Shown in pieces: positions 1 to 58,993 of a DNA stretch of 58,993 bases; positions within the stretch are counted from its first letter, which is position 1; every line of letters starts with the position of its first letter. The DNA comes from an uncultured Christiangramia sp. (GTDB lineage Bacteria; Bacteroidota; Bacteroidia; Flavobacteriales; Flavobacteriaceae). Location of the stretch: the NCBI RefSeq assembly GCF_913046405.1, contig NZ_CAJWRQ010000003.1:1-58993 (forward strand), in the 5' to 3' direction. The notes under the pieces were generated by a model that saw nothing but the letters and a program-made list of their open reading frames with translations, was not told the DNA's origin and did not search any database. A program made the position numbers and the translations under genes.

Positions 1-52
1 CCCCTGTTACCAGGATGAAAACCTGGCGTCCTAACCCCTAGACGAACGGACC
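1..52 (-). tRNA. tRNA-Glu (UUC), 3' part cut off by window edge
   Basis: Read on the minus strand from position 52, the sequence starts GGTCCGTTCGTCTAGGGG, has a D-arm with GGTTAGGAC, and an anticodon arm CCAGG-TTTTCAT-CCTGG with anticodon TTC (Glu). The T-arm and acceptor 3' strand lie outside the window. A consensus Bacteroidota promoter sits just upstream at 74-104. Confidence 0.9.
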
Positions 53-73
53 ATTTTGTTTCAAATGCGGATG

Positions 74-104
74 CAAAAATACAACTTTTTTGGAATGCCG
101 CAAA
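74..104 (-). promoter_or_regulatory. promoter of tRNA-Glu
   Basis: On the minus strand, TTTG (101-104) is followed by exactly 19 bases and then TATTTTTG (74-81). This is a full match to the Bacteroidota sigma-factor consensus TTTG-N19-TAnnTTTG. The predicted transcript start lies about 10-15 bases before the tRNA 5' end at 52. It is the best promoter match I found in the window. Confidence 0.75.
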
Positions 105-129
105 TGTTCTACAAAAATTTTTAAATTTT

Positions 130-1608
130 TTAATAGGCTTTTGCAAAAAGCACTCTTCCTTCCGATGGATTACCGGTTAAAACACATTTACCAGTTTCCT
201 CTTTCCTGTTAAAAGGAATACATCTAATAGTAGCTTTCGTAAGCTCTTTGATCTTATTTTCAGTTTCCGGGCTACCATCCCAGTGAGCAGAGATAAAACC
301 ACCCTTGTCTTTTAATTGATTTTTAAATTCATCAAAAGTCTCTACTTCTGTAATATGAGTATCCCGAAAATTCTTGGCCTTGGTATATAAAGTTTCCTGA
401 ATTTCGTTTAATAATGCAGGTATCTTACCTACTACTTCATCTCTATTCAAGAATTCTTTCGACAGCGTATCTCTTCTGGCAAGTTCAACCGTACCTTTCT
501 CCAGGTCTTTAGGACCAATTGCAATTCTTAATGGAACTCCCTGTAATTCATACTGAGCGAATTTCCAGCCTGGTTTCTGGTTATCATTATTGTCAAACTT
601 TACCGATACCCCTGCTGCTCTTAAATCTTTTACCAAATCATCTGCAACTTCCGAAATTTGAGCTAATTGCTCTTCTCCCTTATATATTGGAACAATCACG
701 ACTTGCGTGGGAGCAAGTTTCGGAGGTAAAACCAGTCCATGATCATCGCTGTGGGTCATGATCAATGCACCCATCAATCTTGTGGAAACGCCCCAGCTCG
801 TCGCCCATACATGCTCTAATCCACCTTCCTTTGTAGCGTATTTCACATCAAATGCTTTCGCAAAATTTTGACCCAAAAAGTGAGAGGTTCCAGCTTGCAA
901 AGCCTTTCCGTCCTGCATAAGAGCTTCAATACAGTAAGTTTCCAATGCTCCTGCAAATCGTTCGTTTTCAGTTTTCGCACCCTTTATTACTGGAATTGCC
1001 ATAAAGTTTTCGGCAAATTCAGCATATATATTATTCATCAATTCAGTCTCTTCAAGCGCTTCGGTTTTGGTTGCATGCGCAGTATGACCTTCCTGCCAGA
1101 GGAATTCCGCAGTTCTTAGAAATAAGCGAGTTCTCATCTCCCATCGAACCACATTCGCCCATTGATTAATCTTTATAGGTAGATCTCTATAGGACTGGAT
1201 CCAGTTTTTGTAAGTGTTCCAAATGATCGCTTCTGAAGTTGGTCTTACAACGAGCTCTTCTTCTAGTTTTGCATTAGGATCTACTTTTAACTTGCCAGGG
1301 TTATCTTCATCATTCATCAATCGATAATGAGTAACGACAGCACATTCTTTAGCAAAGCCTTCTGCATTCTTTTCTTCTGCTTCAAACAGACTTTTGGGTA
1401 CAAAAAGTGGAAAATAAGCGTTCTGATGTCCTGTTTCTTTGAACATTCTATCCAATTCAGCCTGCATTTTCTCCCAGATCGCATATCCATAAGGCTTAAT
1501 AACCATACAGCCTCTAACTGCTGAATTCTCAGCCAGATCTGCCCTGACCACCAATTCGTTATACCATTTTGAATAATCTTCGCTCCTGCTTGTTAACTTC
1601 TTACCCAT
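130..1608 (-). CDS. proS: prolyl-tRNA synthetase (archaeal/eukaryotic type)
   Basis: Charges tRNA-Pro with proline in the cytoplasm. The 492-aa length and absence of a central editing insertion fit the short archaeal/eukaryotic-type ProRS, not the ~570-aa E. coli form. Class II motifs are visible: RPTSEAIIW, motif 2 with [15 protein letters not shown], and motif 3 near [11 protein letters not shown]. The anticodon-binding domain follows, and the C-terminal domain ends in the family's typical FAKAY, with two cysteines shortly before it. ATG start at 1608. It is monocistronic: tRNA-Glu downstream has its own promoter and the lipoprotein gene upstream is divergent. Confidence 0.97.
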
Positions 1609-1668
1609 AGTTCGTAATTTGGCACAAAACTTGTGTTTTTAAGGATAGTCAAGTACTAACCGTTCGGG

Positions 1669-1699
1669 CAAAACTAACCATTTTTAGAATGCCCAACAA
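1669..1699 (-). promoter_or_regulatory. candidate proS promoter
   Basis: On the minus strand TTG (1697-1699) is followed by 20 bases and TAGTTTTG (1669-1676), matching the flavobacterial TTG-N17-23-TAnnTTTG pattern. It would give a proS leader of roughly 55 bases. Confidence 0.5.
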
Positions 1700-1714
1700 T
1701 AAAAAGAATAACCG

Positions 1715-2851
1715 ATGAAAACTTACTACCTCTTACGAAACCGGCTAAAACTGTTGTTTCTTCCTGCTATAATTTTAAGTCTTGGAGCATGCTCATCTTA
1801 CCAGTATTCTGGATATGAAACTGATGGGATTTATGGCGAATCCAGACCAGGTATATGGGAACAGGCAGGTAACGAGCAAACACAGGTGAAACCAAATAAT
1901 CAGAACAATTATTATAAAAATATGTTTGCCCAGCAATCTGAAATGGTTGGTGAACTTCTCGAGAGTGATGTTTTCACAGATGTGGATAGCTACTCATCTA
2001 ATGATGGTTATGATAATTATTCTGAAGTTGGAGGAGATGTAGCGTATGTTGAAGGGAATGCACCATGGGGTAATGATCCTGATACTTATACTGTCAACAT
2101 TATAAATAATGGATCTGGTTTCGAATTTGGAAGACCACTTGGTTGGGGGTACGGATTTGGACACCCATACTTTGGCGCATTTTATGATCCGTTCTATGAT
2201 CCATTTTTCGATCCATTCTTTAATCCTTACGCACGTAGAGGTTTGGCTTTTGGATTCGGTAATCGTTGGGGTTATGGGGGATTTGGCGGACCTTGGGGGT
2301 ATGGTGGATTTGGATATGGCTGGTCCTACGGTTATAACTTTGGATTTGGAAATCCTTGGTTTAACAATGGTTTTTATAATAGATACGGTTATGGGTATCC
2401 TTATATAGGTAGAAATCGTAATAATGTCGCCTATAATCGTGGCAGAAGGAATACTAATGATTATAGGTCATCCAATGATAGAAGAAGCGGTTACTCTGAA
2501 AGCATAAGAAGTATTAGAAATGCTCAGGCTGATGCAGCTAGATCCAGATCCCGAGCCAGAGGCACAAGTGATGGTTACGATCGTAATAATGTGTATTCAC
2601 GTACTAGTAGAAGAACGGATAGAAATGGATACTACGATACTTCTAATACAAGAACTTCAAGTCCAGTTTATAGATCCACAAGATCTAGCAGTAGTAGATC
2701 AACACAAACTACTTCGCCATCAAGAAGAAGTTCTTCGAACAGTAGAAGCGTTCGTAGTTCTACTAGTTCATCCAGAAGCTCTGGAAGTACCAGTCGTGGT
2801 TCTTCCAGTGGGTCTAGCAGAACCTCGCGCGGTGGTAGAGGTGGAAGATAA
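1715..2851 (+). CDS. low-complexity lipoprotein, Gly/aromatic-rich core and Ser/Arg-rich tail
   Basis: I do not recognise a family. The 378-aa product starts with a lipoprotein signal (hydrophobic stretch, then LGAC, lipidated Cys26). Residues ~30-130 are acidic and polar. Residues ~133-236 are strongly biased to Gly, Phe, Tyr and Trp, including a DPF-type tetrad (YDPFYDPFFDPFFNP) and repeated WGYGGFG units. From ~237 to the end Ser, Arg and Thr dominate (RSTRSSSSRS-type runs). The composition suggests a disordered or self-associating envelope protein, but function is unknown. A strong terminator follows at 2868. ATG at 1715 is the only start giving the signal peptide. Confidence 0.85.
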   Translation: MKTYYLLRNRLKLLFLPAIILSLGACSSYQYSGYETDGIYGESRPGIWEQAGNEQTQVKPNNQNNYYKNMFAQQSEMVGELLESDVFTDVDSYSSNDGYDNYSEVGGDVAYVEGNAPWGNDPDTYTVNIINNGSGFEFGRPLGWGYGFGHPYFGAFYDPFYDPFFDPFFNPYARRGLAFGFGNRWGYGGFGGPWGYGGFGYGWSYGYNFGFGNPWFNNGFYNRYGYGYPYIGRNRNNVAYNRGRRNTNDYRSSNDRRSGYSESIRSIRNAQADAARSRSRARGTSDGYDRNNVYSRTSRRTDRNGYYDTSNTRTSSPVYRSTRSSSSRSTQTTSPSRRSSSNSRSVRSSTSSSRSSGSTSRGSSSGSSRTSRGGRGGR

Positions 2852-2867
2852 AATTTCACATTATTCA

Positions 2868-2900
2868 AGCCTTGCTGGTTAATTTCAGCAAGGCTTTTTT
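2868..2900 (+). terminator. terminator after the low-complexity lipoprotein gene
   Basis: Perfect 10-bp stem AGCCTTGCTG (2868-2877) / CAGCAAGGCT (2886-2895) with an 8-base loop, followed by a run of T. It separates this gene from the porin gene at 2921. Confidence 0.85.
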
Positions 2901-2920
2901 CATCCTTTATTTTATACAAT

Positions 2921-4432
2921 ATGAATAAGATATTTCTAATATGCCTGCTAGTTTTTGCAGGTAATCTATGGTCACAAAGTATTGATGATGCTTATCGTTA
3001 TTCAAGATCAGAACTTAACGGAACTGCCAGATATATAGGTATGAGTGGTGCGTTTGGAGCTTTGGGTGGAGACATTTCAGCAATATCTAGTAATCCTGCC
3101 TCATCTGCAGTTTTCCTGAATAGTATTGCTACTATCAGTTTGAAGTCAAGAAATACAGATGATAATCTAAGGTATCATGGTAGCACCTCATATTCCAAGA
3201 GTGACGAGATCGATCTGGGAAATGTTGGTGGAGTTTTTGTATTCCAGGGAAGTTCAGATAAAAAGTTAAGTAAATTCAGCCTTGGACTCAATTTCAATAC
3301 AACTTCCAACTTTGATAATAACTTTGTAACCGGCGGAATATCCCGTCAATCTGTAGACGCCTACTTTCTGCAGAAAGCCAACGGAATTCCACTGGATCAG
3401 CTTCAGCTTAGAGATGATGAGAATATAGCCGATTTGTATTCTTTCCTTGGAGAAAACTTTGGTTTTGATGAACAACAGGCCTTTTTAGGTTACCAGGGTT
3501 ATGTAATAGAAGCCAACCAAGACGACCCCGATAATACTGAGTATTTTTCTCTTGTTGAAGACGGAAGTTTTGATCAGCAATACCGATACAATACAACCGG
3601 TCTTAATGGAAAATTGAGCTTTAATATCGCAACACAGTACGAAGACTGGCTATATCTTGGACTTAATTTAAATAGTCATTTTATAAACTACGATAAGTTC
3701 ACAGAGATCTCTGAACTACATTCTAATACCTCAAATGATCCTAATGTCACTTCCAGAATTTATTTCGGAAACAATCTACGCACCAATGGAGATGGTTTTA
3801 GTTTTCAATTAGGTGCGATTGCAAAAGCTGGTGAATATGTAAGACTTGGTTATACCTACCAATCACCTACCTGGTTTAACATGTTTGAGGAGACTTCGCA
3901 GTATCTGGAAACTTATAGTAGTACTGGTGAATTCGTTAGTGTTTCTCCAAATATTATCAATGTGTATCCTGAATATAATTTTCAAACTCCTTCTTCTCAT
4001 ACTGGTAGCGTTGCCTTTCTATTCGGAAAAAATGGATTAATAAGCGGTGATCTAAGCCTAACCGATTATGGTAACGTTCAGTTTAAACCAAAGAACGATT
4101 TGTTTTTCCAGAGTTTGAACGATGCTATAGCTGAAACAATGAAAATGGCACCCGCTTTTAAAGTTGGTGGAGAATACAGGTTGAAAGCTTTAAGTTTTCG
4201 AGCTGGATATCGCTATGAAGCCAGTCCGTTTGAAAATGAAGAGATTCGTAGTGATTTAAATGGTTATAGCGCGGGTTTAGGTTATAATTTTGGGTCGGTA
4301 AACCTGGATATAGCTTATGAAACTTCAAATTATGAAGAGCAGATTCGCCCACTCAATTCTGGAGTTCTCAATCCTGTAAGTTTGGACAGAGATCTATCTC
4401 AATTTGTGGCAACCCTTACTATAGGCTTGTAA
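2921..4432 (+). CDS. outer-membrane transport protein, OMPP1/FadL/TodX-like
   Basis: Predicted outer-membrane beta-barrel of 503 aa. An N-terminal signal peptide (MNKIFLICLLVFAGNLWSQ) is followed by GTARYIGMSGAFGALGGD and SSNPAS, the N-terminal signature of the OMPP1/FadL family as found in Bacteroidota (often annotated 'hemin receptor'). The rest alternates aromatic and polar residues, and the last strand ends LTIGL. FadL relatives move hydrophobic compounds across the outer membrane; the substrate here cannot be read from sequence. Flanked by terminators on both sides, so probably a single-gene unit. Confidence 0.85.
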   Translation: MNKIFLICLLVFAGNLWSQSIDDAYRYSRSELNGTARYIGMSGAFGALGGDISAISSNPASSAVFLNSIATISLKSRNTDDNLRYHGSTSYSKSDEIDLGNVGGVFVFQGSSDKKLSKFSLGLNFNTTSNFDNNFVTGGISRQSVDAYFLQKANGIPLDQLQLRDDENIADLYSFLGENFGFDEQQAFLGYQGYVIEANQDDPDNTEYFSLVEDGSFDQQYRYNTTGLNGKLSFNIATQYEDWLYLGLNLNSHFINYDKFTEISELHSNTSNDPNVTSRIYFGNNLRTNGDGFSFQLGAIAKAGEYVRLGYTYQSPTWFNMFEETSQYLETYSSTGEFVSVSPNIINVYPEYNFQTPSSHTGSVAFLFGKNGLISGDLSLTDYGNVQFKPKNDLFFQSLNDAIAETMKMAPAFKVGGEYRLKALSFRAGYRYEASPFENEEIRSDLNGYSAGLGYNFGSVNLDIAYETSNYEEQIRPLNSGVLNPVSLDRDLSQFVATLTIGL

Positions 4433-4460
4433 ATTCAATATTATATTTAACGCAGAAAAG

Positions 4461-4489
4461 AGCAGGTCTTAAGACCTGCTTTTTTTTTA
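4461..4489. terminator. perfectly palindromic terminator between convergent genes
   Basis: AGCAGGTCTTAAGACCTGCT (4461-4480) is a perfect 20-bp palindrome followed by eight T. It terminates the porin gene. On the other strand its A/T tract runs straight into the TAA stop (4487-4489) of the facing gene. Confidence 0.85.
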
Positions 4490-6316
4490 TCTAATAAGAC
4501 TAAAATTAGCCATGAACTCTTCCCGGTCTTTATCACTAGTACTATAAATTACCTTGAACCAATAGTCGGTTTCCGGAAGCGGTCTACCATTAGTTGTGCC
4601 ATCCCAGGAAAAATCTTCTCCAGAATTAAGCTCTATAATAGATTTTCCATAGCGATCAAAGATCATCACTTCGTGTATCTCTATGTTCTGATCTGTAATT
4701 AATTGCCAGTCATCATTAAATCCATCGCCGTTCGGAGTGAAAAATCGTGGATAACCAACCAAAAAAAATGAAGCGCTTTTGGTTTCTCCGCAACCATTCG
4801 ATTCTCTAACATATGCTACGTGATTTCCAGGTCTCACGTCTTTGAATCTTGGTGAACTTCTCCAGTTTCCTCCATCTAATCGATATTCGTAAGATGCAAA
4901 ATCCTGTCCGATACCTCCAGTTGTGGCAAGGTTGATCACATATCCATCTCCAAAATCTGAGCCTGAAATGTTCACTTCAAGAGTTTCAGGTCGGGAAACT
5001 GGCTGAATGGTTGTAGAATACGACTGAAAACAACCAGATTCATCATGAATGATATTTTGCTCCAATATGCCATTGCCAGGTAACTCTCTTAAAGTATAAC
5101 GGGCTTCTGTACTAACAATATTTCCATCCAGAATCCATTCATATTGATAACCTTCACCAAGATCTTCCCCCACGATGGAACTACCGATGGCAGCCCCAGA
5201 GAGATTGACACATAAAATTGTTTCTTCAGCTAAGGTATATTGCGGGAAATCAAAAATAGTCAGTTTAAACGATTGGATTTCAGATAAACATCCAGACACA
5301 TTCTGAATTACTCTGGCAAAAATTTGTTTCCCCTGCTCGAATGGAAAATTCTGAGGACTTATAATTGCATTATTATCTTCAGCGGCCTGTAAGCTTTCGT
5401 AAAAATTCACTGTAAAATCGGATACTTCAGCACCAACTCCAAGTAATTGTGAGTTTCTTAGTGTCAAATCTACAGTAGCACCCGAATCACATTTGGCAAG
5501 ATCTTCCGCAGGAAATATTTCAGGAATATCATAAAAGGAAATATTGATTTCATCCTCTTCAGTTTTATTTTCCAGAACATCAGTAACAATCAGCTTATAA
5601 TCCCCTTCTTCGGTAACCAGTAAGGTTGGCCCGGTTTCATTTGGAATCTCAACATATTCCAGTGATGACTCATCATATTTGAACCACTGGTATTCTGCAT
5701 CTTCATCTGAAGTTCCATCGAGTAAATATTCATCTTCCCCGCAAACCGCAATATCATCTCCAAGATCAAACTCAAGGATGGAACAGTCTGTTGAGCCTTC
5801 TCCTGTATTGGTCTGTTCGAGACTTATAAAGCCCGGCACCTGTTCAAAATTAGTGATCACCACGACATAGATCTCATTCTCCCTGGCATTTGGAATGGTC
5901 ATAGTTTCTATCGAATCTGGTAAATAACTACAATCCACCTGGTTCATTTCACTAAGGTTTGCTGCACTGCAGTAATCTTCATCTCTTTGAAATGGTCCCC
6001 AAACCACAAAATCCACATCAAGGGGTACGCCCCTTCCATCCTCTCTACTATTCTGACTTATTCTGAATCTTAAATTTCCATTATCCTCTACCTGAAGGAA
6101 GAACCACGCAGGATATGGCTGTTCTTCCAGACAACCATAGTCGGGACCAAATTCCCCTGAAATTTGGCTGCTGTTGGTAGAATTTGAATTAGGGAAAGTA
6201 AGGCGTTGGTCTCCTGCGCAGAAAGGTTCAATATTCGAACAAATTGACCCCTGAGCAAAGGCCGAAAAACCCGCAATAATAAAAAGAAAAATAAATAACT
6301 GAAATCTGATGTTCAT
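4487..6316 (-). CDS. secreted protein with type B T9SS (gliding-motility-associated) C-terminal domain
   Basis: A 609-aa secreted protein. Residues 1-22 are a signal peptide (IRFQLFIFLFIIAGFSAFAQ). A cysteine-containing N-terminal domain follows (CSNIEPFCAG), then Ig/PKD-like beta repeats rich in Cys and acidic residues. The last ~87 residues begin YPRFFTPNGDGFNDDW, the hallmark of the type B sorting domain that directs export through the type IX secretion system. Substrate or adhesive role unknown. I use ATG at 6316: an upstream in-frame ATG at 6385 would add 23 residues that mask the signal peptide. Confidence 0.88.
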   Translation of the reverse strand: MNIRFQLFIFLFIIAGFSAFAQGSICSNIEPFCAGDQRLTFPNSNSTNSSQISGEFGPDYGCLEEQPYPAWFFLQVEDNGNLRFRISQNSREDGRGVPLDVDFVVWGPFQRDEDYCSAANLSEMNQVDCSYLPDSIETMTIPNARENEIYVVVITNFEQVPGFISLEQTNTGEGSTDCSILEFDLGDDIAVCGEDEYLLDGTSDEDAEYQWFKYDESSLEYVEIPNETGPTLLVTEEGDYKLIVTDVLENKTEEDEINISFYDIPEIFPAEDLAKCDSGATVDLTLRNSQLLGVGAEVSDFTVNFYESLQAAEDNNAIISPQNFPFEQGKQIFARVIQNVSGCLSEIQSFKLTIFDFPQYTLAEETILCVNLSGAAIGSSIVGEDLGEGYQYEWILDGNIVSTEARYTLRELPGNGILEQNIIHDESGCFQSYSTTIQPVSRPETLEVNISGSDFGDGYVINLATTGGIGQDFASYEYRLDGGNWRSSPRFKDVRPGNHVAYVRESNGCGETKSASFFLVGYPRFFTPNGDGFNDDWQLITDQNIEIHEVMIFDRYGKSIIELNSGEDFSWDGTTNGRPLPETDYWFKVIYSTSDKDREEFMANFSLIR

Positions 6317-6421
6317 ACCTTCGGGCTGCCTCAACCAAACTAGTGCAAAATATGAAAATATGGGCAAACAATCTCCCACGTTCATTTGATTTTGCAGATT
6401 CTGTAAACCTTATAAATTATG

Positions 6422-6429
6422 TATCTTTG
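6422..6429 (+). promoter_or_regulatory. candidate -7 box upstream of folE
   Basis: TATCTTTG matches TAnnTTTG and lies 40 bases before the folE ATG. No TTG is found at the usual 17-23 base distance upstream, so the -33 element is weak or absent. Confidence 0.45.
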
Positions 6430-6469
6430 CAAGCCAAAACAGTTTTGACCGACTATTATTGCAAAACGC

Positions 6470-7147
6470 ATGAAAGTAGATAAAATTTTGAACGATATAG
6501 ATGAAATGGGTGATGCACACGCTGGCAGTAGCGCTGTAAACCCTCTTAGAGATGACGCCTTTGAGATTAGCGACGATGAAAAGATCGAACTTATTAAAAA
6601 GGATGTAAGAAATATTCTTGATACTCTTGGAATGGACCTTGAAGACGACAGCATTAAAGGGACTCCGCAGCGGGTTGCAAAAATGTTCGTTAACGAGATA
6701 TTTTCAGGGCTACATCCTAAACGCAAACCCAAAGCTTCAGTTTTTGAGAATAAATATAAGTATGGAGAAATGCTTGTGGAGAAAAATATCACTGTTTATT
6801 CTACTTGCGAACATCACCTTCTGCCTATCGTAGGAAAAGCACATGTTGCCTATATATCTAACGGCACGGTAATAGGTCTATCCAAGATGAATAGAATCGT
6901 GGATTATTACGCAAAAAGACCACAGGTTCAGGAAAGAATGACTATGCAGATCGTTCAGGAATTGCAGAATGCACTTGGAACACCAGATGTCGCGTGTGTC
7001 ATTGACGCAAAACATTTATGTGTGAATAGCCGTGGAATTCGTGATATCGAAAGTAGCACCGTAACGAGTGAGTTTGGCGGAGCTTTCAAAGAAAAAGAAG
7101 TTCGCAGAGAATTTCTTGACTACATTAAATTAGATACTTCTTTCTAA
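6470..7147 (+). CDS. folE: GTP cyclohydrolase I
   Basis: Converts GTP to 7,8-dihydroneopterin triphosphate, the entry step for tetrahydrofolate and, in many bacteria, for 7-deazaguanine (queuosine) synthesis; queE lies elsewhere in this window. The 225-aa protein has the zinc-binding STCEHHLLP motif, the second zinc Cys in LCVNSRGI, and the catalytic-domain stretch GLSKMNRIVDYYAKRPQVQE. Residues 1-50 form a less conserved acidic N-terminal arm. First gene of the folE-cysS-yidD-lgt run; 18 bases separate it from cysS. Confidence 0.97.
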   Translation: MKVDKILNDIDEMGDAHAGSSAVNPLRDDAFEISDDEKIELIKKDVRNILDTLGMDLEDDSIKGTPQRVAKMFVNEIFSGLHPKRKPKASVFENKYKYGEMLVEKNITVYSTCEHHLLPIVGKAHVAYISNGTVIGLSKMNRIVDYYAKRPQVQERMTMQIVQELQNALGTPDVACVIDAKHLCVNSRGIRDIESSTVTSEFGGAFKEKEVRREFLDYIKLDTSF

Positions 7148-7165
7148 GAATTAAAAATTTTCTTC

Positions 7166-8653
7166 ATGGCGCTATACCAGGAACAAGGCCTTAAGTTTTA
7201 TAACTCTATGAGCGGTGAAAAAGAGATTTTCACGCCAATAAACGAAGGTAATGTTGGAATGTATGTTTGCGGACCTACCGTTTACAGTAATGTTCATTTA
7301 GGAAACTGCAGAACTTTTATCTCCTTTGATCTTGTATTCAGGTATTTAAAGCATCTTGGCTATAAAGTTAGGTATGTAAGAAATATAACCGATGCCGGGC
7401 ATTTGGAAAATGAAGCAGATAGCACCGGAGAGGACCGCATCGCGAAAAAGGCCAGACTGGAACAGATAGAGCCTATGGAAGTAGTCCAGAAGTATACGGT
7501 CGATTTCCACAATATTCTTCAGAAATTCAATAACCTGCCTCCCAGTATCGAACCTACTGCAACGGGTCATATCGTGGAGCAGATAGAGATCATCAAAACT
7601 ATACTTGAAAAGGGATATGCTTACGAAGCAAACGGATCAGTTTATTTTGATGTTATCAAGTTCAATGAGGATCATCAATACGGGAAATTAAGCGGTAGAG
7701 CGATCGAAGATATGATCGCCAATACACGTGAACTTGCCGCTCAAAGTGACAAACGCAGTCCTCAGGATTTTGCTTTATGGAAAAAAGCTGAACCGCAACA
7801 TATCATGCGGTGGCCTTCACCATGGAGTGATGGCTTTCCTGGATGGCATCTCGAGTGCACAGTCATGAGCACAAAGTACCTTGGAGAAGAATTCGATATT
7901 CATGGCGGCGGAATGGATTTAAAATTTCCACATCATGAATGCGAGATCGCTCAGGGAGAAGCTGCCAGCGGAAAGTCTCCTGTAAATTACTGGCTACATG
8001 CCAACATGCTGACCCTCAATGGGAAGAAAATGGCAAAAAGCACCGGTAATTTTATTCTACCGGAACAAATATTTAGCGGAAAAAACGATGTGCTAAAAAA
8101 AGCATTCAGCCCTAACGTAGTTCGATTTTTCATTCTTCAGGCTCATTATCGTAGCATCCTCGATTTTAGTAGTGATGCAATTATGGGTAGTGAAAAAGGA
8201 TTCAACAGGTTGATGGACGCATATAACAGTCTTGATGAGATTCAAACTTCAGATAAAACAGATTTTGATCTGTCATCGTGGAAACAATCCTGCTATGACG
8301 CCATGAATGATGACTTCAATAGTCCGATCGTCATCGCTAAACTTTTTGATGTAGTTAAGATCATTAATAATATCAAGGAAGGTTCTGTAAGTATTACTTC
8401 GGAAGACAGGGAAGAATTGAAGGGCACCATGAAGGTCTTTATGTTTGATATTCTAGGCTTAAGCGAAATGAATTCTGAAGCGGAAACAGATGGCGATAAA
8501 CTAAGTGGCACGATCGAATTATTGATACAACTTAGAGCTGAAGCACGTGCAAACAAGAATTTTGCCTTAAGCGACCAGATCCGGGATCAGTTAATGGAGA
8601 TGGGTATTCAGCTGAAGGATGGGAAAGATGGAACCACATTTAGTTTAAATTAA
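7166..8653 (+). CDS. cysS: cysteinyl-tRNA synthetase
   Basis: Class I synthetase that charges tRNA-Cys. The 495-aa protein carries the zinc Cys and HIGH-equivalent motif in [16 protein letters not shown], the metal-binding [10 protein letters not shown] and [10 protein letters not shown] motifs, and the KMSKS-type loop KKMAKSTGN. The C-terminal helical anticodon-binding region ends in the usual [10 protein letters not shown]-type helix. Its stop is separated by one base from the yidD ATG, indicating translational coupling. Confidence 0.97.
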
Positions 8654-8654
8654 A

Positions 8655-8903
8655 ATGTTACGCGAAGCTTTGTCTGCATTTTTGATCTCACTGGTCAGAT
8701 TTTACAAGGCTGTCATTTCTCCACTAACTCCGGCTACCTGTAGATACACACCTTCATGTTCAAGCTATGCTGTTAAAGCCATAGAAGTTCATGGACCAGT
8801 TTATGGAAGTTGGCTGGCTATCAAAAGAATCTTTAGCTGCAATCCTTGGGGTGGCCAAGGTTATGATCCCGTACCGCCAAAATCGGACTCGAAAGAAGGT
8901 TAA
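8655..8903 (+). CDS. yidD: membrane protein insertion efficiency factor YidD
   Basis: An 82-aa member of the YidD (UPF0161) family. The diagnostic stretch [12 protein letters not shown] is followed by AIEVHG and a C-terminal [17 protein letters not shown]. Family members are membrane-associated amphipathic proteins that help YidC-dependent insertion. Placement between cysS and lgt links it to envelope biogenesis. Confidence 0.95.
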
Positions 8904-8947
8904 GAATCTTCAAATATGTATATTTACCGCTATTCAAATTAATCTCT

Positions 8948-9760
8948 ATGTTATTTAATGCTATACACTGGAATCCATCAGAAGGACTGGATCTGGGCTT
9001 TTTCAATCTGCACTATTATAGTGTAATGTTTATCATCGCGTTTACGCTTGGCTGGTACATCATGAAAAAGATCTATGTTCGCGAAGGAATAGACATAGAG
9101 AAACTGGATTCGTTATTTATCTACACGGTGCTGGCAACTTTAATAGGTGCCAGATTAGGACATGTCCTGTTCTACGACTGGGAATATTTTCAAAATAACC
9201 TGCTGGAGATTTTCTTGCCAGTAAGATTTGAGCCAGAATTTCAATTTACAGGATTTCGAGGACTGGCGAGTCATGGAGCTGCCATAGGAATTATAGTGGC
9301 CATGTATTTATATGCTAAGAGAGTACTTCAAAAACCAGTTTTATGGATCCTGGACAGGATCGTAATTCCAGTGGCCAGTGGAGCTATCTTTGTTAGAATT
9401 GGAAACTTTATCAATTCTGAAATTATAGGAAAGCCTACCGGAACAGATTATGGAGTAGTATTTGAAAAATTAGGCGAAGATTTCGCGAGACATCCTGCAC
9501 AACTTTATGAATCTGGCTGTTACCTGCTAATATTTCTACTTCTCTGGTTCATTTACTGGAAAACTGAAAAGCGACTAAAGCTTGGGTACATTTTCGGACT
9601 CTTCCTGGTATTGCTATGGACCGTAAGATTCTTTGTAGAGTTTGTTAAAGAACCACAAGTAGGTGAACGCGCAAACTGGTTATTAAATACCGGGCAATGG
9701 TTAAGTATTCCATTCGTAATCGCAGGACTTTACTTTATGTATCGCCCAGTCAAAAAATAG
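8948..9760 (+). CDS. lgt: prolipoprotein diacylglyceryl transferase
   Basis: Transfers diacylglycerol from phosphatidylglycerol to the lipobox Cys of prolipoproteins, at the inner membrane. The 270-aa protein has about seven transmembrane segments, the FRGLASHGAAIG motif, the Lgt signature RIGNFINSEIIGKPTG and HPAQLYES near the C-terminal half. At least eight lipoproteins encoded in this window would be its substrates. The next gene is itself a lipoprotein gene and starts 4 bases after the stop. Confidence 0.96.
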   Translation: MLFNAIHWNPSEGLDLGFFNLHYYSVMFIIAFTLGWYIMKKIYVREGIDIEKLDSLFIYTVLATLIGARLGHVLFYDWEYFQNNLLEIFLPVRFEPEFQFTGFRGLASHGAAIGIIVAMYLYAKRVLQKPVLWILDRIVIPVASGAIFVRIGNFINSEIIGKPTGTDYGVVFEKLGEDFARHPAQLYESGCYLLIFLLLWFIYWKTEKRLKLGYIFGLFLVLLWTVRFFVEFVKEPQVGERANWLLNTGQWLSIPFVIAGLYFMYRPVKK

Positions 9761-9763
9761 ATC

Positions 9764-10261
9764 ATGGGAACAGGTTTTTTTCGTAATGGACTATTGGCTA
9801 TCACACTTAGCTTTGGTTTTATTTCCTGTGATAATTCTACGGAAAAAGAGGATACTATTGAAACCGATCCTATAGTATTTAATAAGGAAGCAGAAGTGTA
9901 TCTAATTCATTCTAATGGTGACACGCTCCGAAAGATCGACGTAGAGCTTGCAGAAACAGATTATGAAAAGCAAACGGGGCTGATGTACCGTGAAAGCTTG
10001 GGAAGCGATCAGGGAATGTTATTTGTATACGAGAATGCTCGCGTAAGGAACTTTTACATGAAAAACACCTATATACCTCTGGACATTCTATATTATAACA
10101 CGGACAGTACGCTGGTGAGTATACAAAAGAATGCGACCCCGCGTGATGAAACCAACCTACCTTCAGATGGACCAGCGCAATTTGTACTAGAGATCAATGC
10201 AGGTCTTGCCGATGAGTGGGGAATTAATTCAGAAAGTAAATTTAGTGTGGATAGAGAATAG
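9764..10261 (+). CDS. DUF192 family lipoprotein
   Basis: A 165-aa lipoprotein: hydrophobic leader ending FISC (Cys22), an acidic linker (EKEDTIETD), then a DUF192 domain with the typical GLMYRESL, GMLFVYE and FYMKNTYIPLDILY motifs. DUF192 proteins are small secreted or periplasmic proteins of unknown biochemical role. It sits directly downstream of lgt, so it is probably co-transcribed with the enzyme that lipidates it. Last gene of the forward operon. Confidence 0.9.
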   Translation: MGTGFFRNGLLAITLSFGFISCDNSTEKEDTIETDPIVFNKEAEVYLIHSNGDTLRKIDVELAETDYEKQTGLMYRESLGSDQGMLFVYENARVRNFYMKNTYIPLDILYYNTDSTLVSIQKNATPRDETNLPSDGPAQFVLEINAGLADEWGINSESKFSVDRE

Positions 10262-10302
10262 TAAATCCTAACATTTACGTTGCTTCTGAGCGATGTCGCA
10301 AA

Positions 10303-10641
10303 ATGTCAAATTTCTATAGAATGGATGCGTCTTCAAATACGAATTCAGCAATGAATGACAAAAATGCAATCAATTCAATCTTCCTGATTGTAATCAGTTC
10401 AATTAATGTTCTAATCATAGTATCAATTGCCGAAGTTCTAAGAAACAATTTAGACCTAAACAACCCTTTAATCGACCAAGCCTCAAAGGCAGAAGTAAAC
10501 ACTTCCTATCTCAAAACTGTAATGACCAATATTTCGGGTTTAATAGTGGTGTCGCTTCTTAAACACTTCAGATTTAAAAGACTAGCAATCATTGTGGGTA
10601 TTATGACTATTGTCACAAATTTTCTAATTGACTACACCTGA
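10303..10641 (+). CDS. orphan small membrane protein
   Basis: I do not recognise this 112-aa protein. It has three hydrophobic segments: roughly residues 23-45, 72-86 and 90-109, with a polar region (NNLDLNNPLIDQASKAE) between the first two and a basic KHFRFKR turn between the last two. Start could be ATG 10303 or the in-frame ATG at 10321. It lies alone in an otherwise gene-poor patch (10262-11091), which suggests accessory DNA. The ORF may be real but is unsupported by any recognised homologue. Confidence 0.5.
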   Translation: MSNFYRMDASSNTNSAMNDKNAINSIFLIVISSINVLIIVSIAEVLRNNLDLNNPLIDQASKAEVNTSYLKTVMTNISGLIVVSLLKHFRFKRLAIIVGIMTIVTNFLIDYT

Positions 10642-10859
10642 AAAATTTTATCGCTGAAAAGGAAGGCAAACTACCAGCTTGAATAGACGTTAGCAGTTAC
10701 ATTTAGATGAAAACAATCAGTCTAACTGTGTGAATTAATACAAACTCAACAGAAAAGCATCTCCCACAACCTTCGTTAGTGATGTTGGCAATTATATATT
10801 TTCACTAGAAACTTCTTGCTAGAATAGTCTGATGTTCGCAATCAAGGCTAACAACCTCA

Positions 10860-10969
10860 TTTAGAATGATATTCAGAAATATCAGCGAGCTTTTAACATA
10901 TTCAAAATCTCCATTCTGCTTATTGCTTCAGAAGAAAGGTTGAAGTTCGCCTTCGGAAGTCATTCTAAA
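10860..10969. repeat. 10-bp inverted repeat bounding ~110 bases
   Basis: TTTAGAATGA (10860-10869) and its exact reverse complement TCATTCTAAA (10960-10969). No flanking target duplication is obvious and no transposase frame lies between them. It could be a small non-autonomous element or chance in AT-rich DNA. Confidence 0.35.
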
Positions 10970-10983
10970 ACAAAAAAATCAGA

Positions 10984-11038
10984 AATGATTCAGCAATGAT
11001 TCAGCAATGATTCAGCAATGATTCAGCAATGATTCAGC
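10984..11038. repeat. tandem repeat, 5 copies of 11 bp
   Basis: The unit AATGATTCAGC occurs five times without mismatch at 10984, 10995, 11006, 11017 and 11028. It ends 5 bases before the terminator stem. The 11-bp period does not keep a reading frame, so it is not a coding repeat. Confidence 0.95.
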
Positions 11039-11042
11039 ATAA

Positions 11043-11071
11043 AAAAAGGCTTCCAGATTGGAAGCCTTTTT
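11043..11071. terminator. bidirectional terminator before secDF stop
   Basis: AAAAAGGCTTCC (11043-11054), loop AGATT, GGAAGCCTTTTT (11060-11071). The A and T arms let it act on both strands, closing secDF from the right and anything coming from the left. Confidence 0.85.
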
Positions 11072-11091
11072 CAATATATATTCGGTTAGTT

Positions 11092-14000
11092 CTAAACTGT
11101 AGTAACTTCTTCAGTAACCGGTTCTTTCTTAGATTCCAAAGAGGCTTTCTTCTTTACACTATCGAACATTACCGGAGTAGCGATAAAAAGTGAAGAATAG
11201 GTACCTACGATCACACCAATGATCAATGCGAACATAAATCCTCTAATGCTTTCCCCACCAAAAATGAAGATCGCAAGAAGTACTACCAAGGTAGTAAGCG
11301 AGGTATTTAAAGTTCTACTCAACGTGCTGTTAAGTGCGGCATTCACCGTCTTTCCTAATGGCCATGTAGAATGTTCGTTTACGAATTCACGAATTCTATC
11401 GAATACTACCACCGTATCATTCAGCGAGTAACCAATAACCGTCAAGATCGCTGCAATAAATGCCTGATCGATCTCCATGTTAAATGGCATTACTTTGTAT
11501 AGTAAAGAGAAGATACCCAATACGACCAACACATCGTGGAATACCGCAGCCACGGCTCCTAAACTAAATTGCCATTTTCTAAAACGCAATAGAATGTAAA
11601 GGAATACTACGATTAAGGATCCTAATACTGCCCAGAATGAAGCGTTCTTAATATCATCTGCAATGGTAGCACCAACTTTCATTGACTGCATTACACCAAC
11701 TTGCTTATCATCAGCTCCATCAACAAATTCTTCATAGGAAATATCAGCTGGAAGGTATGAACCAAGTGCATCAAACAGAGATCTTTGAATCTCTTCATCA
11801 ACTTGAGCACCTTCTTCATCAACTTTATACTTGGTCGTAATCTTTAACTGATTGTCCGGGCCAAAAGTTTTAGCTTCTGCACTTCCAAAAACTTCAGCAA
11901 GATCCTTCTCTACAGCAGTAGGATTTACATCATCTGCAAACCTTACCGTATAAGTTCTACCTCCAACAAAATCTACACCTTCGTTAAGTCCTTGAGTAAA
12001 TAATGAACCTAAACTAATTACGATAAATAATCCTGAAACGATATAAGCGATCTTCCTCTTCTTAAGAAAGTCGATATTCATGTTCGTAAACAAATTCTTA
12101 GTTATAGAAGTTGAGAAATCCAGAGACTTCCCTCTTGTTCCATATCCATCGATAAATAATCTAGTAATAAAGATCGCTGTAAATAAAGAAGTAGCAATAC
12201 CAATTAATAAAGTAGTTGCAAAACCTTTAATTGGACCAGTTCCTAATAAGAATAGTATGAGACCTGTAAGACCTGTAGTGATATTGGCATCCAGAATGGA
12301 AGACAATGCATTCTTAAATCCATCTGCAATTGCTTCTTTCTGAACCTTACCTTTGGCAAGTTCTTCCTTAATACGCTCGAAGATAAGTACGTTCGCATCT
12401 ACAGACATACCTATTGTCAATACGATACCGGCGATTCCAGGAAGCGTTAATACCGCTCCAAGACCTGCAAGTATACCAAAGATGAACAAAATGTTCACGA
12501 TTAAGGCGATATCTGCATAAACTCCCGCTTTACCATAGTAAAGGATCATCCATAATAATACCAGAATAAGTGCGATACCAAATGACATGATACCACTATC
12601 GATAGCTTCCTGACCAAGAGATGGTCCTACTACTTCACTTTGAATAATATCTGCTGAAGCTGGAAGTTTACCTGCTCTAAGTACGTTCGCTAAATCCTGC
12701 CCTTCAGTAATTGTAAAATCACCAGTGATCTCACTTCTACCTCCAGCAATAGCTCCGGTAGAAACACCTGGTGCAGAATATACAATGTTATCAAGAACGA
12801 TCGCGATCTGGCTTTGTTCTGCAGAAGCTTTTCCTGTCATGGTTTCCCAGATCTTAGCTCCTGTTCCATCCATTTGCATGCTCACTGCAATACGACCTAA
12901 CTGATCGTACGTTTGTTGTGCATCTGTAATCACACCTCCACTAAGTGGTGGTTCCATGTTACGGTTACCTTTTAATGCATATAATGCAGCAGTTTCTGTA
13001 TCCTCATCTGCAACACCCCATACAAATTTAGCATAACGCATTTCTGAAGGAAGTAATGATCTTACTTGAGGCATTTGAAGGTAATCCATTACCTGCGCAG
13101 TATCCTGAACATTGAAGTTTGCAAGAACCGGCCCGCCTTGAAAACCTGGAGAAGCCATTAAGTCAAACAACGGATTGTTTCCAGTTTCAACACTAGTACT
13201 GTCTTCAGCATCGGCAAGTAGATCATCGATCTCATTGTCACCTGAAGTTGCTGCTGAATCTATTTCTTCTTCGGAAGTAACTTCCTCAGACTTTTTCATT
13301 TCAGCAAGACGATTGTTCGCCTGAACCAGGAATCCACCTAGCTCGTTGCTTTTGTAAGTATGCCAGAATTCAAGTTGTGCAGTAGACTGAAGTAAATTCT
13401 TCACCCTGCTGATATCTTTGGCACCTGGCAATTCCACAAGAATTCTTCCTGAATTCCCTAAACGCTGAATGTTAGGCTGAGTTACACCAAACTTATCGAT
13501 ACGCTTTCTAAGTACTTCAAACGCTGAAGTAATAGATTCGTCAATTTTTTGTCTGATAATTGGCTCAACTTCTTCATTGCTCATGTTGAAGTTGATCTCA
13601 CTACTTAATGCTTTGTTAGCAAATACATCTGGAGATGCGAGTTTAGCATTAGGAATGTTGTTAAAAGCTTCGAAGAAAAGATCTACATAGTTCTCCTGGC
13701 TATCGGTTTGAGCTTTATCTGCTTCCGCGATCGCCTTTCTAAAAGCTGGATCCTGAGAATCATTCGCCAATCCGCTTAAAATATCTCTAACTGAAATTTG
13801 AAGAATTACGTTGATACCACCTTTAAGGTCCAATCCTTTGTTCAGTTCTTTGTCTTTTGCTGAATCGTAAGTGATCCCGGCGATAATTTCATTATCTCCA
13901 ATAGAATCAAGATACCTTGCTTCTGCCTGGTCACGAAGTTCTGAGTAGTTTTCTACATCCTCGCCAACCTTCTGCATGGCAAATTCCTCAGCATCACTCT

Positions 14001-14094
14001 CAACGTTGTTTGTCAAAAATGTAAATGACAACTGGTATAGACATACCAGCCCAAACAAAATTGCAAAAACTTTAATCAGTCCTTTATTCTGCAT
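11092..14094 (-). CDS. secDF: fused protein translocase subunit SecDF
   Basis: Inner-membrane partner of SecYEG that uses the proton gradient to pull proteins across. The 1000-aa protein joins SecD and SecF in one chain, as usual in Bacteroidota. The SecD half has GLDLKGGINVILQI near residue 90, a long periplasmic domain with an acidic insert, and membrane motifs around GIAGIVLTIGMSVDANVLIFERIKEE. The SecF half begins near FLKKRKIAYIVSGL, with GVDFVGGRTYTVRF and GYSLNDTVVVFDRIRE. ATG start at 14094. It has its own promoter and terminator. Confidence 0.97.
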   Translation of the reverse strand: MQNKGLIKVFAILFGLVCLYQLSFTFLTNNVESDAEEFAMQKVGEDVENYSELRDQAEARYLDSIGDNEIIAGITYDSAKDKELNKGLDLKGGINVILQISVRDILSGLANDSQDPAFRKAIAEADKAQTDSQENYVDLFFEAFNNIPNAKLASPDVFANKALSSEINFNMSNEEVEPIIRQKIDESITSAFEVLRKRIDKFGVTQPNIQRLGNSGRILVELPGAKDISRVKNLLQSTAQLEFWHTYKSNELGGFLVQANNRLAEMKKSEEVTSEEEIDSAATSGDNEIDDLLADAEDSTSVETGNNPLFDLMASPGFQGGPVLANFNVQDTAQVMDYLQMPQVRSLLPSEMRYAKFVWGVADEDTETAALYALKGNRNMEPPLSGGVITDAQQTYDQLGRIAVSMQMDGTGAKIWETMTGKASAEQSQIAIVLDNIVYSAPGVSTGAIAGGRSEITGDFTITEGQDLANVLRAGKLPASADIIQSEVVGPSLGQEAIDSGIMSFGIALILVLLWMILYYGKAGVYADIALIVNILFIFGILAGLGAVLTLPGIAGIVLTIGMSVDANVLIFERIKEELAKGKVQKEAIADGFKNALSSILDANITTGLTGLILFLLGTGPIKGFATTLLIGIATSLFTAIFITRLFIDGYGTRGKSLDFSTSITKNLFTNMNIDFLKKRKIAYIVSGLFIVISLGSLFTQGLNEGVDFVGGRTYTVRFADDVNPTAVEKDLAEVFGSAEAKTFGPDNQLKITTKYKVDEEGAQVDEEIQRSLFDALGSYLPADISYEEFVDGADDKQVGVMQSMKVGATIADDIKNASFWAVLGSLIVVFLYILLRFRKWQFSLGAVAAVFHDVLVVLGIFSLLYKVMPFNMEIDQAFIAAILTVIGYSLNDTVVVFDRIREFVNEHSTWPLGKTVNAALNSTLSRTLNTSLTTLVVLLAIFIFGGESIRGFMFALIIGVIVGTYSSLFIATPVMFDSVKKKASLESKKEPVTEEVTTV

Positions 14095-14137
14095 TATTCC
14101 TCAAATTATTGATTATTAGGTCTATTTTAAAAACGGA

Positions 14138-14168
14138 CAAATATAGGACTTCATAATTCAAATCCCAA
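14138..14168 (-). promoter_or_regulatory. candidate secDF promoter
   Basis: On the minus strand TTG (14166-14168), 20 bases, then TATATTTG (14138-14145). Both elements match the flavobacterial consensus, with a leader of about 35-40 bases before the secDF ATG at 14094. Confidence 0.6.
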
Positions 14169-14207
14169 TATTTTTTTTTGGATAATTTTAACTTTTAAAA
14201 GCATCAA

Positions 14208-14231
14208 AAAAGCCACATAGAATGTGGCTTT
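14208..14231 (-). terminator. terminator of mdh
   Basis: AAAGCCACAT / ATGTGGCTTT hairpin with a 3-4 base loop. On the minus strand the stem is followed by TTTTTTGATGC. It lies 30 bases past the mdh stop. Confidence 0.75.
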
Positions 14232-14261
14232 AGAGTATAGTCGGGAAAGTTTATTACAAGC

Positions 14262-15188
14262 TTAAACGTCTAGCAATCCGTTGGTCTTTTTCACACCCTC
14301 GGCACTTTCTTTCATTTTATTTCTTTCAGCATCGTTCAGCTCGATTTCGACAATCTTTTCAATACCGTTCTTACCTAAAATAACAGGCACTCCAATACAA
14401 AGATCATTTAATCCAAACTCACCTTCCAGTAAGGCTGAACATGGAAACATTTTCTTCTGGTCACAAGCAATCGCCTGAACAAGACCTGAAACAGCAGCTC
14501 CTGGCGCATACCATGCACTGGTTCCAAGAAGTTTCGTTAAGGTAGCTCCTCCAACCTTCGTATCTTCTGAAACCTGATCAAGACGATCTGTATCTAAAAA
14601 GGCTGATACCGGTACAGAATTTCTAGTAGCCAGACGAGTTAGTGGCACCATTCCAGTATCACTATGTCCACCAATCACCATACCGTCAACATCTGACGGT
14701 GGGCATTCAAGAGCCTCACTTAATCTGTATTTGAAACGAGCGCTATCTAATGCTCCACCCATTCCAATAATTTTATTTTTAGGAAGTCCCGTAGTTTTAT
14801 GAACCAGGTAAGTCATAGTATCCATTGGATTACTAACCACGATCAAGGTTACATCTGGAGAATGTTTGATCAAATTCGCAGATACTTCTTTTACGATTCC
14901 TGCATTGATCCCGATCAATTCCTCTCTTGTCATTCCCGGCTTACGAGGAATACCACTGGTAATTACCGCGATATCACTGTTTGCTGTCTTAGAATAATCA
15001 TTTGTACTTCCACTAATCTTGGTATCGAAACCGTTTAGTGTCGCCGTTTGCATTAGATCCATTGCTTTTCCTTCAGCGTATCCTTCTTTGATATCAAGCA
15101 ATACTACTTCTGAAGCGAAATTTTTTATGGCTACATATTCTGCACAACTGGCACCAACTGCACCTGCTCCTACTATGGTAACTTTCAT
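14262..15188 (-). CDS. mdh: malate dehydrogenase (LDH-like type)
   Basis: Oxidises malate to oxaloacetate with NAD in the TCA cycle. The 308-aa protein starts with the Rossmann motif MKVTIVGAGAVGASCA, has the acidic NAD-selecting DIKEG loop, the substrate-loop Arg in GIPRKPGMTREEL, VVSNPMDTMTYL, and the catalytic His in MVIGGHSDTGMVP. Length and motifs fit the LDH-like MDH of Bacteroidota. Flanked by its own terminator; no clear promoter box was found upstream. Confidence 0.96.
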   Translation of the reverse strand: MKVTIVGAGAVGASCAEYVAIKNFASEVVLLDIKEGYAEGKAMDLMQTATLNGFDTKISGSTNDYSKTANSDIAVITSGIPRKPGMTREELIGINAGIVKEVSANLIKHSPDVTLIVVSNPMDTMTYLVHKTTGLPKNKIIGMGGALDSARFKYRLSEALECPPSDVDGMVIGGHSDTGMVPLTRLATRNSVPVSAFLDTDRLDQVSEDTKVGGATLTKLLGTSAWYAPGAAVSGLVQAIACDQKKMFPCSALLEGEFGLNDLCIGVPVILGKNGIEKIVEIELNDAERNKMKESAEGVKKTNGLLDV

Positions 15189-15282
15189 GTTAAAATTATA
15201 TTTAATTTCTATTAATAATGACAGCGAAATTACGAATTACGAAGCAGTTTTAATAATAAGGAATGGTTAAATCAAGTATTGC

Positions 15283-16278
15283 CTAAAGAAGGAAGTGCAA
15301 CCCAACATTAAGATTTACATACTTCCCAGCAGTTGCCATCGTACTAACTTTGAAACTATTGAAGTATAAATTAAATCCGATATCTCCCTTGAATTGAGCC
15401 TGTGAATCATTCAATCGTGAAATCTCGTTATTTACAAGTCCAAGTCCTAGACCACTTCCTCCAAATTCGTATTCGAAATCTGACTGTGCTGCGCCAAGAG
15501 CTCCAAAGATCTCGAAACTCTCATAGCGTTTAGAAGCCATAATTTCTGCCATCCAAACTCCAGCATTTACATCAATCTGACTAAGCTGTAAGATACCCGG
15601 CACGTCCAGAGGGTCAAATTCATATTTCACATCAAATATATCATAGGCAACAATAGCCGCTACCTCAAGATCATCCTGACGTGTTCTTCTTCTTCCAAAA
15701 TACTGACTTAGACTGTGCTTTAAACCCACTCCATAGGTACTAAACTCAGATCCATCTATATCCAAGGCGGGAAGAGCTCTGAATCCAATTTGGGTATTTA
15801 ATGGTAGACCTACTGAAACCTGTGCAAATGGGTATAATAGGGCCCCTTTATCTATGCCATCAATAGCCTGCAAGCCTTGAATTGAAAAAGACTGGCCATT
15901 AAATTCTAAATCCCGTCTACTTTCAAACTCAACATCGGAAGCCTCGCCAAATGCGGTGGGCAAAAGAGCTCTATCATTTCCGGTAACTTTTAGAATACCA
16001 AACTGATTATTATTGACACTGAATTCTTTCTTACTAGAAGGAACAAAAATAGCATTGGCATGCAAAGACACATCTACCTTCCATTTCTCAAGTGATTTTG
16101 CAGAGGTGAACCACCCGGCTGTAGCTTGATAAGCTGCACTCTCAGCCGCCGGCTTTGCAAATCCATCTGCTAATATGAGAAGATCATCAACTAATAAATC
16201 TACATCTGTTTGCTGTGCATTCACTGAAGATGCCATGAATATGGCTGATAAGCCAAAGAAATATTTTAAATTTTTCAC
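15283..16278 (-). CDS. predicted outer-membrane protein (resembles DUF6588)
   Basis: A 331-aa exported protein with a signal peptide ending VNAQQ. A conserved-looking N-terminal segment (FAKPAAESAAYQATAGWF) precedes amphipathic strands, ending NVGLHFLL, as expected for a beta-barrel. It resembles the Bacteroidota DUF6588 family from memory; I am not certain of the assignment and know no function. The start codon is GTG (16276-16278), chosen because it immediately precedes the signal peptide. It lies between gyrB and mdh on the same strand, but the terminator after gyrB suggests separate transcription. Confidence 0.75.
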   Translation of the reverse strand: MKNLKYFFGLSAIFMASSVNAQQTDVDLLVDDLLILADGFAKPAAESAAYQATAGWFTSAKSLEKWKVDVSLHANAIFVPSSKKEFSVNNNQFGILKVTGNDRALLPTAFGEASDVEFESRRDLEFNGQSFSIQGLQAIDGIDKGALLYPFAQVSVGLPLNTQIGFRALPALDIDGSEFSTYGVGLKHSLSQYFGRRRTRQDDLEVAAIVAYDIFDVKYEFDPLDVPGILQLSQIDVNAGVWMAEIMASKRYESFEIFGALGAAQSDFEYEFGGSGLGLGLVNNEISRLNDSQAQFKGDIGFNLYFNSFKVSTMATAGKYVNLNVGLHFLL

Positions 16279-16349
16279 GGTAATTGATTTAGGTTAAATT
16301 ATAGGTGTTAAGGTTGGTAAAGATAATAGTCCCGTAAATATTAAACGAA

Positions 16350-16382
16350 AAAAACCCACACTTAGTTTTAGTGTGGGTTTAG
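16350..16382 (-). terminator. terminator of gyrB
   Basis: AAACCCACAC (16352-16361) / GTGTGGGTTT (16371-16380), with the minus-strand T-tract continuing beyond the stem through a run of A on the plus strand (about 16347-16354). It lies just past the gyrB stop. Confidence 0.8.
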
Positions 16383-16403
16383 ATCATACTATGTTAGTGA
16401 AAA

Positions 16404-18350
<1,947 letters not shown>

Positions 18351-18381
18351 CTAATTAATTTTGTCTCTTTTGGATAACGAA

Positions 18382-18389
18382 CAAATATA
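18382..18389 (-). promoter_or_regulatory. candidate -7 box of gyrB
   Basis: TATATTTG on the minus strand, a full TAnnTTTG match, 37 bases before the gyrB ATG. No matching TTG lies 17-23 bases upstream. Confidence 0.45.
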
Positions 18390-18456
18390 ACAATTCGCAT
18401 ACTTTTAACAGGTTATAGACCTGTGATGAGCATCGAAGTTATCAACAAATTATGTG

Positions 18457-18502
18457 GAAAAACCCGAAATGTTTAAGATAATTTTCACATTTCGGGTTTT
18501 GA
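18457..18502 (-). terminator. terminator of asnB
   Basis: Long perfect stem AAAACCCGAAATGT (18459-18472) / ACATTTCGGGTTTT (18487-18500), loop 14 bases. On the minus strand the stem ends in a short T-run. Confidence 0.8.
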
Positions 18503-18527
18503 GGAAATTCAAATATTTACACCAGTT

Positions 18528-20132
18528 TTACACAGCTACTTTTTTCATTCCAGGAGCTACGTGAGTTTCATTGGCTCTTCCACTGGGATCAAGGTCTTTC
18601 TGCCATTTCGGGATCCATCTTTTTACTGTTTTGGCTGCGGAATCCTGAGGGAAATGCTGCTGAAAGATCTCACGGTAGAAGTAAGCTTCTTTTGAAGTTG
18701 GTGTGTTTACAGGAAACCTTGTTGCCGCAGTTTCCATTTGGACGTCTGTCACCTGTTCTGAAGCATGATCAATTAACTGATCGATCCAGTTGTATCCTAC
18801 ACCATCACTAAATTGCTCTTTTTGTCTCCATAAAACTTCTTCCGGCAGGAAAGGTTCTTCAGGAGTATCGAATGCTTTTCTCAAAATATATTTTTCAATA
18901 CCATCATAAGTTACCGGCATTTTTTCTTCAGGAACTATTTCCATAGCGGTTTTTAAAAATGCTTTATCCAGGAATGGCACTCTTGCTTCAAGACCATAGG
19001 CCATCGTTGACTTATCGGCTCTCAGACAATCTGCAGTGGCAAGACGCTGTACTCTTCTAATGGTTTCCTTCTGAAACTCTTCCGCAGAAGGTGCGTTTTT
19101 AAAATATAAGTATCCACCAAGGATCTCATCAGAGCCTTCTCCAGACAATACAACCTTAATCCCTTTTTCAGCAATCGCTTTAGAGAGAAAATACATTGGA
19201 GTGCTGGCGCGAATTGAAGTAACATCGTAAGTTTCAAGATGCCATACGAGCTTCTTCAAAATAGAGATCCCTTCCTCTACGGTGAAATGAATTTCATGAT
19301 GCTCAGTTCCCAGAAAGTCTGCAACTTTACGTGCTGCAATAAGATCTGGTGCCGCTTCATCCAATCCAATAGAGAAGGAATGCAAAGTCTGGCCACTATC
19401 TTTCATTAGTCTCGCCGCAATAGAACTTGTTAATGACGAATCGAGTCCACCACTAAGCAATACACCAAGAGGAACATCTGCCATCAATCTCTTTCTGGTC
19501 GCTTCGATCAAACTTTCACGTAGCTTTTTAAGATCTGCTGGCTGAGTAGCCACTTCAGATTCGAACCACTCTGGAGAATAGTATCTTACGAATCCGGTTT
19601 CTGGAGTATAATAATGTCCAGGAGGAAAAGCATGAAATTCAGTACAGCTATCTGCAAGAGATTTCATTTCACTGGCAAACCACATGGAACCTGCCTCGTC
19701 CTTACCATAATAAAGTGGCTTTACTCCAATTGGATCCCTGGCGACCATAAAGTCATCACCATCAATGATCACAAATGAGAATACGCCATCTAATTTATCT
19801 ACGAATTCAAGACCATACTTTTCATACAAATGCACGATTACTTCAGAATCTCCGGTAGTTCTGAAAGTATGATCCTTTAATTCGTTATTTCGAAGTGACA
19901 TGTGGTTATAGATCTCTCCATTGTGTACCATCCAGGCAGATTCAGTTCCTTGTATAGGCTGAATACCTGTGGTGAGATCTACGATTGATAGGCGTTCGTG
20001 AGCTAACACATAACCTTTTTCAGTAATTTTCAGTCCGCTTTCATCAGGGCCTCTATGAGACATTCTTTTTGAAAGATCAGCGATCTTTTTTTTGTCAAGA
20101 TCTTTTCCGATAACTGCTAAAATTCCACACAT
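18528..20132 (-). CDS. asnB: asparagine synthase B (glutamine-hydrolysing)
   Basis: Makes asparagine from aspartate, glutamine and ATP. The 534-aa protein begins MCGILAVIG, so the glutaminase nucleophile is Cys2; RMSHRGPDESG, HERLSIVDL and NGEIYNH complete the class II glutaminase domain. The synthetase domain carries the PP-loop LLSGGLDSS and the SGEGSDEILGGYLYF motif. The C-terminal KRWIPKW is typical. Flanked by a 258-base intergenic region upstream with no clear consensus promoter (nearest is CATATTTG at 20159-20166, one mismatch). Confidence 0.97.
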   Translation of the reverse strand: MCGILAVIGKDLDKKKIADLSKRMSHRGPDESGLKITEKGYVLAHERLSIVDLTTGIQPIQGTESAWMVHNGEIYNHMSLRNNELKDHTFRTTGDSEVIVHLYEKYGLEFVDKLDGVFSFVIIDGDDFMVARDPIGVKPLYYGKDEAGSMWFASEMKSLADSCTEFHAFPPGHYYTPETGFVRYYSPEWFESEVATQPADLKKLRESLIEATRKRLMADVPLGVLLSGGLDSSLTSSIAARLMKDSGQTLHSFSIGLDEAAPDLIAARKVADFLGTEHHEIHFTVEEGISILKKLVWHLETYDVTSIRASTPMYFLSKAIAEKGIKVVLSGEGSDEILGGYLYFKNAPSAEEFQKETIRRVQRLATADCLRADKSTMAYGLEARVPFLDKAFLKTAMEIVPEEKMPVTYDGIEKYILRKAFDTPEEPFLPEEVLWRQKEQFSDGVGYNWIDQLIDHASEQVTDVQMETAATRFPVNTPTSKEAYFYREIFQQHFPQDSAAKTVKRWIPKWQKDLDPSGRANETHVAPGMKKVAV

Positions 20133-20390
20133 GACTTATATTGTTTATTATTATGGGACAAATATGGGCTGAAGCTATATAAATGAAAACATAATATTCA
20201 ATAATAATTATATTTGAAAAGTCTAAATTAAAAATTACATATCAAATGGTAGTATATCATTATAAATTTCAAACTTTTCTTCCATTTGTAAAGCTCAGCT
20301 AAAATTTTAACAGCATATTGGTGCTTCTTTAACAATTCACACCTCTCTGCGTCTTATCTTTATACTAACTAAAATTCAAATATTAGAATT

Positions 20391-20969
20391 ATGAAAAAAT
20401 TGATCATAGGTGGTTTAAGTGCAATGTTTTTCTTCGTTGCAAGCCCTATTAACGCACAGGATGACGATAAGGTAAACTACTCAAAGGAAGAACTTAAATT
20501 TTCCAAAGTAGATGCCAGTCCAATGGATCTTGCGCTCTACAGAGACCAAGATGATGCAGCAGTCGCGAGAGTTATTTATAGCCGACCACAAAAAAGAAAT
20601 CGTGAGATCTTCGGTAAACTGGTACCTTATGGTGAGGTATGGAGAACAGGAGCGAATGAAGCAACTGAAGTTACTTTATACAAAGACATGAAAGTTGCAG
20701 ATGCTACGGTAAAAGCTGGAAATTATACCTTATACACAATTCCAGGAGAAAAGGAATGGACTGTTATTCTTAACAGTAAAACCAACACATGGGGTTCTTA
20801 TGAATATACAGATAAGGAAGATCAGGTAAGAATCAATGTACCAGTAAGACAGGCTCCTAATACTATTGAATCTCTATCTATGGCTTTCCAGGAAGCTAAG
20901 AACGGTGCAGACCTTCTTATTGGATGGGACAACAGCTATGTAAAAGTTCCATTTAAAAATGCTAACTAA
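20391..20969 (+). CDS. DUF2911 domain exported protein
   Basis: A 192-aa secreted protein: signal peptide ending PINAQD, then a DUF2911 domain with the diagnostic VPYGEVWRTGANEATEV-like stretch (LVPYGEVWRTGANEAT), AGNYTLYTIPG and WTVILN. DUF2911 proteins are common and abundant in Bacteroidota; their function is not established. A TATCTTTA box (one mismatch to TAnnTTTG) lies about 28 bases upstream. Ends in a strong shared terminator. Confidence 0.9.
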   Translation: MKKLIIGGLSAMFFFVASPINAQDDDKVNYSKEELKFSKVDASPMDLALYRDQDDAAVARVIYSRPQKRNREIFGKLVPYGEVWRTGANEATEVTLYKDMKVADATVKAGNYTLYTIPGEKEWTVILNSKTNTWGSYEYTDKEDQVRINVPVRQAPNTIESLSMAFQEAKNGADLLIGWDNSYVKVPFKNAN

Positions 20970-20995
20970 TATGTAGTCCAGCAGCAGCTTATAAT

Positions 20996-21025
20996 TTAAA
21001 AAACGCCCTGTCGGGCGTTTTTTTT
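20996..21025. terminator. bidirectional terminator between DUF2911 gene and queE
   Basis: AAAAAACGCCC / GGGCGTTTTTT with a TGTC loop (20998-21022), symmetric A and T tracts. The TAA stop of queE (21024-21026) is formed inside the T-tract. Confidence 0.9.
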
Positions 21026-21656
21026 ATGGTATGTTCAAATATTTATGGGTTTGTAGCGATACTTTCCACTGCGGATTTTCCATTACATAATCAACGATCA
21101 TTGGGATCACTTTATCGCGGTTACTCCATTCAGGTTGTAAGTATAAAATACAGTCCTCACTTACTTTCGCCGCCTGCTCTTCAGCGAACTTCAGGTCATG
21201 TTTGTTAAAAACAATAACCTTTAACTCATTGGCCAAAGGATAGATCTCCTCGGTTGGCAATTTGATTTTCTTTGGAGAAAGACATATCCAGTCCCAGGTA
21301 CCCGTAAGTTTATAAGCTCCTGAAGTCTCAATATGAATATCACAACCTTGTTTCTTGAGACTTTGAGTCAGAGCTGTCATATCCCAGGTTAATGGTTCTC
21401 CTCCCGTGATCACAATAGTTTTACTGTGTCGGGTAGCATTCTCAACGATTTCCCCAACATGCGTAGGCGGGTGCGTACTGGCATCCCAGCTTTCCTTCAC
21501 ATCGCACCAGTGACAACCTACATCACAACCACCAATCCTTATAAAATATGCAGCCGTTCCTTTGTGGAATCCCTCACCCTGGATCGTATAAAATTCTTCC
21601 ATTAGCGGAAGCATTATTCCTTTATCAACCAGGCTCTTTGTCTCTTCTGAAATCAT
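21024..21656 (-). CDS. queE: 7-carboxy-7-deazaguanine synthase
   Basis: Radical SAM enzyme in queuosine precursor synthesis, converting carboxytetrahydropterin to 7-carboxy-7-deazaguanine. The 210-aa protein has the QueE start region LPLMEEFYTIQGEG, the cluster motif CDVGCHWC (Cys44, Cys48, Cys51; C-x3-C-x2-C), and VITGGEPL. I choose ATG 21656. A TTG nine bases upstream would lie inside the TATCTTTG promoter box (21663-21670), so it is unlikely. Only 6 bases separate that box from the ATG, implying a leaderless or near-leaderless mRNA. Confidence 0.93.
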   Translation of the reverse strand: MISEETKSLVDKGIMLPLMEEFYTIQGEGFHKGTAAYFIRIGGCDVGCHWCDVKESWDASTHPPTHVGEIVENATRHSKTIVITGGEPLTWDMTALTQSLKKQGCDIHIETSGAYKLTGTWDWICLSPKKIKLPTEEIYPLANELKVIVFNKHDLKFAEEQAAKVSEDCILYLQPEWSNRDKVIPMIVDYVMENPQWKVSLQTHKYLNIP

Positions 21657-21662
21657 AGCCGG

Positions 21663-21670
21663 CAAAGATA
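21663..21670 (-). promoter_or_regulatory. candidate -7 box abutting the queE start codon
   Basis: TATCTTTG on the minus strand, full TAnnTTTG match, ending 6 bases before the ATG at 21656. No TTG at 17-23 bases upstream. Confidence 0.5.
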
Positions 21671-21771
21671 ATCATTATACTTCAGGATAAATAACCTTTG
21701 TTTTTGAGTTTGCAAACGATTGGTTTAATTGTAAGTATGATAAAGTATATATTTAAGTCAAAAATTTTAAT

Positions 21772-23034
21772 ATGCGCCTGACGGTCTTCCTAGCAGTTTT
21801 ATTCATTCTCGGCCTGAGTTCATGTGCTACTAGCTTATCGCGGAAAACAACCAAGTTTGAGAAGATTCACCATGGATTTACCGGGATCGCACTTTTAGAT
21901 GCAGAGACTGGTAAAAATATCTATCAATATAATGCCCACAAATCTTTTACTCCAGCTTCCAACACCAAAATATTAAGCCTTTATTCCGCTATAAAATTCC
22001 TGGAGGACAGCATCATAACATTCAGGTACCGGAAGGCTAAAGATTCTTTGATCTTTTCAGCTACCGGTGATCCTGGACTACTGGATTCAGAAGTGTCTTC
22101 CAGTAAGTCATTGCAATTTCTACGGAATGCCAAGGATTCTATCTATTATCAAAAAGCTAACTGGAAGCAGAAAATGTATGGTGCCGGATGGAGCTGGGAC
22201 GATTTTGAATATGCCTTCTCCCCTCAAATATCCGCAATACCAGTTTATGGGAATAAAGCAAGTTTTACGATGGAGAATAAAGATCTTAAAGTTTCTCCGG
22301 AAATTTTTAGCAATTATACCCGAACTATTAATTCGGAAACACTGGAAAAACTTAAGGGAACGAATGAATTCAGGATTCCACAGAAACTTCAGAAGAACGA
22401 TACTCTAAGAATTCCTTTTGAAACTTCAGAAGAATTGAGCATCAGGATCATTGAGGAAGAAATTGGTCGAACTATTAAAATCATCCCGCCAGGACCAAAA
22501 GCCAGTCATAATATAAAATCTGTGGCTTCCGATAGTATTTACAAGCAAATGATGCATACCAGCGATAATCTCATTGCAGAACAATTACTTATCATGATTT
22601 CAGAAAAAATGACGGATACCATGAGCACTAAAATCTCTATAGATCACGCTAAAAATAGTATATTTAAAGGATTGCCTGATGAATTCCAATGGGCAGATGG
22701 CTCTGGCTTATCAAGGTACAACATGAATACTCCTGCTAATCTGGCAATCATTCTGAAAGTTTTATTAGACGAAAAAGGTAAGGCCTGGGTTTCAACCATT
22801 TTCCCTACGGCTGGGAAGCATGGAACACTTGCAAACTTACTAACGGACGAAGAAGCATTCGTATTTGCAAAATCAGGAAGTTTAAAAAATAACTATAGTC
22901 TTAGCGGATACCTTAAAACGAATAGCGACCGACTTTTAATTTTCAGTATTATGAATTCGAATCATATGAGTTCTGCAAAAGAGATCAAAGCTGAAGTTTC
23001 AAAGCTTCTTATTCACATTAGAAACAACTATTGA
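21772..23034 (+). CDS. D-alanyl-D-alanine carboxypeptidase/endopeptidase, PBP4-like lipoprotein
   Basis: Peptidase family S13 enzyme that trims peptidoglycan stem peptides. The 420-aa protein is a predicted lipoprotein (LSSC, Cys18). Active-site motifs are intact: SNTK (Ser63, Lys66), SDN (264-266) and KSG (367-369) followed by SGYLK. It is shorter than E. coli PBP4 (about 477 aa), so accessory domains are reduced. Followed 49 bases later by an LD-carboxypeptidase gene, suggesting paired wall-remodelling functions. Confidence 0.9.
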   Translation: MRLTVFLAVLFILGLSSCATSLSRKTTKFEKIHHGFTGIALLDAETGKNIYQYNAHKSFTPASNTKILSLYSAIKFLEDSIITFRYRKAKDSLIFSATGDPGLLDSEVSSSKSLQFLRNAKDSIYYQKANWKQKMYGAGWSWDDFEYAFSPQISAIPVYGNKASFTMENKDLKVSPEIFSNYTRTINSETLEKLKGTNEFRIPQKLQKNDTLRIPFETSEELSIRIIEEEIGRTIKIIPPGPKASHNIKSVASDSIYKQMMHTSDNLIAEQLLIMISEKMTDTMSTKISIDHAKNSIFKGLPDEFQWADGSGLSRYNMNTPANLAIILKVLLDEKGKAWVSTIFPTAGKHGTLANLLTDEEAFVFAKSGSLKNNYSLSGYLKTNSDRLLIFSIMNSNHMSSAKEIKAEVSKLLIHIRNNY

Positions 23035-23083
23035 ATTTTAGAAGTTCCAAATATTCCCTATTTTCGAGACAGTATACATACCT

Positions 23084-24136
23084 ATGAAAAGACGCAATTT
23101 TGTTTACGGCCTGGGACTTGCCGGTTTAAGTATTCCCCTACAATCATTTTCAGCAACAGCAGAGCGGCAAATTTCAACTAATAAGAAACTTCTACCGAAA
23201 AGACTTTCTAAAGGAGATACTATTGGAATAACAAGTCCTGCAGGAGCAATTTTTGACAGCGAACCTTTTGAAATCGCCAAGGAAAACCTGGAAGCGATGG
23301 GTTTAAAAGTGAGTTTTGGAGAATTTGTGAAAAACCGATACGGCCACCTGGCAGGAACCGATGAAGAACGTGCTTCAGAATTGAATCAAATGTTTGGTGA
23401 CCCTGAAATAGATGCGATCATTTCACTTCGTGGAGGTTCGGGGGCTGCAAGAATTATAGACAAACTTGATTACGAGCTCGTTCGTAAGAATCCGAAGATT
23501 TTCATAGGCTACAGTGATATTACAGCATTGCATCTTGCGATGTACGAAAAAACTGGTTTAGTGACCTTTCATGGACCTATGGCAAGCTCTTCATGGAATA
23601 CTTTTAATTACGATATTTTTCACCGGCTGTTATTCGAAGGAGATATGATCGAATATTCAAATCCAGAAAATTTGAACTTTCTGGAAGTCCAAACCGGCAA
23701 TAGAATAAGAACTATCAATACTGGTAACGCCAAAGGGGAATTACTGGGTGGAAACCTATCTGTACTTACCTCAATTATGGGAACACCATATTTCCCTACG
23801 GACTGGTCGAATAAGATCCTGTATCTTGAAGATATTGGAGAAAAAATCTATGCCGTAGACAGGATGATGTCCCAACTAAAACTTGGTGGTATACTGGATA
23901 AAATCTCAGGATTTGTCTTTGGAAAGTGTACAGGCTGTGATCCCGGCGGAAGTGGCTACGGTTCACTTACTATGGAGGAAGTTATAGACCATTATATAAA
24001 ACCTTTAAATATCCCGGCATTCTCAGGTGCAATGATTGGTCATATAGATGACAATAGCACCATCCCTAACGGAATTGAAGCTGAAATAGATAGCAAAACC
24101 GGAACTATTAAATTATTAAAACCTGCAGTTAAATGA
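23084..24136 (+). CDS. LD-carboxypeptidase (peptidase S66) with export signal
   Basis: Removes the terminal D-Ala from tetrapeptides of peptidoglycan (LD-carboxypeptidase A family). The 350-aa protein has GDTIGITSPAG at the N-terminal domain, the nucleophile in IGYSDITAL (Ser144), FHGPM, and LEDIGEKIYAVDRM. Unlike E. coli LdcA it starts with MKRRNFVYGLGLAGLSIPLQSFSA, a twin-arginine (Tat)-like or Sec signal, so it should act outside the cytoplasm. Its TGA overlaps the next ATG (ATGA). Confidence 0.9.
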   Translation: MKRRNFVYGLGLAGLSIPLQSFSATAERQISTNKKLLPKRLSKGDTIGITSPAGAIFDSEPFEIAKENLEAMGLKVSFGEFVKNRYGHLAGTDEERASELNQMFGDPEIDAIISLRGGSGAARIIDKLDYELVRKNPKIFIGYSDITALHLAMYEKTGLVTFHGPMASSSWNTFNYDIFHRLLFEGDMIEYSNPENLNFLEVQTGNRIRTINTGNAKGELLGGNLSVLTSIMGTPYFPTDWSNKILYLEDIGEKIYAVDRMMSQLKLGGILDKISGFVFGKCTGCDPGGSGYGSLTMEEVIDHYIKPLNIPAFSGAMIGHIDDNSTIPNGIEAEIDSKTGTIKLLKPAVK

Positions 24137-25656
24137 CCACATCAGAAAAGTTTGTAGATCACATATCTTCGGAATATAGTACAAAGGGTGATTATATTTA
24201 TCTGGGCGCAGGAATGCTCGACGAACAAGTTTTTGCAAATGCTCCAGTAAAGATTCCGTTAAAAACGATGAATCGCCACGGATTAATCGCAGGAGCTACA
24301 GGAACCGGAAAATCAAAGACCCTGCAGATCCTTGCAGAAAACCTATCTCAGAAAGGAGTGCCGGTTTTACTGATGGACGTAAAGGGAGATCTTAGTGGAA
24401 TCGCGAAAGCTTCAGAAGGTGCCACTTTTATAGATGAGCGTCATGAAAAACTGGGGTTTCCATTCTCTCCAGATGCTGCACCAGTAGAAATGCTAAGCCT
24501 TTCAGAACAGGATGGAGTAAGACTCAGAGCAACAGTCAGTGAATTTGGTCCAGTGCTCTTATCAAGAATACTTGATCTAAATGATACCCAATCCGGGATC
24601 ATGGCGATCATATTCAAATATTGTGATGACAACCAATTGCCACTTCTGGACCTTAAGGATCTTAAAAAGATGCTTCAGTATACCACAGAGGAAGGCAAGG
24701 AGGAGATCAGCAAGGAATATGGTAGAATTTCAAGCGCATCCACAGGTGCTATTCTGCGGAAGATCATTGCGCTGGAACAACAAGGCGCAGATCTGTTCTT
24801 TGGTGAAAAGTCTTTTGAGGTAAACGATCTCCTGAGAAAAACATCAGACGGAAAAGGATATGTAAACATTTTGAGGCTTACCGATATTCAGGACAGGCCA
24901 AAATTATTCTCCACCTTCATGCTTTCACTTCTTGCTGAAATTTATTCAACCTTTCCAGAGAAAGGTGATATGGATAAACCGGAACTTGTTTTATTCATAG
25001 ATGAGGCACATCTTATTTTTGATGAAGCTTCAGATGCATTGCTAGATCAAATTGAAAGTATTGTAAAACTGATACGTTCCAAGGGTGTTGGATTGTACTT
25101 TGTCACTCAGAATCCGGCCGATGTTCCTGAAGAAGTTCTGGGACAGCTGGGACTTAAAATTCAGCATGCATTAAGGGCTTTTACAGCTAAAGACCGTAAG
25201 GCCATTAAACTTGCTGCTGAAAATTACCCGATTTCAGAATTTTACGATACCAAAAATATGCTTACCTCGTTAGGTATTGGAGAGGCTATGGTTTCAGCAT
25301 TAGACGAAAAAGGAAGACCTTCTCCCCTGGTAGCGACTATGTTGCGCGCGCCAATGAGTAGAATGGACATATTAAGTGATTCAGAATTAAGACAAATCAA
25401 CAAAAATTCTGAACTTGCCCGTAAATATAATGAGGAAATTGACCGCGAAAGTGCTTACGAGATCCTGAATAAAAAGATCGAAGAAGCAGATCGTGAAGAA
25501 GCAAAACAACAGGCTAAAGATCAGCGAGAAAAAGTAACAAAAACCAGTAGCCGTCGTAAAAGCGGACGTTCCCGTGAAGGAGCGATCATCAAAGTGCTAA
25601 CGAGTGCAACTTTTATACGCGGCGTAATGGGAATATTGAATAAATTTTTAAAATAA
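24133..25656 (+). CDS. HerA-like ATPase, DUF853 family (YjgR-like)
   Basis: A 507-aa cytoplasmic P-loop ATPase. Walker A is GATGTGKS (residues 54-61), followed by LLMDVKGDLSG; Walker B is ELVLFIDEAHLIF; sensor-like VTQNPADVPEEVL follows. These define the DUF853 family (E. coli YjgR), related to HerA/FtsK helicases, of unproven function. The C-terminal tail after ~residue 430 is a charged helix ending in a basic SSRRKSGRSREG segment, which could bind nucleic acid. Translationally coupled to the LD-carboxypeptidase gene by a 4-base overlap. Confidence 0.88.
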   Translation: MTTSEKFVDHISSEYSTKGDYIYLGAGMLDEQVFANAPVKIPLKTMNRHGLIAGATGTGKSKTLQILAENLSQKGVPVLLMDVKGDLSGIAKASEGATFIDERHEKLGFPFSPDAAPVEMLSLSEQDGVRLRATVSEFGPVLLSRILDLNDTQSGIMAIIFKYCDDNQLPLLDLKDLKKMLQYTTEEGKEEISKEYGRISSASTGAILRKIIALEQQGADLFFGEKSFEVNDLLRKTSDGKGYVNILRLTDIQDRPKLFSTFMLSLLAEIYSTFPEKGDMDKPELVLFIDEAHLIFDEASDALLDQIESIVKLIRSKGVGLYFVTQNPADVPEEVLGQLGLKIQHALRAFTAKDRKAIKLAAENYPISEFYDTKNMLTSLGIGEAMVSALDEKGRPSPLVATMLRAPMSRMDILSDSELRQINKNSELARKYNEEIDRESAYEILNKKIEEADREEAKQQAKDQREKVTKTSSRRKSGRSREGAIIKVLTSATFIRGVMGILNKFLK

Positions 25657-25671
25657 AGGAAACCGAAATCT

Positions 25672-26229
25672 ATGTATAAAAAAGCTCTAATCTTTCTAGG
25701 CCTTTGCGCCGCGATGGTATCATGCACGAGTGATGAAGAAAACCCATTTCTAATAACTCCAACGCAAGTGGGACCTTTGAAAAAGGAGGTTAAGATCAAC
25801 CAGTTAGATAGCATTTTCCAAAATGATAGTATTGTAAGACAAACAAGCGGTCCTGATGACTTTCGTTCTACAGATGAGATCAAGATCTTTGGTGAAGATG
25901 GTGCAGCTATAATGAGCCTGGAACCCTTGCAGGAATTCGACTCTACCAGTACCATTGGATATATTCGCATACTTGATTCCCGATACGAAACTAAGAACGG
26001 ACTAAGTGTAAATAGTACCTTCAAGGATATCATGGAGAATTATACGATCTCAAGGATCGAGAATACGATAAATTCTGCCGTGGTATTTCTGGATGAGATC
26101 AATGCTTACATTACAATAGACAAATCACAGTTACCGTCTAATCTTCGTTATGATACGGATAGTAAGATCATGGCTTCACAAATCCCGGATGATGCAAAGA
26201 TCAAATACTTTATGATCTACTGGAACTAG
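25672..26229 (+). CDS. lipoprotein of unknown function, likely surface-exposed
   Basis: I do not recognise a family. The 185-aa protein has a lipobox ending MVSC (Cys18) followed by TSDEEN. A Ser-Asp-Glu-Glu stretch right after the lipidated Cys resembles the lipoprotein export signal that sends Bacteroidota lipoproteins to the cell surface (SDDFE-type in Flavobacterium), so surface display is inferred. The rest is a mixed alpha/beta sequence without Cys. It ends one base before the pyrophosphatase ATG, so the two are almost surely co-translated. Confidence 0.8.
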   Translation: MYKKALIFLGLCAAMVSCTSDEENPFLITPTQVGPLKKEVKINQLDSIFQNDSIVRQTSGPDDFRSTDEIKIFGEDGAAIMSLEPLQEFDSTSTIGYIRILDSRYETKNGLSVNSTFKDIMENYTISRIENTINSAVVFLDEINAYITIDKSQLPSNLRYDTDSKIMASQIPDDAKIKYFMIYWN

Positions 26230-26230
26230 A

Positions 26231-26827
26231 ATGAGAAGGTACCTGGCTATTCTTATTGTAATACTGTTTGCATCCTGCAAATCCAGACAGGACCTGCTGG
26301 CTACCAGTTTACTTTCGAAAAAAGGCAATTACCAGGCAGTGATCGAAATACCAGCAGGTACAAATGCTAAAGTAGAATACGATAAGGACTTAAGACTTTT
26401 TAGTACTTCCCTTCGTAATGGTAAGGAAAGGATTATTGATTTCCTGGCTTATCCTGCGAACTATGGGTTTATACCTTCCACTTATTCAGATCCCGCGAAT
26501 GGAGGTGATGGTGATGCGCTGGACATTATGATTCTTAGCAGCACACTGCAATCTGGAGATATCGTGGAATTCATTCCAATTGGTATGATCAAAATGATAG
26601 ATGCGGGCGAAGAAGACTTTAAAATTATTGCCATCCCAGCCAGAAGGGAATTAAGAACAATACAGGCTGAAAATTATCAGCAACTATCCAAAAATTACCC
26701 CGGAGCACAAAATATTCTGGAGACCTGGTTTTCAAATTATGATCTGGAAGACAATACGACAATCGAAGGTTGGGGTGATGAGAAGGAAGCAATTAAAGAA
26801 ATTGAAAGGCTTCGGTTAAAATTGTAA
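26231..26827 (+). CDS. ppa: family I inorganic pyrophosphatase with lipoprotein signal
   Basis: Hydrolyses pyrophosphate to phosphate. The 198-aa protein shows the family I site: EIPAGTNAKVEYDK, AYPANYGFIP, the metal-binding GDGDALD (Asp93, Asp95, Asp98), KMIDAGEEDFK and a late Tyr (WFSNYDL), so it looks catalytically competent. The unusual part is the N-terminus: MRRYLAILIVILFASCK, a lipobox with Cys16. The enzyme should therefore be anchored outside the cytoplasm, unlike standard cytoplasmic PPase. Pairs with the lipoprotein gene directly upstream. Confidence 0.9.
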   Translation: MRRYLAILIVILFASCKSRQDLLATSLLSKKGNYQAVIEIPAGTNAKVEYDKDLRLFSTSLRNGKERIIDFLAYPANYGFIPSTYSDPANGGDGDALDIMILSSTLQSGDIVEFIPIGMIKMIDAGEEDFKIIAIPARRELRTIQAENYQQLSKNYPGAQNILETWFSNYDLEDNTTIEGWGDEKEAIKEIERLRLKL

Positions 26828-26900
26828 AGTTTGTTAATATTGATTTCTGAATAAATTAAATAGATACTTTTAATTCTGATAACCAATATTTTAATGTCTT

Positions 26901-27098
26901 ATGATTAAAGTTTTAGCAATGATTATGACCGTTGGTGGTGCGATCGCACTGGTAATGGGAGTTCTAGGAATCTTTGGAAGTATAGCACTTATGTTAAGCC
27001 CCTGGGCACTTACCATCCTGGGATTTGTATTCTTCGTAGCAGGAATTTCCATGCTTAAATATCGAAGAGATACAGATGAAGTTCCCGCACGAAAGTAA
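26901..27098 (+). CDS. small two-helix membrane protein
   Basis: A 65-aa protein with two hydrophobic helices (about residues 4-28 and 31-52, Gly/Ala/Leu-rich) and a charged tail KYRRDTDEVPARK. No recognised family. It lies 73 bases after the pyrophosphatase gene and is closed by a strong terminator, so it is probably a real small gene at the end of this forward run. Confidence 0.65.
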   Translation: MIKVLAMIMTVGGAIALVMGVLGIFGSIALMLSPWALTILGFVFFVAGISMLKYRRDTDEVPARK

Positions 27099-27120
27099 TA
27101 AGTTCGCAAAATCTGAACAT

Positions 27121-27150
27121 AAAAAAAGCTGCCCAAGGGCAGCTTTTTTG
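27121..27150. terminator. bidirectional terminator between small membrane protein gene and ftsZ
   Basis: AAAAAAGCTGCCC / GGGCAGCTTTTTT with a two-base loop. Symmetric A and T tracts serve both strands and close the dcw cluster after ftsZ. Confidence 0.9.
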
Positions 27151-27167
27151 TTTCACTATGGTGACTT

Positions 27168-29198
27168 TTAGTCCACATTATCATGCAAGAAAGAATTGTT
27201 CTTTCTAAAATGCAATTCGTTATTGTCATCCTGCTCGATGCTGGTTCTGGAAAGTTTGCTTTCGCCAGGCTTCGAATTATTTAATTCGATTCCAGCTCTT
27301 TTATAAGCCGGCTGCTTTTCGATCTCATCGATCTGTGCTGAACCAGTTCTAAACTTATAATTGAACTCCTTCATCTTCGCTTTACGCTCTGCAGTGCGTT
27401 GACGCACAACTTCAGATGAAATTGGATTATCAAATGGATCATGCTCATCATTGTCATTCTCCCTTGAAGGTGCTGGCGCTACGGTCTTTTTCTCAAAAGC
27501 TACTGTTTCATCCCTTTCTTCTTCCTTTTCCGGAGCCTTAGAACTTTCAAGTTGTTGTTCCATTTCCATATAATCATCAAGACTATATCGCTTTACTCCC
27601 GTGGCAGAATTTTCGGTTACAGGGACGATCTCAACATGTTCGTTCACTCGAATATTTCTTGCAGACTGTTCCTCTTCTTCATTTAAAGAATGACGCTTTA
27701 CCTCTTCTTTCTTTTCTGAAGCCTGTTTTTTCTCTTCCTTCTGATTCATTGGAATATCGAAAGTAAACATGAATTGTTCTTCACTTTCAGATTTACCTTC
27801 TTCAGATTCCTTAAAATTTTCGGTATCCAATGTTTCTGAAGTATCATTAATAATAAACTCTTCAGGATTTACTTCCTCATAGATAACATCAAGCTTTCGT
27901 GCGAAATCTGGTGTTTTGTAAATATCTTCTACCTTCTTCTGAATTTTACCAACCTCGTCTACTTCCTCTACATTCTCATCAAGCGTGTGAACGATCTTTT
28001 CTTCCTTTTTAGGTGCTTCAAATTCTATCTGGGCATCTTCAATATCATCGTTTCTATCCTGAGATACTTCAGAGACGGAACCAGTTCTTTTAGCGATCAA
28101 TTCCTGCTCGGCTCTTTGCTCGTCTTCCAGGGTATGAATGATCTTTTTACTTTCCGTATTAGTAATCTCATTTTGCTGTTCTACATCGAAACCAGTAGCG
28201 ATAATAGTTACAGCAATAGAGTCTTCTAAAGACTCGTCCTCACCAACACCCATAATGATGTTTGCACTATGTCCAGCTTCAAGCTGAATATGGTCATTGA
28301 TCTCTCCAATTTCATCGATAGTGATCTCCTCGTTACCAGATACAATAAGCAGTAAAACATTTTTGGCTCCGGTGATCTTATTATCGTTCAATAATGGCGA
28401 ATCAAGTGCTTTCATGATCGCATCTGTAGCTCTACTGGCACCTGAAGCCTGGGCAGAACCCATGATCGCAGTTCCAGAATTACTCAATACAGTCTTCGCA
28501 TCGCGAAGGTCAATATTCTGAGTATAATGGTGCGTTATAACTTCTGCAATTCCTCTGGATGCAGTTGCCAACACTTCATCAGCTTTCGAGAATCCGGCTT
28601 TAAAACCAAGATTTCCATAAACCTCACGAAGTTTGTTATTATTGATCACAATGAGTGAATCTACATGCTTACGCAGTCTTTCAACTCCTAATTGTGCCTG
28701 TTCGTTTCTGTTTCTTCCTTCGAACTGAAATGGAATGGTCACGATACCAACCGTTAAAATATCCAGTTCTTTTGCCTGTTTTGCAATTATTGGAGCAGCA
28801 CCAGTCCCGGTACCACCACCCATACCTGCAGTGATAAAAATCATCTTGGTATTGGTATCCAACATTTGCTTGATTTCCTCAAAGCTCTCTACTGCCGCTT
28901 TCTCACCGATCTCAGGGTTCGCACCTGCTCCAAGTCCTTCAGTTAAAGTTACTCCTAACTGAATCTTGTTTGGAACCGAACTGTTCTCCAAAGCCTGGGA
29001 GTCGGTATTACAAACAACAAAATCAACCCCTTTTATTCCTGCCTGGAACATATGGTTAATGGCGTTGCTTCCTCCACCTCCAACTCCAATCACTTTGATG
29101 ACGTTCGATTGGTTTTTTGGTAAATCGAATGAGATGTCTCCAAATTCTGTACTGCTCATAAACTCTGTTTTACTGGTTGTATCTATTTTATTCTGCAT
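27168..29198 (-). CDS. ftsZ: cell division GTPase FtsZ, long charged C-terminal linker
   Basis: Tubulin-like GTPase forming the division ring. The GTPase domain (to about residue 340) has GVGGGGSNAINHM, the tubulin signature GGGTGTGAAP, and the T7 loop region DIRDAK-like NIDLRDAKTVL. It is followed by a roughly 320-residue linker rich in Glu, Lys and Ser, far longer than the ~50 residues of E. coli. The protein ends NNSFLHDNVD, which aligns with the conserved C-terminal peptide (E. coli AFLRKQAD). ATG 29198 overlaps ftsA by 11 bases; an internal ATG at 29159 (MSSTEFGDISFDL) fits homologues better. Confidence 0.97.
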   Translation of the reverse strand: MQNKIDTTSKTEFMSSTEFGDISFDLPKNQSNVIKVIGVGGGGSNAINHMFQAGIKGVDFVVCNTDSQALENSSVPNKIQLGVTLTEGLGAGANPEIGEKAAVESFEEIKQMLDTNTKMIFITAGMGGGTGTGAAPIIAKQAKELDILTVGIVTIPFQFEGRNRNEQAQLGVERLRKHVDSLIVINNNKLREVYGNLGFKAGFSKADEVLATASRGIAEVITHHYTQNIDLRDAKTVLSNSGTAIMGSAQASGASRATDAIMKALDSPLLNDNKITGAKNVLLLIVSGNEEITIDEIGEINDHIQLEAGHSANIIMGVGEDESLEDSIAVTIIATGFDVEQQNEITNTESKKIIHTLEDEQRAEQELIAKRTGSVSEVSQDRNDDIEDAQIEFEAPKKEEKIVHTLDENVEEVDEVGKIQKKVEDIYKTPDFARKLDVIYEEVNPEEFIINDTSETLDTENFKESEEGKSESEEQFMFTFDIPMNQKEEKKQASEKKEEVKRHSLNEEEEQSARNIRVNEHVEIVPVTENSATGVKRYSLDDYMEMEQQLESSKAPEKEEERDETVAFEKKTVAPAPSRENDNDEHDPFDNPISSEVVRQRTAERKAKMKEFNYKFRTGSAQIDEIEKQPAYKRAGIELNNSKPGESKLSRTSIEQDDNNELHFRKNNSFLHDNVD

Positions 29199-30546
29199 TG
29201 TCTAAGAAATCCTTGAATTTCTCTGCCCATTTATCAAAGATGCTTTTTCGAGCTACCTTATTGGAAGAGGGCTCTTCCCTGTAAGTATCATACTCATCAT
29301 CGTCCTCATCATGATTTTGCTCATCAACCTCATCTTCTACCATTTGGTTTTTAGAGAGCACAACTTCCTCCTGATACTTGTTATTCCCTTTTTCAAGGCT
29401 ATTCATTACCAAACCAACTGCCGTAGCATATACCGGACTGGTGGTTTCTGAATCGTTATTCCCGGCCAGATGTTCGTTAGGATACCCTATTCTGGTATCC
29501 ATTCCCGTAATATATTCTACCAGTTGCTTAAGATGCTTCAATTGAGCACCACCTCCGGTAAGAACGATTCCTGCGATCAATTTTTTCTTTTGCTCATCGT
29601 GACCGTAATTCTTGATCTCCAGGTAAACCTGGTCGATGATCTCTACTACTCGTGCGTGGATGATCTTGGAGAGATTCTTCAAAGTGATCTCCTTCGGCTC
29701 TCTTCCACGTAAACCTGGGATGGAAACGATCTCATTATCCTTGTTTTCACCTGGCCAGGCAGATCCAAATTTGATCTTCAGTAATTCTGCCTGTTTTTCA
29801 ATGATTGAACATCCTTCCTTAATGTCTTCAGTAATCACATTTCCACCAAAAGGAATTACCGCAGTATGCCTAATGATACCATCTTTAAAAATTGCAAGAT
29901 CTGTAGTACCACCTCCTATATCGATAAGTGCCACACCTGCCTCTTTCTCCTCCTGACTAAGAACTGCGTTAGCTGAAGCTAGAGGTTCCAGCGTGACTGC
30001 TGAAAGTTCCAGTCCGGCGCTTTTCACGCATCGACCAATATTTCTTATGGAAGAAACCTGTCCTACAACTACATGAAAGTTAGCTTCCAGTCTTCCACCG
30101 TACATCCCGATAGGTTCTTTGATCTCCGCCTGTCCGTCTACTTTAAATTCCTGCGGAAGGACATGAATAATCTCTTCTCCCGGTAACATTACCAGTTTAT
30201 GGACCTGGTTGCACAACGTATGAATGTCTTCAGAATCTATGACCTCATCAGGATTTTGCCTGGTGATATAGTCACTATGCTGAAGGCTTCGAATATGCTG
30301 TCCCGCAATTCCAACTACCACTTCACTGATCTTTAAACCGCTATCGGCTTCTGCTTCCTGTATTGCCTGCTGGATAGACTGGATCGTCTGGGTGATATTA
30401 TTCACCACTCCACGATGTACGCCCAGGGATTTGGATTTTCCTATGCCTACGATCTCTACTTTTCCATACTCATTCTTGCGGCCGATCATAGCCACAATCT
30501 TGGTAGTTCCAATATCTAATCCTACTGCAATATCGTTCTGTTCCAT
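29188..30546 (-). CDS. ftsA: cell division protein FtsA
   Basis: Actin-like protein that tethers FtsZ to the membrane. The 452-aa protein has the phosphate-1 motif VGLDIGTTKIVAMIG, phosphate-2 ALIDIGGGTTDLAIF and the adenosine motif IVLTGGGAQLKHL. After an acidic stretch (about 409-430) the end forms an amphipathic helix (SIFDKWAEKFKDFLDNAE), the membrane-targeting sequence. Its end overlaps the possible ftsZ start by 11 bases; three bases separate it from ftsQ. Confidence 0.97.
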   Translation of the reverse strand: MEQNDIAVGLDIGTTKIVAMIGRKNEYGKVEIVGIGKSKSLGVHRGVVNNITQTIQSIQQAIQEAEADSGLKISEVVVGIAGQHIRSLQHSDYITRQNPDEVIDSEDIHTLCNQVHKLVMLPGEEIIHVLPQEFKVDGQAEIKEPIGMYGGRLEANFHVVVGQVSSIRNIGRCVKSAGLELSAVTLEPLASANAVLSQEEKEAGVALIDIGGGTTDLAIFKDGIIRHTAVIPFGGNVITEDIKEGCSIIEKQAELLKIKFGSAWPGENKDNEIVSIPGLRGREPKEITLKNLSKIIHARVVEIIDQVYLEIKNYGHDEQKKKLIAGIVLTGGGAQLKHLKQLVEYITGMDTRIGYPNEHLAGNNDSETTSPVYATAVGLVMNSLEKGNNKYQEEVVLSKNQMVEDEVDEQNHDEDDDEYDTYREEPSSNKVARKSIFDKWAEKFKDFLDNAE

Positions 30547-30549
30547 AAA

Positions 30550-31266
30550 CTATTTTTTCGTGCACACAACCTGATCTCCAAATTGTAGGTTCACTTTTTT
30601 GTAGGTATTTAATTTCTTATCCTTCGTAGCCTTTTTGTAAAAGGCCTTAAAATTGTTAAACTTGAGATCTATCTTTGTAGTATCTCCAAAATAAACTTGA
30701 AAATCATTCTCTCTAAGTTCTAAAGCATAGGCTTCAGCATTTAAACGAGTAATTCCCGTTATATGTTTCCTCAGAAAATCATCATTCTGAACATAACTTA
30801 CGATCCCGTAAACTTCAGCTACAGTACTTCCATCAAAACCAAACATTAGCGGCACTCTAGCCGAGTAATATTCTGATAATGGCATGATCTCTCCATTTCT
30901 ATCCAGGTAAAATGAAGAATTTCCAGCTACCCTGCCTATTGGCTTTCTCTGACTTACGGTCGCTTTCAGTTTTCCGTCGAGTGTTAGAAATACTTCTGCA
31001 TTTTCAATCATGTCATGATCGTTAAGCATAGCTTCCACTCTATTCAAATCTAAAGTTTCTTTATCTATGCTCGAGACACTGTCATTAGATTGTATTAACA
31101 ATTTATTAACCACTTCCTCAGTCACATAGAGGTTCTCCGTCTCGGTAAAACTAACCTTGATATCGGTTAATTTTCTGTTCTTATGGCGATGTTCTGCAAA
31201 ACCATAAAGTCCTCCTATTAGCAGGATTAAAATTAGAGGCTGTATAAACTTCAGACTACGCTTCAT
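30550..31266 (-). CDS. ftsQ: cell division protein FtsQ
   Basis: Bitopic divisome protein linking early and late components. With ATG 31266 the product is 238 aa: a basic start (MKRSLKF), one transmembrane helix (IQPLILILLIGGLYGFA), a POTRA-like region (KVSFTETENLYVTEEVVNKLL), then the FtsQ beta domain. An in-frame ATG at 31299 would lengthen the overlap with murC from 11 to 44 bases, so I prefer 31266. Position between murC and ftsA is the standard dcw position. Confidence 0.88.
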   Translation of the reverse strand: MKRSLKFIQPLILILLIGGLYGFAEHRHKNRKLTDIKVSFTETENLYVTEEVVNKLLIQSNDSVSSIDKETLDLNRVEAMLNDHDMIENAEVFLTLDGKLKATVSQRKPIGRVAGNSSFYLDRNGEIMPLSEYYSARVPLMFGFDGSTVAEVYGIVSYVQNDDFLRKHITGITRLNAEAYALELRENDFQVYFGDTTKIDLKFNNFKAFYKKATKDKKLNTYKKVNLQFGDQVVCTKK

Positions 31267-32614
31267 TCTGTAAGGCTTTTTGAACAGATTCAACTTCATC
31301 TCCTATATCACCAGCACCCATCATCACTACAACATCTGCATATTCAGACCTTATAGATTCAATAAGAGCATGTTTGCTAACAAGTCTCTTGTAATCATTT
31401 TCTATTTGTTCCAGTAACCAGGCTGAAGTGATGCCATCGATTGGGGTTTCTCGCGCAGGATAAATATCCATGAGAAAGACCTTATCAAATTCTGAAAGGC
31501 TGGAGGCAAAATCTTCAGCGAAGTCACGGGTACGGCTAAACAAGTGGGGTTGAAAAACCGCAAGAACAATTTTGTCTGGGTACATTGCACGAACCGCCTG
31601 ATGTACTGCAGAAATCTCTGTAGGATGATGAGCATAGTCATCAATTAGCACCAGTTTATCGGTTTTAATCTTATAATTGAATCTACGCCTTACACCTTTG
31701 AAAGAATATAAAGCCCTGGCTAGATCGATGGTTGGGGATCCGTATTCGATCGCCATCGCCAGGGCTGTTATAGCATTCAGCAAATTGTGATTGCCGGGTA
31801 GATTAAATCTTAAATTTTCTATAGTTTGAGAAGGAGTCTTTAGATCAAAGACATAAGTACCATTCTCAATTTTTACGTTCTTAGCTGAATAATCACTCGC
31901 ATCATTTATGCCAAGTGTCTTTCCACTTAGAGATAATTTGTTATTTACGAATAAAGTGCCGTTTTCAGGTATTTTTGCAGCAAACTCCTTAAACGATTTT
32001 TCCAGTTCTTCTTTACTTCCGTATATATCAAGATGATCTGCATCCATAGAGGTGATAGCCGCAATGTTGGGAGAAAGCCTAAGAAATGAACGATCAAACT
32101 CATCTGCTTCTACTACTACAACCTCATCGCCCTGCATGATCAGGTTTGACTGAATATCTTCACTAATACCACCCAGGAATGCAGTTACTTTCGCGCCAGT
32201 TTCTTTAAGCAAATGACCTAAAATAGCGGTTGTGGTAGTTTTTCCGTGAGTACCGGCAACGGCCAGGCAGTATTTATTAACGGTAACCATTCCTAGTAAT
32301 TCAGATCTTTTAACGACCTCAAATCCTTCCTGTTGAAAATAATTAAACTGTTTATGACCTTTTGGAACTGCAGGAGTATACACCACGAGGCTGTTTTCCA
32401 CATCCTCTAAAATATTCTGTGGAATAGTCTCAACCTCATCTCCATAACTAATATTAATTCCTTCCTTCTCCAGTTCTGCCGTAAGTTTCGAAGGTGTACG
32501 ATCGTAACCACAAACCTTAGAGCCCTTCGCCTGAAAATATCTGGCGAGCGCACTCATCCCAATTCCACCGACACCGATGAAATAAAAATGTTCTATGTGA
32601 TCAGGGTTCTTCAT
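31256..32614 (-). CDS. murC: UDP-N-acetylmuramate--L-alanine ligase
   Basis: Adds L-alanine to UDP-MurNAc, the first stem-peptide step, in the cytoplasm. The 452-aa protein has the N-terminal nucleotide motif GVGGIGMSALAR, the ATP site VAGTHGKTTTTA, the EADEFDRSFL catalytic stretch, HLDIYGS, and the C-terminal domain VLIDDYAHHPTEI and FQPHLFSRTRDF. All motifs are intact. Start overlaps the murG stop by one base (TAATG). Confidence 0.98.
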   Translation of the reverse strand: MKNPDHIEHFYFIGVGGIGMSALARYFQAKGSKVCGYDRTPSKLTAELEKEGINISYGDEVETIPQNILEDVENSLVVYTPAVPKGHKQFNYFQQEGFEVVKRSELLGMVTVNKYCLAVAGTHGKTTTTAILGHLLKETGAKVTAFLGGISEDIQSNLIMQGDEVVVVEADEFDRSFLRLSPNIAAITSMDADHLDIYGSKEELEKSFKEFAAKIPENGTLFVNNKLSLSGKTLGINDASDYSAKNVKIENGTYVFDLKTPSQTIENLRFNLPGNHNLLNAITALAMAIEYGSPTIDLARALYSFKGVRRRFNYKIKTDKLVLIDDYAHHPTEISAVHQAVRAMYPDKIVLAVFQPHLFSRTRDFAEDFASSLSEFDKVFLMDIYPARETPIDGITSAWLLEQIENDYKRLVSKHALIESIRSEYADVVVMMGAGDIGDEVESVQKALQNEA

Positions 32615-33711
32615 TAGTTTCTTTCTACCAGCTTTTCTACTTCGTCGACAATATCTGATGTTGCGTTAGGCAGCGCCAGTTGTTTTATATTTCTTGAAAA
32701 TCTTTCCAGTCTTCTTTCATCCTTTAAAAAACTGAAAAAGCATGGGTCAAATTTTGCTGTAAGTTCATCTTCAGTAATCATCAATGCCGCATCATGATCT
32801 GTTACCGCCATGGCATTTTTCGCCTGATGATTTTCAGCAACATTAGGGGAAGGGATAAATAACACCGGTTTTCCTACTACGCATAATTCTGAAACGCTTC
32901 CAGCTCCAGCTCTTGAGATGATCACATCTGCAGCTGCATAGGCAAGGTCCATACGATTGATATATTCCTTCGCCACGATAGCTTCTGAAGCGTACTTTTT
33001 ATAATCTGAATAATACAATTTCCCAATTTGCCAGATCAATTGTACATTTTCCTGTTCGAACCTTTTCAAATAGGTTTCAATAAGTTTATTGATCCTTCTT
33101 GCTCCCAGGCTTCCGCCTAAAATTAGTACTGTTTTCTTTCCAGTCTTCAGTTTAAAATATTCCTGAGCTTCCTGCCTGAGTGTATTTACCTTAAGCAAAT
33201 CTTGTCTAACCGGGTTCCCAGTAATGACAGTTTTTTCCGCAGGGAAATAATCTTTTACATTTTTATAGGCAGCACAGATAACACTTGCGTTCTTGGCTAG
33301 TATTTTATTTGTGATACCTGGAAGACTATTCTGTTCCTGCACCAGCGTTGGAATATTTCTGGAGATCGCTACACGCAGTAATGGTCCGCTGGCAAATCCA
33401 CCCGTACCAACGACTACATCTGGCTTAAATCTCTTTACAATCTTTCTCGATTTTGAGATACTACTAATTAACTTAAAAGGAAAAGATAAATTTCTTAGAC
33501 TTAAGGAACGATCGATCCCTGTGATCCACAGACCTTCTATCTTATAACCAGCCTGAGGCACCTTCTCCATTTCCATGCGGTTCTTCGCACCTACGAACAA
33601 TATCTCAGCTTCTGGATGACGACTTTTTATCTCATCTGCAATAGCGATCGCAGGATAGATATGCCCACCTGTTCCGCCACCTGATAATATAACTCGCATG
33701 TTCTTCTTCAT
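32614..33711 (-). CDS. murG: UDP-GlcNAc transferase MurG (lipid II synthesis)
   Basis: Adds GlcNAc to lipid I on the inner face of the membrane. The 365-aa GT-B glycosyltransferase has the N-terminal G-loop [33 protein letters not shown], and the C-terminal [10 protein letters not shown] and [12 protein letters not shown] motifs for UDP-GlcNAc. ATG 33711 overlaps the ftsW stop (ATGA); a second ATG at 33699 is also possible. Confidence 0.97.
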
Positions 33712-34916
33712 ATCGCTTCGCTCAAAATATCCAGAGGATTCTCTTCCTCGCCATTCAGGCTCTCATTTTCAAATTCTTTAATCTCTTCTCTTCTTGCACT
33801 TACACTCAGTATAATTCCAAGTGCGATGCAGGTCATCCAGATGGACGTTCCCCCACTACTTACCAGTGGCAAGGTTTGTCCTGTTACCGGAAATAATTCC
33901 ACCGCGACACCCATGTTGATAAGCGCCTGGAAAACTATAGGCAATCCTACGCCCATTACCACCAGTTTACCAAATATGCTACTTGCTTTGGTTGCAACAA
34001 TGACAATCCTGAATAACAGAAGCAAATAAGCCAGCATTACTCCAAAAGCTCCTATTAACCCCATTTCCTCCACGATGATCGCGTAAATGAAATCTGAAGA
34101 AGATTGTGGTAAAAAATTTCTTTGTACACTTTTACCAATTCCAGTTCCTGTAATACCACCCTGAGCGATCGCAATCTTAGCCTTCTCGACCTGGTATTGC
34201 TCATCTGCTTCCTCTCCATCGAAAAAGGTTTCAATTCGGCTTGACCAGGTATCGATCCTGTTTGGTAATAAACCTGGAAATGCTTTAGCTGTTAGCACAA
34301 AAATTCCCAGCATTACAATGCCGACACCAACGATGGCTGATAGGTATTTGATAGGATAACCTCCTAAGAACATCAGTATCAGCGTCATGACAAAAATGAT
34401 CGCCGTTGTGGAGAAATTGGCCGGCAAAATTAGCACTAATACGGCGAAAACAGGCGCCCATAGCGGAATTATTGTCTCCTTAAATGTTACTTTTTTCTCG
34501 GTGATCTTAGAGAGATATCTTGCTACATAAACCATCAATACGACCGAAGCCAGAGTTGAAGACTGGAAGGATACATTTAATACCGGAATACGTATCCATC
34601 TACTGGCATAGGCACCATCAATAGTGGTCCCCTGGGCGATTGTAAAAATCAGCAAAACAATTACTATGGGGAGTAGCAAAATACTTATTCCCCGAAAGTA
34701 ATGATAAGGTATTTTATGTACTGCGAATAACAGGCAAAAACCAAGAAGCAAGTGAAAAAAGTGCATGATAAGAAATCCGGTAGTACTACCATCTCCGTGG
34801 AGATAGGCCAGGTTACTACTGGCGCTGTACACCGGCAAAAAGGAAAAGATCGCCAGCAAAGCTGCTACCGCCCAGATCACTTTATCACCTTTTAAATTTG
34901 CAAATACGTTGCTCAT
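33708..34916 (-). CDS. ftsW: SEDS-family peptidoglycan glycosyltransferase FtsW
   Basis: Polymerises lipid II at the septum together with its cognate PBP (FtsI here). The 402-aa protein has about ten transmembrane helices, with SEDS motifs such as [21 protein letters not shown] (periplasmic loop), [25 protein letters not shown] and [14 protein letters not shown] use ATG 34916; the four extra residues from a TTG at 34928 are not needed. Confidence 0.95.
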
Positions 34917-34943
34917 TATCCTATTCAATAATTTTATTAATTC

Positions 34944-36278
34944 TTATAGATTACGAACGGCATTCTTAAACTGTCTGCCTCTATCCTCATAATTTTCGAA
35001 TAGATCGAAACTCGCACATGCCGGAGACAATAACACATTATCACCTTTATCTGCTAATCTGTAAGCCATTTTAACGGCCTCATCCATAGACCCGGTTTCT
35101 ACAAGGTTCTCCACGATATTTCCAAAAGCTCTTTTGATTTTCTCATTGTCAACTCCTAAACATATGATCGCCTTTACTTTTTCATTCACTAAAGGAAGTA
35201 GATCATCATAAACATTGCCTTTATCCACACCTCCAAGGATCCATACTGTTTCAGATTCCATACTTTCTAATGCGTAATAAGTTGCATTTACATTGGTCGC
35301 TTTGGAATCGTTGATATACATCACATTGTTGATCTTTAGCACCTTTTCAAGACGATGTTCCACACCCTGAAAATTAGCCATGCTTTCTCTTATGGTTTGC
35401 TTTCTAATTCTAAGCAACTGAGAAACGGTGGCCGCAGCCATTGCATTCTTGGTGTTGTGTTTGCCCTGTAGGGATATATCTGATGTTGACATAGTAAACT
35501 CGGTATTATTTATTTTTATAACAATGTTTGTATCTTCTAAGTAAGCGCCTTTTTCAAGTTTCTTTTCCATCGAAAATGGCAACTTTTGTGCTATCACAGG
35601 ATTTTTCTCAAGCCATTCTGTGATCACTGGATCATCTGCATCGTAGATGAAATAATCTTCGGCTGTTTGATTCTTTGTTATTCTGAATTTTGATTCTATA
35701 TAATTTTCAAATTTGTAATCATAGCGATCTAAATGATCTGGCGTAATGTTGGTCAAAATGGCTATATGCGGTTTGAAATCTTCGATTCCATCCAGTTGAA
35801 AACTGGATAATTCCAGAACAAACCAATTATGCTTATTTTCAGCAACCATTTTCGCATAGCTGTTTCCAATATTTCCACCCATTCCTGAATTTACCTCGCC
35901 GTTCTTCAGTAAATGCTGTATCAGGTTGGTCACCGTTGTTTTACCGTTGCTTCCTGTAATTCCAATTACCGGAGTTTCAGAAAACCAGGAAGCGAATTCA
36001 ATTTCTGAGATAACAGGAATATCGTTCTTCCGAAGTTTTACAACAAGTGCAGCAGTTTCTGGAATACCAGGGCTTTTCATCACCACATTTGCATTCAGAA
36101 TCTTTTCTTCCGAATGTTTCTCATCTTCCCAATCTATTTCCAGTTTTGTAAGAACATCACGGTACTTATCCTTGATCCTTCCTTTATCTGAAAGAAAAAC
36201 CTCGTAGCCCTTCTCTTTCCCGAGAATTGCCGTACCAACTCCACTTTCTCCACCTCCTAATATGACCAGTCTTTCCAT
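34944..36278 (-). CDS. murD: UDP-N-acetylmuramoyl-L-alanine--D-glutamate ligase
   Basis: Adds D-Glu to UDP-MurNAc-L-Ala. The 444-aa Mur ligase starts with LVILGGGESGVGTAIL, has the ATP site GITGSNGKTTVTN, the FVLELSSFQLDGI catalytic segment, NITPDHLDRY, and the C-terminal domain with VEHRLEKV, NDSKATN and the SPACASFDLFENYEDRG motif typical of MurD. The mraY stop ends one base before its ATG. Confidence 0.98.
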   Translation of the reverse strand: MERLVILGGGESGVGTAILGKEKGYEVFLSDKGRIKDKYRDVLTKLEIDWEDEKHSEEKILNANVVMKSPGIPETAALVVKLRKNDIPVISEIEFASWFSETPVIGITGSNGKTTVTNLIQHLLKNGEVNSGMGGNIGNSYAKMVAENKHNWFVLELSSFQLDGIEDFKPHIAILTNITPDHLDRYDYKFENYIESKFRITKNQTAEDYFIYDADDPVITEWLEKNPVIAQKLPFSMEKKLEKGAYLEDTNIVIKINNTEFTMSTSDISLQGKHNTKNAMAAATVSQLLRIRKQTIRESMANFQGVEHRLEKVLKINNVMYINDSKATNVNATYYALESMESETVWILGGVDKGNVYDDLLPLVNEKVKAIICLGVDNEKIKRAFGNIVENLVETGSMDEAVKMAYRLADKGDNVLLSPACASFDLFENYEDRGRQFKNAVRNL

Positions 36279-36279
36279 C

Positions 36280-37512
36280 CTAGCGTACTTTTAAGGTGAC
36301 GATGGTAAGTATCGCCAGGAAAATTCCGATAATCCAGAATCTTACTACGATCTTACTTTCATGTCTGCCTTTTTTCTGATAATGATGATGAAGAGGGGAC
36401 ATCAAAAATATCCTTCTTCCTTCACCAAATTTTCTCTTAGTCCATTTGAACCAGCCTACCTGTAGTACTACTGAAAGATTTTCCACCAGGAAAATTCCAC
36501 ATAGTAATGGTATTAGTAATTCCTTTCTGGTCGCAATCGCAAGCACTGCGATAATTCCTCCAATGGTTAGACTTCCGGTATCTCCCATAAAAACCTGGGC
36601 TGGATATGTGTTATACCAAAGGAAACCAACTAAAGCACCGGCAAAAGCCGTTATAAAAATGGTCATCTCACCAGACCGTGGGATGTACATGATATTCAGG
36701 TAATCTGAAAATATGATATTACCCGAAACCCAGGCAAAGATTCCCAGGGTTAATACAATAATGGCCGATGATCCAGCGGCGAGTCCATCAATACCATCAG
36801 TAAGGTTCGCACCATTAGACACTGCCGTTACGATAAAGATCACAATAGGAATAAATATCAGCCACGCATAGTTTACAAGATCTGCATCTATCCAGCTTAT
36901 TAAACTGGAGTATTCAAATTCGTTGTCCTTAACAAACGGAATGGTTGTACTGGTATCCTTTACTTCCGGACCCATATCTACAACCTCAGCTCTGGCAATC
37001 ACATTTTCAGTAGGATTCGTGTCTGTAATTACTTCCTTTGTAGTAATCTGCGGATGGAAATACATGGTACATCCTACAATTAGACCAAGTCCAATCTGAC
37101 CTATCACTTTAAAAATTCCCTTTAATCCTTCTTTATCTTTCTTAAATGTCTTGATATAATCATCCAGGAACCCGATCGCTCCCATCCATAGGGTGGTTAT
37201 GATCAACAGGATGACGTAAATATTTTCCAGCTTTGCGAACAACAAAACAGGGATTAGCGTCGCAACTATAATGATTACGCCTCCCATGGTTGGTGTACCT
37301 GCTTTTTCTGTCTGACCCTTTAGCCCAAGATCTCTAACGCTCTCACCTATTTGTTTAGCTCTCAGGTAATTGATAATGTGTTTTCCATAGATCGTAGAAA
37401 TTCCCAGCGATAATATGATCGCCATTGCAGACCTGAACGACAGGAACTCAAATAACTGTGCTCCTGGCAGCTGATATCTATCTTCTAAAAATTTAAACAG
37501 GTAATACAGCAT
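36280..37512 (-). CDS. mraY: phospho-MurNAc-pentapeptide transferase MraY
   Basis: Makes lipid I by transferring phospho-MurNAc-pentapeptide to undecaprenyl phosphate. The 410-aa, ten-helix protein has [11 protein letters not shown], the catalytic-loop [24 protein letters not shown] and the HHHYQKKG motif near the end. Relative to E. coli MraY (360 aa) there is an insertion of roughly 50 residues around residues 160-215, a polar segment between membrane helices that is common in Bacteroidota. Confidence 0.97.
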
Positions 37513-38978
37513 TATTTATCCAGAGTTTTTAGAAATTCCTTTACAATTTTGAGGTCATCAAAATCAAATCGTTCTCCGTTTACCTCCTGGTAAGTCTCAT
37601 GACCTTTCCCGGCAATTAGTATAATATCGTTGTTTGTAGCCATCTGGCAGGCCGTTCGAATTGCCTGTTTTCGGTTGGTTACGCTCATTATCTTTTTGAA
37701 GTTCTGAGGCTCCACTCCAGATTCCACGTCCTCGATGATCCTATCCGGATCTTCGGTTCTTGGATTATCGCTGGTGAAGATCACTTTGGTGCTTAATGCA
37801 GAAGCAATATGCCCCATTTTTGGTCTCTTAGTACTGTCTCTGTCACCACCACAGCCAACCACCGTAATCAAGTTTTCATTCTTGGTACGAATACTGTTGA
37901 TGGTCTCCAATACATTCTTCAGTGCATCGGGTGTATGTGCGTAGTCAACAATTGCTGTTACCTTTTCTTTTTCTGAAATTATATACTGAAACCTCCCACT
38001 AACCGAACTCAGTTCGCTTATAATTCGAAGTGTTTCCAGGGTTTTTAATCCCAATAATTCCGCAGTGGCATAAATAGCAAGTACATTATAAGCGTTAAAA
38101 GTTCCTATCAGTCTGGACCATAATTCCTGGTCTCTTACTTTCAGAAGCAATCCTGTAAAATTGTTTTCAAGAATCTGAGCCTGGTAATCTGCATAGGATT
38201 TTAAAGCGTAGCTGTATTTCTTCGCTTTTGTATTCTGAAGCATTACATCACCATTCTTATCATCGATATTAGTAAGTGCAAAAGCTGAAGCTGGCAATTC
38301 ATCAAAAAACCTTTTTTTCACATCACGATATTCTGCAAAATCCTTATGGTAATCCAGGTGATCATGCGAGAGGTTCGTGAAAATTCCGCCTTGAAATTTG
38401 AGAGCCGTCGTACGATGCTGATCGATTCCATGTGAACTTACTTCCATAAAGCAGAATTCCACACCGGCATCATTCATATCACTTAGATGTGAATTGATAC
38501 TTATGGAATCTGGAGTCGTTCGAATGGCGGTACGTTCTTCATTTCCAACCATGATTTTCACCGTAGAAAGTAGTCCGCATTTAAATCCAGCTTTGGTAAA
38601 TAAATCATATAGCAAAGTCGCAATGGTCGTTTTCCCATTGGTTCCGGTAACTCCCACCAGTTTTAGGTTTTCTGAAGGATTCTCGTAATAATTAGCTGAA
38701 ATATACGCCAGCGCCCTCTTGGAATCTGCTACTTCAATATAAGTAACACCATTCACCTTTTCCTTCGGAAGCTCCTCACATACAATAGCAAGTGCTCCCT
38801 GATTTTCAGCATTTTTAATATAGTCATGACCGTCACTTAAGCTTCCTCGAATAGCGATGAAAACATCATTTAGAGAAACTTTTCTGGAATCGAAATGAAT
38901 ATCGCGTATGGTCACCCCGGTATCTCCGGAAACCGACTTAATATTTACTTTATAGAGTATGTCTTTTAAAACCTGCAT
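37512..38978 (-). CDS. murE: UDP-MurNAc-tripeptide synthetase (meso-DAP adding)
   Basis: Adds the third amino acid to the stem peptide. The 488-aa Mur ligase has the ATP site [30 protein letters not shown] and [10 protein letters not shown]. The specificity motif DNPR (near residue 403, in [11 protein letters not shown]) indicates meso-diaminopimelate, not lysine. Overlaps the ftsI stop by one base at 38978. Confidence 0.97.
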
Positions 38979-40969
38979 TAACTCAATTCAAGATTTACGA
39001 TGGCGTTATTATCTATTTTTTTTCCTGCCGAAACAGATTGTCTTTTTACCACTCCTTTTCCATTCAACCGAACCTGTATCCCAAGATTCTCAAGGATAGA
39101 AATCGCATCCATTGCCGGCATTCCGGTAACATCTGGCATCAGCATTTTTTCATCCTGTATGCTTGCGTAGTACGTGTCAAAGTCGGCTTGGATATCCTCG
39201 TCTTCAAAATCAAGATTTTCGAGCTCATCCATCACCGGTGTGTCGGTATAGATCTTTCTGGCGATATCTTTAAAAACCGGTGCCGCTACGATATTTCCGT
39301 AATACCCTTTTCTTCTATTAGGCTTATGAATCACCACAATACAGGAGTATTTAGGATCTTCGGCAGGAAAATATCCGGCAAAAGAAGCTATATATCTACC
39401 TGGTTCTATCCAGTATTCGGTCTGGCACGTTCCTGTCTTACCGGCCATCGAAAAGTTTTCAGTATAGATATTGGCAGCTGTGCCGCGTTCAACCGTATTC
39501 TTCATCATCTCACGAACCTTGGCTGCAGTTTCTGGAGAACAGATAGATGGGTTCATCACCTGCTTATCCATGGTGATTATAGACTTATCCCGATCTTTCA
39601 CCGCCTTGATAAATCGCGGCTTGATCATTTCACCGTCATTTGCGATCGCATTGTAAAAAGTTAGCGTTTGCAAAGGAGTAATTGCCACCCCATAACCAAA
39701 GGCCATCCAAGGCAAACTCAAGCCATTCCAGGATTTGTCCTGAGGGTGAGGAATTCGGGGAGAGCCCTCACCTTTAATTTCAAGACCTATCTTATCATTA
39801 AGACCCATGTCGTATAATCTATCTACGAATTTGGACGGGTCATTCTTATAACCTTCAGTGATCATTTTGGTAAAGGCTGTATTAGAAGACAATTCAAAAG
39901 CCTTCGCCGCCGAAATTTCACCATAACCACCATGATGTGAATCCCGTACAGGGCGACCGTAAAACCGCACCACACCTTTTTCTGTATCAATAACCTGGCT
40001 GGTATCCACTACCTCATCCTCCAGTGCAGCTACCATCGCCATTAATTTAAAAGTAGAACCAGGCTCGTGGGCTTCGTATACTGCGTAATTTCTTTTTTCG
40101 AAATAAGTCCCGTCTTCTGTGCGCCCAAGATTTGACATTGCTTTGATCTCACCAGTTGCGGTTTCCATAACCACTACGGTACCATGATCTGCCTCAAAAT
40201 GCTCTAATTGACGTAATAGTGAATGATGCGCGATATCCTGAATATTTACATCGATAGTAGAAATAACATCATAACCATCTTTTGGCTCCATTTCGTTATT
40301 ATCACTAATAGGTTTCCATTGTCCTTTAGCTATCTTCTGCTTTAAACGACGACCATCTGTACCTCTCAGGTAGTTACTAAATGCGCCTTCCAGGCCAACG
40401 CGTGTAAAATATCCATTCTCATCCCTACGCTCATAGCCCACGGTTCGTTCTCCCATTTTACCTAGCGGATGCTCTCTAACCGTGCTTTGTTCCGTGATCA
40501 TTCCACCTTTGAAAGCACCAAGATTGAACATGGGAAAACTCTTGATCTTCATGTATTCTGAATACCCAAGATTCTTAGCGATCAATACATAGCGCTGTTT
40601 ATTTGCACGCGCTGTTCTTAATTTCTGGGAATAATAGGAAGCAGAACGTCCTAGCATTTTGGACAGCTTAGCAGACAACTCTCCTATGTTCTCTTCAAAA
40701 TTTTTGTCTGAAACAGTTACGGCATCAAATCGAATGTCATATTTGGGAACTGAAGTAGCCAGTAGATTTCCATTAGAATCGTAAAGATTCCCTCGATTCG
40801 CAGGAATTTTAAAATTTCTTAGAGTACGCTCTTCCGCAAGACTTTTGTAATGTTCACCATGAACAAACTGAATATTCAGCAATTTCACCCCTACCGCGAT
40901 TGCGAAGAGGAACAGGCAGCCGGCCACGAAATACATACGATTCAGGATGCTTTTTTCTGTTGTTGCCAT
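38978..40969 (-). CDS. ftsI: division transpeptidase FtsI (class B PBP) with PASTA domain
   Basis: Cross-links septal peptidoglycan. The 663-aa protein has a short cytoplasmic start, one transmembrane helix (about 13-30), the class B pedestal motif NRGNLYDSNG, and the transpeptidase motifs STFK (Ser305, Lys308), SSN and KTGT (Lys511). A C-terminal PASTA domain of about 55 residues (MPDVTGMPAMDAISIL...) is present, as is common for this PBP in Bacteroidota but not in E. coli. Next to ftsL, as in other dcw clusters. Confidence 0.96.
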   Translation of the reverse strand: MATTEKSILNRMYFVAGCLFLFAIAVGVKLLNIQFVHGEHYKSLAEERTLRNFKIPANRGNLYDSNGNLLATSVPKYDIRFDAVTVSDKNFEENIGELSAKLSKMLGRSASYYSQKLRTARANKQRYVLIAKNLGYSEYMKIKSFPMFNLGAFKGGMITEQSTVREHPLGKMGERTVGYERRDENGYFTRVGLEGAFSNYLRGTDGRRLKQKIAKGQWKPISDNNEMEPKDGYDVISTIDVNIQDIAHHSLLRQLEHFEADHGTVVVMETATGEIKAMSNLGRTEDGTYFEKRNYAVYEAHEPGSTFKLMAMVAALEDEVVDTSQVIDTEKGVVRFYGRPVRDSHHGGYGEISAAKAFELSSNTAFTKMITEGYKNDPSKFVDRLYDMGLNDKIGLEIKGEGSPRIPHPQDKSWNGLSLPWMAFGYGVAITPLQTLTFYNAIANDGEMIKPRFIKAVKDRDKSIITMDKQVMNPSICSPETAAKVREMMKNTVERGTAANIYTENFSMAGKTGTCQTEYWIEPGRYIASFAGYFPAEDPKYSCIVVIHKPNRRKGYYGNIVAAPVFKDIARKIYTDTPVMDELENLDFEDEDIQADFDTYYASIQDEKMLMPDVTGMPAMDAISILENLGIQVRLNGKGVVKRQSVSAGKKIDNNAIVNLELS

Positions 40970-40976
40970 TTAAGGT

Positions 40977-41294
40977 TTATTCTTTTATGATGACTCTAAT
41001 TTTGTTCGGTGGCGTATCAGACGGTCCAATACCTTTACCCGACATAGATTCGGTGATAGTGGATTCCATTTTGATCTTCATGAGATCTGATCTTCGTTCA
41101 ATATGCTCACTTCTCAACTCCTTCACTTCTGTGCTTAATCTTGCGATCTGATGCACCTTCTTCTCTGCATTGTGAGAACTGGCGATCATGATAATTGCCA
41201 GAACGGTACAATAGACAATGAACCGCCAGTTTTTTACAGCATCTTCGCTAATAAGAAAATTAGCCTTGAGTATATTGTAAAACCCTTTCTTCAT
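40977..41294 (-). CDS. ftsL: FtsL-like divisome protein
   Basis: A 105-aa bitopic protein: a basic cytoplasmic start (MKKGFYNILKANFL), one transmembrane helix (about residues 24-40, FIVYCTVLAIIMIAS), then a coiled-coil (KKVHQIARLSTEVKELRSEHIERRSDLM) and a short proline-containing tail. Family resemblance is weak at sequence level, but size, topology and the position between rsmH and ftsI identify it as the FtsL equivalent. Confidence 0.85.
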   Translation of the reverse strand: MKKGFYNILKANFLISEDAVKNWRFIVYCTVLAIIMIASSHNAEKKVHQIARLSTEVKELRSEHIERRSDLMKIKMESTITESMSGKGIGPSDTPPNKIRVIIKE

Positions 41295-41299
41295 AATTC

Positions 41300-42199
41300 T
41301 TAAAGCTTACGCGCCACCCTTAATTTGGCACTTCTCGCCCGGTTATTTTGTTTTATTTCATCTTTCGAGGGAATGATGAGTCCGCTGGTTTTCCTGAACG
41401 GGACATCTATGTTACCATACATGTCTTTTTCCGGTTCTCCTTCAAACAACCCACTCCTTATATATCTTTTTACCAACCTGTCTTCAAGAGAATGGTAAGA
41501 GATCAAACTCAACCTTCCGTCTTTACAGATCACTTCTTCAGTTTGCTGAAGAAACTCTTTGAGCACTTCAATTTCCTGATTCACTTCTATACGAATTGCC
41601 TGATAGATCTGCGCCAGGATCTTATTTTCCTTTCCGCGGAATAAATGCGGCTTCAATAGATCCTTTAGTTGCTCACTGGTTTCTATAGCTCCTTTTTTTC
41701 TTTCTTCCACGATGGTACGGGCAAGTTTGGGTGCGTTTTTCAAATCTGCATACGCATAGAACAACTTCTTCAGTTGCTCCTCTTCGTATTCATTAATGAC
41801 TTCGTATGCACTAAGCTTATCTCCCTGGTTCATTCTCATGTCCAGCCTGGCATCGAATCTTGTTGAAAACCCTCTTTCAGCTTCATTGAACTGATGTGAG
41901 GAAACACCAAAATCACCAAGAATTCCATCAACTTCCTTTACACCGTAGAATCTTAGAAATCTCTTCAGAAATCTAAAGTTCTCATTGATAAGTGTAAAAC
42001 GTTCATCCTCTATCTTGTTCTCCAACGCATCCCTGTCCTGGTCAAAAGCGTATAATTTCCCAGAAGGTCCAAGCCTGCTCAAAATCTCCCTGGAATGACC
42101 ACCGCCTCCAAAGGTCACATCTACGTAAACTCCATCTGGCTGGATATTCAAGCCATCAACAGATTCCTTTAAAAGAACAGGATTATGATAGTCCATCAT
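41300..42199 (-). CDS. rsmH: 16S rRNA m4C1402 methyltransferase
   Basis: SAM-dependent N4-methylation of C1402 in 16S rRNA. The 299-aa protein has the start HNPVLLKESVDGL, SAM motif VDVTFGGGGHSREIL, FDQDRDAL, ILGDFGVSSHQ, GFSTRFDARLDMRMNQ and the C-terminal SYHSLEDRLVKRYIR. Either of two adjacent ATGs (42199, 42196) may be used. It overlaps the mraZ end by about 17 bases. Confidence 0.97.
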   Translation of the reverse strand: MMDYHNPVLLKESVDGLNIQPDGVYVDVTFGGGGHSREILSRLGPSGKLYAFDQDRDALENKIEDERFTLINENFRFLKRFLRFYGVKEVDGILGDFGVSSHQFNEAERGFSTRFDARLDMRMNQGDKLSAYEVINEYEEEQLKKLFYAYADLKNAPKLARTIVEERKKGAIETSEQLKDLLKPHLFRGKENKILAQIYQAIRIEVNQEIEVLKEFLQQTEEVICKDGRLSLISYHSLEDRLVKRYIRSGLFEGEPEKDMYGNIDVPFRKTSGLIIPSKDEIKQNNRARSAKLRVARKL

Positions 42200-42653
42200 G
42201 CTCGTCGTTACCCATCACTTCTTCAGCAAGACTTGCAAAGTCATCATCTGAAGAACCTTCGATGGCGTTTTCATATTTATCTTTATCCCATATTTCTACG
42301 ATGGCAATCGCAGAAGACAGGACAATCTCCTTATCAATTCCGGCAAATCCTATTAGATCCTTCGGAATTAGAAGTCGACCATTCGAGTCTACTTCCACTG
42401 TTTTTACACCGGCCGTAAACCTTCTTATAAAATCATTGTTTTGCTTTTTAAACCTGTTCAGTTTATTGATCTTCGTCATCATGATATCCCATTGTTCCAT
42501 AGGATATAATTCCAGACAAGGCTGAAAAACTGATCTTTTGATCACAAAACCATCCTGCAACATTGGAGTCAATTGCTTTTTCAATGCTGAAGGAACCATT
42601 AACCGGCCCTTAGCATCTACTTTACATTCGTATGTCCCAATGAGATTTACCAC
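42183..42653 (-). CDS. mraZ: transcriptional regulator MraZ
   Basis: DNA-binding regulator at the head of the dcw cluster. The 156-aa protein has two SpoVT/AbrB-type domains, starting LIGTYECKVDAKGRLMVPSALK and VEVDSNGRLLIPKDL, plus an acidic C-terminal tail. The start is GTG (42651-42653), supported by the family's N-terminus. In E. coli MraZ forms rings that bind repeated TGGGN boxes and represses its own operon; a matching repeat array lies directly upstream here, and the GTG codon itself is part of a fifth copy of the hexamer. Confidence 0.96.
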   Translation of the reverse strand: MVNLIGTYECKVDAKGRLMVPSALKKQLTPMLQDGFVIKRSVFQPCLELYPMEQWDIMMTKINKLNRFKKQNNDFIRRFTAGVKTVEVDSNGRLLIPKDLIGFAGIDKEIVLSSAIAIVEIWDKDKYENAIEGSSDDDFASLAEEVMGNDEHDGLS

Positions 42654-42655
42654 GC

Positions 42656-42675
42656 TTTGACTTTATAAAGTCAAA
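42656..42675. repeat. perfect 20-bp palindrome between mraZ promoter box and start codon
   Basis: TTTGACTTTATAAAGTCAAA is its own reverse complement. It ends two bases before the mraZ GTG and overlaps the last bases of the TATATTTG box (42672-42679). It could be an operator half-site pair or a 5'-end hairpin. Confidence 0.8.
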
Positions 42676-42679
42676 TATA
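42672..42679 (-). promoter_or_regulatory. candidate -7 box of the dcw cluster (mraZ)
   Basis: TATATTTG on the minus strand, a full TAnnTTTG match about 18 bases before the mraZ GTG. There is no TTG at 17-23 bases upstream; that position is occupied by the GTGGTA array. Confidence 0.5.
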
Positions 42680-42689
42680 TTGAAAATAA

Positions 42690-42736
42690 TACCACATTTT
42701 ACCACTTTCTACCACAATGTTGATAAGTTTTACCAC
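42690..42736 (-). promoter_or_regulatory. candidate MraZ operator: four GTGGTA boxes
   Basis: On the minus strand GTGGTA occurs at 42690-42695, 42700-42705, 42710-42715 and 42731-42736. The first three are spaced exactly 10 bp and the fourth is 21 bp further, all on one helical face. This is the architecture of the E. coli MraZ site (TGGGN repeats with 5-base spacers). A fifth hexamer (42648-42653) contains the start codon. The array overlaps the expected -33 region, consistent with repression. Confidence 0.7.
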
Positions 42737-42910
42737 CGTATGTGATTGAAAACCTACGAAATAGCTCTATTTCCTTATTATTCAGACTCTTGAAAATTCG
42801 TGGGAAAAAATGGAGCAATTAGTTTAGTTTTTAGCTGAAATCTTATATTCCCACTTACCAGAAATGAGTTTGCAGTTAATCAAAAATGATTATACTTGTA
42901 TCGAAATCGC

Positions 42911-42918
42911 TATATTTG
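42911..42918 (+). promoter_or_regulatory. candidate -7 box of the alpha/beta hydrolase gene
   Basis: TATATTTG, full TAnnTTTG match, 25 bases before the ATG at 42944. No good TTG element upstream. Confidence 0.4.
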
Positions 42919-42943
42919 CGATTGCTAACCGCAAAGGCTATCA

Positions 42944-43708
42944 ATGAAAGATCACTTAAGGCAGGAGGGGAAATTCACATATCTAGAAAAAGGCGAAGGC
43001 ACCCCGATTGTTATTCTTCACGGACTTATGGGAGGCCTAAGTAATTTTGACGGAGTTGTAAGTTACTTTCCGGAAAATGGCTATAAGGTGTTAATCCCGG
43101 AATTACCACTTTACTCAATGTCCCTTCTCAAGACCAGTGTAGGAACGTTCGCGAAATATCTTAAAGAATTTCTGGACCATAAAGGTTACGAAAAAGTGAT
43201 TCTGCTTGGTAATTCCCTTGGAGGTCATATTGCACTACTGGCGACTAAAATGTTTCCTGAAAGTGTAGAAGCTTTGGTTATTACCGGTAGTTCTGGTTTA
43301 TATGAGAATGCCATGGGCGAGAGTTATCCAAGACGTGGTGATTACGAATTTATCAAGAAAAAAGCTGAAGCTGTTTTTTACGATCCTCAGGTTGCAACCA
43401 AGGAGATCGTGGATGAAGTATATGAAACAGTAAGTGATCGAAATAAACTGGTAAAGACACTGGCCATTGCCAAGAGTGCAATTCGACACAATATGGCGAA
43501 GGATCTTCCAAAGATGAAAACTCCTACCTGCATTATCTGGGGGAAAAATGATACGGTCACTCCTCCTGAAGTTGCTGAGGATTTCCAGAGGTTATTACCA
43601 GATTCAGATCTTTACTGGATCGATCAATGTGGTCATGCCGCTATGATGGAACATCCCGAGGAATTCAATGAAGTGCTTCACGCATGGCTTAAAGAAAGAG
43701 CTATCTAA
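42944..43708 (+). CDS. alpha/beta-fold hydrolase
   Basis: A 254-aa cytoplasmic hydrolase of the alpha/beta fold. The oxyanion region is VILHGLMGG, the nucleophile elbow is LLGNSLGGHIALL, the acid is in WGKNDTVTPP and the catalytic His in CGHAAMMEHPE. The substrate cannot be predicted. It is divergent from the dcw cluster and starts an apparent operon with engB 12 bases downstream. Confidence 0.9.
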   Translation: MKDHLRQEGKFTYLEKGEGTPIVILHGLMGGLSNFDGVVSYFPENGYKVLIPELPLYSMSLLKTSVGTFAKYLKEFLDHKGYEKVILLGNSLGGHIALLATKMFPESVEALVITGSSGLYENAMGESYPRRGDYEFIKKKAEAVFYDPQVATKEIVDEVYETVSDRNKLVKTLAIAKSAIRHNMAKDLPKMKTPTCIIWGKNDTVTPPEVAEDFQRLLPDSDLYWIDQCGHAAMMEHPEEFNEVLHAWLKERAI

Positions 43709-43720
43709 AAATCTTTTATT

Positions 43721-44326
43721 ATGAAGATCAAAACTGCAGAATTCGTCATAAGTAATTCCAAAGTTGATCATTGTCCAAACAGCTCCCTGCCGGAATATGC
43801 ATTCATTGGCCGTAGTAATGTTGGGAAATCGTCACTTATCAATATGCTTACGGGCAGAAAGTCCCTGGCAAAAACTTCAGCGAAACCGGGAAAGACCCAG
43901 TTGATCAATCACTTTTTAATCAATAAGAACTGGCACCTGGTGGATCTACCGGGATATGGCTATGCCCAGGTTTCAAAATCCACTAAAAAAGTATTTCAGA
44001 AATTCATCACTGCATATTTTGAACAACGTAAACAAATGGTTTGCGCATTTGTTCTTATTGATTCTAGACATTCTCCTCAACCTATAGACATGGAATTTAT
44101 GCAGTGGATGGGAGAAAACGCGATCCCGTTCTGTATCATTTTCACTAAGGCTGATAAGCTCAAACCGAAGGTTCTTGACAAGCATATTGCCAACTACAAG
44201 GCGGAGATGCTGGAAACCTGGGAAGAGATGCCGGAATATTTCATCACTTCAGCATCTGCAGGTTTAGGACAGGATGAAGTATTAGATTATATTGAAAGCA
44301 TCAACGAACAGTTGAATAATAAATAG
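43721..44326 (+). CDS. engB: ribosome biogenesis GTPase EngB (YihA/YsxC)
   Basis: GTPase needed for assembly of the large ribosomal subunit. The 201-aa protein has G1 GRSNVGKSSL, a G2 Thr in the KPGKTQLIN region, G3 DLPGYGYA, G4 TKADKL and G5 TSASAG. Its TAG stop is immediately followed by the ATG of the next gene. Confidence 0.97.
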   Translation: MKIKTAEFVISNSKVDHCPNSSLPEYAFIGRSNVGKSSLINMLTGRKSLAKTSAKPGKTQLINHFLINKNWHLVDLPGYGYAQVSKSTKKVFQKFITAYFEQRKQMVCAFVLIDSRHSPQPIDMEFMQWMGENAIPFCIIFTKADKLKPKVLDKHIANYKAEMLETWEEMPEYFITSASAGLGQDEVLDYIESINEQLNNK

Positions 44327-45034
44327 ATGTCAGTAAAACTTTTCAAGATTGCATTATTTCTTTTAATTGCTCTTATTATCAATAGCTGTAGTGTATACAA
44401 AGTTCCTTCGACCGATTACTACCTCGATAAAAATGGGAATTCTATTTCACAAGGAGCCTTTGATGCAAAATTGATTTCTGGTGATGGGGATTTCGCATTA
44501 TGGAAATATGCTGCTCGAGATAGCAGCATGGTTATTAGATTCAATCATCCTGTTTACGAAATCTACAACATCAATTACCAGCAGTTTAAGGAATCCATGA
44601 CTATTCTGACCGGTAATACATATACTGCTAAAACCACCTTCATTTTACACTACACCTTCAAAGATGATTATTGCACTAATCAAGCACCAAATGAATGGAA
44701 TTCTCAGCGAGTTGGTAATAGTTATCGATACATATCCAGACACATTAAACAATTAGAAAAAGAGTATCCTCAAGTTAAATATTCTAGTCATTTCGAAAAT
44801 GGCATCAAGCTACCTGAACTCAAAGAAAAGCAGTCTGAATTTATATTTAAGGATCAGTATGATTTCTTGAGAAAAAACATATTTAGGAACCCAAGCTTAT
44901 GTGGTTCATACGCTATAATAAAACCAAATGGAGAAATGCTCATTCGCAACGGAGAATATGGATTGCAGGGAATATTAGAACATCTTAAGCCAACAAACTG
45001 GTCACAATTTTTCCCGGAAAATCAGAAAAATTAG
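44327..45034 (+). CDS. lipoprotein of unknown function
   Basis: Not recognised. The 235-aa protein has a lipobox ending INSC (Cys21), then a globular region with several aromatic residues and two later cysteines (DDYCTNQ, PSLCGSY). The C-terminal half ends in RNGEYGLQGILEHLKP, which looks structured. It starts directly on the engB stop codon and is convergent with the CxxC protein gene, overlapping it by 4 bases. Base composition is slightly more AT-rich than engB. Confidence 0.75.
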   Translation: MSVKLFKIALFLLIALIINSCSVYKVPSTDYYLDKNGNSISQGAFDAKLISGDGDFALWKYAARDSSMVIRFNHPVYEIYNINYQQFKESMTILTGNTYTAKTTFILHYTFKDDYCTNQAPNEWNSQRVGNSYRYISRHIKQLEKEYPQVKYSSHFENGIKLPELKEKQSEFIFKDQYDFLRKNIFRNPSLCGSYAIIKPNGEMLIRNGEYGLQGILEHLKPTNWSQFFPENQKN

Positions 45035-45390
45035 GTTCTTTCCTTAATTCTTGAAATAAGCTCCTCAACATCCATTATTTCCTTTAATTCTGAAGTTGAC
45101 ACCAAAACTTCCAGACCTTTCTGGTTCTGCGCGAGAATGATAGGAAATTCAAACTTATGTCCAAATTTAGAAGCATAGTTTTTCAAAAACTCATCTCTGT
45201 GCAGGAATTCCATATCAAGATCTCCGTTTTTACGAAAGTCTCTCCAGGCCTTCTTTTCATCGAAAGCACCGTAAGTAAGTTTACATAAATTACAGTCGTA
45301 GGAATCGGGATTCACGACCTTTTGGAAAGCTCCTATTAGCGATTTGAGTTTACCTGAATCGGCATTATAAACAAAGATCAGTTTTTCCAA
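45031..45390 (-). CDS. CxxC protein of the gldB-gldC operon
   Basis: Unnamed 119-aa protein. It starts KLIFVYNADSGKL, a beta strand then helix, has a CNLC motif (Cys33, Cys36) and ends with a strand-helix pair (FEFPIILAQ, LKEIMDVEELISRI); a thioredoxin-like fold is a guess. Similar proteins are sometimes mis-annotated as 'GTPase', but no P-loop is present. The start is TTG at 45390, directly abutting the gldC stop; the next Met is 60 residues in. This tight arrangement suggests co-translation with gldC. Confidence 0.75.
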   Translation of the reverse strand: MEKLIFVYNADSGKLKSLIGAFQKVVNPDSYDCNLCKLTYGAFDEKKAWRDFRKNGDLDMEFLHRDEFLKNYASKFGHKFEFPIILAQNQKGLEVLVSTSELKEIMDVEELISRIKERT

Positions 45391-45729
45391 TTAGCTCTTC
45401 TTGATTTCAGTTTTTTCAGCAAAATAATCACAGAAATCCTTCATGGTATCACGCATTTTATCATCCTGGGTAGCGCGAAAATATGTGTCACTCATAGAAA
45501 CCAACGTTTGATGAAAGAATTTTTTCATTTCATCTACTGGCATTTCCTTGGTCCAAAGGTCGATTCTTAAAGTTTCCTGATCTTTACTATCCCAAACAGA
45601 TAGCATCAAAGCTTTTGCATCTTCTTTATATACATTCCCATCTTCAGCACTCCAGGTGATATTCTCAGGTACATGATTATCGTCTGTTACAACTTCTATA
45701 TTGATCTCAGATTTTCTAAATTCTGGCAT
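45391..45729 (-). CDS. gldC: gliding motility protein GldC
   Basis: A 112-aa cytoplasmic-looking protein (no signal peptide) that matches GldC: EINIEVVTDDNHVPENITWSAEDG, KALMLSVWDSKD, LRIDLWTKEMPVDEMKKFF. In Flavobacterium johnsoniae GldC enhances but is not essential for gliding. It overlaps gldB by one base (TAATG), the usual gldB-gldC pair. Confidence 0.93.
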   Translation of the reverse strand: MPEFRKSEINIEVVTDDNHVPENITWSAEDGNVYKEDAKALMLSVWDSKDQETLRIDLWTKEMPVDEMKKFFHQTLVSMSDTYFRATQDDKMRDTMKDFCDYFAEKTEIKKS

Positions 45730-46688
45730 TATTTCTTCGGTTTAAAATTGGCTTTATTGAAAATTTCTTCAGCAGATGTATTTAGCATTCTGTCCAGGGA
45801 TATGTCGTTCTTTTCCATGTATGCTTTCACGATCTTAAGCCCAATATATTGACCTAATCTGGCCGGACTTTCAGCATCCAGCTGAAGATAGAATTTTGAA
45901 AATGGTGCAGGAAATAGAAAACGTGTCTGCAACTGGTTATCTGTATCGTAAATAAGTTCGTTCTCTACAAAGTATCTCCAGATCTGAGATTCATTGTTTT
46001 CGGCGAAGTTAAATTCTTCTTCAGTATAGCCTATTCTTCTTGCAGGGTCAAGCATTGGCAGGAGCATCTCCTTCAAATACTGAATCTTACCATAATACAC
46101 CATATGACTTAAAAACGTTCGTGAATCTGGACCTGGAACGTATTTTTTTGAAATCTCTTCCGCAGCATCTACTACTATCTGATTTTTTTTAAAGTTCTTT
46201 TTCAAGTACTCCTGAAGACCAGTGTAAAACTGATGATCTGTACCTAAATACGTATCGAGGGAAACAAATAAATAATCTCCTGTATAAATTATTTTGTTCT
46301 TATAATCCACTTCGGAAGTTACCGTAATTACCACAGGTACTTCAAACTCCGGAAAGTAGTATTTCATATGTTGAAAAAGTGCATATAATTCATCTTCCTG
46401 ATTCGTGAAATTTGAAAACTCATCTTCTACAGCCTGATTAATCTCCAGCTGAAGGGTATCAGATAACTTATCTATCCAAACCGAATCTGGAAACTGCTCA
46501 GGAAATAAAAATGGATATTTCTGTTTTAATTCAGGTAATTGCTGAGGTTTTGTACTGGCAAATTCCTGTTCAAATCTTATAACTTTCAGATCTACCTCGA
46601 TCCTGTCGATCTTTTCTTCGGTTTCAGACTGATTATTACAGGAAAACACCGAAATAATTGTAATAAAGAACAGGATCTTTTTCAGCAT
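45729..46688 (-). CDS. gldB: gliding motility lipoprotein GldB
   Basis: A lipoprotein required for gliding in Flavobacterium johnsoniae. With ATG 46688 it is 319 aa, with a lipobox ending VFSC (Cys17) and an acidic linker (NNQSETEEKID). The conserved body includes KYPFLFPEQFPDSVW, DYLFVSLDTYLG and PGPDSRTFLSHMVYYGKIQYL. A TTG nine bases upstream is less likely because it would add residues before the basic start. Divergent from nadE. Confidence 0.93.
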   Translation of the reverse strand: MLKKILFFITIISVFSCNNQSETEEKIDRIEVDLKVIRFEQEFASTKPQQLPELKQKYPFLFPEQFPDSVWIDKLSDTLQLEINQAVEDEFSNFTNQEDELYALFQHMKYYFPEFEVPVVITVTSEVDYKNKIIYTGDYLFVSLDTYLGTDHQFYTGLQEYLKKNFKKNQIVVDAAEEISKKYVPGPDSRTFLSHMVYYGKIQYLKEMLLPMLDPARRIGYTEEEFNFAENNESQIWRYFVENELIYDTDNQLQTRFLFPAPFSKFYLQLDAESPARLGQYIGLKIVKAYMEKNDISLDRMLNTSAEEIFNKANFKPKK

Positions 46689-46745
46689 AACTGGCAATTA
46701 GGAAGGCTTTAACGCAGCCATCTTTTAAAAATTGGCTTTTAGTGT

Positions 46746-46753
46746 TAGATTTG
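46746..46753 (+). promoter_or_regulatory. candidate -7 box of nadE
   Basis: TAGATTTG, full TAnnTTTG match, 41 bases before the nadE ATG at 46795. It lies inside the region a longer TTG-started frame would occupy, which supports the shorter protein. Confidence 0.45.
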
Positions 46754-46794
46754 TGAGGCAAAGGTATTACTTACTAATTAAATCACCCAACATT

Positions 46795-47586
46795 ATGCAA
46801 ACCGAAAAAGTCGCTGATCATATCATAAACTGGTTAAAAGAGTACGCTACAAAAGCAAATATGAATGGGTTTGTAGTTGGAGTTAGTGGCGGTATAGATT
46901 CTGCAGTAACCTCAACGCTTTGCGCAAAAACCGGAATGCCTACACTATGCCTGGAAATGCCGATTCACCAGGCGAGCAGCCAGGTTACCCGCGCCAGAAA
47001 ACATATTAGCGAACTGGCACACAATTTTGCGAACGTAAGTAACCTTGAAGTAAATCTCACCCCGGTATTTGAACAATTTAAATCTGTCATGCCGCAGGAA
47101 AGACAATCTGCTTCTCTGGATCTAACATTAGCAAATTCAAGAGCGAGACTTCGTATGTCTACTCTTTATTATTTTGCTGGATTACATAGATACCTTGTTG
47201 CAGGAACTGGAAATAAAGTGGAAGATTTTGGAGTTGGATTCTATACAAAATATGGTGATGGCGGTGTTGATCTTAGTCCGATAGCAGATCTTATGAAAAG
47301 TGAAGTCTATGCCCTGGGGAAATACCTCAACATTATTAATGATATCATGACTGCAGCTCCAACCGATGGACTTTTTGGTGACAGCCGAAGTGATGAAGAT
47401 CAATTAGGAGCATCGTACGATGAACTTGAATGGGCGATGACTGCAAAAGAAGCGGGGAAAACCTCTTCAGATTTTGAAGGCAGACAACGTGAAGTCTTCC
47501 AGATCTATTCTCGTTTGAATGCTGCGAACACACATAAGATGGTGCCAATACCCGTTTGCGACATACCCGTTCATCTGTTGAAATAA
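46795..47586 (+). CDS. nadE: ammonia-dependent NAD synthetase
   Basis: Last step of NAD synthesis, amidating nicotinate adenine dinucleotide. The 263-aa protein has the PP-loop GVSGGIDSAVTS, ANSRARLRMSTLYYFAG, GTGNKVEDFGVGFYTKYGDGGVDLSPI and the C-terminal HKMVPIPVC. It lacks the nitrilase-like glutaminase domain, so ammonia is the expected donor. ATG 46795 chosen; the in-frame TTG at 46732 adds a non-homologous 21 residues. Confidence 0.96.
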   Translation: MQTEKVADHIINWLKEYATKANMNGFVVGVSGGIDSAVTSTLCAKTGMPTLCLEMPIHQASSQVTRARKHISELAHNFANVSNLEVNLTPVFEQFKSVMPQERQSASLDLTLANSRARLRMSTLYYFAGLHRYLVAGTGNKVEDFGVGFYTKYGDGGVDLSPIADLMKSEVYALGKYLNIINDIMTAAPTDGLFGDSRSDEDQLGASYDELEWAMTAKEAGKTSSDFEGRQREVFQIYSRLNAANTHKMVPIPVCDIPVHLLK

Positions 47587-47701
47587 TCATCTTATCGAAT
47601 ATGTGTAGCTGATTTCCCATATCAGGGGTCAAAGCAGTATTTTTAAGTTAAATAAACCAAACTCAACGAGTTACCCCCGGACTTGTTTTTAACTTAGAAT
47701 C

Positions 47702-48340
47702 ATGTATCGAGTATTAATTGCAGACCATCATCCAATAATTTTTGAAGGGATTAAATGCGTACTTCAGAACAATCCGGCACTACAGGTTACAGGCAGAGTA
47801 AGTAGTGGCACCCAATTGTTCAGTCAGTTAGAAAAGAACACTCCCGATGTTTTGATCGTGGAACTGGATCTTCCGCAAATCAACGGTATCAACGCCATTA
47901 GAAGGATCAAGCAGGAATTTCCTGAGGTAAAAACACTTATTTTTAGTTCACATCCAGAAGAAATGTATGCACTGAGCGCCATTAAAGCCGGAGCCGCAGG
48001 TTATATTTCCAAACATACAGATAGTGAAACTCTGGAGAAGGCAATTTACCAAGTTGCAAGAGGCGGAATCTACTTAAATCGTAAGATCACCGAAAAATTA
48101 AATTCCGGTATCACGAGAGGTAAGAGTTTGATTACAAAATTTAAGAAGCTATCTACCCGCGAAACGGAAGTATTAAATCTGCTTTCTTCCGGTAAAAGAA
48201 ATAAGGATATTGCTGAAGCGCTGGACATTAACGAAAAGACAGTAAGCACTTATAAAACCAGGTTGCTGAAAAAGCTTAAAGTAGATAATGTTGCAGATCT
48301 TATTACGCAATCCAGATTATTACAATTAAATACTACATAA
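47702..48340 (+). CDS. LuxR/NarL-type response regulator with Glu at the phospho-acceptor site
   Basis: A 212-aa regulator: receiver domain (1-120) and a LuxR-type HTH (about 150-210, LSTRETEVLNLLSSGKRNKDIAEALDINEKTVSTYKTRLLKKL). The acidic pocket has Asp8, and the conserved Lys lies in AGYISKHTD. The position that normally holds the phosphorylated Asp (LLxD-x-x-MP) reads LIVELDLP: Glu54, with Asp56 two residues on. No sensor kinase gene is adjacent. The gene lies between nadE and dnaG and overlaps the dnaG 3' end by 8 bases. Confidence 0.92.
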   Translation: MYRVLIADHHPIIFEGIKCVLQNNPALQVTGRVSSGTQLFSQLEKNTPDVLIVELDLPQINGINAIRRIKQEFPEVKTLIFSSHPEEMYALSAIKAGAAGYISKHTDSETLEKAIYQVARGGIYLNRKITEKLNSGITRGKSLITKFKKLSTRETEVLNLLSSGKRNKDIAEALDINEKTVSTYKTRLLKKLKVDNVADLITQSRLLQLNTT

Positions 48341-50291
48341 CCCTGCCCAGACGATCGGAAAGAATTGTACTTAAACTGGTATAGCTCATAATATCCTGAA
48401 TCTTTTCTGTTCGTTCTTCTTCTGAAGAGACTTGACGAATTTCTTCCATAAGTTCGTTGATCTTACGACCAACCAGAAATCTACGTAATGATAGTATAGT
48501 CTGGGTTACGAATTGTGTAACTCCCTGAGTTTTGCTTTTTACTGGAATGTCATGTCGTTCCCAGTCATGAAGTTCATACTGCTCATCTTCCATCAGGATA
48601 TCTGTAAGTTCAACAGCCTGAGATTTCTCAAGGTCATTGATGATCATTTCCACTCCAAATTCATCCTCAGAATTAAGCTTCTCTATCAATAGCGAAAATA
48701 ATTCTCTGAAATCCTTATTGGTAAATTCAATTTCATCCTCCTGAAGATCCAGGTAAATTTTTTCGAATACCTTGGCCTCCTGCACTTCAGATTCATACAC
48801 CGGCTCACCCTGATCATTATGTTTTAGAATAACATCATGAAATTCACCTTCCTGCCTTCCGTAGAGAACAAGCAGACTAATGATCTTTCTTTCCAGAATA
48901 TAAAGCTGATCTACTTTCTTAACTGGAGCAGCTTCTTCATTTCGAACAACCTGCATGGGTTTTTTCTCGGCCCTCGCCGGAGTTTTCCCGTCTTTTTTTT
49001 CTAATTGAGCTAAGGTTGCATATAGAACAGCTTCTGAAATATCCATAATCCGCGAGCATTCCTGTAAATAAACTTCCTTCTGGATATTATCAGGAATCTT
49101 CGCTATACTCTGTACCATATCCCGAATAAGATCTGCCTTCTTTACAGGATCATTTTTGGCTTCATCCATAAGCAGGGAAGCCTTATACGTAATAAAGTCG
49201 TAAGAATTTTCCTTTAAAAACTCCTCCAGTTCTGCTTCAGAATTTGATCGGGCAAAACTATCTGGATCCTCACCCTCTGGGAACGGACAAACTTTCACGT
49301 TCATGCCCTGCTCGAGAATTAGATCAATCCCTCGCATAGACGCCCTGGTTCCTGCAGCATCGCCATCGAACAAGACCGTTATATTTTTGGTCAACCTGTT
49401 GATCAACCTGATCTGTTCTGAAGTTAGAGCAGTTCCGGAAGAGGATACCGTATTTTCTATGCCGCTTTGATGAAATTGTATGACATCGGTATACCCTTCA
49501 ACGAGGTAACAGTTATCTTCTTTGGCAATAGACTGTTTGGCGTGATAGATCCCGTAAAGAACTTTACTCTTATGGTAAATATCACTTTCCGGGGAGTTGA
49601 GGTATTTGGCTGCTTTTTTCGAATTCCCGAGGATTCTTCCTCCAAACCCAAGAACCCGTCCAGACATTGATTGAATTGGAAACATGACTCTTCCTTTAAA
49701 CCGGTCAAATGTCTTTTCATCCTTAACAATGCTAAGACCCGTTTTTTCCAGAAATTCCAGTTTATAGCCATCACCAAGTGCATTTTTCGTGAAAGCATCC
49801 CATTCATCTGGAGAATATCCCAGATCGAACTTTTTAATAGTTTCAGAAGTAAATCCACGTTCTTTAAAGTAGCTTAAACCTATTGCCTGACCTTCATCGG
49901 TCTTATGCATTTGCGTCTGAAAATATTTACTGGCATATTCTGAAACCAGGTACATACTTTCGCGTTCATCGGCCTGCTCCTTCTGCTCATCTGTCTGCTG
50001 CGTCTCCTCTATTTCAATTCCGTATTTTTTCGCGAGATATTTGATCGCTTCAGGGTAATTGAAGTGTTCATGCTCCATCAAAAAAGCAACCACATTACCG
50101 CCCTTTCCGCTACTAAAATCTTTCCAGATCTGTTTCACCGGGGAAACCATAAAACTTGGTGAACGCTCATCTGTAAAGGGACTAAGCCCTTTCAGATTAC
50201 TACCAGACTTTTTTAATTGTACGAAATCCCCGATCACCTCCTCTACACGGGCGGTTTCAAAAACATTATCTATGGTGGTTCTGGAGATCAA
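48333..50291 (-). CDS. dnaG: DNA primase DnaG lacking zinc ligands
   Basis: Makes RNA primers at the replication fork. The 652-aa protein has the N-terminal 'zinc-binding' domain fold (GLSPFTDERSPSF ... KDFSSGKGGN), the RNAP-like/TOPRIM core with VEGYTDVIQFHQ, SSGTALT and VLFDGDAAG, and a helicase-binding C-terminal region. At the four zinc positions it has Ser37, Thr40, Asp58 and Ser61, whereas E. coli has Cys40, His43, Cys61, Cys64 with identical spacing. The start is TTG (50289-50291): no ATG lies upstream in frame and MISRTTIDNVFETARVEEVIGDF matches family starts. Confidence 0.96.
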   Translation of the reverse strand: MISRTTIDNVFETARVEEVIGDFVQLKKSGSNLKGLSPFTDERSPSFMVSPVKQIWKDFSSGKGGNVVAFLMEHEHFNYPEAIKYLAKKYGIEIEETQQTDEQKEQADERESMYLVSEYASKYFQTQMHKTDEGQAIGLSYFKERGFTSETIKKFDLGYSPDEWDAFTKNALGDGYKLEFLEKTGLSIVKDEKTFDRFKGRVMFPIQSMSGRVLGFGGRILGNSKKAAKYLNSPESDIYHKSKVLYGIYHAKQSIAKEDNCYLVEGYTDVIQFHQSGIENTVSSSGTALTSEQIRLINRLTKNITVLFDGDAAGTRASMRGIDLILEQGMNVKVCPFPEGEDPDSFARSNSEAELEEFLKENSYDFITYKASLLMDEAKNDPVKKADLIRDMVQSIAKIPDNIQKEVYLQECSRIMDISEAVLYATLAQLEKKDGKTPARAEKKPMQVVRNEEAAPVKKVDQLYILERKIISLLVLYGRQEGEFHDVILKHNDQGEPVYESEVQEAKVFEKIYLDLQEDEIEFTNKDFRELFSLLIEKLNSEDEFGVEMIINDLEKSQAVELTDILMEDEQYELHDWERHDIPVKSKTQGVTQFVTQTILSLRRFLVGRKINELMEEIRQVSSEEERTEKIQDIMSYTSLSTILSDRLGRVM

Positions 50292-50405
50292 ATTTTCACA
50301 ACTATTTAATGGAAAAATACAAAATGTAAAGGCTTCAAAAAAGAAAGGGCTTTAAAAATGATTACTCAAATTTAAAGCCCCGCGAAACTAAACTATATTG
50401 GCTAA

Positions 50406-51434
50406 TTAATCAAGGTCGAAACGAATTCCAAGAGATACATTATTCAACTCTGGGTTTGGATCTTCAAAGATCGGGTTTAGATCATATTTTGCGTAGAGCG
50501 AGGTATTTCCCCATCCTACATATGCACTCAGTCCATATATAAAATCGTTCGTGTTATAATCAGATTTCAATTTTTCTTTGGTTCTGTCACCATCCTCTTT
50601 ATATTTCAGTTTCTGTCTTTCACCTAAGCTGAAACCGGTATATCCACCAAGACCAATTTTGAACTTTTTATAAGTTGAAAATGTATAATCCCCATCATTT
50701 TCAATTTTCTTTGAAGGTCCGAATTCAAAATGCACCGGGATGACCAGGTTATCCATTCTAAATTTTGACTTGTTCAGGTCATACTCAAACTCCTGTAATT
50801 CTGTAATTCCATTATTGTCAACCAGAAATCTATTATCTGTAGGTTTGAGTCCGTTGAACTGAAATGAAATTCCGTATTTAAGTCTTAACCAGTTAGATTC
50901 CTCGAAAACTCTGGTTCTCCAAACCCAACCAATTTCGAAAAACCGACTCCCGCCAATTTTGAAATCTGAATCATTGAGCGACTGCCCATCTTGTAAAGCA
51001 TTGTTGAATCCTGCAGCTACCATTAAAGTAGAAGTTGTACGCTTGTCCTCGTAATCGGGATCTTCTTTGTTGTCCTCATCTTTCCAGGAGAAAACGAATG
51101 TTTTGTCACTTTCAACTTTAGATTCCTCGTTTCTTTCCAGAAGTGCGATTTTATTATCAAGGATAGCCAAGCGATTTTCGATATTCAGCGCATGCTTTTT
51201 AGCGGCTTCCTCTTTTAGCTCATCAGCTTCCTGCATGGAAATTTCTTCGTTATCCAGCCGCTCATTGATAGCTTCTACTTCTGCCTTTAGTTCGTCCTTC
51301 TCCTGTTTGATAATGTTTTCGCGCTGTTTCTTTAGAACTTCGATCTTGTTCCCATTTGTGATTTCGACAGTTTGAGCGTCACATGGACTAAAACTGAGAA
51401 TACATAATGCGAATGTAATTAGTAATGATTTCAT
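50406..51434 (-). CDS. exported coiled-coil plus beta-barrel protein
   Basis: A 342-aa protein with a signal peptide (residues 1-20, ending CDAQT). Residues ~25-108 form a charged coiled-coil (KEDELKAEVEAINERLDNEE-like). From ~130 onward the alternating pattern (GSRFFEIGWVWRTR, LVIPVHFEFG, GLGGYTGFSLG, LGIRFDLD end) fits an outer-membrane beta-barrel. Family unnamed. Third gene of a sigma-factor operon; 49 bases separate it from the membrane protein gene. It may be a target or sensor partner of that system. Confidence 0.8.
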   Translation of the reverse strand: MKSLLITFALCILSFSPCDAQTVEITNGNKIEVLKKQRENIIKQEKDELKAEVEAINERLDNEEISMQEADELKEEAAKKHALNIENRLAILDNKIALLERNEESKVESDKTFVFSWKDEDNKEDPDYEDKRTTSTLMVAAGFNNALQDGQSLNDSDFKIGGSRFFEIGWVWRTRVFEESNWLRLKYGISFQFNGLKPTDNRFLVDNNGITELQEFEYDLNKSKFRMDNLVIPVHFEFGPSKKIENDGDYTFSTYKKFKIGLGGYTGFSLGERQKLKYKEDGDRTKEKLKSDYNTNDFIYGLSAYVGWGNTSLYAKYDLNPIFEDPNPELNNVSLGIRFDLD

Positions 51435-51483
51435 GATGTTTGGTATTTAGTTATTGATTGATGAATGACCCTGATAGGGAAAA

Positions 51484-52254
51484 TTATTTTTCTTCTGAAT
51501 GATCAAGTTTATTGGACACCGCCACCGCAGCTTTCTGGTAACCGTTTTTAACGATCTCAAAAACTTTCTCTTTAAATGATTCGTATACCTCAGCTTCAAC
51601 ATCGGCCAGTAAAGCGTCTGCCGAAATTTCACTCGACTTCTGCACATTTTCATATTCTATAGTTGCAATGGCTTTATTGAGCAGTGCTTCCACTTCAGTA
51701 TCGCTTACCTCTCCGTTTTGAGATTCTAGCCTGGAAACCTCAGCCAATACTTTATTCACCTCTTCGGAAATTTTTAATTCCTGCAAACTAGCTGGTGTTG
51801 CAGTTTTTATAGGCTCTCTGTTAATCATTTCCTCTACTTCAACTGATGCGATCTGCTCTTTTTTGTTTGATGTAGTTCTTATCTCTTCGGAAGCAGTTTT
51901 CTGTACATACTTCGGTTTTGACTCCGGCTGGGCCTGGGATTCTTCAGTTTTTTCCTGTTCTGCTAATCGCACCGGACTCTCAAATTCATCAATTGCATTT
52001 TCAGAAGGCTTCTGGATTTCCGGAGTATTCACTATAGTATTTTCGACACTTCTATTCATATTCAGGTAAATGATTCCGCAGAGAGCAAGCACAAAAATTG
52101 CAGCTATTGAGGAGATCCACCATTTATTATTCTTTCCCGAGCTTTCCTTTTCATCTAACTGTTCACTAAGTTTATCCCAACTTCCAGCTGATGGACTAAT
52201 CTCCCGGCTATCCAGTTTTTCCCTGATATGTTCTTCAAATTTAATTGGCGCCAT
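51484..52254 (-). CDS. single-pass membrane protein, candidate anti-sigma factor
   Basis: A 256-aa protein with a short cytoplasmic segment (residues 1-44, IKFEEHIREKLDSREISPSAGSWDKL), one transmembrane helix (about 45-66, WWISSIAAIFVLALCGIIYL) and a long Glu/Ser/Ala-rich periplasmic domain. The N-terminal segment resembles that of Bacteroidota proteins encoded after ECF sigma genes. It overlaps the sigma gene by 14 bases, so an anti-sigma role is likely but inferred from context and topology only. No zinc-binding anti-sigma (HxxxCxxC) motif is present. Confidence 0.75.
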   Translation of the reverse strand: MAPIKFEEHIREKLDSREISPSAGSWDKLSEQLDEKESSGKNNKWWISSIAAIFVLALCGIIYLNMNRSVENTIVNTPEIQKPSENAIDEFESPVRLAEQEKTEESQAQPESKPKYVQKTASEEIRTTSNKKEQIASVEVEEMINREPIKTATPASLQELKISEEVNKVLAEVSRLESQNGEVSDTEVEALLNKAIATIEYENVQKSSEISADALLADVEAEVYESFKEKVFEIVKNGYQKAAVAVSNKLDHSEEK

Positions 52255-52804
52255 AACTAGATGTATTATTAGATTTAATTTTTTGCTGAAGCATCTTTCG
52301 AGCCTTAAACAGCTGGGATTTTGAGGTCCCTTCGGTTATTTCAAGCATCTTAGCAATTTCACTATGCTTGTACCCTTCCACGGCATACATTACAAATACC
52401 GCCTTATAACCTTCAGGCAAACTATCTATAAGCGATTGTATATCTGCCACGTCCATTTCAGAATTGATATTATTTGCCACTTCATGACCAAATTCGTCGT
52501 CTTCCTGAAACTGTAGTTCTTTGAACTGCCTTAAAAAGCTAATGCTTTCTCTCACCATGATCTTTCTAATCCAACCTTCAAAACTACCTTCATCTTTAAA
52601 GGTATCCAGATGAGTGAACACTTTCATAAAACCCTTCAACATGGTATCCTCGGCATGTTGCAGATCTTTTATATACTGCCGGCAAACACTTAACATCTTT
52701 GGAGCGTGCTTTTCATAGATCTGCTTCTGGGCATCCCTGTTTCCTGCACTCGCTCTTTTGATAAGAGAGGATTCGTTTTTAAAAAGCTGTATTACTTTTA
52801 CCAT
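52241..52804 (-). CDS. ECF-type sigma-70 family sigma factor
   Basis: A 187-aa sigma factor. Region 2 spans residues ~24-90 (KQIYEKHAPKMLSVCRQYI, AEDTMLKGFMKVFTHLDTF, GWIRKIMVRESISFLR) and region 4 spans ~120-180 (SLPEGYKAVFVMYAVEGYKHSEIAKMLEITEGTSKSQLFKARKML). It heads a three-gene unit with the membrane protein and the barrel protein. No consensus TAnnTTTG promoter is obvious upstream, which would allow autoregulation from a distinct promoter. Confidence 0.93.
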   Translation of the reverse strand: MVKVIQLFKNESSLIKRASAGNRDAQKQIYEKHAPKMLSVCRQYIKDLQHAEDTMLKGFMKVFTHLDTFKDEGSFEGWIRKIMVRESISFLRQFKELQFQEDDEFGHEVANNINSEMDVADIQSLIDSLPEGYKAVFVMYAVEGYKHSEIAKMLEITEGTSKSQLFKARKMLQQKIKSNNTSSYGAN

Positions 52805-52911
52805 TTTTAAAAGACCTTCTATTTATATAGACGAGAGAAAGTTACGAAAGGTGGCCTGAGGTTTTAAAAATTTTATTTTTTTTCAAATTCCGACGTCCCG
52901 ATTGTATCTAT

Positions 52912-52919
52912 TATCTTTG
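52912..52919 (+). promoter_or_regulatory. candidate -7 box abutting the rluF start codon
   Basis: TATCTTTG, full TAnnTTTG match, with only 4 bases between it and the ATG at 52924. A TTC (one mismatch to TTG) lies 21 bases upstream. Implies a leaderless mRNA. Confidence 0.5.
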
Positions 52920-52923
52920 TGAC

Positions 52924-53715
52924 ATGGCAGAAGAAGTTCGAATTAATAAGTATTTGAGTCAGTTAGGATATTGTTCTCGTAGAGAGGCAGACAAATTAAT
53001 TGACCAGGGTCGCATCACGATAAATGACGTAGTTCCAGAAATGGGAACTAAAGTAAAACCGGGAGATGTGGTTAAAGCGAATGGAGAACCAGTATCCAAA
53101 GCCGAACTAAAAGAACCTAATGTCTACATCGCTTTTAATAAACCTGTTGGTATCGTTTGCACTACAGATACACGGGTTGAGAAAGATAACATTGTTGATT
53201 ACATCAATTATCCAAAGAGGATTTTCCCTATCGGGCGTTTAGATAAACCTAGTGAGGGTTTAATCTTTCTTACCAACGACGGAGATATTGTGAATAAGAT
53301 CCTGCGGGCACGAAACAATCACGAAAAAGAATATGTAGTTTCCGTCAACAAACCGGTTACATCAGATTTTATACAGAAAATGTCTTCAGGAATACCTATT
53401 CTGGATACAGTAACTCGTGAATGCGAAGTGGAAAAACTTGGCAAACATACTTTTAAGATCATTCTTACTCAAGGCTTAAACCGACAGATTCGTAGAATGT
53501 GTGAATATTTAGACTATGAAGTGACCTCTTTAAAAAGGGTACGCATCATGAACGTTTCCCTGGATATTCCGGTAGGTGAATGGCGTCATCTTACGAGGGA
53601 AGAGCTTGACACTATTAATGGACTCACCGGCGAATCTACCAAAACCGAAGAGGGCTCTGTACTTGACGATAGTCAAACCGGGAAGAAAAAGCGTCCCAGA
53701 ATCTCCAAATCTTAA
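52924..53715 (+). CDS. rluF: 23S rRNA pseudouridine synthase RluF
   Basis: RsuA-family pseudouridine synthase; E. coli RluF modifies U2604 of 23S rRNA. The 263-aa protein has an N-terminal S4 domain ([21 protein letters not shown]), [11 protein letters not shown], the catalytic [18 protein letters not shown] (Asp nucleophile) and [21 protein letters not shown], which matches RluF more closely than RluB or RluE. The C-terminal 30 residues are charged and Lys-rich. Confidence 0.92.
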
Positions 53716-53817
53716 CACAGAATTAGGCTGGTTATTGTACTAATATTGGTAGTTCTTTTTACATTTAGAGGATGAACCTTATGCGTTCATGATTTTGAAC
53801 CAACCAATTTTAATTTT

Positions 53818-54240
53818 ATGAAAGTACAGCCATTTCATTTAGCGATCCCAGTATCTGATCTGGAGTCCTGTAGAAAATTTTACAAAGAAACTTTAGGTTG
53901 TGGCGAAGGCCGTAGTAGTGATCACTGGGTGGATTTCAATTTTTTTGGACACCAACTGGTAATACATTATCAGGACCCACAAGAAAGCGCCAGTTCTACT
54001 TCCAATCCTGTAGATGGAAAGGATGTTCCAGTTCCTCACTTTGGGGTAGTATTGCAATGGGATGTATTTCATGAGTTTGCCGGCCTCCTAAAACGAAAAC
54101 ATATCGATTTTATTATCGAGCCTTATATCAGGTTTGAGGGAAAACCGGGCGAACAAGCTACCATGTTCTTTAAAGATCCCTGCGGAAATGCATTGGAGTT
54201 CAAAGCCTTTAAAGACATGAGTCAATTATTCGCGAGTTAA
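53818..54240 (+). CDS. VOC (glyoxalase/bleomycin resistance) family protein
   Basis: A 140-aa protein with two beta-alpha-beta-beta-beta modules: [24 protein letters not shown] at the start and [16 protein letters not shown] at the end. Candidate metal residues are His7, His70-region and the late Glu. Substrate unknown; the VOC fold covers lyases, dioxygenases and binding proteins. Followed by the AI-2E family gene 28 bases later on the same strand. Confidence 0.85.
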
Positions 54241-54268
54241 TAACCTTTATTCATCACCAACCAACCAA

Positions 54269-55288
54269 ATGGATAAACTGAAACCGTCACTTGTACGGCA
54301 AATTTTTGTATTACTATTAATACTGTTCCTTTCAGTATTGATCTTTAGGGAGGTAATTCCTTACCTTTCTGGAGTTCTGGGTGCGGTAACACTTTATGTT
54401 ATCATGAAGGGTTGGCAAAAAAAACTGGTAAACCGAGGATGGAAACCAGCCTTGGCAGCTACGCTGTTAATGACCGGAAGTATTATTGGCATCCTGGTTC
54501 CAGTCACACTAATTGCAATTATGCTTACCAGTAAAATAGGAAAAGCCGTTGCAAATTCTGAAAGGGTGCTTAGCGCTTTAAAAGACCAGCTGAATATAGC
54601 CGAAGAGTACATAGGTTATAATATAAGCGAGAGTATTGACACTTCTGCAATTACAGGATGGCTGTCGAACAACTTACAGAACCTTGCCGGTGGAACATTT
54701 GATGCCTTTATTGCGATCGGGATCATGTATTTCATGCTGTACTACATGCTTATGAATCAGAAGTCAATGAGACATTCCCTAATCGAATATATCCCGTTAG
54801 GAAAGGATAATATTCGGGTGATTGGCGACGAAAGTGATCAATTGGTTAGAAGTAATGCTTTGGGAATTCCACTGGTAGCCATCGTGCAGGGTGTAATAGC
54901 ACTTATAGGTTACTTGATATTTGGGGTTCCAGATCCTTTTTTCTGGTTTGTGATCACTGCAATTGGCTCGATGATTCCATTTATAGGAACAGCTATAGGA
55001 GTCCTACCCGCGGTCATTCTATTATTCGCGCAGGGAAACGACTTCCAGGCAATAGCTCTGTTAATTTACGGACTAGTGGTTGTAGGCTCAACTGATAATA
55101 TTATACGACTTTATGTACTTGAAAAACTGGCAAGTGTTCATCCATTGATCACGCTTTTCGGGGTGATCGTGGGAGTACCGCTATTTGGATTTATAGGACT
55201 AATATTTGGACCATTATTGGTGTCCTTATTCTTATTAATTCTGAAGATCTATAAGAAGGAGTATGGAAATGCTCACCACCGATTATAA
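54269..55288 (+). CDS. AI-2E family transporter (UPF0118/PerM-like)
   Basis: A 339-aa integral membrane protein with about eight transmembrane helices and a central polar region (residues ~85-140). The family motifs IGDESDQLVRSNALG, PFIGTAIGVLPAVILL and VGSTDNIIRLYVL, then LASVHPLITLFGVIVG and GLIFGPLL, are all present. Named after the proposed autoinducer-2 exporter TqsA; some members act as Na+/H+ antiporters, so the substrate is open. Confidence 0.92.
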   Translation: MDKLKPSLVRQIFVLLLILFLSVLIFREVIPYLSGVLGAVTLYVIMKGWQKKLVNRGWKPALAATLLMTGSIIGILVPVTLIAIMLTSKIGKAVANSERVLSALKDQLNIAEEYIGYNISESIDTSAITGWLSNNLQNLAGGTFDAFIAIGIMYFMLYYMLMNQKSMRHSLIEYIPLGKDNIRVIGDESDQLVRSNALGIPLVAIVQGVIALIGYLIFGVPDPFFWFVITAIGSMIPFIGTAIGVLPAVILLFAQGNDFQAIALLIYGLVVVGSTDNIIRLYVLEKLASVHPLITLFGVIVGVPLFGFIGLIFGPLLVSLFLLILKIYKKEYGNAHHRL

Positions 55289-55303
55289 CTAAAAGAAAAA
55301 ACT

Positions 55304-55702
55304 ATGTTTGGAAACCTAAAGAAAAAAATAGACGAAGATTACTTTAAAACTGAAGTAACAAAGATTGACAACAATGATGTAAGTATCGCTATGGATAGCC
55401 AGGATAAGGTTGATGATAAGATCAACAATTCCGGGTTACTACAGAAATATAGCGAGCTGGCGAAGCTCATGTATGGAATGCTGAAAGACTATAGAAAAGG
55501 AGTTTATAATAAAGTGCCCTGGTTCACCATTGCCACTGTAGCATTCTCCTTTCTTTATATTTTAAATCCACTGGATATAATACCCGACTTTATTCCAGGT
55601 CTGGGATATATTGATGATATGGCAATCTTTACTTTTGGATTGAGATTTATAGAATCTGATCTTCATAATTATCTCGACTGGAAAATTGAAGAGGAAGCTT
55701 AA
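55304..55702 (+). CDS. YkvA family (DUF1232) membrane protein
   Basis: A 132-aa protein. The last ~60 residues carry the DUF1232 motif with LNPLDIIPDFIPGLGYIDDMAIF, preceded by a hydrophobic segment (TIATVAFSFLYIL). The N-terminal ~70 residues are charged and probably cytoplasmic. Function unknown. It follows the AI-2E gene by 15 bases and ends at a strong terminator. Confidence 0.88.
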   Translation: MFGNLKKKIDEDYFKTEVTKIDNNDVSIAMDSQDKVDDKINNSGLLQKYSELAKLMYGMLKDYRKGVYNKVPWFTIATVAFSFLYILNPLDIIPDFIPGLGYIDDMAIFTFGLRFIESDLHNYLDWKIEEEA

Positions 55703-55734
55703 AAAAAGAGGGAATTAAATTCCCTCTTTTTTTT
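55701..55734. terminator. bidirectional terminator between YkvA gene and folD
   Basis: AAAAAAAGAGGGAATT / AATTCCCTCTTTTTTT: a long near-perfect hairpin with A and T arms. The folD TAA (55733-55735) is formed at the end of the T-tract. Confidence 0.9.
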
Positions 55735-56638
55735 ATCGTTCTAACAACTTAATATCTGCTCTTTTTTTATGTCTCTCCCTTGCAAGAAGTGTATTTTTAA
55801 GTAACATTGAAACCGTCATAGGCCCTACTCCACCAGGAACCGGTGTGATATATGAAGCTCTTTTGCTCACGTTTTCAAAATCTACATCTCCCTTGATGAC
55901 ATAACCTTTTTCAGTATTATCATCTGGTACTCTGGTAATTCCAACATCAATAATCACAGCATCGTCTTTGATCATTTCAGCCTTAAGAAAATCTGGTATT
56001 CCTACTGCGATGATAACGATATCTGCCTGAGACGTCACCTGCGTGATATTTTTCGTAAACTCATGCGTTAAGGTTACCGTGGAATTCCCTGGAAAACCAC
56101 TACGCCCCATAAGGATGCTCATAGGTCTGCCTACTATATAACTTCTTCCTATCACCACTGTATGCTTCCCTTTTGTAGGAATATCATAGCGCTCAAGAAG
56201 TTCCAGTATTCCAAATGGTGTTGCAGGAATGAAGGTGGTCATATCTAATGCCATTTTTCCGAAGTTCGTAGGGTGAAATCCATCTACGTCTTTATCTGGA
56301 TCAACTGCATTCAATACCTTTTGAGTGTCAATTTGTGATGGCAAAGGAAGCTGAACTATGAATCCGTCAATATCATCATTCTCGTTCAATTCCTGGATCT
56401 TGTCCAGCAGCTCGATCTCGCTTACAGTATGTGGCATTCTGTAAAGTGAGGATTGAAATCCTACTCTTTCACAGGCCTTTACTTTACTGTTCACATAAGT
56501 TAAACTTGCTCCATCCTTTCCTACGATGATCGCAGCAAGATGTGGTACTTTTTCTCCACGAGATTTTAGTTTGTTAACTTCAGCAGCGATCTCAATTTTG
56601 ATTTCGCTACTCACCTGTTTACCATCGAGTATTGTCAT
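55733..56638 (-). CDS. folD: methylenetetrahydrofolate dehydrogenase/cyclohydrolase
   Basis: Bifunctional one-carbon enzyme in folate metabolism. The 301-aa protein has the catalytic-Lys segment LTYVNSKVKACERVG, GFIVQLPLPSQID, PDKDVDGFHPTN, the Rossmann motif VVIGRSYIVGRPMS and the C-terminal ITPVPGGVGPMTVSMLL. 35 bases separate it from ffh upstream, so the two are likely co-transcribed. Confidence 0.97.
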   Translation of the reverse strand: MTILDGKQVSSEIKIEIAAEVNKLKSRGEKVPHLAAIIVGKDGASLTYVNSKVKACERVGFQSSLYRMPHTVSEIELLDKIQELNENDDIDGFIVQLPLPSQIDTQKVLNAVDPDKDVDGFHPTNFGKMALDMTTFIPATPFGILELLERYDIPTKGKHTVVIGRSYIVGRPMSILMGRSGFPGNSTVTLTHEFTKNITQVTSQADIVIIAVGIPDFLKAEMIKDDAVIIDVGITRVPDDNTEKGYVIKGDVDFENVSKRASYITPVPGGVGPMTVSMLLKNTLLARERHKKRADIKLLER

Positions 56639-56673
56639 TGTGTGTTTTGTTTGCGTTGTATTAAAAAAGGGAA

Positions 56674-58002
56674 TTAATTCATTCCCTTCATCATTTGCAT
56701 CATTTTTCGGCCTCCGCCACCTTGCATCATTTTCATCATTTTACCCATTTGATTAAATTGCTTGAGTAATTGATTTACTTCCTGTACTGTTGTACCAGAA
56801 CCTTTAGCAATTCTTTTCTTACGGCTGGCGTTGATAACTTTAGGCTCACTTCTTTCCAACGGAGTCATTGAGTGAATGATCGCTTCAATTCCCTTGAATG
56901 CATCATCATCAATGTCTACATCCTTCAGCATTTTTCCAGCTCCTGGTATCATTCCCAAAAGATCTTTCATAGATCCCATTTTTTTGATCTGCTGAAGTTG
57001 ATTCAGAAAATCATCAAAACCGAACTTATTTTTAGCAATTTTCTTCTGAAGTTTTCTAGCTTCTTCTTCATCATACTGCTCCTGAGCTCTTTCCACAAGC
57101 GATACAACATCACCCATTCCAAGGATCCTGTCTGCCATACGCGAAGGATAGAATATATCGATCGCATCCATTTTTTCACCGGTACCAATAAATTTGATTG
57201 GCTTGTTTACAACAGATTTAATGGAGATTGCCGCACCACCACGAGTATCACCATCCAGTTTAGTAAGAATAACACCATCAAAATTAAGGCGCTCGTTGAA
57301 TGTTTTGGCCGTATTGACCGCATCCTGACCCGTCATGGAATCCACTACGAACAATGTTTCCTGAGGCTGGATCGCTTTGTGAATATTGGAAATCTCGGTC
57401 ATCATCGCTTCATCCACAGCAAGTCGACCTGCGGTATCTATGATCACTACATTATGACCATTCTCTTTAGCATAGGCAATTGCCGCTTTAGAGATCGCCA
57501 CCGGATCCTGATTCCCTTCATCTGAAAATACCTCCACTCCAATCTGTTCTCCAACAACATGCAGCTGATTGATCGCGGCCGGACGATAAACATCACAGGC
57601 TACTAATAGGGGTTTCTTAGTTTTTTTATTTTTCAAGAAATTCGCGAGTTTACCGGAGAAAGTGGTCTTACCACTACCCTGCAAACCAGACATAAGAATA
57701 ATAGATGGATCCCCGCTTAAATTAATTCCTTCCGCTTCACCACCCATTAACTGGGTCAACTCATCTTTTACGAGTTTCACCATTAACTGGCCTGGTTTTA
57801 ACGTCTTTAGTACATCCTGACCCATCGCCTTTTCCTTCACCGTACTGGTAAATTCCTTGGCAATCTTATAGTTAACATCGGCATCAACTAAAGCACGTCT
57901 AACCTCTTTAAGGCTTTCCGCAACATTTATTTCAGTGATCTGCCCGTGTCCTTTAAGGACGTGAAAGGCACTATCTAACTTATCGCTTAAATTATCAAAC
58001 AT
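56674..58002 (-). CDS. ffh: signal recognition particle protein Ffh
   Basis: GTPase that binds signal sequences and, with SRP RNA, targets ribosomes to the membrane. With ATG 58002 it is 442 aa: N domain, G domain with LQGSGKTTFSGKLA, DTAGRLAVDE, TKLDGDTRGG, then the Met-rich M domain with MIPGAGKML and the RNA-binding SGTTVQEVNQLLKQF, ending in a Met/Gly-rich tail. A longer TTG-started frame (58050) is rejected because FDNLSDKLDSAFHVLKG is the family start and the promoter box TAAATTTG lies inside it. Confidence 0.97.
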   Translation of the reverse strand: MFDNLSDKLDSAFHVLKGHGQITEINVAESLKEVRRALVDADVNYKIAKEFTSTVKEKAMGQDVLKTLKPGQLMVKLVKDELTQLMGGEAEGINLSGDPSIILMSGLQGSGKTTFSGKLANFLKNKKTKKPLLVACDVYRPAAINQLHVVGEQIGVEVFSDEGNQDPVAISKAAIAYAKENGHNVVIIDTAGRLAVDEAMMTEISNIHKAIQPQETLFVVDSMTGQDAVNTAKTFNERLNFDGVILTKLDGDTRGGAAISIKSVVNKPIKFIGTGEKMDAIDIFYPSRMADRILGMGDVVSLVERAQEQYDEEEARKLQKKIAKNKFGFDDFLNQLQQIKKMGSMKDLLGMIPGAGKMLKDVDIDDDAFKGIEAIIHSMTPLERSEPKVINASRKKRIAKGSGTTVQEVNQLLKQFNQMGKMMKMMQGGGGRKMMQMMKGMN

Positions 58003-58047
58003 AATTTTTCCTGTGGTTTTATTCTCCTGCTGACTGGCAGCGAATTG

Positions 58048-58055
58048 CAAATTTA
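58048..58055 (-). promoter_or_regulatory. candidate -7 box of ffh-folD
   Basis: TAAATTTG on the minus strand matches TAnnTTTG, 45 bases before the ffh ATG at 58002. No TTG at the expected distance. Confidence 0.4.
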
Positions 58056-58115
58056 ATGATTTGAAGCTGAAGTATAAAGTCCATCTTCTTAAATATCGCT
58101 ACTACACGATCACCA

Positions 58116-58993
58116 TTACATACGTTCCGGCACTTCGATTCCAAGTAGCTTAAAAGCCGATTTGATGACGCTGGCTACAGTTCCTGAAAGTTGTACTCTG
58201 AAAACCTTTTCAGCTTCTTCATCAATACCAAGTATCTGTACATTTTGATAGAATGAATTGAAGGATTTCACCAGTTCATACGTATAATTGGCAATTAGCG
58301 CAGGTGAGTGATTATCTGCCGCCAGTGCAATGGTTTCCGGGAATAACTGTAATTGTTTGATCAACTCCTTCTCTTTCTCATGAAATTTGAAATCTTCGGA
58401 AAGCGACGCGGTAGTATCAAAATCTGCTTTTCTAAGGATCGACTGAATTCTCGCATAGGTATACTGAATAAAAGGTCCAGTATTACCCTGAAAGTCTACA
58501 GATTCTTCAGGATTGAAAAGAATTCTTTTTCGAGGATCTACCTTCAGAATATAATATTTCAGGGCACCAAGACCTATAATTCTATAAAGCTCTTCTTTTT
58601 CTGAATCTGAATAACCATCAAGTTTCCCAAGGTCTTCAGAAATAGTACGAGCCGTTTCGGTCATTTCCTTGATAAGATCATCTGCATCTACAACAGTTCC
58701 TTCACGGCTTTTCATTTTACCACTTGGAAGATCCACCATTCCGTAACTTAAATGATAAAGCGCATCTGCCCAGTCGTAGCCTATTTTTTTCAGAATAAGG
58801 AACAATACTTTGAAATGATATTCCTGTTCGTTTCCTACTGTGTATACCATTTGATTGATATCGAAATCGGCAAATCTCTGGATCGCAGTTCCAATATCCT
58901 GCGTCATATAAACTGCAGTTCCATCGCTTCGAAGTACGATCTTCTCATCCAGGCCTTCATCACTTAGATCGATCCAGACACTGCCATCAGGCT
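58116..58993 (-). CDS. argS: arginyl-tRNA synthetase, C-terminal part (5' end outside window)
   Basis: Charges tRNA-Arg. The frame runs open to the window edge; the residues from the edge read DGSVWIDLSDEGLDEKIVLRSDGTAVYMTQDIGTA, a conserved ArgS core. Further on are VDLPSGKMKSREGTVV (the Gly-containing KMSKS-like loop) and the DALR anticodon-binding domain with IQYTYARIQSIL and the C-terminal LLGIEVPERM. The HIGH motif and N-terminal domain are missing because they lie outside. Confidence 0.95.
   Translation of the reverse strand, partial: PDGSVWIDLSDEGLDEKIVLRSDGTAVYMTQDIGTAIQRFADFDINQMVYTVGNEQEYHFKVLFLILKKIGYDWADALYHLSYGMVDLPSGKMKSREGTVVDADDLIKEMTETARTISEDLGKLDGYSDSEKEELYRIIGLGALKYYILKVDPRKRILFNPEESVDFQGNTGPFIQYTYARIQSILRKADFDTTASLSEDFKFHEKEKELIKQLQLFPETIALAADNHSPALIANYTYELVKSFNSFYQNVQILGIDEEAEKVFRVQLSGTVASVIKSAFKLLGIEVPERM

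Follow-up and report, generated by a model that had tools for sequence, protein, structure and literature searches.

A DnaG primase from Christiangramia with all four zinc ligands of its CHC2-type domain replaced, and the recurrence of this state across Bacteroidota

The window (the whole stretch of DNA analysed, 58,993 nucleotides from an uncultured Christiangramia sp., genome G000) carries on its minus strand the gene dnaG (48333..50291), which encodes a DNA primase of 652 amino acids with a TTG start at 50291. The protein scores 437.1 bits against the DnaG equivalog model TIGR01391, for which the cut-off is 283.6. Residues 3–98 (49998..50285, minus strand) are matched by the Pfam 'CHC2 zinc finger' model PF01807 with 93 bits, against a cut-off of 24.9; the CHC2-type domain is thus present despite its missing ligands, as the preliminary description of this DNA had claimed for the surroundings of the site. 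The RNA polymerase domain, including TOPRIM, spans residues 123–420 (49032..49925, minus strand; PF08275, PF13155 and PF10410), and all of its TOPRIM catalytic acids are present (Glu265, Asp269, Asp309 and Asp311). Within it, residues 380–420 (49032..49154, minus strand) form the putative DnaB-binding stretch, matched by PF10410 with 33.9 bits (cut-off 20.6). The structure of the Aquifex primase (PDB code: 2au3) aligns with residues 7–366 with an E value of 7.5e-62.

The motif at the altered site reads KGLSPFTDERSPSFMVSPVKQIWKDFSSGKGGN. The Cys-His-Cys-Cys zinc site (hereafter, CHCC) is general among bacterial primases. In the window DnaG, counted from the TTG start, the four ligand positions are occupied instead by Ser37 (AGT, 50181..50183), Thr40 (ACA, 50172..50174), Asp58 (GAT, 50118..50120) and Ser61 (AGC, 50109..50111), all on the minus strand, so that the CHC2 ligand set is absent. 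The codons of residues 37 to 61 occupy exactly 50109–50183, and the earlier claim that all four ligands are replaced is correct to the base. The two knuckles of the ribbon have changed from CPFH to SPFT and from CFGC to DFSS; the second change includes Ser60 (AGT, 50112..50114, minus strand), a position that is Gly in most zinc-bearing primases and in 80 of the 83 CHCC rows of the tree described below. In comparison to CHC2 primases of solved structure (the domain 1d0q, and the ZBD and RPD of the Aquifex enzyme 2au3), the domain order, profile, knuckle spacing and TOPRIM acids are alike, and the differences are the loss of all four ligands and the change of Gly60 to Ser. From the absent ligands we infer that the window DnaG binds no metal at this site. 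A sequencing accident was rejected as the source of the change: the nearest named relative, Christiangramia portivictoriae (L033), which is 98% identical over the best segment, carries the zinc-free motif, and the same state is found in 80 of 80 named Flavobacteriaceae-like loci.

A second, standard DnaG, which the preliminary description had raised as evidence that would count against an altered primase, was looked for in G000 (90% complete) with the PF01807 profile, and none was found; the only other match in that genome reaches 14.7 bits, below the cut-off of 24.9, and contains an internal stop. Four genomes of the genus that consist of a single contig (G006, G009, G020 and G022) give one PF01807 match each at E <= 0.001, and other genomes of the genus carry additional, shorter CHC2 proteins. 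The window DnaG is accordingly taken, by its sequence, to be the replicative primase and, as far as found, the sole one of the cell. The short CHC2 proteins of the genus and family (L411–L417 and L420–L422; nine from Christiangramia, one from another genus of the family) likewise lack the zinc ligands. In all ten, read by eye, ligand 1 is Ser and ligand 3 is Asp or Cys, as in the primases, and ligand 2 is Thr or Arg; they differ in being non-DnaG frames of about 285–317 amino acids in which ligand 4 is Leu, Ile, Tyr, Glu or Arg. Short CHC2 proteins of other families (L418 and L419) retain their cysteines. Two long, zinc-free primase-like frames of over 1000 amino acids are found beside a normal DnaG, L201 in G035 and L202 in G030; the residues at their ligand positions are SVDS and STDS.

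Two known systems offer partial parallels. Zinc-free (C-) ribosomal protein paralogues keep a zinc ribbon or knuckle without its cysteines and are used under zinc limitation. The window DnaG resembles them in having a putative ribbon of this kind without Cys; it differs in that the C- proteins are paralogues for zinc limitation, whereas here the one copy found is itself zinc-free. Metazoan TWINKLE is likewise of primase type and altered in its primase region, and animal Twinkle is described as having helicase activity only, owing to changes in the primase domain (PMC3610141, in excerpt). TWINKLE has lost primase activity, whereas the window DnaG retains its catalytic core and the search of its genome gave no other DnaG.

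The ligand positions were read in 266 sequences, comprising the 80 named loci, sequences from other genomes and the window protein; 158 are zinc-free and 108 CHCC. Low-scoring hits, which are likely to be zinc-free, were retrieved by preference, and the ratio 158/266 is therefore no frequency. The rows also include duplicates (the window protein and L001, and several genomes twice) and accessory proteins (L201 and L202, zinc-free; L177, L192 and L263, CHCC). In an evenly drawn class sample 76 of 169 genomes could be read, of which 31 are zinc-free; in a phylum sample, which overlaps the first, 28 are zinc-free among 87 read of 158. The comparison of DnaG across Bacteroidota proposed in the preliminary description gives, for 75 GTDB families, many of them represented by one or two genomes, 46 with CHCC only, 24 zinc-free only and 5 (f17, f22, f58, f74 and f81) with both states. 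It had been suggested that the change is a flavobacterial lineage trait. The 80 named loci, all zinc-free, agree with this, with the proviso that they were chosen for their closeness to the query and count as one lineage, but the suggestion is too narrow, as the state is also found in other families of Bacteroidota and in green sulfur bacteria. The latter are families f27, f29 and f40, whose primases are zinc-free with the residues STCT, STCS, SNCT or SKCT at the ligand positions; the FMO protein was found in 13 of 13 tested genomes, which marks them as green sulfur bacteria or close kin. No PF01807 match was found in G113, G209 and G251 (99% complete) at 1e-15, 1e-15 and 0.001, respectively. 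In a search for viral relatives, four stretches fit a pattern and none encoded a relative.

The replacements follow a narrow pattern. Every zinc-free sequence has at most one ligand residue left, and none of the 266 has two or three, so that loss of the site is close to all or nothing. Across the 158 zinc-free rows ligand 1 is always Ser, ligand 3 is Asp (131) or Cys (27), residue 60 is Ser (155) or Ala (3) and ligand 4 is Ser (131) or Thr (27), while ligand 2 varies freely (T, S, V, K, N, A, G or H). The odds that ten independent losses of Cys by one-base change would all give Ser are (2/7)^10, or about 4e-6, a rough figure that ignores chemistry. Stabilisation by other contacts, as first proposed, fits the recurrence of Ser37, of Ser or Ala at 60 and of Ser or Thr at 61, each in 158 of 158 rows. 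Lys34 and Gln54 also lean with loss of the site; in a matched-pairs scan of all columns (1918 tests, uncorrected), those leaning most outside the five site positions are 73, 56, 88, 34, 387, 63, 64 and 295. The same pattern bears on whether the domain instead holds some other metal, or has residues elsewhere that bind zinc. Asp58 with Ser or Thr could in principle hold Mg or Ca, and Cys is kept at ligand 3 in 27 of the 158 rows; however, Val, Ala, Gly or Lys can stand at ligand 2, and the top 25 column states that lean with loss include no Cys and a single His, at position 125, where the window protein has Gln. We consider metal binding of either kind very improbable indeed.

The history of the site was approached with a tree of 170 primases built without the N-terminal domain; it omits P0001, L001, L201, L202, L177, L192 and L263, rows with fewer than 330 amino acids after residue 100, identical rows, 65 of the 80 named loci and some of the 30 outer rows L113–L142. 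This tree mostly follows the GTDB families, and in f22, f81, f58 and f17 both states lie within one clade each; f74 is not resolved in it. It implies 17 changes of state, of which at least 10 are forced by well-supported (starred) branches. A single zinc-free clade outside the domain was rejected with a p-AU of 4.5e-61 (50 rows, 27 of them zinc-free). The zinc-free state thus appears to have had more than one origin within Bacteroidota as broadly defined by GTDB, probably from an ancestral CHCC state, to judge from the outer rows and the general presence of the site in bacteria.

The tree of the domain itself tells a somewhat different story, with 8 changes of state where the rest of the protein needs 17. 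The tally of independent losses is weakened by this, and the domain may have been exchanged between lineages. The zinc-free domain might accordingly have arisen a few times and spread as a module by recombination within dnaG, leaving the polymerase domain native. For f22 and f17 this would account for a polymerase domain that is family-like (0.67–0.75 identity to their own CHCC members, against medians of 0.53–0.58 to other families) next to residues 2–98 that are not (0.48–0.65, against medians of 0.41–0.73), and in the zinc-free members examined of f58, f81 and f17 the closest domains from outside the family are zinc-free even when eight associated columns are removed. However, the domain tree has 92 columns and a single change forced by starred branches, and the same signal is expected from convergent compensation. 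With the associated columns removed, moreover, the closest domain to both f22 members is a CHCC domain of f18, and the f74 domain is no further from its own CHCC relative than from the medians of other families, so that in f74 the change looks to have occurred in place. In f22 and f17 the domain may have been either exchanged as a module or quickly remodelled after loss.

The serine codons separate the groups further, with exceptions, and this too argues against spread as a module. The codon of Ser37 is AGY in 97 of 98 rows from f1 (20), named Flavobacteriaceae (71) and named genomes without a family (7), where AGY makes up about 0.42–0.52 of all serines in these genes, and in every row of f22, f81, f58 and f62. 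It is TCN in every row of f48, f85, f74, f90, f71, f17, f102 and f44, and of the green sulfur families f27, f29 and f40. AGY and TCN are two base changes apart, which points to two origins or more. Within Flavobacteriales the rows of f3 and f9 and one of the two of f7 have TCN, and f20 and f51 are mixed; the codon class can therefore switch, or there were still more origins. We regard spread of the domain as a module as rather unlikely.

A low zinc supply that affected zinc proteins in general would be another route to a zinc-free primase, and the four-Cys module of the clamp-loader subunit DnaX is indeed also gone in 22 genomes with a zinc-free DnaG (105 genomes examined). Against zinc sparing of this kind, the Cys sets of PriA and RecR are kept in 12 of 12 genomes and the four Cys of LigA in 9 of the 10 aligned, including G020, a genus-mate of G000; in the tenth, G000 itself, the gene is split between contigs and unreadable. 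General zinc loss is ruled against by these cysteines, and the losses in DnaG and DnaX are unlinked in matched pairs, of which there are five, with little power (same way 0.7, other way 0.5, no difference 3.8). Zinc sparing thus seems very unlikely, and a linked loss in DnaX was dropped as part of the finding.

The DnaX losses are an observation in their own right. The DnaX of G000 (L271, G000:C32:16798-17820) lacks the four-Cys zinc module and has a loop 13 residues shorter, and the module is lost in many relatives, including L272 and L273. It is absent in every zinc-free family of Flavobacteriales read (f1, f2, f3, f5, f6, f7, f9, f12, f14 and f16) and in members of f22, f51, f62, f21 and f44; in members of f56, f93 and f99 it is lost beside a CHCC DnaG. 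Over a set of 73 genomes it is kept in 21 of 41 zinc-free rows and lost in 4 of 32 CHCC rows; the corresponding 73-row DnaG/DnaX tree further omits L180, L240 and genome G153, the last because its DnaX, with three Cys, is ambiguous. G050, a tiny genome within the order, on one contig of 344,793 bases, has a zinc-free DnaG (L199) and a module-less DnaX (L344).

Several features are indicative of a domain that is still in use. The acids E265, D269 and D309 are found in 87 of 87 zinc-free rows of the tree, and D311 in 86; further residues of the catalytic core vary little or not at all. Between the window protein and L033, residues 2–100 show a pN of 0.004 and a pS of 0.444, and in 8 of 8 comparisons pN of these residues is lower than that of the polymerase domain; the N-terminal domain is under strong purifying selection. 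The pN/pS values of the C-terminal domain are invalid for the seven relatives after L033, as pN there is 0.32–0.59, probably through unaligned indels. Judging from the sequence profile alone, the zinc-ribbon fold would be retained. AlphaFold2 predictions made with flavobacterial alignment rows only gave a pLDDT of about 30–43 for residues 1–69 in a run of 435 residues, and a mean pLDDT of 48.9 with a pTM of 0.31 in a run of the 110-residue domain.

Whether such a domain still reads the template can be approached through Lys57 (50121..50123, minus strand), just before ligand 3. In the C. difficile primase, K70 beside the zinc motif confers a preference for 5'-d(CCC), which in K70H moves towards d(CTA), and the Aquifex primase is described as similar to the C. 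difficile enzyme in specificity (PMC5204125, in excerpt). The Aquifex primase has Lys at the position of Lys57, which is taken to match K70 on the text of that paper and the 2au3 alignment. Lys57 is present in 158 of 158 zinc-free and 80 of 108 CHCC rows; it is therefore not specific to the zinc-free state, and its invariance there indicates that template reading may be unchanged or even constrained. The altered template recognition that had been suggested in the preliminary description finds no support here. Conceivably, the domain no longer reads the template and the polymerase domain and helicase prime with low site specificity: in B. subtilis the zinc domain must be linked to the polymerase domain for the template to be bound stably (PMC5429622, in excerpt), so that loss of zinc should hurt, and in C. 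difficile the helicase alters primase specificity (PMC5204125, in excerpt). However, besides the invariance of Lys57, the mean column identity among flavobacteria is 92% for residues 1–110 (66 rows) compared to 86% for residues 1–435 (58 rows). We think it quite unlikely that template reading has been lost.

The explanation that we favour, with a probability of roughly two in three, is that of a working, metal-free zinc ribbon, hydrogen-bonded through Ser, Thr and Asp and still reading the template, which arose more than once from CHCC primases. The side chains of Ser, Thr and Asp would accept hydrogen bonds from backbone NH groups as the thiolates of zinc knuckles do, in the manner of ST- or Asx-turns, and both knuckles and the ribbon would hold their shape without metal. 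The domain could then still dock on the RNA polymerase domain and read the initiation trinucleotide, with Lys57 pointing to a C-rich initiation site such as d(CCC), and all positions of the site would have changed in concert as the zinc-free state came from a CHCC ancestor. Hydrogen-bonded knuckles agree with the fixed residues at ligands 1, 3 and 4 and at position 60; ligand 2 fits less well, as Val, Ala, Gly and Lys cannot all bond alike. The hydrogen-bonded knuckles, the priming site, the direction and number of the changes and any advantage they may bring are what we infer from these patterns. A broader version, which we offer tentatively and hold to be doubtful, is that SPF[S/T/x] ... [D/C]F[S][S/T] represents a general metal-free ribbon, evolved repeatedly in primases and accessory CHC2 proteins and in part moved as a module, that reads the template equally well, so that a large part of Bacteroidota can initiate primers without zinc.

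In the open-access literature as searched, no report of a zinc-free DnaG was found, subscription papers being outside the search; within that scope the window DnaG is a new variant of a known enzyme whose zinc-free form is apparently undescribed. In the accepted view, DnaG selects the start of each Okazaki fragment through its zinc domain. If the favoured reading is correct, zinc may not be needed for the template-reading step of primer initiation. The occurrence of primases with and without the zinc site within five GTDB families makes the role of the metal testable through sister enzymes, and primase inhibitors aimed at the zinc domain may miss flavobacteria.
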